From Terriglobia bacterium (GTDB lineage Bacteria > Acidobacteriota > Terriglobia > Bryobacterales > Bryobacteraceae): a DNA stretch of 64,000 nucleotides. The stretch covers positions 35,753-99,752 of the forward strand of contig JANYDS010000012.1 of assembly GCA_025363475.1 (NCBI GenBank). Direction: 5' to 3'. The notes under the pieces were generated by a model. It was not told where the DNA came from. It ran no database searches and worked only from the letters and a program-made list of their open reading frames with translations. Position numbers and translations under genes: made by a program. Below are positions 1 to 64,000 of this stretch, piece after piece. Positions within the stretch are counted from its first letter, which is position 1; each line of letters opens with the position of its first letter.

Positions 1-1340
1 TTGTGGATGGCTTCGAGGGCACGCTGGCGCAGGTTGTGATTATCCATGCCGATGAACCACTGTTCGGTGGCACGGTAAATGGTGGCGTTATGGCAGCGCC
101 AGCAGTGGGGATAGGAATGGTTGATCTGCTCCACGGCCAGCAGTGCGCCGCGCTCTTTCAGAATTTCAATGACGAGGGGATTGCCTTCCCAAACTGTTTT
201 GCCGAGTAACTGTTCAGGCACGCCTCCTGTTGCGCCTTCGGCCTGGTAGAAGCGGCCAGCGGGGTCCACCGGACAGTAGACGGCAAGGCCGTATTGCATA
301 CCGACGACGTAATCTTCCTGACCGTGGCCGGGAGCGGTGTGGACTGCGCCTGTACCCTGTTCCAGAGTTACGTGATCGCCCAGAACTCCGAGGGATTCGC
401 GGTCGATAAAGGGATGTTTGAAGACCGCGCGGTCGAGCTTGTGACCGGCGAAGCGGGCGATAACCTGCGGATCAGGCCAGTTGCAGTTCTTCGCCGTTGC
501 CGCGACTAAATCGGAAGCGACGATGTAGACGTGGCCATCGATATCAACTGCCGAGTACTCATATTTCGGATTGAAAGCGATGCCGAGATTGGCGGGAAGC
601 GTCCAGGGTGTGGTGGTCCAGATGAGGCCGAAAACACGTTTACTGGCGAGTGCAGGGTCGAGATTCGCGGCGTCTGAAACGAGGGGAAATTCCACCCACA
701 CGGAAGGACTTTTATGGTCCGCATATTCGACTTCGGCTTCGGCCAGAGCGGTCTTGCAATGGATACACCAGTTTACCGGCTTCAGCCCTTTGTAGGCGTA
801 GCCCTGTTCGAGAAAATTGACGAAAGCACGGGCAATGGTGGCTTGGTATTCGGGCTTCATCGTGAGGTAGGGATCGTCCCAGCGGCCCAACACGCCGAGG
901 CGTTTGAAATCTTCGCGCTGCAGGTTGATCCATTTTTCAGCGTATTTGCGGCAGGCGCGGCGAATGGAGGCGACCGGCATCTGCGCCTTTTTGGGCCCCA
1001 GTTCCTGATCAACTTTGTGCTCGATGGGGAGGCCGTGGCAATCCCAGCCGGGGACGTAGGGCGAATCGTACCCTGCCATGGTTTTCGACTTCACGATGAA
1101 GTCTTTGACGATTTTGTTGAACGCGGTGCCGAGGTGAATGCGGCCATTCGCATATGGCGGGCCGTCATGCAGAATGTAAACGGGTTTTCCTGAGCGGGAG
1201 GCCCGGACCTGGGCATAGAGGTCATCCTGCGCCCAGCGGGCGAGCATTTTCGGCTCAGCCTGGGCGAGGTTGGCCTTCATGGAAAAACTCGTGCGAGGCA
1301 GATTTACGGTCTGCTTCAGATCCACATCAGCAAGATTCAT
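1..1340 (-). CDS. ileS: Isoleucyl-tRNA synthetase, N-terminal part (C-terminus beyond window start)
   Basis: Minus-strand translation from ATG at 1340: [36 protein letters not shown]...[55 protein letters not shown]; class I aaRS HIGH-region and IleS signatures. Open at window edge, so absent from ORF track. Confidence 0.95.
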   Translation of the reverse strand, partial: [446 protein letters not shown]

Positions 1341-1430
1341 TTAGGGGTGCCTTCATTATACGAAGGACCGCCGGAGGGCCTGTGCGAAGTGCTGCGCATT
1401 CGAGGGAAATGGTAGCATCAGAGCATCCGG

Positions 1431-1692
1431 ATGCCAACGATTTGTTCGTTTTATGGAATCGCAATCCGAATGTTTTTTTAACGACCATTCGCCGCCCCAC
1501 TTTCACGCCCGTTATGGCGAATTTGAGGCCACAATTGACATTGCGTCATTGTCCGTGAGGGAAGGAGAATTGCCGCGACGAGCTTTGGTGCTGGTGGGCG
1601 ACTGGGGGTTACTCCACAGGGTGGAGTTGTTGGAAAACTGTCGGCTTTGCCGCGAAAAAATCCAACCGGGAAAGATTGAGCCCCTGGCATAG
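1431..1692 (+). pseudogene. DUF4160 family protein, frameshifted at a T7 run
   Basis: Start ATG 1431 reads MPTICSFYGIAIRMFF then TAA; after removing one T of the T7 run (1473-1479) it continues NDHSPPHFHARYGEFEATIDIASLSVREGELPRRALVLVGDWGLLHRVELLENCRLCREKIQPGKIEPLA, the full DUF4160 pattern. Confidence 0.75.
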
Positions 1693-1709
1693 AAGGGAGA
1701 GTCCGTGAA

Positions 1710-1955
1710 ATGTATTGGGACGTTATCGAGGTGAGGCCAGAACCCGGATTTAGCTTGTTCGTTCGCTTCAAGGACGGATTATGCGGACACGTGCAGTTAG
1801 CACGGGAGGAACTGACCGGCGTACTTGCGCCGCTGATGGACGTGGATTTCTTTGAGCGCGTTTTTGTGGCTCAGGGTGCGGTCACATGGCCCGGCGAGAT
1901 TGACCTGGCGCCCGATGCAATGCACGCTGATATTGCGTCTCGCAAGGAACATTAG
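1710..1955 (+). CDS. DUF2442 domain-containing protein
   Basis: MYWDVIEVRPEPGFSLFVRFKDGLCGHVQL...; DUF2442-like, directly downstream of the DUF4160 gene (common pairing). Confidence 0.75.
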   Translation: MYWDVIEVRPEPGFSLFVRFKDGLCGHVQLAREELTGVLAPLMDVDFFERVFVAQGAVTWPGEIDLAPDAMHADIASRKEH

Positions 1956-1999
1956 TTTAAAAAGGAATCGGGTTACCCAAGACCGTCCTGGCAATGTTT

Positions 2000-2422
2000 T
2001 CAAAACGGAACATCGTCGTCGGTGAGCGGTGGATAGGTTTTTGAGTCAAGCTCAGCCAAACCTTTCATTATGGTATCCAGCGCAGCATCGACGCCCAGAG
2101 CTTTTGATCGCGCCATGCCGAACAAGTCCTCCAAGGTCTTGCAGGACTCAGCACTAGCCTCCAATACATGCTGCGCGAGTCGTCCGTTGTTCGCTGATTC
2201 AACTATTTCGCTATTCTGATCTTGGATCTCGATGACGTAGTCGGTTAGCTTGCGCTGGTAATTATCGTCCCGGCAGGTAACAGTTTTTATCACGACTGTG
2301 GATTCCGGAAACGAAACCGGAAAGCAGTCCTCCTCGGCTCATTTTTGCCAGTCAAGGAGACCTTTGGCGGAAAGGACTTGGAGTCTTTTCACCAACTGCC
2401 AAATGCGATCCATGGCGGTCAT
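2000..2422 (-). pseudogene. Hypothetical protein (gene B) with one in-frame TGA
   Basis: ATG 2422: MTAMDRIWQLVKRLQVLSAKGLLDWQK-TGA(2341-2339)-AEEDCFPVSFPESTVVIKTVTCRDDNYQRKLTDYVIEIQDQNSEIVES...LTDDDVPF in one frame. ATGA overlap with upstream gene A. Confidence 0.55.
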
Positions 2423-2980
2423 GCTCTAATCTCCTCTTTTAGCGACATCAAAACAACGTTGATATTTTCGATTTCCATCGACAGTACTCCGTTCATTCGT
2501 GCAATCCCCACGGGGTCGGTCTTCGACTCCAGCGCCTGTTCAACCTTGCGCTCAATACCCCTGATTTGGCTTAGTTAGGCTGCGGGTAATGGCGGTCTTA
2601 TTTTCGGGTGAAAGGTTCAGGTGTTCTTCGCGCAGCGACATCAGCGCAGTTTTCAGCGCCGCATAGCGTCAGGAAGAATATCCCAGGCACCTTGTCGATG
2701 AAGCCGCCGAATTTCTTCCATGGTCGCCATAGCCGATGCGAAGTCAAATAGAGCGCTTGCCGCCATCAAGCTACGCTTCATTGCCAAGGCCCGCGTCGCC
2801 AGTTTGCTCCGCAGCACTCTTGGCTTTCCCTACCGCCCATAACGTAAAACAAAACCCGATTATTGAGACGACAAGTCCCGCGACGCTTGCAATGTCTCCA
2901 AAATATTTGGTTATGAATACGGACACGGTCAGCTGTCGGAGTGTACCAAAAGACCCTCCCGGGCCGCAGTTGCCAAAATC
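2419..2980 (-). pseudogene. Hypothetical small membrane/helical protein (gene A) with about three frameshifts
   Basis: Successive frames read ITKYFGDIASVAGLVVSIIGFCFTLWAVGKAKSAAEQT / LAMKRSLMAASALFDFASAMATMEEIRRLHRQGAWDILPD / YAALKTALMSLREEHLNLSPENKTAITRSLT / QIRGIERKVEQALESKTDPVGIARMNGVLSMEIENINVVLMSLKEEIRA*. Upstream boundary approximate. Confidence 0.6.
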
Positions 2981-3111
2981 GGGAACGCCTACCAGCACGC
3001 CGGAACATGCCGTGTGGCTGTTCACCAAAAATAAGGTATTGTGTTCTTAGCTATCAGGTCGAAAGCTGACTGCCCCAATTAAGTGCAAAGAGCCGTGTGG
3101 TTGGATGAGAT

Positions 3112-3185
3112 TGGCAGGGAGATAGGGATTCGAACCCCAATACGCAGAACCAGAATCTGCAGTCCTACCGTTGAACGATCTCCCT
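3112..3185 (-). tRNA. tRNA-Gln (anticodon CTG), CCA encoded
   Basis: Minus strand AGGGAGATCGTTCAACGGTAGGACTGCAGATTCTGGTTCTGCGTATTGGGGTTCGAATCCCTATCTCCCTGCCA folds as cloverleaf: acceptor AGGGAGA/TCTCCCT, anticodon stem GCAGA/TCTGC, loop TTCTGGT, T-loop TTCGAAT. Confidence 0.95.
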
Positions 3186-3233
3186 GCAAGGAGTGGACAC
3201 GGATATCTACATCTTACAACGGATACCCGGATC

Positions 3234-4685
3234 TTACAACTTGCGGCCGATGATGGCGTAGTCGAGACCGCCGAAAAAGCGTTCACGGAACTTTTCGGGT
3301 AGTTCGGTCAGTTCCGGCCATTGATCTACGGCTGGTGCCAGCTTGTGAACCACCATCCCGCCCATGCCCGATTCTTCCATATAAAACGCCACCAGCGGAT
3401 GCGGCACGGGCCGGGTATGGGTGGGGTCCAGATAAAAGTAGCTGGCGAAAATGGCGAGACACTCGGGATTTGGTGTTTCAATCGCGAGTACCCCGCCCCG
3501 CCGTAGTTTTGCCGCGCAAAGACGGATCATTTCCGGCAATATCGCCGGTTCCAGATGTTCCACGACCTGGGAACTGAAGATGGCGTCGAATTCCCCGTCA
3601 GGCAGGGTTGCGAGGTAAGGGAACAGGTCCGCTGTTTCGGCGTTCAGGCCTTTACCGCGGCACTGTTTTACGGATTCGTCGCTGAGGTCTATGCCCCGTG
3701 CATTCACGCCCAATTCGCGCATTAGCTCCAGAAATTCGCCGCGACCGCAGCCGATATCGAGAACATCGTGGCGGTCAGAGAAGTAAGGCCGGTAAATTTC
3801 CAGGCTGCGGCGGATCTCTTCTTCCGAGCCGCGAAAACGATACGCGAAACGTGTGTAGTCAACCGCTGCAGCGTCCGCCATACCGCTGAGCGGAATGGCT
3901 GCCGGGACTGGTGCAGGAGTAGTTGCCGCCTGTTGGGGCGCACGCATACGAATAATCCTCAGCTCATCATGGATCAGCCGGTCATATTCGGCACGGATTT
4001 TCTCGAGATCGGTCCAGAGCCGTTTCTGTATGTCGATTGTGGAACGGTCAATTGCATTAAGATAATCGGTGTGCTGCGCCTTGACGATTTCACGGAAGTT
4101 TGACTCCATCAACGATGACCGGTGCTGGAACGCCCCCTGCAAATCGGCTGCGTTGCGCAGGAACTGAATTTCGTTGGCGGCTACTTTGCGTTCCCATTCC
4201 ACGCGCCATTCACTCCAGTGAATCCGGATGTCCTTGAGCTCGCGCGTTTCAGCACGAAGGTCACGGGCTTCGGCACGCAAGGGTTCCAATTCGGCGCGTG
4301 TCGATTGCAGTTCCGAGTTGGCCTGACTGGCGAGTGAGACCAACGCGTGGTTGTGCTCATTAAGCGCTTCCAGTACCGCTTCGAGGGCGGAAACCATCTC
4401 GCGGTTGTAGGCTACCTGATCACGAACGAACCACTGCAACCCACGCGCGACCAGGGTCTTGATCTTCTGAATGATTGAATTGGCAAGGCCGCCCGAACGC
4501 GGGTTCACGCTGCCGATGGCTGCGATCTTGGCCTGAGCGGCGTCGCGCGCATGAACCACGGGCATCAGGTCGGCAACGGGAACACGGATATTCCCGGTTT
4601 CGCCGTCGCCTGGCTGGGGATAACGGGTCCGCACGCGGTCGCGGACGGCCTGAATGATGGCGTTTAGCTCGCCGATTTCGTCCAT
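3234..4685 (-). CDS. Class I SAM-dependent methyltransferase with N-terminal coiled-coil
   Basis: C-terminal VLDIGCGRGEFLELMRELGVNARGIDLSDE motif I; long helical N-terminal region. Confidence 0.85.
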   Translation of the reverse strand: MDEIGELNAIIQAVRDRVRTRYPQPGDGETGNIRVPVADLMPVVHARDAAQAKIAAIGSVNPRSGGLANSIIQKIKTLVARGLQWFVRDQVAYNREMVSALEAVLEALNEHNHALVSLASQANSELQSTRAELEPLRAEARDLRAETRELKDIRIHWSEWRVEWERKVAANEIQFLRNAADLQGAFQHRSSLMESNFREIVKAQHTDYLNAIDRSTIDIQKRLWTDLEKIRAEYDRLIHDELRIIRMRAPQQAATTPAPVPAAIPLSGMADAAAVDYTRFAYRFRGSEEEIRRSLEIYRPYFSDRHDVLDIGCGRGEFLELMRELGVNARGIDLSDESVKQCRGKGLNAETADLFPYLATLPDGEFDAIFSSQVVEHLEPAILPEMIRLCAAKLRRGGVLAIETPNPECLAIFASYFYLDPTHTRPVPHPLVAFYMEESGMGGMVVHKLAPAVDQWPELTELPEKFRERFFGGLDYAIIGRKL

Positions 4686-5056
4686 TGCGCCACCATTCGC
4701 GAGCCGAGGCCGCCGCGCGGGGTAAAGTCGCCCGTCACGGTCACGCTTGCCGGCTGGCAGGCTTTCACGATATCGCGCAAAAAGCAGTTGACCAGGTTTT
4801 CCTGAAAGATGCCCAGGTCACGATAGGCCAGAGTGTACATTTTGAGCGACTTCAGTTCGAGGCACAGCTGATCCGGCACGTAGCGGATGGTGATAGTGCC
4901 GAAATCGGGGAGGCCGGTTTTGGGACAGACGGACGTGAACTCGGGTATGGAAATCTCAATTTCGTAGTTGGGAAATTGATTCGGCCAGGTATCGATTGCG
5001 GGAAGCGGAGCATCGATTCCTGATGTAGCGTGAGTCTCGGTATAACCGGTGCTCAT
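4664..5056 (-). CDS. queF: NADPH-dependent 7-cyano-7-deazaguanine (preQ0) reductase
   Basis: YEIEISIPEFTSVCPKTGLPDFGTITIRYVPDQLCLELKSLKMY...FTPRGG, QueF signature. Confidence 0.95.
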   Translation of the reverse strand: MSTGYTETHATSGIDAPLPAIDTWPNQFPNYEIEISIPEFTSVCPKTGLPDFGTITIRYVPDQLCLELKSLKMYTLAYRDLGIFQENLVNCFLRDIVKACQPASVTVTGDFTPRGGLGSRMVAQWTKSAS

Positions 5057-6273
5057 TTGGTTTTCGGCTCCAGTTCACGGGAGAGCAGGTCGAGAAAAAG
5101 ACCGACGTCGGTTACCACGCCAACAGCTTGGCCGGTGCCACGGTCACTGACCTTGGTAGCGACGGCGGGATTGATATCCACGCATACGATGCGGACCCAG
5201 CTTGGCAGCATGTTGCCCGTCGCGATCGAGTGCAGCATTGAGCCCAGGCACAGCACCAGGCCAGCCGGCTTCAGCACGGCCGCATAGGCATCCTGCGCGG
5301 CGTTCATATCGGTGATGGTGTCAGGCAGCGGACCATCGTCACGCAGGCTGCCGGCAAGAACGAAGGGGATGTTGTTCTTCACGCATTCGTACATCACCCC
5401 CGTTTTCAAACGTCCGCTTTCGACGGCACCCTTGACGCCGCCTGCGTGATTCACGGCATTGATGGCACGCATGTGATTGCGGTGGCCGTGCTCGGCCTGA
5501 CGACCGTCTTCCATACGCACGCCGAGCGAGGTTCCGAAGAGCGCGGATTCAATATCGTGAACGCCCAAGGCATTGCCAGCCAGCAGCGCGTCAACCCAGT
5601 GGTCTCGGATCAGCTTCGAGAGCCCGACTGCGCCACCCGTGTGAATAACAACCGGTCCGGCAACGGCCACAATTGTCTTGCCTTGTTCTTTCGCCTGACG
5701 TGCCAGCGCGGCTGTTTGCCGAACGGCAGTTTCCACCTGGCGTTCGGAGGAAATTTCATTCGACATGAAGGCGAATGCCAGCCGGTCACGCTCTTTCGCT
5801 TCCGGGGTAACGCGGATTCCGCCCATGCCGGTAACGACATAATCGCCAGCCTTTAAATCGCGCAGGCGGCGACACCAGGCTTCTTTGCCGCGCACGGCCA
5901 CCATCGCGTCCATACGCTGGCTCTGTACTTCCACCCATTCACCGGCGATGCGGATGTGCGTATGGTGGTTGCTGGTTGAATAGAAATCTTCCGGCGCGCA
6001 CTGGTCACGCTCGACAAGACCCAGAACGGCATCGCCCGATTCGGCAGGGGAGCAGCCCAGCACCAGAAGCTGCGCGAGAACGTGATCCATCTGCGTGCGC
6101 GAATCGGCCTGGAGGCGCAAGCGCAGGTAGGACGGGTCGCCATTAGTGCGCCCGATGCGGAACTGCTCTACTTCGAAACGCCCCTGTGATTCGACAACTT
6201 TATCGAAGATCTGCTCCATCACGTGGGAGTCGATGAGGTGGCCTTCGGCTTGTACAACTTCTTCAAATTGCAT
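5053..6273 (-). CDS. TIGR00300 / LOR-SDH conserved-domain protein (ornithine cyclodeaminase-type)
   Basis: MQFEEVVQAEGHLIDSHVMEQIFDKVVESQGRFEVEQFRIGRTN...GPVVIHTGGA...; recognised TIGR00300 pattern. Confidence 0.8.
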   Translation of the reverse strand: MQFEEVVQAEGHLIDSHVMEQIFDKVVESQGRFEVEQFRIGRTNGDPSYLRLRLQADSRTQMDHVLAQLLVLGCSPAESGDAVLGLVERDQCAPEDFYSTSNHHTHIRIAGEWVEVQSQRMDAMVAVRGKEAWCRRLRDLKAGDYVVTGMGGIRVTPEAKERDRLAFAFMSNEISSERQVETAVRQTAALARQAKEQGKTIVAVAGPVVIHTGGAVGLSKLIRDHWVDALLAGNALGVHDIESALFGTSLGVRMEDGRQAEHGHRNHMRAINAVNHAGGVKGAVESGRLKTGVMYECVKNNIPFVLAGSLRDDGPLPDTITDMNAAQDAYAAVLKPAGLVLCLGSMLHSIATGNMLPSWVRIVCVDINPAVATKVSDRGTGQAVGVVTDVGLFLDLLSRELEPKTK

Positions 6274-6465
6274 GGAAGTACCAGTTTACTTCGCCGCGCG
6301 TTCGCCCGCTTAATGTGCCGCAGAACTCAGGAAAGCATAAACAAGGCTGTTTTTTATACATTTCCCTGCTTTACAAGCCTTACGGCGTTACGTATGATGA
6401 AGACGACTCGTGAACAGATATCGTCGGGAGCCTAATAAACAAAGGGGTTGCGCGCAGGTACTGAA

Positions 6466-6528
6466 GTACGGGGACAAGTTTTTGGAGTACGGGGACAAGT
6501 TTTGAAAGTTCGGGAAAAGGAAACGGGA
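6466..6528 (+). repeat. 21-bp tandem repeat (about 2.5 to 3 copies) in HU gene leader
   Basis: gtacggggacaagtttttgga / gtacggggacaagttttgaaa / gttcgggaaaaggaaacggga. Confidence 0.8.
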
Positions 6529-6534
6529 GGCTTG

Positions 6535-6867
6535 ATGGCAACACAGAGAATGACGCAGACGCAGCTGGTGCGGGCACTGGCTGAGGCAGGGGAAGTTTCG
6601 AATAAACAGTCGCGGGCGATCCTGGACGCACTGGGCGGTCTGGCCGTGAGTGAAGTGAAGAAGAACGGGGTCTTTGTTCTGCCGGGGATTGGCAGACTGG
6701 TCCGTGTGGATCGTGCGGCGCGCCTCGGTCGCAACCCGGCGACGGGCGAATCGATTAAGATTCCGGCCAAGAAAGTGGTGAAGTTCCGCGTGGCGAAAGC
6801 CGCGAAGGATGCCATTGTTCCGCCCAAGGCAGCCAAAGACGCGAAAGTAGCGAAAGCCAAAAAGTAG
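6535..6867 (+). CDS. HU family DNA-binding protein with Lys/Ala-rich tail
   Basis: MATQRMTQTQLVRALAEAGEVSNKQSRAILDALGGLAVSEVKKNGVFVLPGIGRLVRVDRAARLGRNPATGESIKIPAKKVVKFRVAKAAKDA...KAKK. Confidence 0.9.
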   Translation: MATQRMTQTQLVRALAEAGEVSNKQSRAILDALGGLAVSEVKKNGVFVLPGIGRLVRVDRAARLGRNPATGESIKIPAKKVVKFRVAKAAKDAIVPPKAAKDAKVAKAKK

Positions 6868-6893
6868 AAATACAGACAGCGACTACGAAACAA

Positions 6894-6935
6894 AACCCCG
6901 CGACAACCGAATGGGCTGTCGCGGGGTTATTATTT
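6894..6935 (+). terminator. Rho-independent terminator after HU gene
   Basis: Perfect 12-bp stem AACCCCGCGACA/TGTCGCGGGGTT followed by T-rich attatttt. Confidence 0.85.
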
Positions 6936-6987
6936 TCTGATCTCTTTCGAAGCCGTGCCGCCCGACTTGCCGGCAGCGTGTTGAAGC

Positions 6988-7191
6988 TTAGGCCTGCTTC
7001 TTGGGTTCTACGGAGGGCTCTTCTTCAGTTTTGATCGCTTGCTTGAAGTTTTTGATGCCTTCGCCCAAACCTTTTGCTACTTCCGGGATCTTCTTGCCGC
7101 CAAAAAGCAGCACCGCAACTCCGAGGACAACCATGAGTTCCGTTCCCGAAAGGCCACCAAAACCAGCAGTCTGAAAGCTTTGTGCCAACAT
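6988..7191 (-). CDS. tatA: Sec-independent translocase TatA/E
   Basis: [58 protein letters not shown], TatA motif [21 protein letters not shown]. Confidence 0.93.
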
Positions 7192-7267
7192 TATACGGCC
7201 ACCTTTCATCCACCATTGTACGGTTGCACTGTTCTCAGTTGCAAGCCGGGGTGAAATATGCTGAAAG

Positions 7268-7543
7268 ATGATGGACTGGCACCAACACAGCGAAGCGATT
7301 GGATTCTGGGCCGGGGCGCTTACCACTTCGTCATTTGTTCCGCAGGTGGTTAACACCTGGCGAACGAACGGCCACGGACTTTCGTGGGCGATGCTGACGC
7401 TGTTTGGAGCCGGAATCACTTTGTGGCTCTGGTACGGGCTGGTTGAACATTCAATGCCGGTGACGCTGGCCAATGCGCTCACGCTGGGGCAGATTGCGCT
7501 GATTGCCGGGATTAAACTTTTTAAGCGCGGGCCGCACGCATAA
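7268..7543 (+). CDS. SemiSWEET-type sugar transporter
   Basis: [51 protein letters not shown]; three TM, PQ-loop/MtN3 pattern. Confidence 0.9.
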
Positions 7544-9194
7544 GCTCTGCTGCGTTGCGGAGGGCTTCGGGCGTCAGCGTTTGGCCGCTTAACATCCTGC
7601 CGATTTCTTCGGTACTTGCAACTGGCGTGAGCTCTTCGATTTGGGCTACTGTACGCCCGGCGCGTTCAAACTTGCCCACACGGTAATGATGGTCGGCAAA
7701 GCAGGCGATTTGGGCCAGATGCGTGACGCAAATGACCTGGTTTTCCGCTGCGAGTGTCTTGAGGCGACGTGCAACGCCTTCTGCGGCACGGCCGCCGATC
7801 CCTGTATCGACTTCATCGAAAACCAGGGTCCGGGGGGAGGCGTTTGGGTTCGATTTGCCGCCGGCGAGGCAGGTTTTCAGCGCGAGAGCGATGCGCGAAA
7901 GTTCTCCACCGGAAGCCACGCGTTCGAGCGGGCGGGGTTCTTCGCCAGGATTAGGGGACACCAGAAACTGAGCGCGGTCTGCGCCGGTTTCGGACCAAAC
8001 AGCCGGTTCTACTTCGATACGGAACACGGTCCGGTCCATCGCCAGCGGCTTCAGTTCTTCTTCCACACGTTTGCCCAGGGTCTGAGCGACAGTTTTGCGC
8101 TGCGCCGTGAGATTCGCCGCCGCAAGTTCAAAATCTTTGGCGCGGGTCTGCAGTTCGTGCCGCAGCTCTTCGAGGCGCTCGCCGGCGGTTTCCACTTCGC
8201 TGATTTTCTTCACGACATCGTCGAGAAACACGAGCATCACTTCGGCGGAGCCGCCGTATTTACGCTTTAGTTTGTCGATGGCAGCGAGTCGGCTTTCGAT
8301 TTCTTCGAGACGATCCGGGTTGGCTTCAATGTGGCCCAGGTAGTCGCGCAGGGAGAAAGAAACATCCTGAATGGCGATCAGGGCGGGTTCCAGAGTCTGG
8401 CGGACTGGTTCCATCTGACCATCAATCTTCGCCAGCTCATCGAGCTTCTTCGCAACGGAACGCACGATGGAGAGGGCCGATTCGGGGGCTTCGTAAAGAG
8501 CTTCGAAGGCTGCACCGGCGGTTTCGAGAAGGCGACCGGAATTTTGCTGGATGCGTCGTTCCGCTTCGAGTTCGGTGTCTTCGCCTGCACGCAGGCCGGC
8601 AGCTTCCAGTTCGCGGCGCTGGAACTGCCACAGGTCGAGCATGCGGGTCTTTTCCTGATCGGAATTTTCGAGGCGTGCGATTTCGTCCGCGATACTCTTC
8701 CACGCAGTGAATACCTCCCGCGCCGCCATGCGCTGACCGCGCAAAGTACCAAAGGTATCGAGCATGGCCAGTTGTGACGCCGCTTCAAAAAGAAGCTGCT
8801 GATCATGCTGCCCGTGGATATCACCGAGGTGGGGTGCAAGATCTTTAAGCAGCGCCACCGTGGCGGGGCGGTTGTTCACGAAGACGCGGCTCTTGCCCGT
8901 GGAAAGGATCTCGCGATCAATGATCAGCTCAGAATCCGCGCTTTCAAAGCCCGCACTTTGCAGAACCGCTTCGGCCTTCGCACTGGTATCGAAGATGCCG
9001 GAGACGCGCGCTTTCTCTTCGCCGGAACGGATCATGTCGCTTGACGCGCGACCGCCGAACAGCAGCCCCAGTGCGTCCACAACAATAGATTTACCGCTTC
9101 CGGTTTCACCCGTAAGCAGGTTCAGGCCGGTATGGAAACGCACGCGAAGGCGGTCAACTACGGCGTAATTTTCGACGACAAGTTCGTGGAGCAC
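7521..9194 (-). CDS. recN: DNA repair protein RecN
   Basis: [51 protein letters not shown] ... [23 protein letters not shown]. Confidence 0.96.
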
Positions 9195-9236
9195 CCGATC
9201 CGATTATAGAAGCCGGGGTCCGCACGTTATATTTGG

Positions 9237-9938
9237 GTGGTGGACGACATGTTTCCGAGTGCCGCTGTTGCTCTATTTTTGCAGCAAAACAGCTTCATTG
9301 ATCTGGTTAGCCATGGCACCGTGCTGACTTATGCCGTGCTGGGTGTGCTGGTGATTTTTTCGATTCTCTCGCTCACCATTATTTTTTCCAAGCTGTCGTC
9401 ATTCGGGGCGGCGCGGCAGAGTGATGAACGTTTTTTGCGGGCCTTCCGCAAGGCGGGTAACCTCGAAGCGGCGATGGTGGCCAGTGAACAGTACAGGCCC
9501 TCACCTCTGGTGGCTGTCTTCGACCATGGCTATGCGGAAGTAACGCGGCAGGTGACGGCACGCGGCGGCGTCTCGCATGGGGAATCCATCAATCGCAGTT
9601 TGCAACTGGGCACGAATGAACAAATCGCGCGGTTGGAACGAAACTTGAGCTGGCTTGCAACCACGGCGTCGGTTTCGCCGTTTATTGGTTTGTTGGGTAC
9701 GGTGATTGGGATCATTCGCGCGTTTCAGAATTTGGGAGCGGCGGGGAGTACCAGTTTGCGTGCGGTCGGCCCCGGTATTTCGGAAGCTCTGGTGGCGACT
9801 GCCGTTGGGCTGGTAGCCGCGATTCCCGCAGCCGTGGCCTATAACCATTTCGGCCATCAGCTCAAGGAACTGGGCGGACGCATGGACGATTTTTCGCTGG
9901 AATTTCTGAATCTGATTGACCGGAGTTTTGGGGAATAA
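9237..9938 (+). CDS. tolQ: MotA/TolQ/ExbB proton channel family protein
   Basis: TolQ-like TM protein (SPFIGLLGTVIGIIRAFQNLG), first gene of tol-pal operon. Confidence 0.93.
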   Translation: MVDDMFPSAAVALFLQQNSFIDLVSHGTVLTYAVLGVLVIFSILSLTIIFSKLSSFGAARQSDERFLRAFRKAGNLEAAMVASEQYRPSPLVAVFDHGYAEVTRQVTARGGVSHGESINRSLQLGTNEQIARLERNLSWLATTASVSPFIGLLGTVIGIIRAFQNLGAAGSTSLRAVGPGISEALVATAVGLVAAIPAAVAYNHFGHQLKELGGRMDDFSLEFLNLIDRSFGE

Positions 9939-10379
9939 ATGGCGTTTAGTGCAGGCGGGATGAATAACGGCGGACGCAGATCGCGGGGCATGCCTGCGAT
10001 GGCGGAGATCAACGTTACGCCTTTTGTTGACATCGCACTCGTACTTTTGATCATCTTTATGATCACCGCGCACGTCATGGAATCAGGGATTGAAATCGAC
10101 GTGCCGAAGACGAAGACTACCGAATCCAGTTCGAAAGAATTGCCTGTGGTTTCTATTTCCAAGACCGGTGAGGCGTTTCTGGGGCAGGAACCGGTCAATA
10201 TCAACCGCTTGGCCGATGATATTCATGCGAAGTACCCGGGCCAGTCGGCAGTGTATTTGCGGGCGGACCGGGAAACGCCGTTTGACCCGATTGCGCAGGT
10301 GATGAGTGCGCTGGGCACGGCAAAGCTGTCGGTAAACGTGGTGACGCAACCGGATGATGGAGCCGGTCGCAGACGCTGA
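9939..10379 (+). CDS. tolR: ExbD/TolR family biopolymer transporter
   Basis: MAEINVTPFVDIALVLLIIFMITAHVMESGIEIDVPK. Confidence 0.94.
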   Translation: MAFSAGGMNNGGRRSRGMPAMAEINVTPFVDIALVLLIIFMITAHVMESGIEIDVPKTKTTESSSKELPVVSISKTGEAFLGQEPVNINRLADDIHAKYPGQSAVYLRADRETPFDPIAQVMSALGTAKLSVNVVTQPDDGAGRRR

Positions 10380-10381
10380 GT

Positions 10382-11173
10382 ATGAGCGCCGCATCGCTGC
10401 TTCCGGACCAGAGTGACCCGCGTGATCCGGTTGGCAAATGGTTTGCCGGGTCGTTGCTGATCCATGGTGTTGCTGCGGGCCTGTTGGCTACTGCCGGTTT
10501 GTGGAATGCAAAAGACACGTGGGGCTCGCCGCATGCCAGCAGCGGATCTGTGGGCATAACGATGGTGAAGACCATCCCCATCGCGCGGCGTGAAGGTGCG
10601 GTGAATCCGCTGGCGAATGATACGAAGTCGGTAGTGCCGGAAGCCCCTGTACCTGCTGTGAAGATGCGGAAACAGGTGCTGGCACCGGTGCCAGATGCCA
10701 TCGCGATTCCTGACCGGTTCAAGAAGAACCAAAAACTTTCGCCAAAGGAAATTGCGCGGACGACTTACCGGCCGCCGGTGGAATACAAACCAAATCAGGT
10801 GTATTCGACTACGCCGCAGGCTGCGAATACGCCTATGTATGGGACACAGGGCTCGGGCGGAATTGAGCTGGGACCGGCCTCAGTGCTGGGGTCTCGCTTC
10901 GGCGCTTATGTGGATTTGATGCGCGACCGAATTTCGCAGCACTGGAATACGGCTGACGTCCGGGCGTTGCCGACGCAGAAGTGCGCGGTCTCGTTTACCA
11001 TCGCGCGGAATGGCATGGTCACGAACGTGCAGGTGTCGCAGCCCAGCGGTAGTTATTTACTGGATACGTCGGCAAAGCGGGCTATTCTGGACGCGAATCC
11101 GCTGCCTGTGCTTCCACGGGAGTTTACGCAAAACGAAGCAACGGTGGAGTTTTGGTTTCAATTAAAACAATGA
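10382..11173 (+). CDS. TonB/TolA-family energy transducer
   Basis: N-terminal TM, Pro/Lys linker, C-terminal VSFTIARNGMVTNVQVSQPSGSYLLDTSAKRAI; position in tol-pal operon. Confidence 0.85.
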   Translation: MSAASLLPDQSDPRDPVGKWFAGSLLIHGVAAGLLATAGLWNAKDTWGSPHASSGSVGITMVKTIPIARREGAVNPLANDTKSVVPEAPVPAVKMRKQVLAPVPDAIAIPDRFKKNQKLSPKEIARTTYRPPVEYKPNQVYSTTPQAANTPMYGTQGSGGIELGPASVLGSRFGAYVDLMRDRISQHWNTADVRALPTQKCAVSFTIARNGMVTNVQVSQPSGSYLLDTSAKRAILDANPLPVLPREFTQNEATVEFWFQLKQ

Positions 11174-11186
11174 CGCAAATCAAACA

Positions 11187-12539
11187 ATGACTCGAAAACA
11201 AACATTATTGCTGGTGGCGTTCGCGGCGCTGGGGACGGGGTTGCTGCCGGGGCAGGATATTACTATCTGGATCAATGGCGCGAGCGGCAAACCGGCATTG
11301 GCTGTGGTGGATTTTCGCGGGGCCGGGTCGCAACAGTTCATGACCGCGTTCAATTCCACACTCTTCAGCGATCTGGACGGCTCAGGGCTGTTTGACTTGA
11401 AAGCCAAGAGCATGTTTCCTCTGAATAATCCGCAGCGGCCGGAAGATCTCCAGGTTTCGGACAATAATCAGGGTTTCGCGCTGGCGGACTGGGCTGGCAC
11501 ACCTGTGAATGCGTCGCATCTGGTGTTTGGTTATACGGCGGCACAGAACGGCGCGCTGGTGCTCTATGGGAACGTATACGATACGCGCCAGACCAATGTG
11601 CAGTCGGCGGAGTTAATGGCGCAGCGGTACGCAGGATCGATGGATCAGGCGGGCGCAATCCACATTGCGCATGAATTCGCGAATGACATTATTCAGAAGT
11701 TTGGCGGCACGGGAAGTTTGCTGGGCAGCCGGATCTATTTTGTTTCCAGCCGCGGGGCGGCGAAAAACAATAGTGAAATCTGGGTTATGGACTGGGATGG
11801 CAACAACCAAAAGCCTCTGACGCAGCTGAAATCGAGTTCCATCATGCCTGCGGTTTCGCCGGATGGTTCGCGGGTGGCTTTCACCAGTTTTGCGCTGGGG
11901 CAGCCGCGAATTATGATCTACGACACGACGACATTGCGTGCGGTGCCATTCTACAACCAGGAAGCCTCACTGAACGCGCAGGCAAGTTTCTCCGGTGATG
12001 GCAAACAGATTTACTATTCATCCACGGCCGCCGGGGGACTTTCGCAGATTTATGCGGCGGCCATCAACGGCCGTGATTTCCGGCGGATTTCACATCGCGA
12101 TGCCATTGAAGTGGAGCCGAAGGTGAACCCGAAGAACCCCGCGCAGTTACTCTTCGTATCCGGGCCGGGCGGGCAGCAGATTTACCAAATGAATTCGGAT
12201 GGCGTGGGTGTTCAGAAGGTCACGAACGGTGAAGGTGAAGCGGGGAATCCGGCATGGCATCCGGATGGCCAGCACATCGCTTTTTCGTGGACGCGCGGCT
12301 ACTCCAAAGGTGACTGGAACATCTTCGTCATGGATGCAGGCTCGAAACAATTCGTGCAGTTGACGCACAGTGAAGGTAAGAACGAAAATCCGGTTTGGGC
12401 CCCTGACGGGCGCCACATCGTGTTCGCATCTACACGAAGTGGAACTTCGCAGATTTATACAATGCTGGCTGACGGCACGCAGGTGAAACAATTGACTTCG
12501 CAGGGTGTTAACAAGTCCCCCGTCTGGGGAGTAAGGTAA
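11187..12539 (+). CDS. tolB: Tol-Pal system beta-propeller protein TolB
   Basis: TolB N-domain plus PD40-type repeats (SPDGSRVAFTS..., HPDGQHIAFSW..., APDGRHIVFAS...). Confidence 0.94.
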   Translation: MTRKQTLLLVAFAALGTGLLPGQDITIWINGASGKPALAVVDFRGAGSQQFMTAFNSTLFSDLDGSGLFDLKAKSMFPLNNPQRPEDLQVSDNNQGFALADWAGTPVNASHLVFGYTAAQNGALVLYGNVYDTRQTNVQSAELMAQRYAGSMDQAGAIHIAHEFANDIIQKFGGTGSLLGSRIYFVSSRGAAKNNSEIWVMDWDGNNQKPLTQLKSSSIMPAVSPDGSRVAFTSFALGQPRIMIYDTTTLRAVPFYNQEASLNAQASFSGDGKQIYYSSTAAGGLSQIYAAAINGRDFRRISHRDAIEVEPKVNPKNPAQLLFVSGPGGQQIYQMNSDGVGVQKVTNGEGEAGNPAWHPDGQHIAFSWTRGYSKGDWNIFVMDAGSKQFVQLTHSEGKNENPVWAPDGRHIVFASTRSGTSQIYTMLADGTQVKQLTSQGVNKSPVWGVR

Positions 12540-13333
12540 TGATGAAAACTTCAAAGCGCGTAACTCTGACACTGGCCATGAGCGTGGTGATGCTGGCTTC
12601 GGCCTGCAAGAAAAAAGTGGTGATTCCGCCGCCCCCTCCCCCGCCCCAGCAGCAGACACAGACACCGGCACCGCCGCCGACAGGCGCGCAGAGAGCCGTT
12701 ATCAGTGAATTTGCCGTGGAGCCTTCCACGATTGAGCGCGGACAATCCGCCACGCTCCGCTGGAATATTACGGGGGCTGGTGCTGTTGCGATCAACACCG
12801 GCATTGGTACTGTTCCCGCAGCGGGTACGCGCCGGGTGGTGCCGGCTGAAACCACCACGTATACGATTACCGCCAGCGGCCCCGGCGGCGATGTCACGGC
12901 TTCCGCCACGGTGACTGTCACGGCTCCGGTACCGCCGCCTGCGCAGATGCGCCCCGCGCCAACGGCAACCTTTGAATCGCTGGTCGAAAGCGAACTGCAT
13001 GATGCGCTCTTCGATTACGATTCCAACAACATTTCGGACAGCGCCCGCACGGTGCTTACCGCCAATGCTGAAGCGCTCAAGAAGATCTTCGCTGACTTCC
13101 CGCGCGCCACCATTATTGTGGAAGGCCATTGCGACGAACGCGGGTCGGCTGAATATAATCTGGGTCTGGGTGATCGCCGATCAACCGCCGCACGGGATTT
13201 CATTGCGCAACTGGGGATTCCGGCGGACCGTCTCAAAACCGTGAGTTACGGCAAAGAGCGCCCGGCTTGTAATGAAGCGAGCGAAGGCTGTTATCAGAAG
13301 AACCGCCGCGCGCATTTTTCGGCCGGACAATAA
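12539..13333 (+). CDS. pal: Peptidoglycan-associated lipoprotein Pal (OmpA family) with Pro-rich linker
   Basis: Lipobox LASAC; OmpA motif FDYDSNNIS...IIVEGHCDERGSAEYNLGLGDRRSTAARDFI. Confidence 0.93.
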   Translation: MMKTSKRVTLTLAMSVVMLASACKKKVVIPPPPPPPQQQTQTPAPPPTGAQRAVISEFAVEPSTIERGQSATLRWNITGAGAVAINTGIGTVPAAGTRRVVPAETTTYTITASGPGGDVTASATVTVTAPVPPPAQMRPAPTATFESLVESELHDALFDYDSNNISDSARTVLTANAEALKKIFADFPRATIIVEGHCDERGSAEYNLGLGDRRSTAARDFIAQLGIPADRLKTVSYGKERPACNEASEGCYQKNRRAHFSAGQ

Positions 13334-14287
13334 ATGCGAATCACCAAACTAAACATTTCCACTTTGGTCGCTGTCAGCGCCCTGCTGTTGCCTGGCAACG
13401 TTTTTGGTGCCAGTCGTGAGCAGCAGGAGATGCAGCGGGATATCGCCCAGTTGCAGGACCAGGTGCGCACGCTGCAGAGCAGCTTCGATCAAAAAATGGG
13501 CATACTGCAAACTCTGGTGCAGCAGGCACTCGACGCGGGCAACAAAGCGAATACCGGCGTGACTGTACTGAATTCCAGCGTCACAGCGACGCTGGACCGG
13601 GAGTTACGTGACCGTCTGGCACCGGTTGCGGCTTCAACTACCGGCCTTTCCACCAAGGTGGACAACCTGAACAACGACATGGCGGAAGTACGCAATTCCG
13701 TGGCGGATGTGAACACTCAGGTCAACAAGATTCTGCAATTGCTGACCGACGTCAATAACGCGATCAAAGTGATGCAGGCCCCTGCCGCCGCACCTCCGCC
13801 ACAAGCGAACGGACCGCAGGGCGGGGCTTTTTCCTCATTTGGTGTGGGCGGGCCTTCATCAGCGTTGCCGCCGGTTGCGGCTTCGACGTTGTTCACGAAC
13901 GCGATGCGGGATTATTCCAGCGGCAAGGGCGATCTGGCGGCTGCCGGATTTACCGATTTCGTGAAATTCTACCCGGATGATCCCAACGCACCCACGGCGC
14001 AGCTCTACATCGGGCAAGTCCATCTGGCGGACAAGCCGGAACAAGCGGTCAAAGATTTTGACGCCGTGCTGGAACGCTTTCCGGATAGCAAAGTGACTCC
14101 GGACGCGTGGTTCATGAAGGGTATGGCGCTGGAACAGAGCGGCCACCGCGATCAGGGCGCGAAAGAGTTCCGCGCCCTGATCAAACAATACCCGACTTCG
14201 GATCAGGCCAAACAGGCGAAGGATCAGTTGAAGTCAATGGGCCTGAGTTCACCACCGCCGCCTGCTCCCGTTCGCAGACGGCAATAG
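13334..14287 (+). CDS. cpoB: Cell division coordinator CpoB/YbgF
   Basis: Coiled-coil N-terminus plus TPR YbgF C-terminus; last gene of tol-pal operon. Confidence 0.88.
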   Translation: MRITKLNISTLVAVSALLLPGNVFGASREQQEMQRDIAQLQDQVRTLQSSFDQKMGILQTLVQQALDAGNKANTGVTVLNSSVTATLDRELRDRLAPVAASTTGLSTKVDNLNNDMAEVRNSVADVNTQVNKILQLLTDVNNAIKVMQAPAAAPPPQANGPQGGAFSSFGVGGPSSALPPVAASTLFTNAMRDYSSGKGDLAAAGFTDFVKFYPDDPNAPTAQLYIGQVHLADKPEQAVKDFDAVLERFPDSKVTPDAWFMKGMALEQSGHRDQGAKEFRALIKQYPTSDQAKQAKDQLKSMGLSSPPPPAPVRRRQ

Positions 14288-14289
14288 TT

Positions 14290-15054
14290 TTATAGCAGCT
14301 GCATACCGGCATCGACAAACAGAATGTTGCCGGTGACGCCGCGACCAAGATCACTGGCAAGGAATACGGCAGTGTCGCCCACTTCCGCCGGTTCGGTCAC
14401 GCGGCGCAACGGAGAATTCAGCTTCGTCGCTTCCAGCATGATGGAAATGCCTTTTACAGCCCGTGCTGAAGCTGTTTTCAGGGCACCGGCTGAGATAGCA
14501 TTAACTCGGATTTTCCGCGGCCCTAAATCGTAAGCCAGATACCGCATGGCCGATTCGAGTGCCGCTTTGGCCACGCCCATCACGTTGTAGTTCGGCATCA
14601 CACGCGTGGAGCCAATATAAGTAAGCGTGGTGATGGACCCGCCGTTCGTCATCAAGGGTGCAACCGCTCGCGACATCGCCACCAGTGAATAGGAACTGAT
14701 GCTCTGGGCCAGCAGATAGCCCTCGCGCTGCGTTTCCACGAACGGGCGACCGAGGTCTTCGGTGTTGGCGAAAGCCAGGCAGTGGATGAGCGCATCAATC
14801 GGCTTGCCCAGTTCGCGCAGGCTTTCCGTCAGCGCTGCAATCTCTTCATCGCTGCTCACGTTGCAGGGAATCATTTTCACAACAGGCAGGTGGCCGGTGA
14901 TGGCTTCGATGGAGTCTTTTTGCTTTTCGTTCAGGTAGGTGAGGACGATGGAGGCACCCTCGCGGGCGAACGCTTCCGCAATCGCGTAGGCGATGCTCCA
15001 TTTATTCGCAATTCCTGAAATGACGGCGGTCTTACCTTCGAGCAGTTTCGGCAT
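14290..15054 (-). CDS. fabI: Enoyl-ACP reductase (NADH) FabI
   Basis: MPKLLEGKTAVISGIANKWSIAYAIAEAFAREGA...YNVMGVAKAALESAMRYLAYDLGPRKIRVNAISAGALKT. Confidence 0.95.
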   Translation of the reverse strand: MPKLLEGKTAVISGIANKWSIAYAIAEAFAREGASIVLTYLNEKQKDSIEAITGHLPVVKMIPCNVSSDEEIAALTESLRELGKPIDALIHCLAFANTEDLGRPFVETQREGYLLAQSISSYSLVAMSRAVAPLMTNGGSITTLTYIGSTRVMPNYNVMGVAKAALESAMRYLAYDLGPRKIRVNAISAGALKTASARAVKGISIMLEATKLNSPLRRVTEPAEVGDTAVFLASDLGRGVTGNILFVDAGMQLL

Positions 15055-15157
15055 GAAATATGAGGATACCGCGCCGGGCTAAGATCGGAGTCTGCGCCGC
15101 ATCCTCATTCTTGTTGTTCTGCTGATTGTCTACGGGTCGCTTTATCCGTGGCACTTC

Positions 15158-16216
15158 GTGCTGCGGCACCTGCCTCACAACCCGGTGTGGATGCTTCTGC
15201 ACACTTGGAACGCCCCCGTGAATCGATTCATGATGCGGGATATTGTGGTGAATGTCGCGCTCTATGTACCACTGGGCATGGCCGGGTTCCTGGTTCTGCG
15301 CCGGGTGACCGCAACCCTGCTGCTGGGGTTGTGTCTCTCTGTAGCAATGGAAATCGCGCAGGCGTCTGCCCCTGCGCGGAGTACGAGCGGCCTTGATGTC
15401 CTGACCAATGTTCTGGGCACCGCAACCGGTGTGGGCGCCGGGATCCTTTTCCACCGCATCGCAGGCCGGAAACTGCGGCACCATCTGCGATATCGGTTCA
15501 GAGTGGTTGACCAGGGAGCACTCATCCTGCTGTTTCTGGCAGCGGGTTACCTGATGTTTCCTTTTTTCCCGCTCACCGGGCTCTATCTGCCACACCAGAA
15601 ACTGGGAGTCTTTCTGCATGCGTCACTGCTGGCACCGGAGCCCTTCCTGACAGCCGCTGCCGTTTGGCTGGCTGCGGGGAAGATGCTGCGTGCGGCGGGT
15701 TTTCAGGGCGCCCGTGTATGGCTGGCCTGTTCCGTTCTTATGATTCCTCTGCAATTTTTTTTGGTGGATCGCCAGCCGGTTCCCGCGCAGATTCCGGGTG
15801 CTGTGTGCGGCGTGCTTCTGTTCATTGGATTGCGCGGGGCGTGGTGGCCCGCCGGAATTTTGCTCGTTGACCTGATTGTTCGCGGCCTTGCGCCGTTCCA
15901 GTTCAGCCCGGAGGGGTCTGCTTTCAGCTTCATTCCGTTCGGCGGATTTCTCGGGGCGGAGTGGCAAAGCGCGACTTACACACTAATCGAAAAAACATTC
16001 TTTTACGGCTCCGCGATATGGCTGCTGAAGAGAGCAGGTCTTCGATACAGGACTGCCTCGGCGCTGGTGGCTGGGATTCTGCTGGCTATCGAAATTCTGC
16101 AAACCCATCTGCCGGGCAGAACGCCAGAAATTTCAGATCCGTTGCTGGCGCTGCTCGCCGGTTTCGGGCTGGCGGGTCTGGCCAGGGATCCGGCCACAGT
16201 GACGGCGGATACTTAG
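15158..16216 (+). CDS. VanZ-like family protein (true start probably about 15 to 20 codons upstream)
   Basis: VanZ-like TM protein; frame extends upstream through RRILILVVLLIVYGSLYPWHF homologous to the downstream paralog. Confidence 0.8.
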   Translation: MLRHLPHNPVWMLLHTWNAPVNRFMMRDIVVNVALYVPLGMAGFLVLRRVTATLLLGLCLSVAMEIAQASAPARSTSGLDVLTNVLGTATGVGAGILFHRIAGRKLRHHLRYRFRVVDQGALILLFLAAGYLMFPFFPLTGLYLPHQKLGVFLHASLLAPEPFLTAAAVWLAAGKMLRAAGFQGARVWLACSVLMIPLQFFLVDRQPVPAQIPGAVCGVLLFIGLRGAWWPAGILLVDLIVRGLAPFQFSPEGSAFSFIPFGGFLGAEWQSATYTLIEKTFFYGSAIWLLKRAGLRYRTASALVAGILLAIEILQTHLPGRTPEISDPLLALLAGFGLAGLARDPATVTADT

Positions 16217-16247
16217 AGTTCTGCGCCGCATCTTCATTCTTGTCGTT

Positions 16248-17033
16248 TTGCTGATCGTTTACGGATCTCTCTATCCTGCCGATTTTCATTTTCGGCTGGT
16301 GAATGGCGGGCCGCTCTGGTTTCTGCTGCACCGCTGGGATTCGTGGAACAACATCTATCTGGTCCGCGACATTCCGGTCAACATTGCTATCTATGTTCCG
16401 TTCGGACTGTTCGGCCTGCTCGCGCGCGCAGCGAGCCGGGAAGGGCGGCTGGGGTGGCGTGACTATCTGGCTCCAGTGGCCTTCGCGTTCCTTCTTTCGA
16501 TCTCGGTGGAACTCGCACAAATCTACGAACCCAGTCGCAGTTCGAGTGCGGTGGACGTGCTGTGCAATACCTTCGGCGCAATCCTGGGTGTGCTGGTTGC
16601 GGCGGTGTTGCGTAAAACCAGCGGACGAATCAAGTTGAAGTTGCCAGTGATCGCCCCGCTTTGGGCCTGGGTTTTTCTTGCGATTCTTTCTCTGGCAGGG
16701 CTGTGGCCGCTGCAGTTCACAGCGGTGGCGAATTCGTTTTCGCTGGTTCCGTTTGGGCCCTTGATCCGGATGGACGGGCCGACCGGAATAATGCTGCTGG
16801 CGGAGCATTTTGGCGCCGCCGTCGCAGCCATTCTGCTATTGCAAGCATCCGGCAAGACCTTGGGGGCGGCTACTGGCATTGTTGCGACGGCAGCTCTCGC
16901 GATCGAGTGCGCCGGTATCTTTATAACCGGCCGGACTATATCTGGACAAACACCTGGAATCACCAATCCACTGCTGGCGTTGCTGGCGGGCTACGCGCTG
17001 GGCGCGACCGGTGGAAATGCCTCAAAACGATAG
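16248..17033 (+). CDS. VanZ-like family protein (paralog)
   Basis: Repeats N-terminal (RR)IFILVVLLIVYGSLYPADFHF and VRDIPVNIAIYVPFGLFGL / SSSAVDVLCNTFGA motifs. Confidence 0.8.
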   Translation: MLIVYGSLYPADFHFRLVNGGPLWFLLHRWDSWNNIYLVRDIPVNIAIYVPFGLFGLLARAASREGRLGWRDYLAPVAFAFLLSISVELAQIYEPSRSSSAVDVLCNTFGAILGVLVAAVLRKTSGRIKLKLPVIAPLWAWVFLAILSLAGLWPLQFTAVANSFSLVPFGPLIRMDGPTGIMLLAEHFGAAVAAILLLQASGKTLGAATGIVATAALAIECAGIFITGRTISGQTPGITNPLLALLAGYALGATGGNASKR

Positions 17034-17716
17034 CCGACTCCACGAACGGTGAGCACGTGGCGCGGGTTGGTGGGGTCGGTTTCGATGTAACGCCGAAGGC
17101 GCACGATGAAATTATCAATGGCGCGCGTGTCTGTATCTTCACGCAGGCCCCAGACTTCTTCGAGCATCGTCCTGCGTGACACCGGTTTGCCTTCATGGCG
17201 GATCAGGTAACGCAGGACGTTCATCTCCATGAGTGTGAGAGGGAAGACCTGATCGCGGACGCGGAGTTCCAGCATGTCGAACGCCACCGACTTGTCGCCA
17301 AAGGTAAATATCTGATCTTCCGGCGTGGCCGGCTGCGTGTCAAACCATTCGCGCCGACGCAGCAGGCCCTTAATGCGGGCGATCAGAATGCTCAGGTCAA
17401 ATGGCTTGGTGAGGTAATCGTCAGCCCCGGAGGCGAAGCCTTTCAGGACGTCTTCGGAATGCCCTCGCGCGGTGAGCATAAGGGTTGGCACGAAGCGGCC
17501 AGCTTTGCGCATTTCGGCAACCACGTCGAAGCCGTTGATACCCGGAAGCATGACATCAAGTACCACAACATCGAACGGGCTTGACTGCGCAATCACCAGA
17601 CCGAGCGCGGCCTCGCCGTTATCCACCACTTCCACGTCGTAGCCTTCGGCTTCGAGGTTAAAACGCAGACCGTCGGCCAGATGCTCTTCGTCTTCCACCA
17701 CCAGAATGCGGCTCAT
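16991..17716 (-). CDS. OmpR-family response regulator
   Basis: Receiver MSRILVVEDEEHLADGLRFNLE...VVLDVMLPGINGF plus winged-helix C-terminus. Confidence 0.95.
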   Translation of the reverse strand: MSRILVVEDEEHLADGLRFNLEAEGYDVEVVDNGEAALGLVIAQSSPFDVVVLDVMLPGINGFDVVAEMRKAGRFVPTLMLTARGHSEDVLKGFASGADDYLTKPFDLSILIARIKGLLRRREWFDTQPATPEDQIFTFGDKSVAFDMLELRVRDQVFPLTLMEMNVLRYLIRHEGKPVSRRTMLEEVWGLREDTDTRAIDNFIVRLRRYIETDPTNPRHVLTVRGVGYRFEAFPPVAPSA

Positions 17717-18603
17717 ATCGTAATGGGAAACTGCAGGACGAAGGTGCTGCCATGGCCAGCGCCTTCGCTTTCCGCCCAGGCCCTGCCGCCATGTTTCTTC
17801 GCTACCGTGCGCACGATGAACAGGCCGAGGCCGGTGCCTTTCACGCGGGCGGCCAGCGGCCCGGTGGTGCGATAGAAACGGCGAAAGATGCGCTTCAACT
17901 CAGCCTGGGCGATGCCGGGGCCGTGATCCCTGACTCGTACGGCGGCGAAACGGTTGTCTTCCACGTCCGCGGAGACATTGATTCTGACATGGTTGCCGGA
18001 GTATTTAACGGCGTTGTCGATTAAGTTAGAGACTGCGGCACGCACTTCGTCATAGTCGCCCATTATCGGCAACACCGGACCAGGTTCGTACTGGAGCGAT
18101 TCCGGTGACAGATGGTGCAGAATGCGTCCGCGTTCCACACATTCAGTGACCAGCTGCTGCAGGTTCATGGGCGCGCGGTTGGACCGGTGGGCAGAAGAAC
18201 CGAGCCGGCTGGTGCGGAGGATTTGTTCGATGGTGCCGAGCAGACGGTCGCTGTCGGCGAGGATGGTGCGGTAGAACTCGCTGCGCTTCGATTCATCCAC
18301 ATTGCGTGTTTGCAGCGTTTCAACGTAGAGGCGGATGGAGGCGACGGGAGTTTTGAGTTCGTGGGTTACGGCGTTGATAAAAGCATCATGCTGCTCATTA
18401 CGCCTGATTTCACGAACCAGAAAGACAGTGTTGACCACGACGCCCGCGACGATCAGGGCCAGCAGCAGAATTCCGAGGAAGAGAAGAAGGCCTGTACGCC
18501 AGTTGAGAATAACCCAGCCGACGTACAGGAGAATAATGATGACAACGAGGGCGGCACCCAGAACGATGAAAGCGGTGGACTTTCCCCGCCGTGTGCCGAC
18601 CAT
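17713..18603 (-). CDS. Sensor histidine kinase
   Basis: Two N-terminal TM; H-box FINAVTHELKTPVASIRLY; N/G boxes NLIDNAVKYS, GTGLGLFIVRTVAKKHGG. Confidence 0.95.
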   Translation of the reverse strand: MVGTRRGKSTAFIVLGAALVVIIILLYVGWVILNWRTGLLLFLGILLLALIVAGVVVNTVFLVREIRRNEQHDAFINAVTHELKTPVASIRLYVETLQTRNVDESKRSEFYRTILADSDRLLGTIEQILRTSRLGSSAHRSNRAPMNLQQLVTECVERGRILHHLSPESLQYEPGPVLPIMGDYDEVRAAVSNLIDNAVKYSGNHVRINVSADVEDNRFAAVRVRDHGPGIAQAELKRIFRRFYRTTGPLAARVKGTGLGLFIVRTVAKKHGGRAWAESEGAGHGSTFVLQFPITI

Positions 18604-18612
18604 GAAACCAGC

Positions 18613-19494
18613 TTACGCTGCTTCTCGTTCCTGAACTAACTGCGAATCAACTTTCGCGACTTTCAGATCCCAAACCAGGCCGACGGACTTGAGGATATTG
18701 GCCAGAATCCAGGAGTGATCGAGTTCATACCAGGCCAGGCCGTGGCGGACGGAGGTGGGGTGCGCATGGTGGTTGTTGTGCCAGCCTTCACCGAAGGTGA
18801 GAGCGGCAACCCACCAGTTGTTGCGGGAATCGTCACGAGTTGCAAAGCGGCGTCCGCCCCACATGTGGGTAGCGGAATTCACCAGCCAGGTGGCGTGAAG
18901 GCCGAAGACGACGCGGACACATGTGCCCCACAGCATCATCGGCAGGCCGCCGATGGCCAGCAGGATTACAGAGAGGATCACGAGCGGCACCCAGTGCCAG
19001 TTGGTCAGTTCGCGGTAAAAACGGTGTTTTGCCAGATCGGGCGCATACTTGCCCATCAGTTTGGTGTTGTTGTGGTTGCCTTCGCCGAAGATGATCCAGC
19101 CCATGTGCGCCCAGAAGAAACCATCTTTCGGGGAGTGCGGATCGCCTTCCTGATCCGATTTCTGGTGGTGGACGCGGTGGACAGCTACCCAGAACAGGGG
19201 GCCGCCTTCGAGAGTGAGTGCGCCGCAAACGGCGAGGAAATATTCAAACCACAGCGGGCATTTGTAGCCGCGGTGGGTGTGGAGCCGATGGTAGCCCATG
19301 CTGATGCCGAGGCCAATCGTCATCCAGTAAAGGAAGACCGTGACCCAGAAAGCCGTCCAGCTGAACATAAAAAGGGCCGCGATGGCACCGATATGAAGAG
19401 CTATGAGAGCGACGGTTGTGGTCCAGTTGAGCCCCTTGGGACGGGGGAAATTCAGGGTTTCAGTTATAAGAACCGGGGATTCCTGTGTAGTCAT
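18613..19494 (-). CDS. Acyl-CoA/fatty-acid delta-9 desaturase
   Basis: His boxes HRLHTH, HRVHH, GEGWHNNHHAHP. Confidence 0.94.
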   Translation of the reverse strand: MTTQESPVLITETLNFPRPKGLNWTTTVALIALHIGAIAALFMFSWTAFWVTVFLYWMTIGLGISMGYHRLHTHRGYKCPLWFEYFLAVCGALTLEGGPLFWVAVHRVHHQKSDQEGDPHSPKDGFFWAHMGWIIFGEGNHNNTKLMGKYAPDLAKHRFYRELTNWHWVPLVILSVILLAIGGLPMMLWGTCVRVVFGLHATWLVNSATHMWGGRRFATRDDSRNNWWVAALTFGEGWHNNHHAHPTSVRHGLAWYELDHSWILANILKSVGLVWDLKVAKVDSQLVQEREAA

Positions 19495-19523
19495 TGCAAT
19501 TGAAGACTATCAGGAATCCCCGG
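19473..19523. promoter_or_regulatory. Perfect 13-bp inverted repeat bracketing the desaturase start codon
   Basis: ccggggattcctg (19473-19485) and caggaatccccgg (19511-19523), 25-nt spacer containing the ATG (19494) and an inner AGTC/GACT. Confidence 0.75.
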
Positions 19524-19572
19524 GTGCGATTGTAAGACTTCTGTCGCCGGGCTATACTGCGATTTTTTGCTG

Positions 19573-20091
19573 CTATTTCTTGATGGTGCCGCAAGCGATA
19601 CGGTCGCCGGCGTTGCCTGCGGGGTCAGACTTCATGTCATCGCCTTTGGCGTGAACCATGAGGGCCGTACCGCCGCCAGTGAAGACGGACATGGAGCCTT
19701 CGCCGAGGGTTACACGGGGGTCCATGACGATTGCCTTCGAAGTGCCTTTGGCTGTGACCATGAAATTCGGCATGTCGCCGGCATGGGGGCCTTCCGGGTT
19801 GTCCGTGCCATGTTTCTTGCTTTCCGGGTTGAAATGGCCTTCAGCAGTGGTGAACTTGGGACCTTCGCAAACTGCGGTTTTGTGGATGTGGATAGCGTGC
19901 TCGCCAGCGGGCAGGCCTTTGAGGTTCAGGGCGATTTTAACGCCTTTACCGCCCGGACCCGTGGAAAGTTTGGCGGTACCGACGTCTTTGCCTTCACCGT
20001 CTTTAAGAGAAACCATGACAGGCTTGCTGGCGGCCTGCAGCGCGGCTCCGAAGAGACCGATTGCTACGAGAGCTAAAAGTTGTTTTTTCAT
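19573..20091 (-). CDS. sodC: Cu/Zn superoxide dismutase family protein
   Basis: Signal peptide; GEHAIHIHKTAVCEGPKFTTAEGHFNP, HAGDMPN, GGGTALMVHAKGDDMKSDPAGNAGDRIACG. Confidence 0.93.
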   Translation of the reverse strand: MKKQLLALVAIGLFGAALQAASKPVMVSLKDGEGKDVGTAKLSTGPGGKGVKIALNLKGLPAGEHAIHIHKTAVCEGPKFTTAEGHFNPESKKHGTDNPEGPHAGDMPNFMVTAKGTSKAIVMDPRVTLGEGSMSVFTGGGTALMVHAKGDDMKSDPAGNAGDRIACGTIKK

Positions 20092-20114
20092 ATACTCCTT
20101 CTCCTAATAGTTTC

Positions 20115-20322
20115 TCATGCACGAAGGGTGCCTGGGGGCGAACAATTGAATCGGAACCGGACTCTTACTCCGGGGGACGAGCGGAAAGACATGGCACTCA
20201 TCCATTCCCAACATACGGCTTCCGTTGTAATGATCTGAGCCTGGGACCTGACCAAATACTTCTGCCATTCGACGGCGGAGGAGTGAAACTGATCACGTCG
20301 GCGAAATATGGGGCAGGCAGCT
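20115..20322 (-). pseudogene. PIN-domain toxin remnant (internal deletion/frameshift)
   Basis: KLPAPYFADVISF in one frame then HSSAVEWQKYLVRSQAQIITTEAVCWEWMSAMS in another, immediately downstream of an antitoxin-like ORF; C-terminus not PIN-like. Confidence 0.5.
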
Positions 20323-20559
20323 TCAGCTCCGGCGCGGTGTACCGTACAGGTAGTAGTCGTGCTGCGCGGAAAGATCGGCGGGCAAGTCATCGACCACGGC
20401 ATTGTCGGCCAGCCATTGCAGCGCCGGAATCTCCCGCAACGCCGGTTCTCCCTCGCCAGAGGTGTCGATGTGCACGATAAAGGGCTGGTCCAGTGGCAAA
20501 TCCACCGTGTGGTCGGGAACAATTACCCTCCCGTCGAAGTGAGCATGAAACGCAATCAT
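20323..20559 (-). CDS. Putative antitoxin (AF2212-like/small PIN partner)
   Basis: MIAFHAHFDGRVIVPDHTVDLPLDQPFIVHIDTSGEGEPALREIPALQWLADNAVVDDLPADLSAQHDYYLYGTPRRS; pattern typical of PIN-partner antitoxins. Confidence 0.65.
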   Translation of the reverse strand: MIAFHAHFDGRVIVPDHTVDLPLDQPFIVHIDTSGEGEPALREIPALQWLADNAVVDDLPADLSAQHDYYLYGTPRRS

Positions 20560-20747
20560 TGACGAATCCACCGGAGACAAGTATGCCAGACAGCGGTTCC
20601 GGGAGTGATCGTCTGTTACTTCCTGCCCGGCGCGAGTTTCTGCCAGTCGGTGATCAGGCTCGCAAAAGTGAGGGATGAGATCGGCACCCTTCACGCGGTG
20701 GGCAAACGCGATGACCCGACGGGCTTATCGGGCTTGCTGATCTGAGG

Positions 20748-23294
20748 CTATTTCGTCGGCGGTTTCCAGTTTTGTATCAGGTGGATGGGTTCGGAGGTCG
20801 TGTCCTGCAGTTGGCTATTAACCAGAAAACGGCCGTCGTGCGCAACATCATACTGCTGCCTCGTAACCGCAACCTGCAAAATGTGCGTCTGAAACAACGC
20901 CTCGGGAGTCCCCAACGCGAACGTCCCGCCTTTCATCGCGCCCGTCATCGCGATAGGGACAGCCATCAGTTTGTCATCGAGCGAGACGTAGTACAACTCT
21001 TTGCCATCCGCGCGCCACCGCGGCGCAAGGCCACCCCCAGTGGATACCTGCCACTGCCCGCCTGACACAGGAAACGGCCGTACGTAAATCTCATTGCGGC
21101 CAGATTCGTTCGACTGGTAGGCAACCCACTTGCCATCCGGTGAGAACACCCCTTGCTCAACGTTGAACGGCGTGCTCAGAAAGGGAAACGGCTTCCGGTC
21201 GCCGGGCACTGGTTTATCCGTCACGGGCAAGACCATCAGGCCGTTGTTCTTCCGGCTCCAGTAGAGGATGAAACGCCCGTCGGGCGACCAGGAATTGGGC
21301 CGCTTGTCTTCCGCTGACTCCAACAGAACTTCCTCGTTGCCCGAACCGTTGGCCGGTTTTTGATAGAGATCGAAGACTCCTTTGCGGTTGGATCCGTACG
21401 CAAGGCGCGAGCCATCGGGCGACCAGATGGCGTAGCGGTCAGCTGCCGGGTCGAAAGTGAACCGGGTCGCGCGTGCACCATCCTGTATCCAGATGTCTCC
21501 CGACCCAATGGACCCGCGCGTGATGGCCGCCCGCAGACCGTCCGGAGAAAGTTCGGGATACCTCATACTGGAATCCTCCGGAGCCCCGAATGTACCCAGG
21601 TTCTGGCCGGCCCGGTTGAACCAGGTCAGTTGCCTTCGGGTTCCCGCGCCGGCCCGCCACGCGATCAGCCCCGAAGCCGATACGGAGAAGCTTCCGGCTT
21701 GACTGTTTTGATCGAGGCCCCCCCCCTGCGCCAGGGTGACAGGATCGCCGGATAGCTGGCCACGATCGGCGTCGAAGCCCTGTGCCACCAGAGCGCCTCC
21801 CCGCACTCGGACCAGCCATCCCGGTGCGAGATATTCGCCTGCCGATTCGGTGCCGGGTGCCAACCCAGCGAGTCGGCTGGGCGCGCTGCCGTCCAGGGAC
21901 CCCAGCCAGATCGCCGGATCCTCGCCCATCACTGCGAACAGGAACTTTTTTTCGCCAGGGAGAAAGCGCGGGGCGCGGTGGCCGGCTTGCCCCTTGCCAA
22001 TCTTTGTCAATGTAGCTCTCGGGCCGCCTGCCGCAGGTATGCGGAACACGGAAGAATTGCCGTTCCCGACGAACAGGATCACTCCGTTGCCCCAGGTGCC
22101 TTGTCCGATGCCGACATCATCCAGAGTCTGCGGTTGGCCGCCGCCGAGATCGATTCGTTTCAATTTCTGGTCCGCGAAGAAGCCCAGAGAGCGGCTGTCG
22201 GGTGACCAGAAGGGGTTCACCGCGCCTTCGGTACCTGGCAGGGGCTGCGCTGAAGTCGAATCCAGCGAGCGCACCCACAGGCGCGAAGCGCCGTCGCCGG
22301 ATGCAATGAAGGCGATCTTTCTTCCGTCCGGTGACAGCGCGAACGATTCCGGAGAGATGGTCCCGGGAGTGACGACATCAAGGCGGGTCTCCGGGGCAGC
22401 GGGAGGCAGGGTCGCGAAATGAAAAAAGACTGAGGCGACTGTTGTCAGCCCGAGCGCGGCTGCAAAAATCCACGGCAGTTTCGAACTCGCCCGCACCGGC
22501 TCTGCTGCGCCCTGGAGCATTTCCGCCCAGTCCCCAATCCCGCGCAGCCGCTTGTTAGGGTCCTTCTCCAGGCACCGCCCGAGCAACCGTCGCACCTTCT
22601 CCGGTGCCAGCGTCAGGTCCGGGTCCTTCGTCAGAATCGCCGCGAGGGAATCGGTAACTGTCGCGCCGTGGAACAGCCTCTTCGCCGTCACCATTTCATA
22701 CAGCACCACGCCAAAGGCCCAGATGTCTGCGCGCTTATCCACCACCTGCCCGCGAGCCTGTTCGGGACTCATGTACCCGGCGCTCCCCATGATCATGCCG
22801 GCAACCGACAACATCGTAGGAGAATCAGCCGTGAGTTCCTGCGCCTCGCCCGCTTTCGCCAAACCGAAATCCAGGACTTTAACCGAACCATCGGGCCGGA
22901 TTTTGACATTCGCCGGTTTCAGATCCCGATGCACGATCCCCTTCTCGTGCGCCGCCTCCAAAGCATCGGCAATCTGTTTCGCAATTCCGAGCGCCTCATC
23001 CAGCGGAACTGGCCCTGACTTGATCCGTTCCGCCAGAGTGGAACCCTCGATGTATTCCATTACCAGGTAATCCGGTCCCACATCGTGCAGCGTGCAGATA
23101 TTGGGATGATTGAGCGCCGCAACGGCCCGCGCTTCAGTAAGAAACCGTCCGCTAAACCCTACCAGCGAAGTCTTGATCGCCACATCCCGTTTCAACCGCG
23201 AATCATGCGCACGCCAAACCTCACCCATCCCGCCTTTGCCGATGGCAGAGACAATTTCATAGGGTCCGAGTTTGGCGCCGGGTTTCAGTTCCAT
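20748..23294 (-). CDS. Ser/Thr protein kinase with C-terminal TolB/PD40 beta-propeller
   Basis: LGPYEIVSAIGKGGMGEVWRAHDSRLKRDVAIK ... IVHRDLKPANVKI ... DFGLAK; C-terminal SPDGRKIAF-type repeats. Confidence 0.94.
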   Translation of the reverse strand: MELKPGAKLGPYEIVSAIGKGGMGEVWRAHDSRLKRDVAIKTSLVGFSGRFLTEARAVAALNHPNICTLHDVGPDYLVMEYIEGSTLAERIKSGPVPLDEALGIAKQIADALEAAHEKGIVHRDLKPANVKIRPDGSVKVLDFGLAKAGEAQELTADSPTMLSVAGMIMGSAGYMSPEQARGQVVDKRADIWAFGVVLYEMVTAKRLFHGATVTDSLAAILTKDPDLTLAPEKVRRLLGRCLEKDPNKRLRGIGDWAEMLQGAAEPVRASSKLPWIFAAALGLTTVASVFFHFATLPPAAPETRLDVVTPGTISPESFALSPDGRKIAFIASGDGASRLWVRSLDSTSAQPLPGTEGAVNPFWSPDSRSLGFFADQKLKRIDLGGGQPQTLDDVGIGQGTWGNGVILFVGNGNSSVFRIPAAGGPRATLTKIGKGQAGHRAPRFLPGEKKFLFAVMGEDPAIWLGSLDGSAPSRLAGLAPGTESAGEYLAPGWLVRVRGGALVAQGFDADRGQLSGDPVTLAQGGGLDQNSQAGSFSVSASGLIAWRAGAGTRRQLTWFNRAGQNLGTFGAPEDSSMRYPELSPDGLRAAITRGSIGSGDIWIQDGARATRFTFDPAADRYAIWSPDGSRLAYGSNRKGVFDLYQKPANGSGNEEVLLESAEDKRPNSWSPDGRFILYWSRKNNGLMVLPVTDKPVPGDRKPFPFLSTPFNVEQGVFSPDGKWVAYQSNESGRNEIYVRPFPVSGGQWQVSTGGGLAPRWRADGKELYYVSLDDKLMAVPIAMTGAMKGGTFALGTPEALFQTHILQVAVTRQQYDVAHDGRFLVNSQLQDTTSEPIHLIQNWKPPTK

Positions 23295-23327
23295 TGAGAG
23301 GTTTGTTAACGGTTGATTTGTTCGTAA

Positions 23328-23570
23328 CTAGACGGGCCGCTGAGTGCGGGTGCGGCGTGCAACCTCGGACAGCGAACGCAGCGCAGCATTCACCGCTTCA
23401 GCGCTGGGAAAAAGATCCACCAATTCAGGATCCACGATTACTACGTTCGAGCGCAGACTCAGCTGCCTAACATATTTGCCTCGCAGAAGTTTCGGAAAAT
23501 CTGACGCCTTATATTCCGCGCGCATTTCGGACGGCTTATCTTCGGACAGTCTATCAATGGATTTCTTCAT
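23328..23570 (-). CDS. Putative antitoxin partner of BrnT-like toxin
   Basis: MKKSIDRLSEDKPSEMRAEYKASDFPKLLRGKYVRQLSLRSNVVIVDPELVDLFPSAEAVNAALRSLSEVARR; start overlaps the 3' end of the brnT remnant. Confidence 0.65.
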   Translation of the reverse strand: MKKSIDRLSEDKPSEMRAEYKASDFPKLLRGKYVRQLSLRSNVVIVDPELVDLFPSAEAVNAALRSLSEVARRTRTQRPV

Positions 23571-23706
23571 AAATCTTTCTCTCCACCCGCGTCGCCGGTC
23601 GGGCGCTGACAGGGGATCATAAAACACGCTAACAGCTTGCGGGAAAAGAAATCCAGTGCTTTCTGAGATTCGCTGCAGCCTTCCTCTCGTCCCATTCGAA
23701 ACGCAC
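23554..23706 (-). pseudogene. BrnT-family toxin, frameshifted and internally deleted
   Basis: (V)RFEWDERKAAANLRKHWISFP / QAVSVFYDPLSA / ATRVERKIYEEIH* in consecutive frames: N-terminal, middle and C-terminal BrnT motifs with the central part missing. Confidence 0.7.
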
Positions 23707-23770
23707 CGGGAAAATTTCCCCGCTTAAGTATAGCGGCGCGTGGACACGGGACCAATACCGGCGGTGCGCT

Positions 23771-24019
23771 TCACGCGGCGGGCAAAATCAGAACTTCGCT
23801 GATCACTTCAGTGCCCCGCAGCGCAACTTCTGAAAGCTCACGGTTGGCCTCAAGCACCATCGCGACCGCCTCTGCCAGATTCGCCCGCGCTTCCGTCAGG
23901 GTTGCTCCCTGCGTGTTAGCACCCGGCAGTTCCTCGGCGAAGGCCACATAGCCCTCGGGAATCTTCATGTAAACAGCCGTGAATTGCATTTGGCTCATAC
24001 GCGTGCAGCATACCAGCAC
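23771..24019 (-). CDS. HicB family antitoxin-like protein (no intact HicA adjacent)
   Basis: MQFTAVYMKIPEGYVAFAEELPGANTQGATLTEARANLAEAVAMVLEANRE, HicB fold pattern. Confidence 0.8.
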   Translation of the reverse strand: MLVCCTRMSQMQFTAVYMKIPEGYVAFAEELPGANTQGATLTEARANLAEAVAMVLEANRELSEVALRGTEVISEVLILPAA

Positions 24020-24044
24020 GAAGGGAGACTGCTTAACTGATCGC

Positions 24045-25571
24045 CTATCGGGCTTTGAGGAAGCCGGACAAGCTGTCGGCAGCGTTGCCCTGAGTGCGGG
24101 CCAGGCTCAGTTTCGCCACGTTGTGGGCGAAAACGCTGTTGATGACATCAAGCTCGGCCGAGGCTACCGCCGACTGCGCCTGCGAGACTTCGAGCGAATT
24201 CGTGATACCGGCGTCGAAACGCTGCCGGGTGAGATCCAGGGTTTCTTTCGTCACATCCAGATTGCGGCGCGAAACTTCTACCTGACTGGTGGCAGCCTGC
24301 ATGTCGAGAAACGCATTCCGGACTTCGCTCTCCACACGGCTCTGCAAATCTTCCAGTTCCGATTTGCGTAACTGAAGTGCGGCATCCGCCTGCTCGATAT
24401 CGCCTTCCGTGCGACGACCCTGCCAGATGGGCACCCGGACGCTTCCAGTAATGGAAAACGTACCGTGGGAATTGAACACCGTTGAGCCGATGACGCCATA
24501 GTCCGCGTTGAAGGCAACGGTGGGGCGGCGTTCCGCCTGGGCTGCGGCTTTGGTCCGTTCCGAAGCCCGGATCTGCGTCTCTGCACCTTTGATATCGGCA
24601 CGCTGGGCCAGCGCCTGGCGAACCGCAGCTTCTTCCGTTAAGACGGGCGGCGGGGCAAAGGGGATATCGTCGGTAAGGTCATAGTGATCATTCGGCGGCA
24701 GGCCGATGAGCCGCGCCAGACTGATTTTCTGCTTAGCCAGATCATTCTCCAGCGACACAACGCGCTGCTGCTGAGTGAGGGCCTGGACCTGGCTTCGGTT
24801 GACGTCGATTTGCGCAATCAGCCCGGCACTGCGTTGTTCGCCATTCTGTTTGAAGAGAACATCAGCGGTTTCATATTGCGACCGTGCCGCGATGACGCGG
24901 GCTTTGGCTGCGAGAGTCTGCAGATACGCGCCGCCCACCGCAAGCACCACCAGATCTTTCGCATCTTTGGCGAAAAACTCATTGGCATGGAGCGTTTCCA
25001 TGGTGGATCGGTAGTTGTTGATGGCGGAATAGTCGAGCACGGTCTGCGTCAAGCGCAGGCGGAGATCCATGTAATTGAACGGCCCAACCACAGTGGGGAA
25101 ACTGAAGCCGGGGATGGGCGCAGTGATGTGAAAACCCTGTGCCGCCAGATTGTTCTGTTGCACGGTATCGCTGGCTGTGGCGTAAATATTGGGTGTCAGC
25201 GCGGAATGGGAGACCAGGGTCTGGCCGTGGGCTTGTTGCATGGCGGCAGTGAGCCCGCGAGTGCCCAGGTTGAATTCCATACCGCGGTCCACCGCTTCTT
25301 TGAGCGAGAGCTTGCCTGAGAACGATTTGGCTGCGGTGCTGCTGGTGCTGCCGCTGTAGGGGCCGGAAACCTGGATGGATGGATTGATGGTGTTTACGCT
25401 CGTCGTCGCGCCAGGGATGGGCGCTTGCGTGGTGCCCACCGCGCCGCTGAGGGTCGTTCTGCCAGTGAGCGGAACTTGCACCGCAGCAGTCCCTGCCGGG
25501 ATTGCCTGGCCGAACAATGAACCTGCGCTGAGAATTGTAATAGCGATTACTGATTCGATCCGTAATTTCAT
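24045..25571 (-). CDS. TolC family outer-membrane efflux protein
   Basis: Signal peptide; OEP helical repeats; RQRFDAGITNSLEVSQAQSAVASAELD. Confidence 0.92.
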   Translation of the reverse strand: MKLRIESVIAITILSAGSLFGQAIPAGTAAVQVPLTGRTTLSGAVGTTQAPIPGATTSVNTINPSIQVSGPYSGSTSSTAAKSFSGKLSLKEAVDRGMEFNLGTRGLTAAMQQAHGQTLVSHSALTPNIYATASDTVQQNNLAAQGFHITAPIPGFSFPTVVGPFNYMDLRLRLTQTVLDYSAINNYRSTMETLHANEFFAKDAKDLVVLAVGGAYLQTLAAKARVIAARSQYETADVLFKQNGEQRSAGLIAQIDVNRSQVQALTQQQRVVSLENDLAKQKISLARLIGLPPNDHYDLTDDIPFAPPPVLTEEAAVRQALAQRADIKGAETQIRASERTKAAAQAERRPTVAFNADYGVIGSTVFNSHGTFSITGSVRVPIWQGRRTEGDIEQADAALQLRKSELEDLQSRVESEVRNAFLDMQAATSQVEVSRRNLDVTKETLDLTRQRFDAGITNSLEVSQAQSAVASAELDVINSVFAHNVAKLSLARTQGNAADSLSGFLKAR

Positions 25572-25589
25572 GGATAAATATTCCTGTAA

Positions 25590-26756
25590 CTAACTAAGTT
25601 GCTTGCGGAACCGCCATACACTGAGCGAAACCATTACGACAGTGAAAATTGAGAGGACCAGAAAATTGGGCCACAGTGTTTCGAGACCGCTGCCCTTGAT
25701 CATGCTGGACCGGGCGATTACGCTGAAGTGGCGAATAGGATTGATCCTGACCAGGGGTTGCAGCCAGCCGGGTACCGCTTCGGCCGGAGTGACCGCGCCC
25801 GAGGCTGTGGTGAGCAGCGGGTTGACGAAGAAACTGGTGAGCTGGGCTTGAAACGCCGAATGCGTAAAAGTCGCCAGCACGGTGCCGATACCGATACCGG
25901 AGAGGATACAGAGCGCCGCGCCGGCGAAGAGGATCAGGATATTGCCCTCAAACGGGACATCAAAAACGAACTTGATAATCGCAGTGGCGAACAGCACCAT
26001 CATGAACAGCAGGAAGAACAGCGGCGCAATCTTGGCGACAATGATTTCGTAAGTTCCGGCCGGGCACATGAGTAACTGTTCGATGGTTCCCTGTTCGCGC
26101 TCCTTCACCATCGAAGTAGCGGCGACGATGGAACCGTTCAGGATGATGAGCAGGCCGAAGATGCCTGTAACAACAAACCAGGTACCGACCAGACCAGGGT
26201 TATACAAATAGGTCGACGTCATCAGAGCCAGACCCTTGCGACTCAGTGCAGGGGCGGCGATCTGACTGAAGCGCGCATGAATACCCTGGGCACCCAGAGT
26301 GCGGTTGTACGTCAGAATCACGCCTTCCGCATAACCTTGCGCGATGGCTGCGGTGTTGGCGTTCATGGCATTGAGCAGGAACTGTACGGTGACTGGCCGG
26401 CCACGCTCAAGTTCGCCCGTATAATCGTGCGGAATCACAACGCCCGCGTCAAGCTCGCCTTTGCTGATGGCATCGCCCATCTTGTCTACCGAGTAGTAAT
26501 AGCCTGCCATTCTGAAACTCTTACTCTCGGTAAGAGTGGAAGTCAGGTTGCGGCTTTCCGGAGTGCGGCTCTCGTCGATAATACCGAGTTTTAAGTTCGA
26601 GACAGTCGCGTTCAAAACAAAGCTGAACAGCAGCAACTGCAGCACTGGCGGCAAGATGAGCGACATGGCGAGACGCCGGTCGCGGCGGATCTGTGCGAAC
26701 TCTTTCTTCAAGAGTGCGCGGATGCGATAACCGAAGAGGAATTGAATGAGTTTCAT
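25590..26756 (-). CDS. ABC-2 type transporter permease (YbhR/S-like)
   Basis: IRALLKKEFAQIRRDRRLAMSLILPPVLQLLLFSFVLNA; TM bundle; operon context. Confidence 0.9.
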   Translation of the reverse strand: MKLIQFLFGYRIRALLKKEFAQIRRDRRLAMSLILPPVLQLLLFSFVLNATVSNLKLGIIDESRTPESRNLTSTLTESKSFRMAGYYYSVDKMGDAISKGELDAGVVIPHDYTGELERGRPVTVQFLLNAMNANTAAIAQGYAEGVILTYNRTLGAQGIHARFSQIAAPALSRKGLALMTSTYLYNPGLVGTWFVVTGIFGLLIILNGSIVAATSMVKEREQGTIEQLLMCPAGTYEIIVAKIAPLFFLLFMMVLFATAIIKFVFDVPFEGNILILFAGAALCILSGIGIGTVLATFTHSAFQAQLTSFFVNPLLTTASGAVTPAEAVPGWLQPLVRINPIRHFSVIARSSMIKGSGLETLWPNFLVLSIFTVVMVSLSVWRFRKQLS

Positions 26757-26766
26757 GTCTGGCCCC

Positions 26767-27873
26767 TTATGATTTCAGCTGCATACGGCGCATGTTACGC
26801 CAGGCGAGCGTATAGAAAATAGATCCGATGATCGCGATGATGCCGACCTTCCACCACACAGCGGGCCAGCCACCGCCCTGTAGCAGAGCGTCTCGCACGA
26901 TATCGATGTAATACCGGCCCCAGATGAAATTCGACAGCCAGCGGATGGATTCCGGAATGTTCTGGATCGGAAAAATAAGGCCCGACAGCATGAAGACGAG
27001 CAGGAATCCGCCGAGGGCTACCGCCTGCATGGCGGCGGCCTGATTGGGAATCGCCGCGCCAATCATAGTTCCGAATGACGACGTACAGAAGGCGTAGAGA
27101 ATAGTCGCCACAATGAACGGCGTAGGGTCCCCCGCGAAAGACAAGCCGAAGTAAGTGAACAGAATCGTCAGCAACAACAGACATTCGCAGAACGCCACAA
27201 TCATGAAGGTGAAAATCTTCCCCAGGATGAACTCATGCGCCGAGATACTGGAGACATAGACCTGCAAAATGGTCTTCTGTTCACCCTCTTTCGCCGTAGC
27301 CAGCGTCGCCAGCAAAGGCGGAAACAGAGACAAGGCCAGCACGAATATCCCTGGTCCGTAAAACTTCTTTGATGACCGCCCCGGGTTGTACCAGAAACGA
27401 ATAGCGGCTTTGACAGGCTGCACACGGGCTGCGGCGCCGTTGGTCGTATTCCAGGAGTTGGCGACCTGCGCCGAAAAACCGGCTATCAGACGCGCGGTAT
27501 TGGAATCAGAACCATCAATCATCATCTGAACGGGAGAGTTGGTGCCGCGCGCGATGTCGCGTCCAAAGTGGTTGGGAATGATGAGCACCGCACGAGCCTC
27601 GTTCCTGATGAATGCTTCGTCCGGCGAAATTTTCGTTGAGAACGGAATTACGTGGAAGGTGATGGACTGCCGGAACGCGTCGATAAAAAGATGCGACGAA
27701 GGAGAATCATCCAGGTCCTGCACGGCCACCGGAAGGTCTTCCACAGACAGCGAGATGGCGTTGCCCATCAGCATGAGTTGCATGATCGGGAGGATCAGCG
27801 CCAGACTGAGGGCAAGCCGGTCCCGCACAATCTGGGTGAGTTCTTTTCTAACCTGAGCAAAGATTCGCCGCAT
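26767..27873 (-). CDS. ABC-2 type transporter permease (YbhR/S-like)
   Basis: MRRIFAQVRKELTQIVRDRLALSLALILPIMQLMLMGNAI; operon context. Confidence 0.9.
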   Translation of the reverse strand: MRRIFAQVRKELTQIVRDRLALSLALILPIMQLMLMGNAISLSVEDLPVAVQDLDDSPSSHLFIDAFRQSITFHVIPFSTKISPDEAFIRNEARAVLIIPNHFGRDIARGTNSPVQMMIDGSDSNTARLIAGFSAQVANSWNTTNGAAARVQPVKAAIRFWYNPGRSSKKFYGPGIFVLALSLFPPLLATLATAKEGEQKTILQVYVSSISAHEFILGKIFTFMIVAFCECLLLLTILFTYFGLSFAGDPTPFIVATILYAFCTSSFGTMIGAAIPNQAAAMQAVALGGFLLVFMLSGLIFPIQNIPESIRWLSNFIWGRYYIDIVRDALLQGGGWPAVWWKVGIIAIIGSIFYTLAWRNMRRMQLKS

Positions 27874-27882
27874 AGTTATCTC

Positions 27883-29835
27883 CTAGTCTTCCGATACAAA
27901 CTTGCCCTGCTGGCGGGCCTTTTCCACGACGCTGATGAAAACGTCTTCGAGCGAGAACCGCCCTTCGCGCGCCGTGATCACTTTCATGCCGGCAAGTTCG
28001 ATCCGGCTCGTAGTTGCGCGAATGGCGGCGGCGGCTTCGTCATCGGTAATGACGTGCAGGCGGTCGCCGAAAAGTGACACCCGCCAGCGCTCCTCATCAG
28101 TCTTCAGCATTTCCATGGCGCGCTGGGGTTGATCTACAACAAATTCCAGCAAGTGTCCGCCCTGCGCACTCTTGATTGCAGTGGGGCTGCCTTCAGTTAC
28201 CAGTTCGCCCGCCACCATGAAACCGAGCCGGTTGCACTGCTCGGCCTCTTCCAGATAGTGCGTAGTGACCAGGATGGCCGTACCCGCGTCGGCCAGGCGG
28301 TTGATCATCGTCCAGAAAGCACGCCGCGCCAACGGATCAACGCCCGATGTCGGTTCGTCAAGGAACAGAATACTGGGTTCATGCTGGATGGCTGCACCAA
28401 ACGCCACGCGTTGTTTCCAGCCCTGCGGCAGACTGCCCGTGAGCTGATCCTGTTTGCCTTCAAGCCCGGAAAACGACAGCACCCAGCGCATTTTTTCTTC
28501 GCGTTCTTCTTCGGGAACGCCATAGACCCCGGCGAAAAATTCCAGGTTCTCTTTGATCGACATGTCGTTATAGAGAGAGAATTTTTGCGACATGTAGCCA
28601 ATACGCTGGCGAACGCTGCCGGAGCGCAGGCCACCACTCTTGCCCGCCAGTTGCATCTTGCCGAACGTGGGTTCCAGCAGGCCGCAGAGCATCTTGATGG
28701 TAGTTGTTTTGCCTGCCCCGTTCGCACCCAGCAGACCGTAAATTTCGCCGTATTTAATATCGAGACTGACGTCCTTAACCGCAGTGAACGCGCCGAATTC
28801 CTTACGCAGATTTGTGGCCCCGATGGCGACCTGGCCTTTCAGCTCCGCGTGACCGTGACGGCCCGGGAACGGCTCACTGTGAACCTCCTGCCCCAGATTG
28901 CGCAGCGTGGCGACAAACGTATTTTCGAGAGTTGGTTCGTCAATGCGGATGTCATCAATGGTGAGGCCTGCGGGGATCAAAGTATCGCGCAGAATAACCT
29001 CGGCCGCATCCGGATGGCGCACGATCAAATCGAGACGGTCACCGAAGCGCTGCACATCGACGATCTCCTGATCCGGTCCGGCAAGCGTGTTGATGATCTC
29101 TTCAGCCCCTGAAAGGTTGGAGGTGTGAAGTTCCATCCGCTTGGAATTCAGGCTGGCGCGGAGTTCAGCGGGCGTGCCCGTGTTCTGAATCAGGCCCTGG
29201 TGAATGAGCGCCACGCGGTGGCAGCGTTCGGCTTCATCCAGATAGGGCGTGGCGAGAAGAATGGTGAGGCCGCCGGCAGCGAGGTGGGCCAGGGTATCCC
29301 AGAACTCGCGGCGTGACACCGGATCGACACCAGTGGTGGGTTCATCGAGCAGCAGAACGCGTGGCTCCGGCACCAGCGCGCAGGCCAGCGCCAGCTTCTG
29401 CTTCATGCCGCCGCTGAGGCGCCCGGCGAGGCGGTCTTCGAAACGATCCATATCGAACATGCGCAGGTAGCGCTGACCGCGACGGGTGATTTCATCGGGC
29501 GGCACGCGGCGCAGATCGCCCATGTAGCGGATGTTTTCGAGAACAGTGAGATCAGGATAGAGACTGAATACCTGTGTCAGATAGCCGGTCTCAGAGCGTG
29601 CATCGCGAGCAGGTTTGCCGAAGATACTGGCAGTGCCCGACGTGGCCTCCATCACACCCGCAAGCACCTGGAACGTGGATGTCTTGCCTGCGCCGTCAGG
29701 CCCGATCAGGCCGAAAATTTCGCCCGGGCGCACGTCGAGACTGATGCCGCGCACGGCTTCCACTTTGCCGTAGCGCTTCCAGAGGTCTTCGATGTGGATC
29801 GCAGAGACCGCAGCTTCTGTAGCCGAAGCGGTCAT
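27883..29835 (-). CDS. ABC transporter, two fused ATPase domains (YbhF-like)
   Basis: Two Walker A (GPDGAGKTST, GANGAGKTTT) and two Walker B (VLLLDEPTTGVDP, ILFLDEPTSGVDP). Confidence 0.94.
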   Translation of the reverse strand: MTASATEAAVSAIHIEDLWKRYGKVEAVRGISLDVRPGEIFGLIGPDGAGKTSTFQVLAGVMEATSGTASIFGKPARDARSETGYLTQVFSLYPDLTVLENIRYMGDLRRVPPDEITRRGQRYLRMFDMDRFEDRLAGRLSGGMKQKLALACALVPEPRVLLLDEPTTGVDPVSRREFWDTLAHLAAGGLTILLATPYLDEAERCHRVALIHQGLIQNTGTPAELRASLNSKRMELHTSNLSGAEEIINTLAGPDQEIVDVQRFGDRLDLIVRHPDAAEVILRDTLIPAGLTIDDIRIDEPTLENTFVATLRNLGQEVHSEPFPGRHGHAELKGQVAIGATNLRKEFGAFTAVKDVSLDIKYGEIYGLLGANGAGKTTTIKMLCGLLEPTFGKMQLAGKSGGLRSGSVRQRIGYMSQKFSLYNDMSIKENLEFFAGVYGVPEEEREEKMRWVLSFSGLEGKQDQLTGSLPQGWKQRVAFGAAIQHEPSILFLDEPTSGVDPLARRAFWTMINRLADAGTAILVTTHYLEEAEQCNRLGFMVAGELVTEGSPTAIKSAQGGHLLEFVVDQPQRAMEMLKTDEERWRVSLFGDRLHVITDDEAAAAIRATTSRIELAGMKVITAREGRFSLEDVFISVVEKARQQGKFVSED

Positions 29836-31079
29836 TTAGTTTGGAAGCGTTTCGCGGGCCAGGCTGTGCCCTGTACAAGGATCTCGCCATCCGCCGGCAT
29901 GCCGGGTTTGGCAAAGCCGACAGCGCCCTGAATTTGAATTTTTACGCCCACTACCTGCTTCACGCGGTCATCGCGGAAGTAAGTATTTTGCGGTGTGAAA
30001 GTTGCCTGCGGGTCAATGCGCTGAACCGAAGCTTCAATGGGTTTGTCGGGCGCGGAATCGATATAGACGCGGGCTGTCTGGCCGATTTTCACTTTGCCGA
30101 TTTCGCCTTCAGGAACAAATCCCCGCAGATACACACGGCTCAAATCAAGCAGTGTCACGATCGCGGTGCCGGCTGCGACCACTTCTCCAGGCTCCGCGGC
30201 GCGGGTCATTACCGTGCCGTCAAACGGGGCTCTGATCGTCAGATCCCGGCTGTTACTCTCTGCTTCCGCAAGTTGCGCACGTGCCTGCGAAGTGGTCGCG
30301 GAAGCGGTAACCATTTCACCCTGGTTGAGCGTGATCTGCTTGCGCAACACGGACGTTTGCGATTCGCGAATGCCAGGATTCGCGAGGCTGGCACGCGTCA
30401 TTTCAAGGTTTCCACGCGCCGCTTCCAGACGACGACGCGCCGCCGTTACAGCCGCTGACTGCTGTTCGGCAGTAGTAGCTGCCTGCCGACCCTGCCGCTC
30501 AGAAACCGCACCGGTCTTGACCAGCTTCTGGTAGGCGTCATTGTCGAACTGCGCCAGCTTGAGATTGGCCTCCTGCTGGGCAAGATCTGATTCCGCAGCC
30601 TGAACGCCGGCTTCGGCCTGACGGACGCGGCCTGTGGCATCCATCTTTGACTGCTCTGTTTGCAGATCGTTCTGCTGAATTTGCTGTTGCAGGATGCCGA
30701 TCTGGTCGAGGGCTGAACGTCCGCGGGCTTCTGCTCCGGCCAGTGCCGCCTTTGCCTGATCGACGCGGGAGCGCATCTGATCGCTGTCGAGCACGGCGAT
30801 GACATCGCCCGCCTTCACCAAGTCGCCTTCACGCACGCGAACTTCAAGGATGCGCCCTGTGATCTTTGCCGCCACCGCGGCATCATCGCCTTCAATACGC
30901 CCGCTCAGAATTACCAGATTATCCGGCACCGGCGGGTTGGCAAAATAGCCACGCCAGACGAAGAACGCGATGACGCCGAGAACCACGATGATAAGGGGAA
31001 TTGCCCTGCCGCGCGAACGCTTCGGGGCGGGCAGCGCGGGTATTGCGACAGGTGCGGGAGTTGTCTTCTGTTCGGTCAT
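29832..31079 (-). CDS. HlyD-family periplasmic adaptor (YbhG-like)
   Basis: N-terminal TM, biotinyl-lipoyl-like and coiled-coil; ATGA overlap with ATPase. Confidence 0.92.
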   Translation of the reverse strand: MTEQKTTPAPVAIPALPAPKRSRGRAIPLIIVVLGVIAFFVWRGYFANPPVPDNLVILSGRIEGDDAAVAAKITGRILEVRVREGDLVKAGDVIAVLDSDQMRSRVDQAKAALAGAEARGRSALDQIGILQQQIQQNDLQTEQSKMDATGRVRQAEAGVQAAESDLAQQEANLKLAQFDNDAYQKLVKTGAVSERQGRQAATTAEQQSAAVTAARRRLEAARGNLEMTRASLANPGIRESQTSVLRKQITLNQGEMVTASATTSQARAQLAEAESNSRDLTIRAPFDGTVMTRAAEPGEVVAAGTAIVTLLDLSRVYLRGFVPEGEIGKVKIGQTARVYIDSAPDKPIEASVQRIDPQATFTPQNTYFRDDRVKQVVGVKIQIQGAVGFAKPGMPADGEILVQGTAWPAKRFQTK

Positions 31080-31768
31080 TTCGTCTTTTTCCTTGCAGTT
31101 TTTCCTGGTTCTGACTGAGGTGCCTGTGACTGGGGTGCCTGGCTCAAATAGGCGAGTGAAAATTCAGTGATGTGATCCGCAATCTGCGCAATGCGAGCGG
31201 GCGTAAGTTCGAGTTCAGGCCAGAGGTTGGAATGGATGTTGCGGGACTTCGCATAATCTACAACCTGCGACAGAACACTATGAGTGCAGAGACGGGTCTT
31301 GTCGTCATCCGGCGAGAGCCCCAGCATTTCGCCGATCAGGTCGCGGAACCGGTCATACATGGGCCGCATGGTTTCGTTGATGACGGTCTTCATGGCGGGC
31401 GTGGGCTGCGCCAGTTCGTGAATCATCAGGCGGAAATGCCAGCCGGGTCGGTCTGCCCTGCACATACGCTGCAGGGTAGCCAGAATCAGTTCGCGGAGGG
31501 CTTCTTCGGGCGGTAGATCGCTGGCGAGAACCTTGGCTTCGTTTTTCGTGGAGCCGATGGAGTAGCGAAGGACTTCCTCGTACAGTTCGCGCTTGTCGCC
31601 AAAGTGATAATTGACCAGCGCGACATTGACGCCGGCGCGGGTGCAAATTTCACGTACGGTTGCGGCCTGAAAGCCGCTTTCTGCGAAAACCTGCCCGGCA
31701 GCGTCGAGCAATTTGGCACGGGTGCCGTCTGCGAGATCGGAGTCGTGGGTTTTGGGATGCGCCGCCAT
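31076..31768 (-). CDS. TetR/AcrR regulator with CecR-type C-terminal domain
   Basis: TKLLDAAGQVFAESGFQAATVREICTRAGVNVALVNYHFGDKRELYEEV. Confidence 0.92.
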   Translation of the reverse strand: MAAHPKTHDSDLADGTRAKLLDAAGQVFAESGFQAATVREICTRAGVNVALVNYHFGDKRELYEEVLRYSIGSTKNEAKVLASDLPPEEALRELILATLQRMCRADRPGWHFRLMIHELAQPTPAMKTVINETMRPMYDRFRDLIGEMLGLSPDDDKTRLCTHSVLSQVVDYAKSRNIHSNLWPELELTPARIAQIADHITEFSLAYLSQAPQSQAPQSEPGKTARKKTK

Positions 31769-31778
31769 CTAAACAGCA

Positions 31779-31800
31779 GTTTAAAATAGCTGTTTTAAAC
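31779..31800. promoter_or_regulatory. Candidate operator palindrome for the TetR regulator
   Basis: GTTTAAAA-TAGCTG-TTTTAAAC, perfect 8-bp dyad about 10 bp upstream of the TetR start. Confidence 0.7.
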
Positions 31801-31803
31801 AAG

Positions 31804-32667
31804 TCAACAAAAATTTGCAGCCGGCGCGATTTTGAACCAGCGTTCGAACTCGGCGAGGAGTTGCGACTCTTCCTGCGATATCGGTGTCAGCGGCGCACCC
31901 GCCTTCTGCCCGCGCAACTCCAGCGCACGCCGCACCGCTACATTCGGGGGAAGACGCTCCATCCAGACAAGGAAATCTTCACGTATCAAATCGCCGGGGG
32001 CAGCGCCAGGCAAAGCACAGGCGCAGTCTGAAATTACGCCATCGGCACCTTCATTAACAGCCCAGGCTGCAAGCCGGTCTGAGCCGCAAAAGACGGCGAA
32101 GCCCTGCCTCTGCTTCAGTGCGAGTAATTCCGACATGCGGCGCTGATCCCCGCTTGAATCGACAATGCCGGCGAAACGGCCTGTTTCGAGCAACTGGCGG
32201 ATAGTCTCGGGTTCGAGGGGCGAAGTGAACCGGGGAGCGTGATGCAACAGCATCGGAACAACGTCGGGCGCTTCCCTCGCGAATTCCCGGTAAAACTCTT
32301 CCACTCCACCCGGGGAATAACGATAAAAGTACGGCGGCATCAGCAGCAGACCATCCGCGCCAGCAGCCACCGCTTCATCAGCGAGTTGCACAGCACCGGC
32401 GAGCGTTGAATGGGACACGCCCACCAGCAGCGGGACCAGCGAACGCTTGCTGCCCAGGTAAACCAGCCGGTGCCGTTCTTCGAAGCTGAAATTCAGAAAC
32501 TCGCCCGCCGAATCCAACAGACAGATACCATCCACTCCCCCGGCAGCAAGAAAATCAAGCAGATCGAGCGCAGCCGAATAGTCCGGCTCCAGCGCATTCG
32601 GCAGATGCGGTGTAATGGCTGACGCATAGATTCCGCTCAGTTTCAGTTCCCGTGCGGCGCGTCCCAT
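31804..32667 (-). CDS. Dihydrodipicolinate synthase family protein (DapA/NAL)
   Basis: SGIYASAITPHLPNALEPDYSAALDLLDFLAAGGVDGICLLDSAGEF; TIM-barrel aldolase pattern. Confidence 0.88.
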   Translation of the reverse strand: MGRAARELKLSGIYASAITPHLPNALEPDYSAALDLLDFLAAGGVDGICLLDSAGEFLNFSFEERHRLVYLGSKRSLVPLLVGVSHSTLAGAVQLADEAVAAGADGLLLMPPYFYRYSPGGVEEFYREFAREAPDVVPMLLHHAPRFTSPLEPETIRQLLETGRFAGIVDSSGDQRRMSELLALKQRQGFAVFCGSDRLAAWAVNEGADGVISDCACALPGAAPGDLIREDFLVWMERLPPNVAVRRALELRGQKAGAPLTPISQEESQLLAEFERWFKIAPAANFC

Positions 32668-33300
32668 CTACATCTCTTTCCAGAGAAGTTCGGCGTCAGA
32701 GCGGCGCAGGTAGTTGGCTTCAATGGCAGCGGGGTCCAGGGCCTCGCGACATAAAGCCATCTTCGCCATCATGCCAGCCAGTGCTTGCGGCGCCTTGATG
32801 CCCTGAAAGCGTGCAGGCGAAGCAACGTTTTCTGAAATCCATTCCATTTCACGATCAGGCAGGGACGTCACAAATCGATCCAGGGGCAGCACCGATTCTG
32901 CGATGATTACATGGCCCGCACCATCGAATACCGCCGCAAAGACTTCCCCGCGCCGCGCATCAATCACTGCTACGCGGGTGCTGGACGAACCGTATTGGGC
33001 TATCGCTTCGAGGTTCGAGATTGCCACCACGCGCTTGCCCGTAACCTCTGCCAGGCCTTTGACCGCAGCCAGGCCCACACGCACCCCAGTAAATGAACCG
33101 GGGCCGGAAGCTCCCGCGAAGACATCAATTTCACGCAACGCCACCCCCTGCCGCCGGAGCAACCCTTCGATGGCACCAAAGATCACCTGACCAAAACCCT
33201 GCGGCGCATGCAGCAGGACTTCCTCACGCACACCCGCTTCATCAGCCAGCGCCACGCTGCCGTATTCCGCGGTTGTATCAACTGCCAGCGCGAGTCGCAT
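32668..33300 (-). CDS. tsaB: tRNA threonylcarbamoyladenosine biosynthesis protein TsaB
   Basis: LAVDTTAEYGSVAL...DVFAGASGPGSFTGVRVGLAAVKGLAEVTGKRVVAISNLEA. Confidence 0.93.
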   Translation of the reverse strand: MRLALAVDTTAEYGSVALADEAGVREEVLLHAPQGFGQVIFGAIEGLLRRQGVALREIDVFAGASGPGSFTGVRVGLAAVKGLAEVTGKRVVAISNLEAIAQYGSSSTRVAVIDARRGEVFAAVFDGAGHVIIAESVLPLDRFVTSLPDREMEWISENVASPARFQGIKAPQALAGMMAKMALCREALDPAAIEANYLRRSDAELLWKEM

Positions 33301-35037
33301 CTATTTGTTCAGAGTGTAATTGCGGTCGAGCGTGTAGACTTTGCCGAGGCCATTGAGCGCCGTAACCTTCACATGCAGTGCGGCAGGATAGCGTGCCGCG
33401 ATATTGGCGGGAATTTGAAACGTACCATTGGCACCGGTGCCGATGACCCGGTAGCTGCGGTTATCCACGGTAACTTCGCCGGTCCATTCATACAGCATCT
33501 GCGACAGGGCTTTTGATTCGCGCTTCAGCTTGATGGCGAACCTGGCACCAGGGGAGAGCGAGAGGCTGTCTGCACCGGGTTCCACCATCTCGAACGGCAC
33601 TTTATCCGGATTGCCTTCAATTACCTGAGGCACTATTTCGCGGGATTCAAACTTATAGCTTTTCAGCATGGAGGCTTTGGTGCCGTCGCGCGCGATGCGC
33701 AGCACCCAGTCGTGTGAACGGTCCGGCGGTTCACCTTTAAAGACCGTACCTTTCACTTCCTTGATTTTTACGAACTGGCCGTTGACAGGGTTGAACCAAA
33801 CGCCATCATACCGGTGGTCTTCGAGGTTCACCGTGACAGGACCCGGCTTCTCTGCATAGATGATGTATTCGACGCCTTCGAGGGCAAGTCCGCGCAAGCC
33901 ATCTGCATCAAAAAACGGCTCCAGTTCCCAGTGCCGGCTGTCGGCCATGAACTCGTACCAGATCTTCATTTGCGCTGCCGCCTGTTCGTTGGGAATGGCC
34001 GCGTCCGGATACTGTCCGCTGACGGTGGACTGCCAGAGCTTGCGACGGAACTCATCCGTGTCTGAGACTCCTGCCGAAAAATTATTGACGGCCGGATACT
34101 GATAGACCTGTTGTTCGACTGCTCCAATGGCAGCATCGTCTGTCTGATACGAGCGGTAGCGCAGCCAGCCATCGTCCGCGAGCGGGCCGGTGGTGGAACT
34201 GGTGCGTGAAGACCGCGTGTGTTTATAGGGGTCAAGTTCCGTCAGGTACCCCGCGATTTCTTTCAACAATTCGCGGCCGTTGTCGTAGCTTTCCCACGCC
34301 TCCAGGCCCTGCCAGGTGACATCGAAAGCCGCGAGGCGGGAGAGTGCATATGTGAACCATTTTTGCCGCGCGTCATGCGAGGCCAGCAGGGTGTTCATCA
34401 GCCCGTCCGGCCCCATGAAGGCAAGGTCCACAATGATGCCGTGCTGGTTGGCGTAGAGGATTTTTTCTTCGGCGGCGTGAAAGAATTCGGGAGACTGGAA
34501 CGCTGTGGCGTCTCCGGCTGCGACCAGGGTCACACCCAGATGATTGAAATGCTGCCCGGCCCTGGTGTCGACAAGGGCTTTCCAGCGGGCCAAATCGAAG
34601 GATGAAAGATCGCCTGCAGTGGAACCCATCCACAAGTGCGGGGTGAGGGTGAGCCCTTCCACCGCGGCGAAATGATGGACGTTGGCCGCGCGAAGCCAGC
34701 CTGGCCTGCTGGCTTCGGTTGCTGTAAACTCACCGGTTTTGCCGTCACTCAGCCGGTAGGCATAAGTTCCGGCTTCGGCGGGGGTAAAACGGATGATTTT
34801 CCGGTTCACCCCATCATCGAAGGCTTTTACGAGGGCTGTTTCTTTTTTCGGCGAACGGAACTCGGCCTGCAATGCCGGGGGCGCGGTTCCATCAAATATC
34901 AGGTCGCATGGCGTATACCGGGGGGTGGGCGGACAAATGGTTTGCGCCAGAGTCATCGTCGGTGCGACCGCAGCTACAACGAGAAAAATCAAAGTCCGCA
35001 ACTTCATGCCTTTCAGTTTATGGGGGCTTACCGGCAC
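33301..35037 (-). CDS. DUF5060 domain-containing secreted protein, glycoside-hydrolase-like
   Basis: Signal peptide; N-terminal DUF5060-like Ig domain (PCDLIFDGTAPPALQAEFRSPKKETALVKAFDDG), central barrel-like region. Confidence 0.7.
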   Translation of the reverse strand: MPVSPHKLKGMKLRTLIFLVVAAVAPTMTLAQTICPPTPRYTPCDLIFDGTAPPALQAEFRSPKKETALVKAFDDGVNRKIIRFTPAEAGTYAYRLSDGKTGEFTATEASRPGWLRAANVHHFAAVEGLTLTPHLWMGSTAGDLSSFDLARWKALVDTRAGQHFNHLGVTLVAAGDATAFQSPEFFHAAEEKILYANQHGIIVDLAFMGPDGLMNTLLASHDARQKWFTYALSRLAAFDVTWQGLEAWESYDNGRELLKEIAGYLTELDPYKHTRSSRTSSTTGPLADDGWLRYRSYQTDDAAIGAVEQQVYQYPAVNNFSAGVSDTDEFRRKLWQSTVSGQYPDAAIPNEQAAAQMKIWYEFMADSRHWELEPFFDADGLRGLALEGVEYIIYAEKPGPVTVNLEDHRYDGVWFNPVNGQFVKIKEVKGTVFKGEPPDRSHDWVLRIARDGTKASMLKSYKFESREIVPQVIEGNPDKVPFEMVEPGADSLSLSPGARFAIKLKRESKALSQMLYEWTGEVTVDNRSYRVIGTGANGTFQIPANIAARYPAALHVKVTALNGLGKVYTLDRNYTLNK

Positions 35038-35325
35038 CAGATCAAATCTTCATCGGATTGATCCACCGAAGACCCTGAAACCGGGCAAAATCGCCATCGG
35101 ACTCGGCGAGTACTTCCCAAGTGTTATCCAGATTCGGCAAATTGCACTTTCCGAGCATGACGGGCTGGGTCCAAAAGGGTCGTTTCGGCGCAGTGGACCG
35201 GTCAGACCCGTCGATTCCGGGCCGCCGTCCATCGAGATTTAAGGTCGCCCCCATCCATGGCATCATAATTGGCGTGATGTCATGATGCGGCAAGCTTAGC
35301 CTGCCGCCCTGACTGCGGATAACTG

Positions 35326-35706
35326 CTACATCGCGTAGAAGAATTCTTCGCGCACGATTTTACCCTCTTTCACCACATAAACGGCCAGTTCATCCATTGT
35401 CATCCGGCGGCCGGATTCCTTATGGGTGATGTCATAAATGAAGCGCACGCAAAATCGCGAATCCGATACCAGAGGACCTTCGACCCTGGCGCTGTGAATT
35501 TCATGTGCACCCACCCACCATGCGCCTTTGCCATGGACCGCCGCAAGGCCCTTCACTTCACGGGTTCCGTCAGGGGACACCATCGACTCAACACTCACAA
35601 TATCCGGCGAGTACAATGTGTCGATAGCTTCTAACGCCTTGCCCTGGCTGCACAGTTCGATTAGTTTTTCAGCTACCTGTTGCGTTGTCATAAGTTGCTC
35701 CCTCAT
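35326..35706 (-). CDS. SnoaL-like / NTF2-fold protein
   Basis: TTQQVAEKLIELCSQGKALEAIDTLYSPDIVSVESMVSPDGTREVKGLAAVHGKGAWW. Confidence 0.85.
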   Translation of the reverse strand: MREQLMTTQQVAEKLIELCSQGKALEAIDTLYSPDIVSVESMVSPDGTREVKGLAAVHGKGAWWVGAHEIHSARVEGPLVSDSRFCVRFIYDITHKESGRRMTMDELAVYVVKEGKIVREEFFYAM

Positions 35707-35772
35707 GAAGAGGTTAACAGGTCTGTGCAGCGCCAGGCATTGACACAGCCAGTCCGCTTCGATACGATTTTT

Positions 35773-36531
35773 ATGCAGACCAAACTCTTGTTTAACCTAT
35801 CCCAGTCCGCTCGCAAACCCCTGATTTTCGCTGGAAAATGCCTCCTGGTCGTGTTGGCGGGCAGTTTGGCCAGCTACGGTCATGATGCAATTACCACCAA
35901 GGTGACTTTTGATCGTGAAATCATTCGTCTCGTGGTCTCACACTGCGGGTCTTGTCACCAGCCGGGCGGGACATCGTTCTCGCTGATGACATACGACGAT
36001 GCGCGACCCTGGGCCAAGGCTATCGGCGAAGAAGTGCTGCAGCGCCGGATGCCCCCATGGGGCGCGGTGAAAGGCTTCGGCGATTTCCGCAACGACAGGG
36101 GCCTGACCGAAGAACAACTGGAGCTGATTGTCGACTGGGAAGAAGGCGGAGCGCCCGAAGGCGATCCGAAAGATCTGCCGGAAGCGATCAAGTTCCCCGA
36201 CGACGGCAAATTCACCCACGGGGCGAAGGAAGTAACAGTTTCAGGCGATACGAAATTGAAACAGTCCATCACTCTGGATGGGATCTGGCCTAAATCTGTG
36301 AGCGAAAATGCCAAATGGCAGGTCTACGCTGAACTTCCTGACACCACGATTGAACCGCTGATCTGGTTTCAGAATTACAAGAAAGACTACGATCATCCGT
36401 TCCTGCTGCGGCGTCCGGTCACACTCCCTGCGGGCACTGTGATTCGCGGTTTGCCCCCGACGGAGACTATCGCCCTGATGCCGGGTGCCACTAAACCTGT
36501 GGAAGCCGTTACGGGACAGTTGAAAAAGTAG
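35773..36531 (+). CDS. Secreted c-type cytochrome-like protein
   Basis: Signal peptide; single CGSCH heme motif; MPPWG...GFGDFRNDRGLTEEQLELIVDWEEGGAPEGDP. Confidence 0.8.
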   Translation: MQTKLLFNLSQSARKPLIFAGKCLLVVLAGSLASYGHDAITTKVTFDREIIRLVVSHCGSCHQPGGTSFSLMTYDDARPWAKAIGEEVLQRRMPPWGAVKGFGDFRNDRGLTEEQLELIVDWEEGGAPEGDPKDLPEAIKFPDDGKFTHGAKEVTVSGDTKLKQSITLDGIWPKSVSENAKWQVYAELPDTTIEPLIWFQNYKKDYDHPFLLRRPVTLPAGTVIRGLPPTETIALMPGATKPVEAVTGQLKK

Positions 36532-36541
36532 CCGTTAGCTT

Positions 36542-38251
36542 TTAGTAACGCCAGCTGACCAGGTCCGCTCCGACGGGGGCGGTTTTCTGAATCCGGTCCA
36601 TAATCTGCGGCAGATACATCTGGTTGTAATGGAGCCGCGAATACCAGTTGGGCTGATTCGGATCACCATTCCAGCAGTGCTCCGCACGCGGACCATAATT
36701 CACTTCGCCGGCGTAAGAAACACCATGTCCGGGCGTGCCGGTCAGCTTCAGAAAATCTTCCATCAGATAGACCGCGTTGTTGAGAAAATAAGTATCTTCT
36801 GAACCCACATAGAGGTGCAGCTTGCCCTGTAGTTTGGGTCCGAGCGCAGCCCAGTCCCGCTGCAAAATGGCATTCAGGTCGTAGTGCTCCCGCCAGTATT
36901 CGGCAGTTGAATGGTCAATCGCGCCGGTCCGTTTGTCGAAGATCGGTTGGGGGTAACCGTCGTTCCCCATCGGCGAATAGACTGCCTGCCAGATGTCGAA
37001 CTGTTCGCCGGACCGGCCATGGTCACCCAGCGCGGCTTCATAGGCGATGTTGTCGCGCATGGACATAAGCGTGTGGCCAAGGTAATTGCGCATCGAAGGC
37101 TGTTCTATTTTCTTGTTGGCGCCGGGCAGCCAGAACATGTTGTCCTGCTTGTAAAGATCGACCGTCATGAAGGCGTGAAAATCCACCGGATCAGGACAGG
37201 CTGCATACGCGCCGTTATAGTGGTCCGGATAAAACATCTGCACCGCCAGCGATTCCCACCCGCCCGTTGACCCGCCATACATAAACCGCGCCCAACCCTG
37301 CGCCAGGCCGCGAAACTGCTTCTCAATGGCGGGCACCAGTTCGTTCTCAATCGCGTCGCCATAAGGCCCCAGGTTCGCCGAATTCACCGCATATGAATCG
37401 TCGTAAAACGGATTGGCATGCTGCAACTTTACGATGAGCATCCGCGGCGTACCGGGAGCAATCCACTGCTGGTAATTCTTGTACGCTTCCTGCTGCTGAA
37501 TGCGGTTGTAGCCCGCGAGATGGAAGCGTTCTGAATAGTCAGGCTTGAGATTGTCATCAGGCGGGGTCTCGCGAAAATCATTGAGTGAGGAAACGAAATG
37601 ATCGTGAGCAATCACCAGCGGATAATGCGCGCTGGGGTGAGTATCAAAGCCCTCAGGCACCATCACAATGGCCGAAAGCTCCACCGGACGTCCCCAGAAT
37701 TTCGTCAGCAGCTCCGACTGGATTTTGATATGCCGAAGGTACTTCGTATCGGGTACGGCTTTGATTTGCGGAATCACTTCATCGAGCGAAATTGCCACCG
37801 CAGGCGCGGATGGACCCACATGAATCCGCCGGGGTTTCGACATCAAATTACCGGGCGCAAGATTCCAGTGCTGACCTTCGCCCCGATCAGGTGCAAGCTT
37901 AACGGTCTTGCCATCAGAACGGTGAAACGTTTCGTAAATATTGAGTACCGCTTGAACGGTGTAGTCTCCGGCCGGCACATCTTTCAAGCTGGCGCGTGGA
38001 TAGCCTGCAGCGGTGCTGCCGATTGAGAGAAAAGAACCGGGTTTCCAGGCATCAACGGTGATGCCGAAGACCATCTGGGATTTCGGCGTATCGTCGATCT
38101 GATTGCGCGGTTCGTCACCAGGGTCGTTCGAAAGCAGAAGCAGCAGGCGTCCGTCCACCGGTTTTGCGGAGCGTGACGCAGGGAACTGAACGGTGAAAAT
38201 CTGGCAGGAAGCAACGGTCGCCAGACCCAGCAAACAAATGAGCGTGCGCAT
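36542..38251 (-). CDS. Secreted alpha/beta-hydrolase-fold protein, putative esterase
   Basis: YGGSTGGWESLAVQMFYPDHYNGAYAACPDPVDF nucleophile-elbow-like motif; signal peptide. Confidence 0.75.
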   Translation of the reverse strand: MRTLICLLGLATVASCQIFTVQFPASRSAKPVDGRLLLLLSNDPGDEPRNQIDDTPKSQMVFGITVDAWKPGSFLSIGSTAAGYPRASLKDVPAGDYTVQAVLNIYETFHRSDGKTVKLAPDRGEGQHWNLAPGNLMSKPRRIHVGPSAPAVAISLDEVIPQIKAVPDTKYLRHIKIQSELLTKFWGRPVELSAIVMVPEGFDTHPSAHYPLVIAHDHFVSSLNDFRETPPDDNLKPDYSERFHLAGYNRIQQQEAYKNYQQWIAPGTPRMLIVKLQHANPFYDDSYAVNSANLGPYGDAIENELVPAIEKQFRGLAQGWARFMYGGSTGGWESLAVQMFYPDHYNGAYAACPDPVDFHAFMTVDLYKQDNMFWLPGANKKIEQPSMRNYLGHTLMSMRDNIAYEAALGDHGRSGEQFDIWQAVYSPMGNDGYPQPIFDKRTGAIDHSTAEYWREHYDLNAILQRDWAALGPKLQGKLHLYVGSEDTYFLNNAVYLMEDFLKLTGTPGHGVSYAGEVNYGPRAEHCWNGDPNQPNWYSRLHYNQMYLPQIMDRIQKTAPVGADLVSWRY

Positions 38252-38269
38252 ACCGCGCTACTTTAGCGC

Positions 38270-39214
38270 CTACTTCAGTTCGATCACGGGGATATCGAAG
38301 TAAGCCGTATTCACGACGCCCTTTTTCTGAAACTGGAACCAGACGCGGTACACATGCTCACGAGCGAAAAAGACGTTGAATTGCAGTTCCGGCCCACCAT
38401 CCGCCACAAACGGATGGGAGTGGATCAGATCGATTAAATCATCACTCGCCGCGAGCATGTGTGCCCAGGCTCCCAGGTAAAGCTCCATCCCTTCCGATTC
38501 TTCGAGGTGAAGGAAAATACGTGTCTCTATACCGGCGATCGGTTCGGTGGGGTAGGTAGTGATGTTGACCTTCATATTCGTCATCTGCTTCGGCGAATAG
38601 TCTTTTTTGAGTTTCGGTACAGACATCGGGGTGCCTGGTACGATTACGCTTTTAGCGTTGAGCTGCGGCGTGGCGCCTTCCGGATAGAAATCGCCGAGAA
38701 TGCGGTAGAGGCCGGGACGCGGGAAAACCGTTTCGTAGCGGAATTTGTGATCGTCACCGTATTGCGGATGCACGTGCAGAAAGAAATCAAGATCCGCGCT
38801 GACCGCGAACATGTGGAAGAGTTTTTCGTGAACAATCTGGTAATGCTCTACCTGTTTGTCGTTCTCCGGGTCGTGGACAGTGAAGGTGAGGGTTTGCTTC
38901 TGGCCCACTTTCACGGGCTTGGGCGTCACTTCCAGATCCATCGGGAATTCGACAGGCTGAGGGATTCCGGCTACAAGTGTCATGCCGCACCTCGGACATT
39001 TTCCCGCTACATTAGAACGCACGTCGCGATCCATCGGACACTGATACACCAGTTCCTGTGCCCGGAGAGCGCTTCCAATTCCCGGCAGGCCGATCCGGCC
39101 AGAAACTGTCAGCGCTGCTGCCGCGAGTAAGAGTTGCCGTCTGGAAGTCCGTAAGTTATCCGTAAGCATGATGGGAAAGTTCCTGCTTATATTATGCGCT
39201 GTCCTGCGCTTCAA
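38270..39214 (-). CDS. Heavy-metal-binding-domain secreted protein (start probably 39169)
   Basis: Tat-like leader TSRRQLLLAAAALTVSG; YQCPMDRDVRSNVAGKCPRCGMTLV motif. Confidence 0.8.
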   Translation of the reverse strand: MKRRTAHNISRNFPIMLTDNLRTSRRQLLLAAAALTVSGRIGLPGIGSALRAQELVYQCPMDRDVRSNVAGKCPRCGMTLVAGIPQPVEFPMDLEVTPKPVKVGQKQTLTFTVHDPENDKQVEHYQIVHEKLFHMFAVSADLDFFLHVHPQYGDDHKFRYETVFPRPGLYRILGDFYPEGATPQLNAKSVIVPGTPMSVPKLKKDYSPKQMTNMKVNITTYPTEPIAGIETRIFLHLEESEGMELYLGAWAHMLAASDDLIDLIHSHPFVADGGPELQFNVFFAREHVYRVWFQFQKKGVVNTAYFDIPVIELK

Positions 39215-39355
39215 AGATGCGACATGAATTTAATGATTGACAAAGCGTTACAAGTTATCGAAAGTCAACTAATACTCTCGCTACTTTGTTGTCTACCGGC
39301 GACCCTGTAGTCTCCGGACGAACGTAAAGAATCCTAATTCCAAATAGGAGGGGCC

Positions 39356-41104
39356 ATGCGCACACTCTCGCGCCTGCTCGTTGTTCTATCGGTCGTAACC
39401 GGAAGTCTCTTTGCTCAGAACATGACCAGCCTCAGCGGTATTGGGCGGACCCGTCAAGAAAGACAAGTTGTTTATTTTCGGCAGCTATGAAGGCAGACGT
39501 GATGCTTCGCAGGCAGGCGCGGTTCGCATCGTTCCCAATGCCAGTTTCCGAACCGGCAACTTTACTTATGTACGCAAAGACAATACGATCGGTATCCTGA
39601 ACCCTGTGCAGATCGCGGCTGTCGACCCGCTGCATATTGGCCCGAATGCGGCGATTCTGAAGTACCTGCAGCAGTTTCCCCAGTCGAACGACACTTCCGT
39701 CGGCGACGGTTTGAATACGGCCGGATACCGCTTCAACAGCGGCTCTCCACTCAGGTACACCACGTACATCACGAGGATCGGTTACAACCTCAGCCGGAAC
39801 CACCAGATGAGCCGCGCGCTCCCAAGGGCGGATTCCCGCAGACCGCCCCCGAAATCTGGGCTATCGCGAGGAGTTTGGATGGCAAAATCAAAGCGCCTTA
39901 TACGATCAACCTGAACTTCTCCGTGGAACGGGAATTGAAGGGCGGACTGAAGGCGCAGGCAGCCTACGCAGGACGGCTTTCGCGACATTCAATTGTCGGG
40001 GATGACGTTGCTATTCCAACCAGCCTGAAAGACCCGGTCTCAGGCCAGACTTACTTCCAGGCTGCCACATTGATGATGCAGCAGGCGAATGCAGGGGTGG
40101 CCACTTCCAAGATCGCGAAACAGCCCTTCTTCGAAACTTTCTATCCTGGCTATGCAGGCGGCGGTCTCAACGCCACGCAATCGATCTATGACCAGTTCTA
40201 TACGTCGGAACCGGATGCGACTTCGGTGTTGCTCGATATCGACGGGCCGGGTTGCAGCCCCTGCGGGAAGTACGGCGCCTATCAGCAGTGGAACTCGCAG
40301 TATTCTTCGCTGGGCGTTTATCGTTCGCGCGGTTCGGGTTCCTACCACTCGCTGCAATTGAGCGCTCGGAAGCGTTTCGCGCAGGGTCTGCAATTCGATT
40401 TCAATTACACGTACTCAAAATCGATCGATCTTGCTTCCAGCCGCGAGAGTGATGGCGTAACGTTCAGCCAGATCATCAACCCATGTAACACCAGCCAGAT
40501 GCGCGCGGTTTCTGACTATGACCTGCGGCACAATATCACGGCATTTGCCATCTGGGAACGGCCGGCCGGCAAGGGTAAACCGCTCCTCGGTGGTTCCAAC
40601 CGCCTGGTTGATACCTTGATTGGCGGATGGCAGCTGAATGCCATTTACCGTCAGAGTTCAGGCTTCCCGATTGGCGTGGGGAATGGTGGTTTCTGGCCCA
40701 CGAACTGGAACATCTCAGGCTATGCGACCCAACTGGTTCCGCTTACGGCGGGTACGGTCGAGAATGCTGCGGTCAAGGGTGGCGGAGCGTACATGTTCGC
40801 CAACCCCGCGACGGCGCTGGCCGCATTCGGGCTGACTCTGCCCGGACAGAGTGGTTCGCGGAATACACTACGTGGCGACGGTATCTTCAACATTGATTCC
40901 AGCGTCAGCAAATGGTTCGTGATGCCGTGGAAAGAAAGTCAGCGGTTGCAGATCCGGGTGGAATCGTTCAACCTGACCAATTCGGTAAGGTTTGACGTCA
41001 ACACCGCCAGTCTGAACCTCGGTAACCCCAGCACTTTCGGCAAGTACAACAGCACACTGGGCAGCCCGCGCGTCATGCAGTTCGGCGCGAAGTATGTCTT
41101 CTAA
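39356..41104 (+). pseudogene. Oar-like TonB-dependent receptor, internally deleted
   Basis: Signal peptide MRTLSRLLVVLSVVTGSLFAQNMTSLSG, then LGGPVKKDKLFIFGSYEG in another frame, then GGFPQTAPEIWAIARSLDGKIKAPYTINLNFSVEREL...RVMQFGAKYVF* in another; plug/carboxypeptidase-like region missing. Confidence 0.75.
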
Positions 41105-41126
41105 CGAACTCCGATTCGGGGTTTGG

Positions 41127-42227
41127 TCAAACCGTGAAAAACGCCCGCTGGATAAACCAGTAAACCGCGAGACATCCAATCCCGGTTGAAACTGCGGGCT
41201 GGAGGCGGCTCCAGCCCGATTTCACCAGATCCTGGACCAGAGGAAAGAGCAGCAGCACAAAAGTAATCTGCCCGATCTCAACGCCCAGATTGAACGAGAA
41301 TAAAGATAGTGCCAGACTGGCCCGCGGCAGTTCCATATCGCGCAGCACGTTTGAAAATCCAAAACCGTGGACCAGACCGAAAAAGAACGTAACGTAGTAG
41401 CGCTTCATCAGGCGGAAGTCCAGTAAGTTTTCCGCCGCGATGTAAAGGATGCTGAGGGCGATCAGCGATTCGGTCAGCCTGGTGGGCAGCACGATTACAT
41501 TGAACGTTGCCAGAGCCAGAGTAATGCTGTGAGCCAGGGTAAACGAGGTTACGATTTTCACCAGTGAACCGGCGGTCGCCGTTACCACCAGCAAGCCCAG
41601 CAGAAAGGCCAGGTGATCGTACCCGGTAAAAATATGCTCCACACCCAGCAGCGTGAACTTCCACAGCGTTTGTAGTTTGGTGGCATTCACGCCCGTAAAT
41701 GTCGCACGGGGCGACCGTGCATCCAGAATTCCTTCATGCAGCGTGCCGTTCAGCATTACGCTCATCAGGTGCTGATGACCCGGCGGCATCACTTCATGAA
41801 GCGTCGATTCCACTTCGAGTGTTGTAACGTCCGAGGGAAAAAGATAGAGGATTTCAAGCCGCACCACGTGCCCGTCAATCAGAACATATTTGCCTCGCGC
41901 TACCGTAACGGGCTGGTCCGGACCAAGAACTTTGTAGTGCCGCCGGGCCGAATCGAAAATATTGCCGATGACCGCGTCCAGCTCGGGGATGGTGATGCGC
42001 CCGCCGTCGTGCAAGCCGATTGCAGGGTCCTTCAAATCTCTTAAATTCAGCACCAGCGCGACCTTCACTTCGCGGTCGTGTACCTCTACCCGCGATTCCG
42101 TCCGCGCCATATCGTGCGCCTGCACAACATGAGTTCCGGCGGCTGCCAGAAGCAGCACGACAAAGCAAAAACGGATGATGGTACCTGTCAGGGAATCTGT
42201 TCCACTTTCACGGCCGTGCCGTAACAA
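41127..42227 (-). CDS. HupE/UreJ family protein with N-terminal extracytoplasmic domain
   Basis: GVEHIFTGYDHLAFLLGLLVVTATAGSLVKIVTSFTLAHSITLALA...FFFGLVHGFGFSNVL. Confidence 0.88.
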   Translation of the reverse strand: MLRHGRESGTDSLTGTIIRFCFVVLLLAAAGTHVVQAHDMARTESRVEVHDREVKVALVLNLRDLKDPAIGLHDGGRITIPELDAVIGNIFDSARRHYKVLGPDQPVTVARGKYVLIDGHVVRLEILYLFPSDVTTLEVESTLHEVMPPGHQHLMSVMLNGTLHEGILDARSPRATFTGVNATKLQTLWKFTLLGVEHIFTGYDHLAFLLGLLVVTATAGSLVKIVTSFTLAHSITLALATFNVIVLPTRLTESLIALSILYIAAENLLDFRLMKRYYVTFFFGLVHGFGFSNVLRDMELPRASLALSLFSFNLGVEIGQITFVLLLFPLVQDLVKSGWSRLQPAVSTGIGCLAVYWFIQRAFFTV

Positions 42228-42523
42228 AGCACTTCGGTAACGCCCTGCATCAATTCCGTGGCATCGTAACGAACGCCAATAATGGCGTCTGCCCCCACAT
42301 CATTTGCGTGCGCCATGAGCCGTGCAAAAGCATCTCCACGGGTGCGTTCGCACAGGCTGGAAAACAGCGTGATGTCTCCACCAACAAGGGTCTGAAGACT
42401 TGCGCCGATGCTGCCCAGCACGGAGCGTGAACGCACGACAATTCCGCGCACAATGCCAAGGTTCCTTGTAATTCGGTAGCCGGCGATTTCAAAAGCGCTT
42501 GTCGTCATTTCATGCTGAATCAT
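42188..42523 (-). CDS. YbjQ family (UPF0145/DUF74) protein
   Basis: IAGYRITRNLGIVRGIVVRSRSVLGSIGASLQTLVGGDITLF...ADAIIGVRYDATELMQGVTEVLCYGTAVKVE. Confidence 0.9.
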   Translation of the reverse strand: MIQHEMTTSAFEIAGYRITRNLGIVRGIVVRSRSVLGSIGASLQTLVGGDITLFSSLCERTRGDAFARLMAHANDVGADAIIGVRYDATELMQGVTEVLCYGTAVKVEQIP

Positions 42524-43859
42524 ATTTCCGATAAGCCTCGTCCAGTAATTCCACTACATGCGCCACCCGCATTTCACCGCCGTGTTTGCGGATCCCTGCT
42601 TGCAACTGGATCATACAGCCTGGATTCGCCGTTGCCACCACCTGCGCTTTCGTCGCATTCACGTTGACCATCTTGCTCTTGAGAATGTCCATGGAAAGCT
42701 CGGTGTGCAGTACGTTGTAAATTCCCGCGCTGCCACAACAGATATCGGCCATCGGCATCTCACGGAACTCAAGGCCGGGTATCCGCCGCAGCAGTTCACG
42801 CGGGGCATTGCGAATCTTCTGGCCGTGCGTGAGGTGGCATGAATCCTGATAGGTCACCGTCTGTTCGAGCAGTCCGAAATTCCGGTTTAGCGGGATCGAA
42901 ACCAGGAACTCCGTCACATCTTTCATCAGGCTTTTGAAGGTGCGTGCGCGCTCGGCATATTCCGCATCATGCTCCAGCAGTTCGTCGTATTCCTTAAGCG
43001 TGGAGCCACAGCCTGCGGCGTTGGTAATGATCGCGTCAAAACCGCCGCCCAGCACAGCATCGATATTGTTCCGCGCCAGTTTGCGGGCTTCATCGCGGAT
43101 TCCCGCATGAACGTGCAGTGCCCCGCAGCAGCCCTGCCCCTGGGGGACCACAACTTCACAGCCGTTTTTTTGCAGCACCCGGATCGTGGCTTCGTTCAAG
43201 CGCGCGAACGCTATGTTCGCGATGCACCCGGCCATCATTGCCACTCGATATTTCTGTTCGCCTTCAGCGGGAAAAGTGCGGCCAATCTGCCGGAAAAAGA
43301 AAGGAATTTCTACGGTCGGCGTGAGGGCTTCGCGAGCACTGAGTCCGCCGATAAGGCGCAACAAGCCCGAGGCGCGTATCAGTTTCTGCAAACCCGAAAC
43401 CTGGTACGCGTACAGACCGATTCCCGCGCCGGTCAGCAGCGTCGGCGAAGGCAACAGTTTGCGAAAAACGAAATTGCGTACGGTGCGGGCAAGCCACGGG
43501 CGCTCGGTCCGGGCCTCGATATCAGCGCGCGCCGCTTCCACCAGCTTGCCGTACTGCACACCCGACGGGCATGCAGTTTCGCAGCCCCGGCAGGCCAGGC
43601 ACAGGTCAATGTGTTCGCGGTAGGAATCTGAAACCGGCTGCCCTTCCGCAACCTGCACCATTTGATAAATGCGCCCGCGCGGCGAATCCATCTCGACGCC
43701 CAGTTCCCGGTAAGTGGGACACGCGTTCAGGCACAGGCCGCAGTGAACACATTTGTCGAGATCCGCCAGCAGCGGCGCATCGGGACTGGTGCCCGCCAGA
43801 ATCACAGGTTTAGATACGGCCAAAGAGTCGCCCCCGGTTGAGCAGATTGTTGGGATCAA
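42510..43859 (-). CDS. glcF: Glycolate oxidase iron-sulfur subunit
   Basis: CVHCGLCLNACPTYRELGVEMDSPRGRIYQM; CLACRGCETACPSGVQYG; CCG-domain motifs. Confidence 0.93.
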   Translation of the reverse strand: MIPTICSTGGDSLAVSKPVILAGTSPDAPLLADLDKCVHCGLCLNACPTYRELGVEMDSPRGRIYQMVQVAEGQPVSDSYREHIDLCLACRGCETACPSGVQYGKLVEAARADIEARTERPWLARTVRNFVFRKLLPSPTLLTGAGIGLYAYQVSGLQKLIRASGLLRLIGGLSAREALTPTVEIPFFFRQIGRTFPAEGEQKYRVAMMAGCIANIAFARLNEATIRVLQKNGCEVVVPQGQGCCGALHVHAGIRDEARKLARNNIDAVLGGGFDAIITNAAGCGSTLKEYDELLEHDAEYAERARTFKSLMKDVTEFLVSIPLNRNFGLLEQTVTYQDSCHLTHGQKIRNAPRELLRRIPGLEFREMPMADICCGSAGIYNVLHTELSMDILKSKMVNVNATKAQVVATANPGCMIQLQAGIRKHGGEMRVAHVVELLDEAYRKYDSA

Positions 43860-44970
43860 ACATATGTTTTACCTGCTCCATGATCGCAAAATCGGCACCA
43901 GGTTCGGGCCACAATACCAGCTTGCTTTTCGCCGCTTCGGTTGAGAATTCAATGACTGCTTTCCAGCCGCGTTTATTCGCTGCCGCTGCGCAGCGTGCCG
44001 CATTTTCGGGGCGGCTGAACCAGCCTCGCACCACGCCTGAAGCCGCATGAGCGTGGCCCGGCGCGTCAATGGATTCAAGTGCGGCTGCGCAATCAGTGAT
44101 CGATGTGGAAAGGCGAACCACTGCGCCTTCCTCAAACTTGTCGAGGAACTTCGGCGTTACTTCGTTCAGTGCATTGGAGAGGTGCCGCTCTTCTTCAAGG
44201 GTCAGCGCGCGGCCGGGGCCGAAGGCACCAGCCTCCCGCAGGGAACGCTCAATCACGGCCTCATTACCTGCGAACTGGATAGCCAGAGTGAAAGACTTCA
44301 GCATCAGCTGTGCCGAAAGCACCGGGTTCAGCAACTCCACGGCCACCGGGTTCAGAACGCCGCGGATGGCAGCATCGCGGGCCTCCATCGCTGATTTCAA
44401 ATCCCCAAATGTGAGCAGAATCGTGCGCGAGAGTTTCGGCAGCGGCGTCAGTTTGAAGTTGACCGAAGCGATTCCTGCCAGGGTGCCGAACGACCCGATC
44501 ATGAGTTTGCCCATATCGAGTCCGGCGACGTTCTTAACCACCATGCCGCCGGTATCAACCAGTTTGCCGTCCATGGTGGCGAATTTCATGCCGATCACGA
44601 GGTCGCGGGCCGTGCCATACAACTTGCGCCGCGCGCCACTGATGTTCGCAGCAATCATGCCGCCCACGGTGGCCTGATTGCCATAGGGGCCATCCAGCGG
44701 AATCATCTGGCCATTGCGTGCCAGTTCCGCGTTTAGATCAGTGAACGGCATACCCGCTTCCACACTGATGGTTAAATCGCGGGGCTCATACTGCAGAATG
44801 CGGCTCATCCCGGCGGTGGAAATACTTACATCCGCAGGTGAGGACGGCCCTGCCATCAGACGTTTGGAAGCGTTGCCGAAGAGTTCTATGGAGAGCTTGC
44901 GCGCACTGGCGGAGGCAAGCGCTTCACGGAGTTCTTCGGCATTCGCAGGACGCAATAAATTACCGGGCAA
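43810..44970 (-). CDS. glcE: Glycolate oxidase FAD-binding subunit
   Basis: FAD_binding_4 pattern, immediately upstream of glcF. Confidence 0.88.
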   Translation of the reverse strand: MPGNLLRPANAEELREALASASARKLSIELFGNASKRLMAGPSSPADVSISTAGMSRILQYEPRDLTISVEAGMPFTDLNAELARNGQMIPLDGPYGNQATVGGMIAANISGARRKLYGTARDLVIGMKFATMDGKLVDTGGMVVKNVAGLDMGKLMIGSFGTLAGIASVNFKLTPLPKLSRTILLTFGDLKSAMEARDAAIRGVLNPVAVELLNPVLSAQLMLKSFTLAIQFAGNEAVIERSLREAGAFGPGRALTLEEERHLSNALNEVTPKFLDKFEEGAVVRLSTSITDCAAALESIDAPGHAHAASGVVRGWFSRPENAARCAAAANKRGWKAVIEFSTEAAKSKLVLWPEPGADFAIMEQVKHMFDPNNLLNRGRLFGRI

Positions 44971-44994
44971 TCCACTACTCTAGCCCAGTGCTGG

Positions 44995-45285
44995 TCAGGC
45001 ACCACCCAGAAATGAGATATAGCCATCGTAAACCCAGACACAGACCATGCCCAGCGCGGCCAGACCCCAGACCATGCTCACCGTTTTGATCATTGAATTC
45101 AGGTGCTCGACTTTGGCGACCACCTCGCGTTGTTCGGCCGCCATGGAAGCATGGGCTGCATCGAGTATGACGATATTTTCTTCCCGGAAACCGGTTAGAT
45201 AACGCCACATGAAGAGTGCCGCGAGCACTGCCGTGATCGCGCCCCAGATTATTAAGAGCAAGTTAGGAAAAGCAAATCCAGTCAT
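44995..45285 (-). CDS. Hypothetical membrane protein
   Basis: Two TM segments flanking an amphipathic helical region; clean start. Confidence 0.6.
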   Translation of the reverse strand: MTGFAFPNLLLIIWGAITAVLAALFMWRYLTGFREENIVILDAAHASMAAEQREVVAKVEHLNSMIKTVSMVWGLAALGMVCVWVYDGYISFLGGA

Positions 45286-45337
45286 GTCTCACCATCCGGT
45301 TCGATTGAATCACCATGCGATGCCGGTGTCAATGGGC

Positions 45338-46207
45338 CTAATATTGACCGCGCGGGGGCGACGTGGATTTCAGCGTGCCCGCGAAGACTTCCCGTACGGA
45401 GTCATAGCGAATGTTGTATTCAAGTAGCGGGTAGTTGTACTCACGGAGATCCTGCTGATACTGCCAGTGCCCAGGCTCGGTTGGCGGTTTGATGAAAAAA
45501 TCCTGGACCCAGATCGCAGTCGTGCTTTCCGGGCTGCCGTTCGGCACGGTCTTATTGCCGCCATCTTCACCCAGCATCAAATAGTCGGTGATTTTCATTT
45601 CAAGTTGATAGCGGATGACGCGGTCCTGTCTCACACTGTAGCCGGTCAGCATGGTTTGCAGCGATGAGCAGGATTCAGCTTCGAGGAAACGAATTTCGAG
45701 CGGGAGACCATCTCCATTCACGTCACTCAAGGTGAGCAGGGCGGGTTTGCCCTCGGTACCTTTCGCGACACCGGGGACAGAATAGAGGCCGGGCAGAATT
45801 CGGTAGGGAAGATTGAAAGTGTCGGGACCGCGGCCCGGATGCTGAATCTTTTCCGTACTGATGAGTTGCCCGGTGGCAGTATCGGCAACCGAAAAGCGCG
45901 TGGGGCCTGAGTAATAGCTGCCGAGAGTGGTTTCGGGGCAGCTATAGGGGTGCGCGGCTGAGTCGTGACCGCGGTCATGCTTCTGCGGAGCAATCATCCA
46001 GAGAATCAGTTCACGGTTCTTGTGGATGGCTTCAGGAACAGGAACGCGCTCGACTATCAGAGCGTTGGCGGGCAGAGCGTTGGCAGGCAGAGCGTTGGCG
46101 GGAAGGCTCGATTGCGCAAAAAGCACGCTGCTAAATGCAAACGCCGCACTCATAAAAATTTTGCAGACAGATTTAGCCACAGGGTCTACCCATATTGTTC
46201 CATGCAA
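45338..46207 (-). CDS. Hypothetical secreted protein with LPANA repeats
   Basis: N-terminal hydrophobic segment then LPANALPANALPANAL; rest unknown. Confidence 0.6.
   Translation of the reverse strand: MHGTIWVDPVAKSVCKIFMSAAFAFSSVLFAQSSLPANALPANALPANALIVERVPVPEAIHKNRELILWMIAPQKHDRGHDSAAHPYSCPETTLGSYYSGPTRFSVADTATGQLISTEKIQHPGRGPDTFNLPYRILPGLYSVPGVAKGTEGKPALLTLSDVNGDGLPLEIRFLEAESCSSLQTMLTGYSVRQDRVIRYQLEMKITDYLMLGEDGGNKTVPNGSPESTTAIWVQDFFIKPPTEPGHWQYQQDLREYNYPLLEYNIRYDSVREVFAGTLKSTSPPRGQY
46058..46102 (+). repeat. Three 15-bp tandem repeats
   Basis: cagagcgttggcggg/cagagcgttggcagg/cagagcgttggcggg. Confidence 0.9.
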
Positions 46208-46285
46208 GGTTCAACAATGTTCCGTGCCGGGCAAATTGCGCTGGCCGCGACATTGCTACACTGAGGTGCGTTTTGGCCCTTTAAA

Positions 46286-46501
46286 ATGTCCCGACAAACT
46301 TTAAGCACTCTTCTTCTCGCCGGTATTTTTCTTTTTGTGACACTGGCCCTGGTCACGCTCATTCCTCACGAGAACAAGATGGTGAGTGATCTGGGGTATC
46401 ACACGCTGTGTCCATTTGCTCCGTATAGTACGCTCTCGCTCCTGTTTCTTGCGGGTCTGGCGTGGGGCGTGCGGCAGCATGTCGAGTCCCAGCAAGCCTG
46501 A
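46286..46501 (+). CDS. Small hypothetical membrane protein
   Basis: Two hydrophobic segments, ATG start. Confidence 0.5.
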   Translation: MSRQTLSTLLLAGIFLFVTLALVTLIPHENKMVSDLGYHTLCPFAPYSTLSLLFLAGLAWGVRQHVESQQA

Positions 46502-46555
46502 GCTGACCGCCGCAGGTGTCGGCTCGTGCACTTGACGCAAAAGTCATATAGTTGA

Positions 46556-48826
46556 GTGATGGCCAAAGTAAAGCGGCGTCATTTTATCCGTTATATTGCG
46601 GGGACGGTTGGTGGGCTGGCGATCGGATGGTCTCTGCTGCCACCCCGTCAGCGCCTGACACCCGGAGACCCGTTGCCTGTTGCACCGGGCCAGGTAGCGC
46701 TTAACGGCTGGGTGAAGATTTCGCCTGACGACACAGTGACGGTAGTGATGTCGCAGGCGGAGATGGGACAGGGTATTCATACCAGCCTGGCCATGCTGCT
46801 GGCGGATGAGATGGACGCCAGTTGGGACCGCGTGAAGCTGGAGCAATCCACGCTGGACAAAATTTACAACAATCAGGCCGAAATTCTGGATGCGCTGCCC
46901 TTCCAGCCCGATGAGAATGGCTATGGCAAGCGCGCGGCACGGTGGATGGTGGCTAAGATTGTCCGCGAAGTTCCCGGAGCAATGGGCACTGGCGGATCTT
47001 CCAGCGTGAATGATTTGTGGTTGCCCATGCGTGAGGCCGGCGCTTCGGCACGGGCAGCGCTGATTGCCGCTGCGACGGATACGTGGAAGGTGCCAGTGAA
47101 CGAATGCCGCGCAGAAGCGGGCCGCGTAATTCATACTTCCGGCAAGAGCGCTTCCTATGGCGAACTGGCCGCGCGGGCGGGGCAACTGGGTGTGCCGAAA
47201 AATGTGGCATTGAAAGACCCTTCAGCATTTAAACTCATTGGCAAGCCCGTGAAGCGCCTCGATAACCCGGGCAAGATCAATGGCGCGGCCATTTACAGCC
47301 TGGATATGCTGCCGCCGGGTCTGCTCTATGCGAGCGTGAAGATGTGCCCCACGCTGGGCGGCAAAGTTACGCGCTTTGACGGCTCGGCTGCACAGGCGTT
47401 GCCTGGTGTGCGCAAGGTAGTGAAGCTTGAGCCATATGCCGGCGGCCTGGCAAGTTATGGTGCAGGTACGGGCGGCGTGGCGGTGATTGCGGATACGCCG
47501 TTTCATGCGATGCGCGCCGTAGAGAAAGTATCGGTGGAGTGGGATCACGGTCCCGCGGCCGGGCTTTCGAGTCGGGACGCGATCAACGCGCTGTCGCAGG
47601 CACTCGACAAAAATGCCGGCAAAGTTCATTTCTCGCACGGGGATTCGGAAGGAGCGATGAAGGGGGCTGCGAAGACGATTACGGCTGAGTATCGTGCTCC
47701 GTTTCTGGCGCACGCGACGATGGAACCAATGAACTGCACCGTGCAATTCAAAGATGGCGCTGCCACTGTGTGGGCTCCAGCGCAGGGTCCGGCATTCGCA
47801 GTGAATGCCGTGGCTGGCGTACTGGGAATCAAGGCCAGCAAGGTGAAGCTGATTATTCCGCAGTTGGGCGGAGGCTTTGGGCGGCGCACCTTTGTGGATG
47901 CAGTGTCGCAGGCTGCGGCCATCGCGAAAGAAGCGGATGGCTTGCCGGTACAGACCTTCTGGTCGCGCGAAGAAGACATGACGCACGACTATTACCGGCC
48001 AGCGTTTGTTTCGCGACATAAGGCCGGGTTTGATGCGCAGGGGAAGCTGGTGGCGTGGCAGGCTGCGACCGCAGGCTCCAGCATGGGCGCGCCTTCTTTC
48101 ATTGATGGTTCGAGCAAAGGCGCGGCAGATACCGGGTATGGATTTTTGAATGCACGCGTTACGCATCAAGGTACGGATTCGCTGGTGCCAGTGGGTATCT
48201 GGCGGTCCGTTGGCCATTCGTATAACGCTTTCTTTACCGAGAGTTTTATTGATGAAGCGGCTGCGGCCGCGGGTCAGGACCCGGTGGCTTTCCGTGAAAA
48301 TTTGCTGAAAGACAACCCTCGGCTGCTGCGCGTGTTGAAGCGTGCGGCAGAGCTTTCAGGCTGGGGGCAGCCGCTTGCGCCTGCGCCGGACGGGGCAAAG
48401 ACAGCGAGGGGGATTGCGCTGCATCCGTGCTTCGGCAGTGTGATTGCGAATGTTGCGGAGGTTTCGGTTGGCGAGGGCCGAAAGATTCGTGTTCACCGCG
48501 TTGTTTGCGTACTGGATTGCGGATTTCCGCTGAATCCCAACCTGATTAAGCAGCAGATGGAAGGCGGAATTGTGTTTGGTCTTTCTGCTGCGCTGCAGGG
48601 CGAGATCACTGTAGAAAAGGGGCAAGTTCAGCAGAAGAATTTCGACACCTATGCTCCGCTGCGGATGCGTGATTGTCCTGTGATTGAGACGGATATTCTT
48701 GCGAGTGCGGAACATCCGGGCGGTGTGGGCGAGACGGGTACGCCAACGATTGCTCCGGCTGTTGCCAATGCTGTCTTTGCGCTCACAGGACAGCGACTGC
48801 GTTCACTGCCGTTGAAGCTCGTTTAA
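46556..48826 (+). CDS. Xanthine dehydrogenase-family molybdopterin-binding subunit (isoquinoline 1-oxidoreductase beta-like)
   Basis: Tat-like leader; [23 protein letters not shown]...GGGFGRR...[31 protein letters not shown]. Confidence 0.93.
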
Positions 48827-48848
48827 TTTACCGCGGGAGAAAATCGCC

Positions 48849-49301
48849 ATGCTTACGATAAAAATTAACGGCCAGGATACTGCGGTAAATGCCGAGCCGG
48901 ACACTCCGCTGCTATGGGTGCTGCGGGGTGAACTGAAACTAGTGGGGACGAAATACGGCTGCGGCCAGGCGCTTTGTGGCGCTTGCATGGTCCATCTCGA
49001 TGACGAGGCGGTGCACTCCTGCGTGACGCCGGTTTCGGCAGTGGGGACCCGTTCCGTCACTACAATTGAAGGCTTGCAGGGGAACGAGGCCGATGCACTG
49101 CGACACGCATGGACGGATATTGATGTGGTGCAGTGCGGGTATTGTCAGAGCGGGCAGATCATGTCCGCGTGTGCTTTGTTGAAGAAGACGCCGCAGCCCA
49201 CTGACGCCGATGTCGACGCGGCGATGAACGGAAATATTTGCCGGTGCGGCACCTATCCACGAATTCGCGCGGCAATTCATATGGCTGCGGGGAGCAGATA
49301 G
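48849..49301 (+). CDS. (2Fe-2S)-binding small subunit, IorA-like
   Basis: [53 protein letters not shown]. Confidence 0.95.
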
Positions 49302-49994
49302 ATGCGACTTTCCCGACTGACGTTTTTTGCCCTCTTCGTTCTGATGCTCACCTGGCCGGGCCTGGCTGGTGCGCATAACGTATCCGGCAGGGATGCCAGT
49401 TTTGTGCAGTCGCACGAGGGCGCGGCGATTATTCCGTTCATCTACCTCGGAGCCAAACACATGGTGACGGGCTATGACCATCTGGCCTTCCTGCTGGGCG
49501 TAGTATTTTGTCTCTACCGAATGAAGGATGTTGTTTTGTATGTCAGCCTGTTCACGTTAGGGCACAGCCTCACGCTGCTGGGTGGGGTCCTGGGCGGAAT
49601 TCATGCAAACCCATATGTCATCGACGCCATCATCGGACTCTCCGTAGTCTACAAAGCCTTCGACAACATGGATGGCTTCAAACGTCTTTTCGGATTTGAG
49701 CCGAATACCAAAATTGCGGTTCTGGTTTTTGGCTTGTTCCACGGCTTTGGTCTGGCAACCAAACTTCAGGAACTGGATCTGGGCAGCAACGGGCTGGTGA
49801 CAAACATTCTCAGTTTTAACGTGGGCGTGGAGTTGGGACAAGCGCTGGCGCTGGCCGCGATATTGATCGTTTTGAGTTTCTGGCGAACCCGCACAGGCTT
49901 TTCCCGTTACGTGTTCGCCTCCAGTACCGTGCTGATGGCCGTCGGCTTTGTGCTGACGGGATACCAGCTCGCCGGCTATTTTGTGGCAGCGTAA
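49302..49994 (+). CDS. HupE/UreJ family protein
   Basis: LGAKHMVTGYDHLAFLLGVVFCLYRMKDVVLYVSLFTLGHSLTLLGG...VFGLFHGFGLATKLQEL. Confidence 0.9.
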   Translation: MRLSRLTFFALFVLMLTWPGLAGAHNVSGRDASFVQSHEGAAIIPFIYLGAKHMVTGYDHLAFLLGVVFCLYRMKDVVLYVSLFTLGHSLTLLGGVLGGIHANPYVIDAIIGLSVVYKAFDNMDGFKRLFGFEPNTKIAVLVFGLFHGFGLATKLQELDLGSNGLVTNILSFNVGVELGQALALAAILIVLSFWRTRTGFSRYVFASSTVLMAVGFVLTGYQLAGYFVAA

Positions 49995-50004
49995 GAGGAG
50001 AATT

Positions 50005-50598
50005 ATGACGCAGGAACAAAGCTCAATCGTGAAGGCAACGGTGATCGCGCTAGCCGTTGCAGTGGTGATTCTGTTTACGATTGTGCTGCCGGCCGAGTAC
50101 GCAATAGATCCATTGCGAACGGGCTCGGCGCTGGGTCTGACTGACCTTGCGGCGACGGCCGAGACGTCCACGGCAGGGCGGGCAACGCCGGCAAAGTCTG
50201 GCATCAACACGCCGGAACAGGCCCTCTACAAAGTGGACGGGGAAGACATCGGGCTCCATCCGGGTCAGGCGATTGAGATGAAGTACCACATGAAAAAAGG
50301 TGCGGTAATGGTCTACGCGTGGAAGGCGACTGGCAAGGTTCAGTTCGAATTCCATGGCGAGCCGGACCAGAAACCGAAGCCGGGTTATTTTGAGAGCTAC
50401 GTACTCGACAATAAGATCGGCCGGGATCACTCCTTCGGATCATTCACCGCGCCCAGCACAGGGATGCATGGATGGTTCCTGCAAAACAAAGAGAAGGAAG
50501 ATGTGCGCATCCGTCTGATGACTGCCGGATTTTTTGATTCAGCGAAGATGTATGCGGGCGGTCCGCCGGAAGATCTTACTGTCGAGGATGTCCAGTAA
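50005..50598 (+). CDS. Membrane-anchored protein associated with HupE
   Basis: One N-terminal TM plus soluble domain; ATG 50005 with SD-like aggaga. Confidence 0.75.
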   Translation: MTQEQSSIVKATVIALAVAVVILFTIVLPAEYAIDPLRTGSALGLTDLAATAETSTAGRATPAKSGINTPEQALYKVDGEDIGLHPGQAIEMKYHMKKGAVMVYAWKATGKVQFEFHGEPDQKPKPGYFESYVLDNKIGRDHSFGSFTAPSTGMHGWFLQNKEKEDVRIRLMTAGFFDSAKMYAGGPPEDLTVEDVQ

Positions 50599-50603
50599 TT
50601 ACG

Positions 50604-51341
50604 CTACCAGGGGAGCGCCTGGCCCAGGTGGAAGTAACCACCGGTGAGGCCGTCTTCAGGGAGCAGTGCCAGTTGTACGCCGGTCTTGCCACCTTCAGAA
50701 ATTTCCATGGGGGCGGCATCAGTCCCCATATCTGTTTTTACCCAGCCTGGATGCGCTGAATTTACCTTGATTTTTGTGCCTTGCAACTCGTGCGCGAGGT
50801 GAATGGTGAAGGAATTGAGGGCGGCCTTCGACGAGTCGTAACCGAGGGCTTTGAAATCATAAATGGGGCTCTTTGGGTCTGCGTGGAGGGTCTGGGAGCC
50901 GAGGATGCTCGACATGTTTACGATGCGTCCGGCTTCGCTTTTGCGGATGAGCGGGAGCAACGCCTGAGTGAGCGCGACCGGAGCGAAATAGTTGGTTTCG
51001 AAAATCTGACGCATAACTTCAGTCGGCGTAGTGCTGGCTTTGCCGCCACCGAGGCCTTCTGAGGCGATGCCGGCGTTGTTGATCAGGATGTCAAGGCGGC
51101 CGAAATTCTTTTCAAAAAATGCAGCGGCTGCGGTGTGGTCTGCAGGTTTGGTTACGTCGAGCTTCAGGAAATGCGCGTCAAAGCCCTGACCCTTGAGTAG
51201 TGCGGCCGCTGCTTCGCCTTTTTGCGGATCGCGCGCGGCCAGGACTACGGTGGCTCCAGTTTGTGCAAGTTGTTTCGCCATTTCGAAACCGAGGCCTTTA
51301 TTGGCGCCGGTGATGAGGGCTATCTTCTTTTCGTTTGCCAT
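50604..51341 (-). CDS. SDR family NAD(P)-dependent oxidoreductase
   Basis: MANEKKIALITGANKGLGFEMAKQLAQTGATVVLAARD...INNAGIAS. Confidence 0.92.
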   Translation of the reverse strand: MANEKKIALITGANKGLGFEMAKQLAQTGATVVLAARDPQKGEAAAALLKGQGFDAHFLKLDVTKPADHTAAAAFFEKNFGRLDILINNAGIASEGLGGGKASTTPTEVMRQIFETNYFAPVALTQALLPLIRKSEAGRIVNMSSILGSQTLHADPKSPIYDFKALGYDSSKAALNSFTIHLAHELQGTKIKVNSAHPGWVKTDMGTDAAPMEISEGGKTGVQLALLPEDGLTGGYFHLGQALPW

Positions 51342-51387
51342 ATGACGTGATAGATCGCAAACGGGGCCAAAAGATTCAGACGGGCGG

Positions 51388-51696
51388 CTATTTCGGCTTC
51401 GTGCGCCAGGTCGGCATCTGGCTCCCTGCTCCGTGAAAGACATCCAGGATTTCGATGCCTCGGGAGTATTGGCGGTAATAGGTGACCTGCTTATCCGCCG
51501 GGAACTTCCGACAGCGGGTCCGAACTGGCTGGCGGCGACCCCCTGCTCAGGGATGCCTCGAAATTGTGAGAATGGTTTGAAAAAACCCGGCGACTGCATG
51601 TATGGCCAGATCTGCACCGGCTTGAGCCTCCAGGAACCCGGTTATTTCCTGAAGGTCGCTTGTTGCGGTACGTGCCAGCACTAATGGCGCCAACAC
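51388..51696 (-). pseudogene. ParE/RelE-family toxin with an in-frame TGA nonsense codon
   Basis: From GTG 51696: VLAPLVLARTATSDLQEITGFLEAQAGADLAIHAVAGFFQTILTISRHP-TGA(51549-51547)-AGGRRQPVRTRCRKFPADKQVTYYRQYSRGIEILDVFHGAGSQMPTWRTKPK*; frame kept on both sides of the stop. Confidence 0.7.
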
Positions 51697-51721
51697 ATGC
51701 AAAAGATTCAGGAGGCGTGCA

Positions 51722-53104
<1,383 letters not shown>

Positions 53105-53118
53105 TCAGAATAGCGTGT

Positions 53119-53976
53119 CTACCGCTGAAAGGAATGGTAGTGAAATCCATCATCCTGCGTGCCGTTGTCAGCGACACCCATAGTAAGGGCTTGATCCAGC
53201 CGGAAGGTGATGACCGATTCCGCCGGAATCCTCAACTCGCGGCCGCGTGTGGTCATCTGCCCGACAGCGCCGCCCGCAGCACCAATGCCGGCGCCGATGG
53301 CAGCTCCCTTGCCGCCTCCGGCAATCGCGCCGATGATGGCTCCCAGAATCGCGCCGCCGCCCACGAATTCACCCGTGCGCTGGTTGGCCCCCACGCCGTT
53401 CCTTGAATTCGCTGACTGGATGCGTTCCGGAGATGCTTCCAGGGCGTAACGCTGGCCGTTGACCATGACTGACTCCAAGTCGACAACCAGATTCTGATCT
53501 TGCTCCACACGGACGATCAGTTCAACATTTGAACCGCGCGGGATAGCGAGTTCGCCATTGGAGCCGACCACATCCTGAGCGACAGTACCCGTAAAGATGC
53601 GACCATCCACCCGGTTGGCGTTGATGGTTTCGTCAGTCCGGATGGTTAGTGTGCTGCCACCCTCGATACGAGTCATGCGGGCGTACTGCAGACCCGGTTC
53701 GGGGGGCAGCTGAAATTCGGCGCGGCAGCCGTGGTCCACCCAGACACCACGCTCGTCCTGCCCCCAGGTATAGCCCTCAATACATCGAACGTTGCCCAGT
53801 TGCCGGGTGAGGCGAATGTCACCGCGGGACGTATCGGCATCACAGTATGCGATCTCTCCATTGTTGGATGAACAGGAGAAGGTCCCACCCGTGCGTTCCT
53901 GCGCCTGAACCGGCAGCGTAATAAACAAAGTGGTCAGAAGGGCCAGGCCCAGTGTTCGTGCGGCATTTTTTAGCAT
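53119..53976 (-). CDS. DUF3011 protein with glycine-zipper region
   Basis: TFSCSSNNGEIAYCDADTSRGDIRLTRQLGNVRCIEGYTWGQDERGVWVDHGCRAEF; GAIIGAIAGGGKGAAIGAGIGAAGGA. Confidence 0.85.
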   Translation of the reverse strand: MLKNAARTLGLALLTTLFITLPVQAQERTGGTFSCSSNNGEIAYCDADTSRGDIRLTRQLGNVRCIEGYTWGQDERGVWVDHGCRAEFQLPPEPGLQYARMTRIEGGSTLTIRTDETINANRVDGRIFTGTVAQDVVGSNGELAIPRGSNVELIVRVEQDQNLVVDLESVMVNGQRYALEASPERIQSANSRNGVGANQRTGEFVGGGAILGAIIGAIAGGGKGAAIGAGIGAAGGAVGQMTTRGRELRIPAESVITFRLDQALTMGVADNGTQDDGFHYHSFQR

Positions 53977-54111
53977 ATGGCTGTTGTGGGGTAAAGCACG
54001 CCGAATGCCAAAGCTGCGTGATTATTTACTGTTCACAATCGCAGGCCAGCAGTATTATTCGGCATTCCCGTACGTCTGCAGCTGTGCAGGGAAAAGGGGA
54101 ATCATTAGGTT

Positions 54112-54687
54112 ATGTTCCAAAAATTAGCATCGTCCGCGTTTGTCTTCGGTTCGCTCGTGGCGGCACTAACACCGGCTGCCGGGCTTGCTCAAGGGCACCG
54201 TGGAAACGACGGCGGTCAGCGCGACAGCAGCCGTATCGGCGGCCTGTCGCAACGGGGCGGCGATAACTACAACAGAGGCCAGAGCTATTCCGGGGCAAAC
54301 CGAAATGATGCCTCACGTTCCGGCGGGCAGAATTACTCCAGACAGCGTGGTGGAGAAGAACGGCATGAGAATAACCGCGACTACCGCCGTTATGAGGGCT
54401 CGCGCTCTTACCGGCGTCCCGCTTATCGAGGCTACTCCGGAACGAGTTTCTATCTTGGTTTCGGTCAGGGTTATGGATCTGGATATGCTTACAACCCCGG
54501 CTACTCGTACGGGTCCGGCTATTCCTACGCGCCAGATTATTATTATCAGCAGACACCCCGGCAGAGTTGCTCGTCTGGTGCATACGACCGGTATGGCCGG
54601 TGGATTCCATACCCTGACTGCTATGAAGACCAGCAGTATCAGGACTACGACCAATACCAGCAGTACTACGATCCGCGTCGGCGCTAA
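54112..54687 (+). CDS. Secreted Gly/Tyr/Ser/Arg-rich low-complexity protein
   Basis: Signal peptide; RGGDNYNRGQSYSG...GFGQGYGSGYAYNPGYSYGSGYSYAPDYYYQQ...YQDYDQYQQYYDPRRR. Confidence 0.75.
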   Translation: MFQKLASSAFVFGSLVAALTPAAGLAQGHRGNDGGQRDSSRIGGLSQRGGDNYNRGQSYSGANRNDASRSGGQNYSRQRGGEERHENNRDYRRYEGSRSYRRPAYRGYSGTSFYLGFGQGYGSGYAYNPGYSYGSGYSYAPDYYYQQTPRQSCSSGAYDRYGRWIPYPDCYEDQQYQDYDQYQQYYDPRRR

Positions 54688-54692
54688 AACGT

Positions 54693-54718
54693 CGCAGCCG
54701 CTCGAAAGGGCGGCTGCG
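54693..54718. terminator. Hairpin between convergent genes
   Basis: CGCAGCCGC-tcgaaagg-GCGGCTGCG between the two stop codons; no clear T-tract. Confidence 0.5.
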
Positions 54719-56440
54719 CTACGTCTTCACCTCGCCGTGCAGCAGCCCCAGAACTTCCTGGTAGAGCCGGTTCCTCACCTCGAAGCGATTCCCTGCCCGC
54801 GTCACGTAACGGACCACGATGTCGATTCCTGAAGGCCCGGGGCGAACGTCCACAGCGGGTTCGGTCGCGAAATGCCTGCTCACGCGTTTCCATTCCTGCT
54901 CCGCCTGTTGCGCATCCTTCGCCGTTTCTTCCACCACTTGGGCCCGTACCTGCTCAATCGTTTTGTAAGCATCCCGACCGGCCGGAATGCCGACCCGGAT
55001 CTCATCCCACATCCACTGCCCTGTAGTTGAGAAGTTAAAATACTGGCCCCTGATCGCGAAACTGTTAGTGAACGCCGTGCGGCGACCCGTAGGCCGGCCT
55101 TTATCTGAAGAATTTCCTGTTTCCAGCATGGATGTCCGGAAGATGCCGATACTTACGATCTCTCCTGCTATGCCGTTAATTTCAACCCAGTCGCCGATGC
55201 GGATACCATTCTTGCCCATGAGAACAAACCAGCCGAAGAAAGCGATGATGAAATCCTGCAGGGCAACAGTAAGGCCTGCTGTCGCCAAACCCAGGATAGT
55301 GGGCAACTGGTTCGGCACGCCGAACACCACCAGCAGAATCAACAGCGCACCAGTGAACTCGATCGCCAGCTTCACCATGGTGCCCAGCGTCTGCATTCGG
55401 CGCTGGTCGAGCGCAGGCCTGCGCGCCAGACGCACAGCGAGCTCATCAAGGACCAGAACACAGATGACAATAAACGCGATCAGAGCAAACGACTGGAGGA
55501 TCAGATGCCATGTCATCCGGTGCTGCAGCAACACCTGCGCAGCCCACGCGTCATAGGTTGTTGCCAGTTGACTTTGTGTTTCAATCCGGTCGTCAAAGAT
55601 ACCAAGTAACTGACTCCGGGCGGTCTGGCTGCTCAGTGTGGCCAGACGCGAAGCCTTGTCGCGCTTGTCTGCTGCTACGGCTTGAACACGCTCCAGCTGG
55701 TTATGCTGCATCGTCAAAGCTGCGGCATTATCGCGCGATCTCTTAGCCGCCTCGCCGAGCAGACGGTATCTGGTCCGCTGCTCAAACCACGCGCCGATAT
55801 GGGCGCTGACCGTGGCCCGCCCGGCGGCAACAACAGCCGACGGACCGGGATTGGTAACCTGCGCGTCATACTTTTTCAGCGAGGCTTCGTGGGCTGCTAA
55901 TTCCTCCTGAATGCGACCCCGCTGGTCACCTCCAGCACGCGTCAAATCCTGTTGCGCTTCCGTGAACTGATCGGTGTCAAGGCCCAGTTGCGCTTTCGCA
56001 AGGTCCAGATCGTCTTTGGGATCGTGTGCGGTCAACTGGCGGACCCGCACCTGATCGCCGGCAACGATTTCCTGCAGGCGCGCCACCCTTTGCGTCAGCG
56101 CCGTTGCTTCTTTTGAAAGCGGCTGGGTCTGGATGGTGGCCTGGCGAAGCGCAACCGCAAATGCCTGGTCCACTTCGTGATCGGCAAGATGCTCGGCCGT
56201 GCGAGCGTATTCGGATTCTTCCAGGGAGACGGCCAGAGCAGCCAGCGCCTCCGCGGTTCGCCACGGTTCAAGATTGACAATAGTCGGGGGGCCAGCGCCT
56301 GGATTCACCCGGTCCTGATGCCCGCGAAGGAAAGGCAAATGCTCCATCGCATCCCGCGTGTTCCACGAGAGAGCAATTAACACTGCCATCAGGCCCAGCA
56401 GGCCCGCTATGAAAACCCACCTAAATCTGCTCGCCATCAC
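54719..56440 (-). CDS. Mechanosensitive ion channel (MscS) family protein
   Basis: Long coiled-coil periplasmic N-terminus; MscS core LGLATAGLTVALQDFIIAFFGWFVLMGKNGIRIGDWVEINGIAGEIVSIGIFRTSMLE. Confidence 0.93.
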   Translation of the reverse strand: MMASRFRWVFIAGLLGLMAVLIALSWNTRDAMEHLPFLRGHQDRVNPGAGPPTIVNLEPWRTAEALAALAVSLEESEYARTAEHLADHEVDQAFAVALRQATIQTQPLSKEATALTQRVARLQEIVAGDQVRVRQLTAHDPKDDLDLAKAQLGLDTDQFTEAQQDLTRAGGDQRGRIQEELAAHEASLKKYDAQVTNPGPSAVVAAGRATVSAHIGAWFEQRTRYRLLGEAAKRSRDNAAALTMQHNQLERVQAVAADKRDKASRLATLSSQTARSQLLGIFDDRIETQSQLATTYDAWAAQVLLQHRMTWHLILQSFALIAFIVICVLVLDELAVRLARRPALDQRRMQTLGTMVKLAIEFTGALLILLVVFGVPNQLPTILGLATAGLTVALQDFIIAFFGWFVLMGKNGIRIGDWVEINGIAGEIVSIGIFRTSMLETGNSSDKGRPTGRRTAFTNSFAIRGQYFNFSTTGQWMWDEIRVGIPAGRDAYKTIEQVRAQVVEETAKDAQQAEQEWKRVSRHFATEPAVDVRPGPSGIDIVVRYVTRAGNRFEVRNRLYQEVLGLLHGEVKT

Positions 56441-56485
56441 TCAATTGCCATAACTTGATTATCGGCGAGCGCGTTTGAAAAGGCG

Positions 56486-56647
56486 CTAAGGAACGTTTTC
56501 AGCTTTACGTTTGCCTGAGCCCTGACATTGGGGACAGTCACCTGTACCTGCGCAGTTGAAGCACTGGCCTCCGTTACCGGTTCCCTTGCAGGTAGTGCAT
56601 TGACCTGTTGCGCCGCATACGTTGCATTTGACTCTTTCTTCATCCAT
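56486..56647 (-). CDS. 53-aa zinc-knuckle microprotein, four CXXCXGXG (DnaJ-type) motifs
   Basis: Minus strand ATG 56647: MDEERVKCNVCGATGQCTTCKGTGNGGQCFNCAGTGDCPQCQGSGKRKAENVP*; not in ORF track (below its length cut-off). Confidence 0.85.
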   Translation of the reverse strand: MDEERVKCNVCGATGQCTTCKGTGNGGQCFNCAGTGDCPQCQGSGKRKAENVP

Positions 56648-56696
56648 GCCCGAAGGCAGAGCACGTATTGGCCCATTGGTTGCACGGCTGAACAGG

Positions 56697-58442
56697 GTGA
56701 AGAGACTTTTAACTGCGACGCTCCTGTTAACGTGCGCGGCGCAGGCTCAACTGGTTAGCAATCCCAGTGCGGTTCCGCGAACCGGGCGAACGCCCGTCGT
56801 GTTTTTGAACGGGTTTGAAACCAACTGCCCAGGGGCTTCGTTCGCCCACGCTTTCGGCACAGCCGATCAGGTGTTGCAGGCCAACGGCATCGCCAGTGTG
56901 TTTTTCAATAACTGCGCCATACCAGGCGCACCATCCATCGAGAAGCTCGGCGCGGCATTCGGAACATTTCTCGCCAGCCTGACGTATGAAGACGGCCAGT
57001 CAATCGCCATCGTTGACGCTGTAAGCTACAGCATGGGCGGGCTGATTCTGCGCAGTTACCTGAGTGGCAAGCAGGAAGCGCAATCAACCTTTGCGCCCCC
57101 ATTCCCGACGCGGATCAGGAAAGCTGTCTTCATCGCCACACCCAATTTCGGAACCCCCGTGGCAGGCTTGGCGTTCGGCAGTGGCGTCCAAGCCGATGAA
57201 CTCTCCAGCGGTAGTAATTTTCTTATGGACCTGAACACGTGGAACCAGAACCACGATGATTTGAGGGGTATCGACGCCATCGCAATAGCGGGAACAGGTG
57301 GCACGGGCCTGGCATCACGGCCGGGCTTCGACGACGGACTGGTTCCACTTAGCAGCGGTTCGCTTCGCTTCTACCTGCCAGGCAGGACGCGTGTACTGCC
57401 CCTGTGTCATGTCGCCAGCCCCGGCTTATTAACGCTCACCGGTTTCTGTGCGCCGAATTCGAAAGGCATTGCCCGGGTTACAACTGCAGGCGATGACAAC
57501 GCGCGCATCATCGTCTCGTTCCTGACCGGAAGCGCCGAATGGCAACTAATCGGTACCAGCGCAGAACAAGCTCCCCTGTTACAAACCGGCAGCGGTATCC
57601 TCGTGCGGGCGCGCAACGCGACCGATGTCAGGATTGACCCCTCGTCAGTCGTCGCCACACCCGCCAGCGGACCGGCTAAAACCCTGAACATGTCGAACAG
57701 CGAGATCGCCTACACCGATTTGATTACGGCGGGCGCAGGCACCATAACCGTGAGTGCAGGGGCGCAGGGCTTCACCCAGTCGTATGACTTCCAGGCTGGC
57801 GGTGCGCAGGCTTTAGTGATTAAGCCCGGTCCCGCAGTGAAAGCGGTAGTGCCTGCTGCCGCTGTGGTCTTTCCGCTGGTTGTTGCACCCCGCATGATTG
57901 TTTCTCTTTACGGAAGCGGAATGGAGCAGGCCTCAGTGACAGTGAACGGGACCGCGGCCCCGGTGCTCTATGGTTCCGGGTTGCAGATCAACACTGTATT
58001 GCCCGCCGATACCGGGATTGGACTGGCCCGGCTGAACGTGCGGAATGCCGGGGGTTCACAGAGCATCAACGTGTTAACCGAGCCTGCGTTTCCTGCTGTG
58101 TTTTCCCTAAACCCGAACGGCGATGCGGCCGCACTCAATGCACTCACAAGCGTGATCGTTTCGCGGTCTAATCCTCTGCGCGCGGGCGATTATGTGGAGC
58201 TGTTCCTGACAGGTTTAGGCACCACACTCAGCCGTGACGCGTTCGATTGGGCGCTGCTTCAGCCGGTGGTAACTGTGGGCGGAATTGAGTGCCCGGTAAC
58301 CTTCGCCGGTGCCGCCCCCGGCTTCAACGGTCTCGATCAAATCAACTGCCGCATCCCGGCAGGCTTGGGGCTGCAGGATGCGGCGGTTATCGTTCGCAGC
58401 GGCGAGAGATCAAGCCCTGCAACAAAACTTGCCGTCCAGTAA
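56697..58442 (+). CDS. Secreted lipase-like alpha/beta hydrolase with TIGR03437-like C-terminal domain
   Basis: GTG start gives signal peptide VKRLLTATLLLTCAAQAQ; VSYSMGGLILRSYLSG nucleophile elbow; C-terminal VVAPRMIVSLYGSGM...VNGTAAPVLYGSGLQINTVLPAD...YVELFLTGLGTT...GAAPGFNGLDQINCRIPAG. Confidence 0.85.
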   Translation: MKRLLTATLLLTCAAQAQLVSNPSAVPRTGRTPVVFLNGFETNCPGASFAHAFGTADQVLQANGIASVFFNNCAIPGAPSIEKLGAAFGTFLASLTYEDGQSIAIVDAVSYSMGGLILRSYLSGKQEAQSTFAPPFPTRIRKAVFIATPNFGTPVAGLAFGSGVQADELSSGSNFLMDLNTWNQNHDDLRGIDAIAIAGTGGTGLASRPGFDDGLVPLSSGSLRFYLPGRTRVLPLCHVASPGLLTLTGFCAPNSKGIARVTTAGDDNARIIVSFLTGSAEWQLIGTSAEQAPLLQTGSGILVRARNATDVRIDPSSVVATPASGPAKTLNMSNSEIAYTDLITAGAGTITVSAGAQGFTQSYDFQAGGAQALVIKPGPAVKAVVPAAAVVFPLVVAPRMIVSLYGSGMEQASVTVNGTAAPVLYGSGLQINTVLPADTGIGLARLNVRNAGGSQSINVLTEPAFPAVFSLNPNGDAAALNALTSVIVSRSNPLRAGDYVELFLTGLGTTLSRDAFDWALLQPVVTVGGIECPVTFAGAAPGFNGLDQINCRIPAGLGLQDAAVIVRSGERSSPATKLAVQ

Positions 58443-58447
58443 ATTCT

Positions 58448-59305
58448 TCATTGACTGATAAATTCGAGCAGTTCCTGATTCAGGCGGTCAGCGTCAGTGA
58501 CACCCAGTCCGTGAGGCGCGCCTTCGTATTCGCTGAGTGTGGCATTCGGCAAAATTTTCACGGCACGCCGGGCGGACACGTCGATGGGCACCGTGGCATC
58601 TTTGGTGCCATGAATAATTCGAACGGGAATCATGATCCGTTTCATCTCTTCGCGAAAGTCCGTAGTGGACCAGGCTTTGGCTGCTTCCAGTGTGGAACGG
58701 AGCGAGCCGGTCATGGCCATCTCCTGAGTCCAGTCTAAAACGGCCTGAGAGACAGTGTGATCAAGCACTGTGCGGCCATAGAAGGTCTTGCCGAAGTCTT
58801 CCATGAAAGCGGGCCGGTCTGCAATGATGCCGCGGGCAATGTTTTGGAATACTTCGGCGTCAATACCTTCAGGATTGTCCGCCGTCTTCAACAGAAAAGG
58901 CGTGATAGCCGAAATCAGCACGGCTTTGTTCACTCGGCTGGCGCCGTAATGGCTCAGGTAGCGAACCACCTCGCCGCCACCCATGGAAAAGCCCGCTAAA
59001 GTGGCACCGTGCAGGTCAAGACCTGTCATTAGAGAGTTAAGATCCGCCGCGAAGGTGTCGTAGTCATACCCCTTCCACGGCTGGCCGGACCGGCCGAAGC
59101 CGCGACGATCATAGTTGATCACCCGGAGTCCGTGTTCGGCCAGAAAACAGGATTGTTTCTCCCAGCTGTCGCCTGTAAGCGGCCAGCCATGAATGAGGAT
59201 CACGGGAATTCCGGTGCCCCAGTCGCGGTAGTAAATTTGCGTTCCGTCGGTTGCTGTAACAAATGGCATCGTGCCTTCCATCCGGCACGTCTTGGGCCAT
59301 CTCAC
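58448..59305 (-). CDS. Alpha/beta hydrolase, non-heme chloroperoxidase-like (start probably MPFVTATDG)
   Basis: IPVILIHGWPLTGDSWEKQ...LAGFSMGGGEVVRYLSHYG...DRRGFGRSGQPWKGYDYDTFAADL. Confidence 0.93.
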   Translation of the reverse strand: MRWPKTCRMEGTMPFVTATDGTQIYYRDWGTGIPVILIHGWPLTGDSWEKQSCFLAEHGLRVINYDRRGFGRSGQPWKGYDYDTFAADLNSLMTGLDLHGATLAGFSMGGGEVVRYLSHYGASRVNKAVLISAITPFLLKTADNPEGIDAEVFQNIARGIIADRPAFMEDFGKTFYGRTVLDHTVSQAVLDWTQEMAMTGSLRSTLEAAKAWSTTDFREEMKRIMIPVRIIHGTKDATVPIDVSARRAVKILPNATLSEYEGAPHGLGVTDADRLNQELLEFISQ

Positions 59306-59337
59306 CTGTCAGTAAAATGCTCTAAGATTGGTCACAT

Positions 59338-59763
59338 ATGAAAAAACTCATTCTTTCCGTCGCCGCGCTGCTGCTGGTTCTTGGGGTTGCCGCTGTTTCG
59401 CAAACGCCCGCCGTTCCCAAACATCATGTAGTGTTTCAGTTGACTGAACCTGAAGGGTCAGCGTGGAATCTGCTGGTGCTGCATGTGCAGAATTCGCGGG
59501 AAGCTCTGGCGAAGGACGGAGGCTCGGAAATGCAAGTGGTGTTCTTCGGCCCCGGCCTCAACATGCTGAAGAAGACCAATACAGCCTATGCAGAACGTTT
59601 GAAGCAGCTCTCTGACCTTGGGGTCCAACTCAGCGCCTGTCAGAATGCCATGAGGCTGATGAACGTGAAGACCGAAGATATGTTCGGGTTTGTGGGGCAG
59701 GTGGATTCAGGTGTGGCGGAACTGGCGCGCAAGCAGGAAGCGGGCTGGGCCTACATTCACTAG
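59338..59763 (+). CDS. DsrE family secreted protein
   Basis: HHVVFQLTEPEGSAWNLLVLHVQNSREAL...VVFFGPGLNML...LGVQLSACQNAMR. Confidence 0.85.
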   Translation: MKKLILSVAALLLVLGVAAVSQTPAVPKHHVVFQLTEPEGSAWNLLVLHVQNSREALAKDGGSEMQVVFFGPGLNMLKKTNTAYAERLKQLSDLGVQLSACQNAMRLMNVKTEDMFGFVGQVDSGVAELARKQEAGWAYIH

Positions 59764-59769
59764 ACCGGG

Positions 59770-59925
59770 TCAGACTGCCGGGACCTGCCAGCGGAACAGA
59801 TAGAACGGGTGTCCGCAGAGGTCGCAGCGGCACGGCTGCAACAGCCACCGAAACGCTCTTTCGATCGCGTTCTGCATGCCCACCTGGCGGTAGTCTATGG
59901 ATTTGCAGTGTGGGCAGCGGCTCAT
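59770..59925 (-). CDS. 51-aa zinc-ribbon protein
   Basis: ATG 59925: MSRCPHCKSIDYRQVGMQNAIERAFRWLLQPCRCDLCGHPFYLFRWQVPAV*; CPHC...CDLCG pairs; ATGA overlap with upstream ORF; not in ORF track. Confidence 0.75.
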   Translation of the reverse strand: MSRCPHCKSIDYRQVGMQNAIERAFRWLLQPCRCDLCGHPFYLFRWQVPAV

Positions 59926-60140
59926 GCCGCTGTGCTCTCGGGTGTGATCACAGTTGCGGTCACAGCTGCGCTGGCAGGGGTGGAATTTTTCAAGGCGGTT
60001 GTATGAGGGCTGGAAGGACGACTCGCTTCGCGGGCAGCGCGCACCTGTTCGGGTGTGCGGACGTCAGGTTCGGATAACTTAACCCGTTCGCGTGCGCGGG
60101 TCACCTGGCGTTTGTGTCGTTTCATCAGTCTTTTGTTCAT
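59922..60140 (-). CDS. Hypothetical basic small protein
   Basis: MNKRLMKRHKRQVTRARERVKLSEPDVRTPEQVRAAREASRPSS...; coupled by ATGA to the zinc-ribbon gene. Confidence 0.6.
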   Translation of the reverse strand: MNKRLMKRHKRQVTRARERVKLSEPDVRTPEQVRAAREASRPSSPHTTALKNSTPASAAVTATVITPESTAA

Positions 60141-60375
60141 TATTTTCCTCTGCTGCCGGACCGGCCGGATGGGCGATCACGGTGCTGTCGCTGGCTTCGC
60201 CAGGCGGGTGTGGCTTCATCAGGTCGGGTCGTGGTTCAGTGAGATAGTCAACCACGCGCTCAATCAAATCGGAAGTACTTGTTTTCGCTGTCATGGATTC
60301 TGCGTCTCCTTCTTCCAGCTCTTTACTCAAGTCTTGCCGCCCTTGCCGCACGAATGATCTGATACCGGGGATCAC
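60079..60375 (-). CDS. Hypothetical protein (start may be internal, MTAKTSTSD)
   Basis: ORF with MTAKTSTSDLIERVVDYLTEPRPDLMKPHPP; overlaps next ORF by 62 bp. Confidence 0.45.
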   Translation of the reverse strand: MIPGIRSFVRQGRQDLSKELEEGDAESMTAKTSTSDLIERVVDYLTEPRPDLMKPHPPGEASDSTVIAHPAGPAAEENNEQKTDETTQTPGDPRTRTG

Positions 60376-60712
60376 TGAAGATCAACTGGCGCACCTGGTC
60401 AGTTAATTCCTGCCAGTCGCGGATAAAATATCCCGCACTGTCACTCGAAAGAACTTCAGTCTTCTTCTCTTCGAGGATCACCAGAATCGCTTCAGTATCA
60501 AGCCTGTCCAGTTCGGCCTGTTTTTCCGCAGCCTGCCGAAAAGCATTGGCCACACGGTCAAATTCAAGTGCCACCCTGGGTATGATTTGCACGGCCCATT
60601 CGATTTGACTGGGTGTACCCGTCATCCGGGATTCTGTGCGGTTTTTCGGAGAGCCGCCTTCGTCTTCCCACGATTCTACAGCTTCACGGGCTTCAACGAC
60701 GGGCGGGGTCAC
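60323..60712 (-). CDS. Hypothetical protein
   Basis: Helical ORF in same-strand cluster with DUF1269 gene, 4-bp overlap. Confidence 0.55.
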   Translation of the reverse strand: MTPPVVEAREAVESWEDEGGSPKNRTESRMTGTPSQIEWAVQIIPRVALEFDRVANAFRQAAEKQAELDRLDTEAILVILEEKKTEVLSSDSAGYFIRDWQELTDQVRQLIFSDPRYQIIRAARAARLE

Positions 60713-61251
60713 ACTCCCACCATATCCTGTAGCGTCACCGGGTGCATGACTAATTTGGCGCGCTCCAGTTCTTCCTTCGTGCCATGGGCAACCAGCAGGA
60801 ACTTATCGGACTTGATCGCAGCTTCATATTCGACGATGCTGTCCCTGGGAATGCCCAGGCTGTAGAGGCCCGCGCCAACAGCACCCAGTCCGCCGGCAAC
60901 AATTGCCCCTTCAAGGCCGGCAACCATCGCCGCCACAAGGGGTCCGGCCACCAGCACAGGCCCGACTCCCGGAATGGCGAAGAAAGCGGAACCCAGCAGC
61001 AGTCCCCAGATCCCGCCCCAGAAGGCACCAGAAGAGCCCCAGCGCTTCATGCGATCCCCGGCATTGTAATAGCCAACGACGTGTTCATCGGTATGATAGT
61101 CACGCCCGATGATGGAAAGTTTCGTCATATCGAAACCAGAGTGCTGAAGTTCCTTCAGCGCTTGTTCTGCTTCATCGTGAGTTTCGTAAATAGCAACCAC
61201 AGCTGTATTGTCTGACATAATTTTTCCTTTGAGCGACGGGGCCGGAAGCAA
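60709..61251 (-). CDS. DUF1269/general stress-type glycine-zipper membrane protein (start probably MSDNTAVVA)
   Basis: VVAIYETHDEAEQALKELQHSGFDMTKLSIIGRDYHTDEHVVGYYNAGDRMKRWGSSGAFWGGIWGLLLGSAFF. Confidence 0.85.
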   Translation of the reverse strand: MLPAPSLKGKIMSDNTAVVAIYETHDEAEQALKELQHSGFDMTKLSIIGRDYHTDEHVVGYYNAGDRMKRWGSSGAFWGGIWGLLLGSAFFAIPGVGPVLVAGPLVAAMVAGLEGAIVAGGLGAVGAGLYSLGIPRDSIVEYEAAIKSDKFLLVAHGTKEELERAKLVMHPVTLQDMVGV

Positions 61252-61268
61252 TTTTTACCGGCCCCGTC
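61235..61268. terminator. Strong hairpin in the OmpA/DUF1269 intergenic region
   Basis: GACGGGGCCGG ... CCGGCCCCGTC, 11-bp perfect stem, 12-nt loop. Confidence 0.6.
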
Positions 61269-61272
61269 AGTG

Positions 61273-62928
61273 TTACTGCTGCTGGATCTGCCGCGTCCCT
61301 GTAGACGCGCCGATCTCCATGCCAATCGCTTCGCCGGAAATGACCAGTTCCACGCGCCTGTTTTGTTGCCGGCCCTGTGGAGTGTCGTTGGTCGCAACAG
61401 GCTGGGTCTTGCCAAAGCCTTTCGTCGTAACCGAAGCTCCGGGCAGGCCCTGCGCGGTCAGATAGTCACGCACGGCAGAGCCGCGCTGCTCAGAGAGCGT
61501 CTGATTGTATTCATCACCGCCAACGTTATCGGTGTGACCTTCAACATCCAGACGCAGACCAGGATAAGCAGAAATGATACCCGCAACCCGGGCAAGCTTT
61601 TCGCGTGCCTCGGGGCGCAGCGTGAATTTGCCGGTATCGAAAAGCACATCCGACATATTCACGATCAGGCCGCGAACCGTGTCACGGGTTTGCAGGATGG
61701 TGTTGAACTGCAGCAGCAGTTTGGCCCGGAGTTCAGCCTTTTCTGTTTCCGCCTGCGCCTTCTCGCGAGCGGCACGATCAAGGTCTGACCGGGCTGCCGC
61801 CAGCTTGGCATCGCTATCCATCTTCACCCGTGCAGCTTCTGCGTCAGCGGCCGCTTTGGCTGTTCGCTGAGCGTCCGCATCGCGCCGCAAACGATCAGCT
61901 TCGGCATCGCTTGCCTGTTTGAGGCGCGCCGCTTCGGCACCAGCACGCAGACGCGCTTCATTTGCCTCGCGGGCAACCCGGTCGGTTTCATTCCGGGCGC
62001 GCACTACTTTGTCTGCGTCCGCCTGGCGTTCGTTGGCCAGTAATTCCTCGTCCTGGCGTTTGACCGCAATGGCACGTGCATCTTCCGCAACCTGCACGGC
62101 CTGACGCGATGTCATGGCGATGGGCTTCGCCCCGGCGTCGCGGTCACGATAGGCTTCCGCCTGTTTCAGGTTCTCTTCGGCTTTCTGAAAGGTATCGGTG
62201 GCATATCGGTCCGCGCCGCTGGCACGCGCAATCTGAACAGCGTTGCGTGCCTCATAAAGCTCCAGAGGCGTTTTCGGGCTGGGCTTTAAGCCAAGGATAT
62301 TTACTAAGTGCAGATACTGACCGCGCTGCAGCAGTTCATATTTGGCGTCGATCAGTTCGATCTTGCCGACCGTGTCAGGGCGCACGATATTCTCCATAAC
62401 AATCGTGTCGCTCGGGCGCGAAACGGCAAAATACGGCTCGGCTGTGACGATCAGCCCGAATGTCTGAAGTTCCGTGGTTACATCGAGCTTGCCACTGGTT
62501 CCGCTGCGAAGGATTTCTCCCAGATTGGAAGTACGGCCCTCTGGCGTAACGGCCCAGAGAACATAAGTCAGGTACTCGCCACCAAAGGAAGAAGCCTCAG
62601 CAAGATTGCGGAATTCGACCTCAATTTCGATGTAACCTTTCTTGCTTTCCACCTTGGCTTCGCCGTGCGAGGCGGGCATCAAATCGGTGCCTGCGAAATC
62701 GATCCTGGTGGCCCCACTGCGGTTCCTGTAGCTAATCGCCTTGGCCGTCCGTTCGGTTACCGTGATGCGATAAACGGGAGTGAGACCGGCCACAGCGCGT
62801 TTGTCATTTTCCCGTTTTTCCTGCCGCGCGGGCGACTGGGCGGAAAGCACTCCGCCCAGAACGAGAACAACTCCAATAAGTTTTTTCATAGCGTTATTTC
62901 TTGTTTTCATGCATCGAATAGCGGTCAA
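61273..62928 (-). CDS. OmpA-family protein with DUF4398-like Ala-rich coiled-coil
   Basis: SDVLFDTGKFTLRPEAREKLARVAGIISAYPGLRLDVEGHTDNVGGDEYNQTLSEQRGSAVRDYL. Confidence 0.92.
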   Translation of the reverse strand: MTAIRCMKTRNNAMKKLIGVVLVLGGVLSAQSPARQEKRENDKRAVAGLTPVYRITVTERTAKAISYRNRSGATRIDFAGTDLMPASHGEAKVESKKGYIEIEVEFRNLAEASSFGGEYLTYVLWAVTPEGRTSNLGEILRSGTSGKLDVTTELQTFGLIVTAEPYFAVSRPSDTIVMENIVRPDTVGKIELIDAKYELLQRGQYLHLVNILGLKPSPKTPLELYEARNAVQIARASGADRYATDTFQKAEENLKQAEAYRDRDAGAKPIAMTSRQAVQVAEDARAIAVKRQDEELLANERQADADKVVRARNETDRVAREANEARLRAGAEAARLKQASDAEADRLRRDADAQRTAKAAADAEAARVKMDSDAKLAAARSDLDRAAREKAQAETEKAELRAKLLLQFNTILQTRDTVRGLIVNMSDVLFDTGKFTLRPEAREKLARVAGIISAYPGLRLDVEGHTDNVGGDEYNQTLSEQRGSAVRDYLTAQGLPGASVTTKGFGKTQPVATNDTPQGRQQNRRVELVISGEAIGMEIGASTGTRQIQQQ

Positions 62929-63586
62929 GCATGGAGATCAGCTTCGCTGCCGATGCCGGTACACGGACGTTGCCGGTCACGATCTCGCGATTGCCAAGGC
63001 GTTTGCCGTAGATAGCCTTGTTATCGTCCATGTCCGGACGCAGCGTTGCACCTTCGAGGGCCAGGCCCGCGAACAGGCCCTGTGAACGCGACCAGGAGAG
63101 GATGTCAGCATGCAACTGGGCATCTGTCTGAGCGGTGGCCGTGCGACCGACGGGGCCAGCGGCGACGGAACCTTCAGCACCCAGGGTGAACTTGCTTTCG
63201 AGCAGCTTTTCCGCACCGCGCGCATTCATGACAAGCATAATGAGGTCGGTGGAAGAACCCCCAATCTGGAAGCCGACGCTGCCGCCTTCGATACGGACTG
63301 TCGCGGGAGCGGACCAGCCGCCTTTGCCTTGGTTACGGCATGACATATAGCCCTTGCCGTACTTACCGCCGAAGACAAACGCGGCGGTCTTGAGGTCAGG
63401 CACGATCACTATGCAGTGAGCGTTTTCGAGCATGTCCCGGGGAATACCTTTGTCCGGTGCTGCCATTATTTCGCTGAAAACGGCAGCGGCTTCATCAAGA
63501 CGTTTCACGGGCTCGTTATCTTTTGCAAATACGTTCTGGGTTAACAGTGGAGCAAGTGCGACAACAGCTATGAGGAGTCGTTTCAT
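62894..63586 (-). CDS. Lipid-binding SYLF domain protein
   Basis: IPRDMLENAHCIVIVPDLKTAAFVFGGKYGKGYMSCR...GGSVGFQIGGSSTDLIMLVMN. Confidence 0.93.
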   Translation of the reverse strand: MKRLLIAVVALAPLLTQNVFAKDNEPVKRLDEAAAVFSEIMAAPDKGIPRDMLENAHCIVIVPDLKTAAFVFGGKYGKGYMSCRNQGKGGWSAPATVRIEGGSVGFQIGGSSTDLIMLVMNARGAEKLLESKFTLGAEGSVAAGPVGRTATAQTDAQLHADILSWSRSQGLFAGLALEGATLRPDMDDNKAIYGKRLGNREIVTGNVRVPASAAKLISMLDRYSMHENKK

Positions 63587-63687
63587 TTTATCTACCTTTT
63601 TCCCTTTTCGTGCGATTGGTCGCCCGACGCAATATACAGAAGCACGCGGAGTGCCAGAAGTGAGGCGCGGAGGAGAAGGGTATGGGT

Positions 63688-63867
63688 CTAACCAGTTCCG
63701 GCGTGAGTGCCGGCGGTGACTCCGAACATGCGGATGGCGTAGGTGGCGATGAGCCAGCCGAGCAGTGCCGGGTGCCAGGGGACCAGGAACGCACCGATGG
63801 CGACCAGGTGAATGAGCAGGAATACGGCGACTACGCCTGGCTGATATTTAGCCCGGTTAATTATCAT
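63688..63867 (-). pseudogene. N-terminal fragment of a second acyl-CoA desaturase
   Basis: ATG 63867: MIINRAKYQPGVVAVFLLIHLVAIGAFLVPWHPALLGWLIATYAIRMFGVTAGTHAGTG*; stops where the first His-box (TAGYHRY...) should follow. Confidence 0.6.
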
Positions 63868-63912
63868 TCACTAGACGATGGCTGGCTTCAATCAGATTTA
63901 GAATTTGTGAAA

Positions 63913-64000
63913 TTATGCGGCCTGACCCAATATTGCGGGGGCATTGATTCCGCAGCAGCGTTTGTATTTGGTGCCGGAACCGCAGGGGCAGAGGGCGTTG
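63913..64000 (-). CDS. C-terminus of a SEC-C metal-binding-motif protein (SecA or SEC-C protein), partial
   Basis: NALCPCGSGTKYKRCCGINAPAILGQAA*; CPCGSGxKYKRCC motif at the gene end. Confidence 0.75.
   Translation of the reverse strand, partial: NALCPCGSGTKYKRCCGINAPAILGQAA

Follow-up and report, generated by a model that had tools for sequence, protein, structure and literature searches.

A conserved, free-standing microprotein of Bryobacteraceae with four DnaJ-like cysteine knuckles

Can the four cysteine pairs with trailing glycines that mark the cysteine-rich domain of DnaJ make up a bacterial protein of their own, and what would such a protein do? The question is raised by a locus in a window of 64,000 nucleotides (the whole stretch of DNA analysed here) from a Terriglobia soil bacterium of the family Bryobacteraceae, where an original prediction, made from the letters alone, placed a 53-aa ORF of four CXXCXGXG repeats on the minus strand. 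The ORF was found with exactly the sequence and strand claimed; its product is MDEERVKCNVCGATGQCTTCKGTGNGGQCFNCAGTGDCPQCQGSGKRKAENVP, and the gene is present in a single copy in its own genome. Three of the four repeats held up as strict CXXCXGXG (motifs 2-4), whereas motif 1, CNVCGATG, is degenerate, with Ala for Gly; relatives carry either residue there. The motifs are separated by 1, 4 and 1 residues, so that the protein consists of two tight knuckle pairs bridged by a short NGGQ loop. As had also been claimed, it contains no J-domain or substrate domain, and its orthologues are equally short; it likewise has no enzyme domain, membrane segment or signal peptide. The features of the ORF are as follows.

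56486..56647, minus strand: microprotein ORF, 53 aa; ATG start, in agreement with the starts of the orthologues; TAG stop included
56603..56626, minus strand: knuckle 1, CNVCGATG, residues 8-15; degenerate, with Ala where the first Gly would stand; its two Cys unchanged across 12 sequences
56576..56599, minus strand: knuckle 2, CTTCKGTG, residues 17-24; from the alignment
56564..56575, minus strand: putative hairpin loop, NGGQ, residues 25-28; invariant in 12/12 sequences and the lowest-confidence part of the structure model
56540..56563, minus strand: knuckle 3, CFNCAGTG, residues 29-36; from the alignment and a DNA pattern match
56513..56536, minus strand: knuckle 4, CPQCQGSG, residues 38-45; from the alignment and a DNA pattern match

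The first relatives came from a single-sequence scan of the genome-contig collection, which yielded eight close ones, each of them in a Bryobacteraceae genome or an unclassified Acidobacteria MAG. Seven of the eight have intact short frames; the eighth (L039) carries a frameshift, and one of its cysteines is gone. An intact orthologue, with eight Cys and N25-G-G-Q28 invariant, was found in at least 11 other Bryobacteraceae genomes, and a profile search counted 13 carriers among 237 genomes of the family, in genera g1, g25, g36 and g59, of which g36 has the decayed copy. Conservation was assessed on 12 sequences, namely an eight-member alignment and four members from another genus, g59. All eight cysteines are kept in 8/8 aligned sequences and in the four g59 members. 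The NGGQ loop and the knuckle glycines except that of motif 1 are invariant across the eight-member alignment, apart from one motif-2 Gly that is Ser in two members; the g59 members retain the cysteines and the loop and vary at F30 and T35. Besides cysteine, K7, V10, N25, G26, G27, Q28 and N31 are identical in 12/12 sequences. Pairwise dN against the window copy was 0.19-0.34, and dS was saturated in most pairs; where dS was computable, dN/dS was 0.06-0.12, which indicates strong purifying selection on the coding sequence. The original prediction had staked itself on conserved cysteine pairs and on a dN/dS away from 1, and both were borne out. The ORF at 56486-56647 thus encodes a genuine, conserved microprotein under purifying selection, as had been expected of a stand-alone DnaJ-like knuckle protein.

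These data also bear on the idea that the ORF is a chance frame or debris left by the assembly of a DnaJ gene, a danger that the original prediction had itself raised. The frameshifted copy is what such an idea could point to: at L039:3321-3490 and in L060, one lineage carries a decaying or mis-assembled orthologue in which one Cys is replaced by Arg. Against it, orthologues occur across many independently assembled genomes with dN/dS of at most about 0.12 where measurable, and neither a J-domain nor a substrate domain lies nearby. The DnaJ of the window genome is encoded at a separate locus (L002) as a 399-aa open frame with knuckle gaps of 8/14/5, compared with 1/4/1 here. Because the orthologues are short, free-standing and situated at unrelated loci, and because the gaps differ, the microprotein is not a DnaJ fragment, and the chance-frame or debris explanation is already refuted, with next to nothing left in its favour. 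A fusion seen in one genome was likewise rejected as a form of the protein: at L034:3179-3946 an upstream protein that is conserved in Bryobacteraceae and has no Pfam match reads on into the microprotein frame, but that upstream part is a separate gene elsewhere, the window genome included, so this is a single in-frame read-through.

Samples of 396 genomes of the phylum and 399 of the class gave, outside Bryobacteraceae, merely weak matches to other double-pair proteins. The patchy spread within the family, with one copy decayed, means that the microprotein is dispensable. A phage or plasmid origin is not favoured: the phage search gave no match, and the plasmid search one distant match, to a Streptomyces plasmid.

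The neighbourhood in the window comprises three genes.

54719..56440, minus strand: MscS-family channel gene, downstream; PF00924, 33.6 bits; neighbour of the microprotein gene in the window genome only
53119..53976, minus strand: gene for an exported DUF3011 and glycine-zipper protein; single copy in the genome; in L036 and L037 its homologue lies next to the gene for the microprotein
56697..58442, plus strand: divergent lipase-like gene with a TIGR03437 C-terminus; GTG start at 56697 inferred from a signal-peptide-like N-terminus

The original prediction suggested a possible tie of the microprotein to the MscS channel. The arrangement on which it drew is correct: the MscS-like ORF is co-directional and begins with GTG 45 bp past the microprotein ORF. 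The 45-bp gap holds no terminator-like site, so that co-transcription is possible in the window genome alone, and the microprotein could be pictured as an accessory factor of the channel, a co-transcribed adaptor or redox sensor. This picture fails in the other carriers, none of which has MscS beside the microprotein gene; neighbours differ in nearly every carrier. Conservation of the MscS neighbourhood had been proposed as a check. Orthologous MscS is missing from five of the seven microprotein carriers in the genus, and the orthologue occurs in three other genomes of the genus, in one of which (G132) the two genes lie on different contigs and in two of which (G125 and G138) the microprotein is absent. 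No comparable cysteine-rich ORF was found beside the MscS orthologues in the stretches examined. Given this uncoupled presence and absence and the lack of shared adjacency, a partnership is not supported: the MscS adjacency is a local accident, and an accessory role for the channel, already largely refuted, is hardly credible.

A better neighbour candidate is the DUF3011/glycine-zipper gene. It lies 2.5 kb from the microprotein gene on the same strand in the window genome, 15 bp upstream of it in L037, and overlaps its start by ATGA in L036. The gene was found in three of the seven g1 carriers, in all three near the microprotein. The tie is not obligatory, since other g1 genomes have DUF3011 and no microprotein, and the association, seen in three genomes of one genus, may reflect a single ancestral event. 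Elsewhere, the gene downstream of the microprotein encodes MurJ (L032), Psd (L038) or, in all four g59 genomes, YihY (BrkB family) together with an AI-2E-type permease. In several carriers no gene follows in the same direction (L033, which has an epimerase gene upstream and a convergent gene downstream, and L034). Most of the co-directional downstream genes encode envelope proteins (MscS, MurJ, Psd, YihY/AI-2E), though this is an impression formed post hoc. On the other side, the divergent lipase-like gene with its Solibacter TIGR03437 domain starts about 49 bp from the microprotein start, leaving a very short shared promoter region. In L057, L058, L059 and L061 a conserved TG(C/G)TATA(C/T)AAGGCATC stands directly before the GTG start; it resembles an extended -10 element, and the transcript may have a very short leader or none.

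How close is the microprotein to DnaJ itself? It shares the four cysteine pairs with trailing glycines, but is free-standing and lacks both the J-domain and the wide motif spacing of type I Hsp40. In the Pfam search that had been proposed as a check, DnaJ_CXXCXGXG (PF00684) gave 12.7 bits against a cut-off of 32.7, so that it is not a clean member of that family. The best Pfam score across members, down to E=2.7e-5, was to DUF7895 (PF25433), but the match covers only about 18 of the 75 positions in the model and remains below the cut-off; a sister microprotein reached 25.2 bits against 27.

Such sisters form, with the window family, a wider and mostly uncatalogued class. The DNA pattern CxxCxGxGxCxxCxGxG occurred at 39 places in 27 of 297 Acidobacteriota genomes, compared with 10 for a reversed control, and once in the window genome, where the control gave zero. 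Nearly all matches are short free-standing ORFs, in which the second pair is often slightly degenerate and the loop variable in length. The microprotein has the layout of this class, CxxCx[GA]xG-x-CxxCxGxG, a loop and a second such pair in a free-standing short ORF. Two sister families have fixed neighbours.

L085, L086, L087 and L123-L130, Acidobacteriota family f29: mutM-linked sister, 65-75 aa, directly downstream of mutM (Fpg glycosylase) in 10/10 carrier genomes
L083:4579-4779 (5 bp behind a MerR-type gene), L066, L067 and L070, the window's genus g1: merR-linked sister, behind a MerR-type regulator gene in 4/4 carrier genomes

By hhalign, the window family matched the mutM-linked and merR-linked sisters at 96.6% and 96.7%, respectively, and Acidobacteriota DnaJ cysteine-rich domains at 94.8%; these values are upper bounds because of the biased Cys/Gly composition, and convergence among the microprotein families and DnaJ domains is possible. 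No Pfam or NCBIfam model reached its cut-off for the class, no PHROG match was convincing, and a literature search, mostly without subscription papers, found no description of a bacterial double-pair microprotein class. Judged by its sequence, the microprotein represents a known zinc module in compact form, and its family has no curated model. With it, the DnaJ-type zinc module occurs as a conserved class of free-standing bacterial microproteins that goes uncalled by the curated models of Pfam and NCBIfam. Double-pair ORFs with no listed gene also occur on Streptomyces plasmids (NZ_CP030864.1 379561-379710, L105; NZ_CP109103.1 30168-30296; NZ_CP109276.1 303018-303146). In Prevotella and Alistipes (L040:4863-5141, L044:4548-5174), similar four-knuckle segments stand behind signal-peptide-like N-termini, so that exported versions may exist, and a larger protein in G283 (L106; open frame of 604 aa) contains at least six CXXCXGXG knuckles.

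Binding of zinc by the microprotein is likely, and a nested hairpin, in which one zinc ion is held by knuckles 1 and 4 and the other by knuckles 2 and 3, is the natural guess. The AlphaFold2 model, built with no metal, had a pLDDT of 61, as weak as expected from the missing metal and eight sequences, and is too weak to assign zinc pairs. Its only two strands, residues 5-7 and 46-48, are at the two ends of the chain, as a nested hairpin would need. Foldseek ranked two anti-TRAP entries, BSD2 and the cysteine-rich domain of E. coli DnaJ as its best four matches, none of them significant.

Two precedents from plants and algae are instructive. BSD2 holds two zinc ions and binds RbcL eight to eight, its homologues being reported as confined to plants and algae (PMC5859369), and ZnJ2, a J-domain-less protein with four CXXCXGXG motifs, binds zinc and prevents client aggregation (PMC5818400). 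Like them, the microprotein is small, with four CXXCXGXG-type knuckles and no J-domain, and the eight Cys of their hairpin, which in BSD2 holds the two zinc ions, are present, with the weak model consistent with such a fold; unlike them, it is bacterial, has a core of about 45 residues with gaps of 1/4/1, and has no link to plastids or Rubisco. We tentatively favour, at somewhat less than even confidence, the reading that the microprotein is a two-zinc hairpin which, like plant BSD2, serves as a small chaperone or adaptor that binds clients. The NGGQ loop would close a compact hairpin that the chain forms round its two zinc ions; in form this would be a relative of BSD2 and of the cysteine-rich domain of DnaJ, only shorter. 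In the cytoplasm it would bind a single client, or a small number of them, stoichiometrically, and so hold its clients in a reduced or soluble state, or in one fit for assembly or export. Stoichiometric binding appears the likeliest mode because the protein has nothing beyond the knuckle module to act with (no other domain, membrane segment or signal peptide) and because BSD2, ZnJ2 and anti-TRAP share protein binding by a zinc hairpin. Clients would probably be lineage-specific and sometimes encoded next door, with DUF3011/glycine-zipper (three g1 genomes) and YihY with the AI-2E-type permease (g59) as candidate partners for the window family, and MutM and MerR-like proteins as direct client candidates for the sisters; such fixed neighbours offer a route to the function of the zinc-knuckle module without Hsp70. 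The conserved Cys and Gly residues, purifying selection, the hhalign match to DnaJ domains and lineage-fixed neighbours speak for a client-binding role. Because those neighbours vary by lineage and fit housekeeping zinc or redox roles equally, because a sequence rich in Cys and Gly can seem closer to DnaJ in profile comparisons than it is, and given the poor model and patchy distribution, we infer this role with low certainty.

The nearest fold match suggests another role, that of a small oligomerising zinc protein that binds a regulatory or RNA-binding protein and alters expression of its targets. Anti-TRAP (RtpA, PF15777), a bacterial protein that requires zinc to oligomerise and function and acts by binding one regulatory protein (PMC2896485), is likewise a stand-alone CXXCXGXG protein of 53 aa, and the sister behind the MerR-type gene would fit such a role. 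Anti-TRAP has two knuckles per chain, however, compared with four here, and the weak NCBIfam match of 11.8 bits falls far below the cut-off of 65. TRAP (PF02081) is missing from the window genome by a search that finds it in B. subtilis, so membership in the anti-TRAP family was rejected, and none of the orthologue neighbourhoods has a conserved regulator gene. We therefore regard an anti-TRAP-like regulator as unlikely. The microprotein might instead be a zinc store or a set of redox-active cysteines with no specific client, since it is almost nothing but knuckles and has unrelated neighbours in many genomes; the DnaJ cysteine-rich domain does have thiol-reductase activity (PMC5818400). ZnJ2 has none (PMC5818400), and the seven invariant non-cysteine residues exceed the needs of a bare metal store, which makes a buffer an improbable alternative to the client-binding reading.

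The invariant turn invites a last comparison. Type II pamtides (cysimiditides) form zinc hairpins from two CXXCXGXG motifs, and a methyltransferase encoded next to them turns the Asp-Gly of the turn into aspartimide and isoAsp (PMC13001092, PMC10787088). The microprotein is likewise a small CXXCXGXG protein, presumably a zinc hairpin, with a succinimide-prone residue before Gly in the turn, but this is an invariant Asn-Gly where the pamtide FcaA has Asp-Gly, and it has four motifs instead of two. No PIMT-like methyltransferase was recognized among the orthologue neighbours, and PF01135 had no match on contig C87; with this neighbour and the conserved hairpin Asp both missing, membership in the cysimiditides was rejected. 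As a long shot, Asn25-Gly26 could be a built-in deamidation site, making the protein self-maturing or a timed switch: folding round zinc would strain the loop, giving succinimide and then isoaspartate with no dedicated methyltransferase. The site would then parallel the Asp-Gly turn of the type II pamtides, but without an enzyme.
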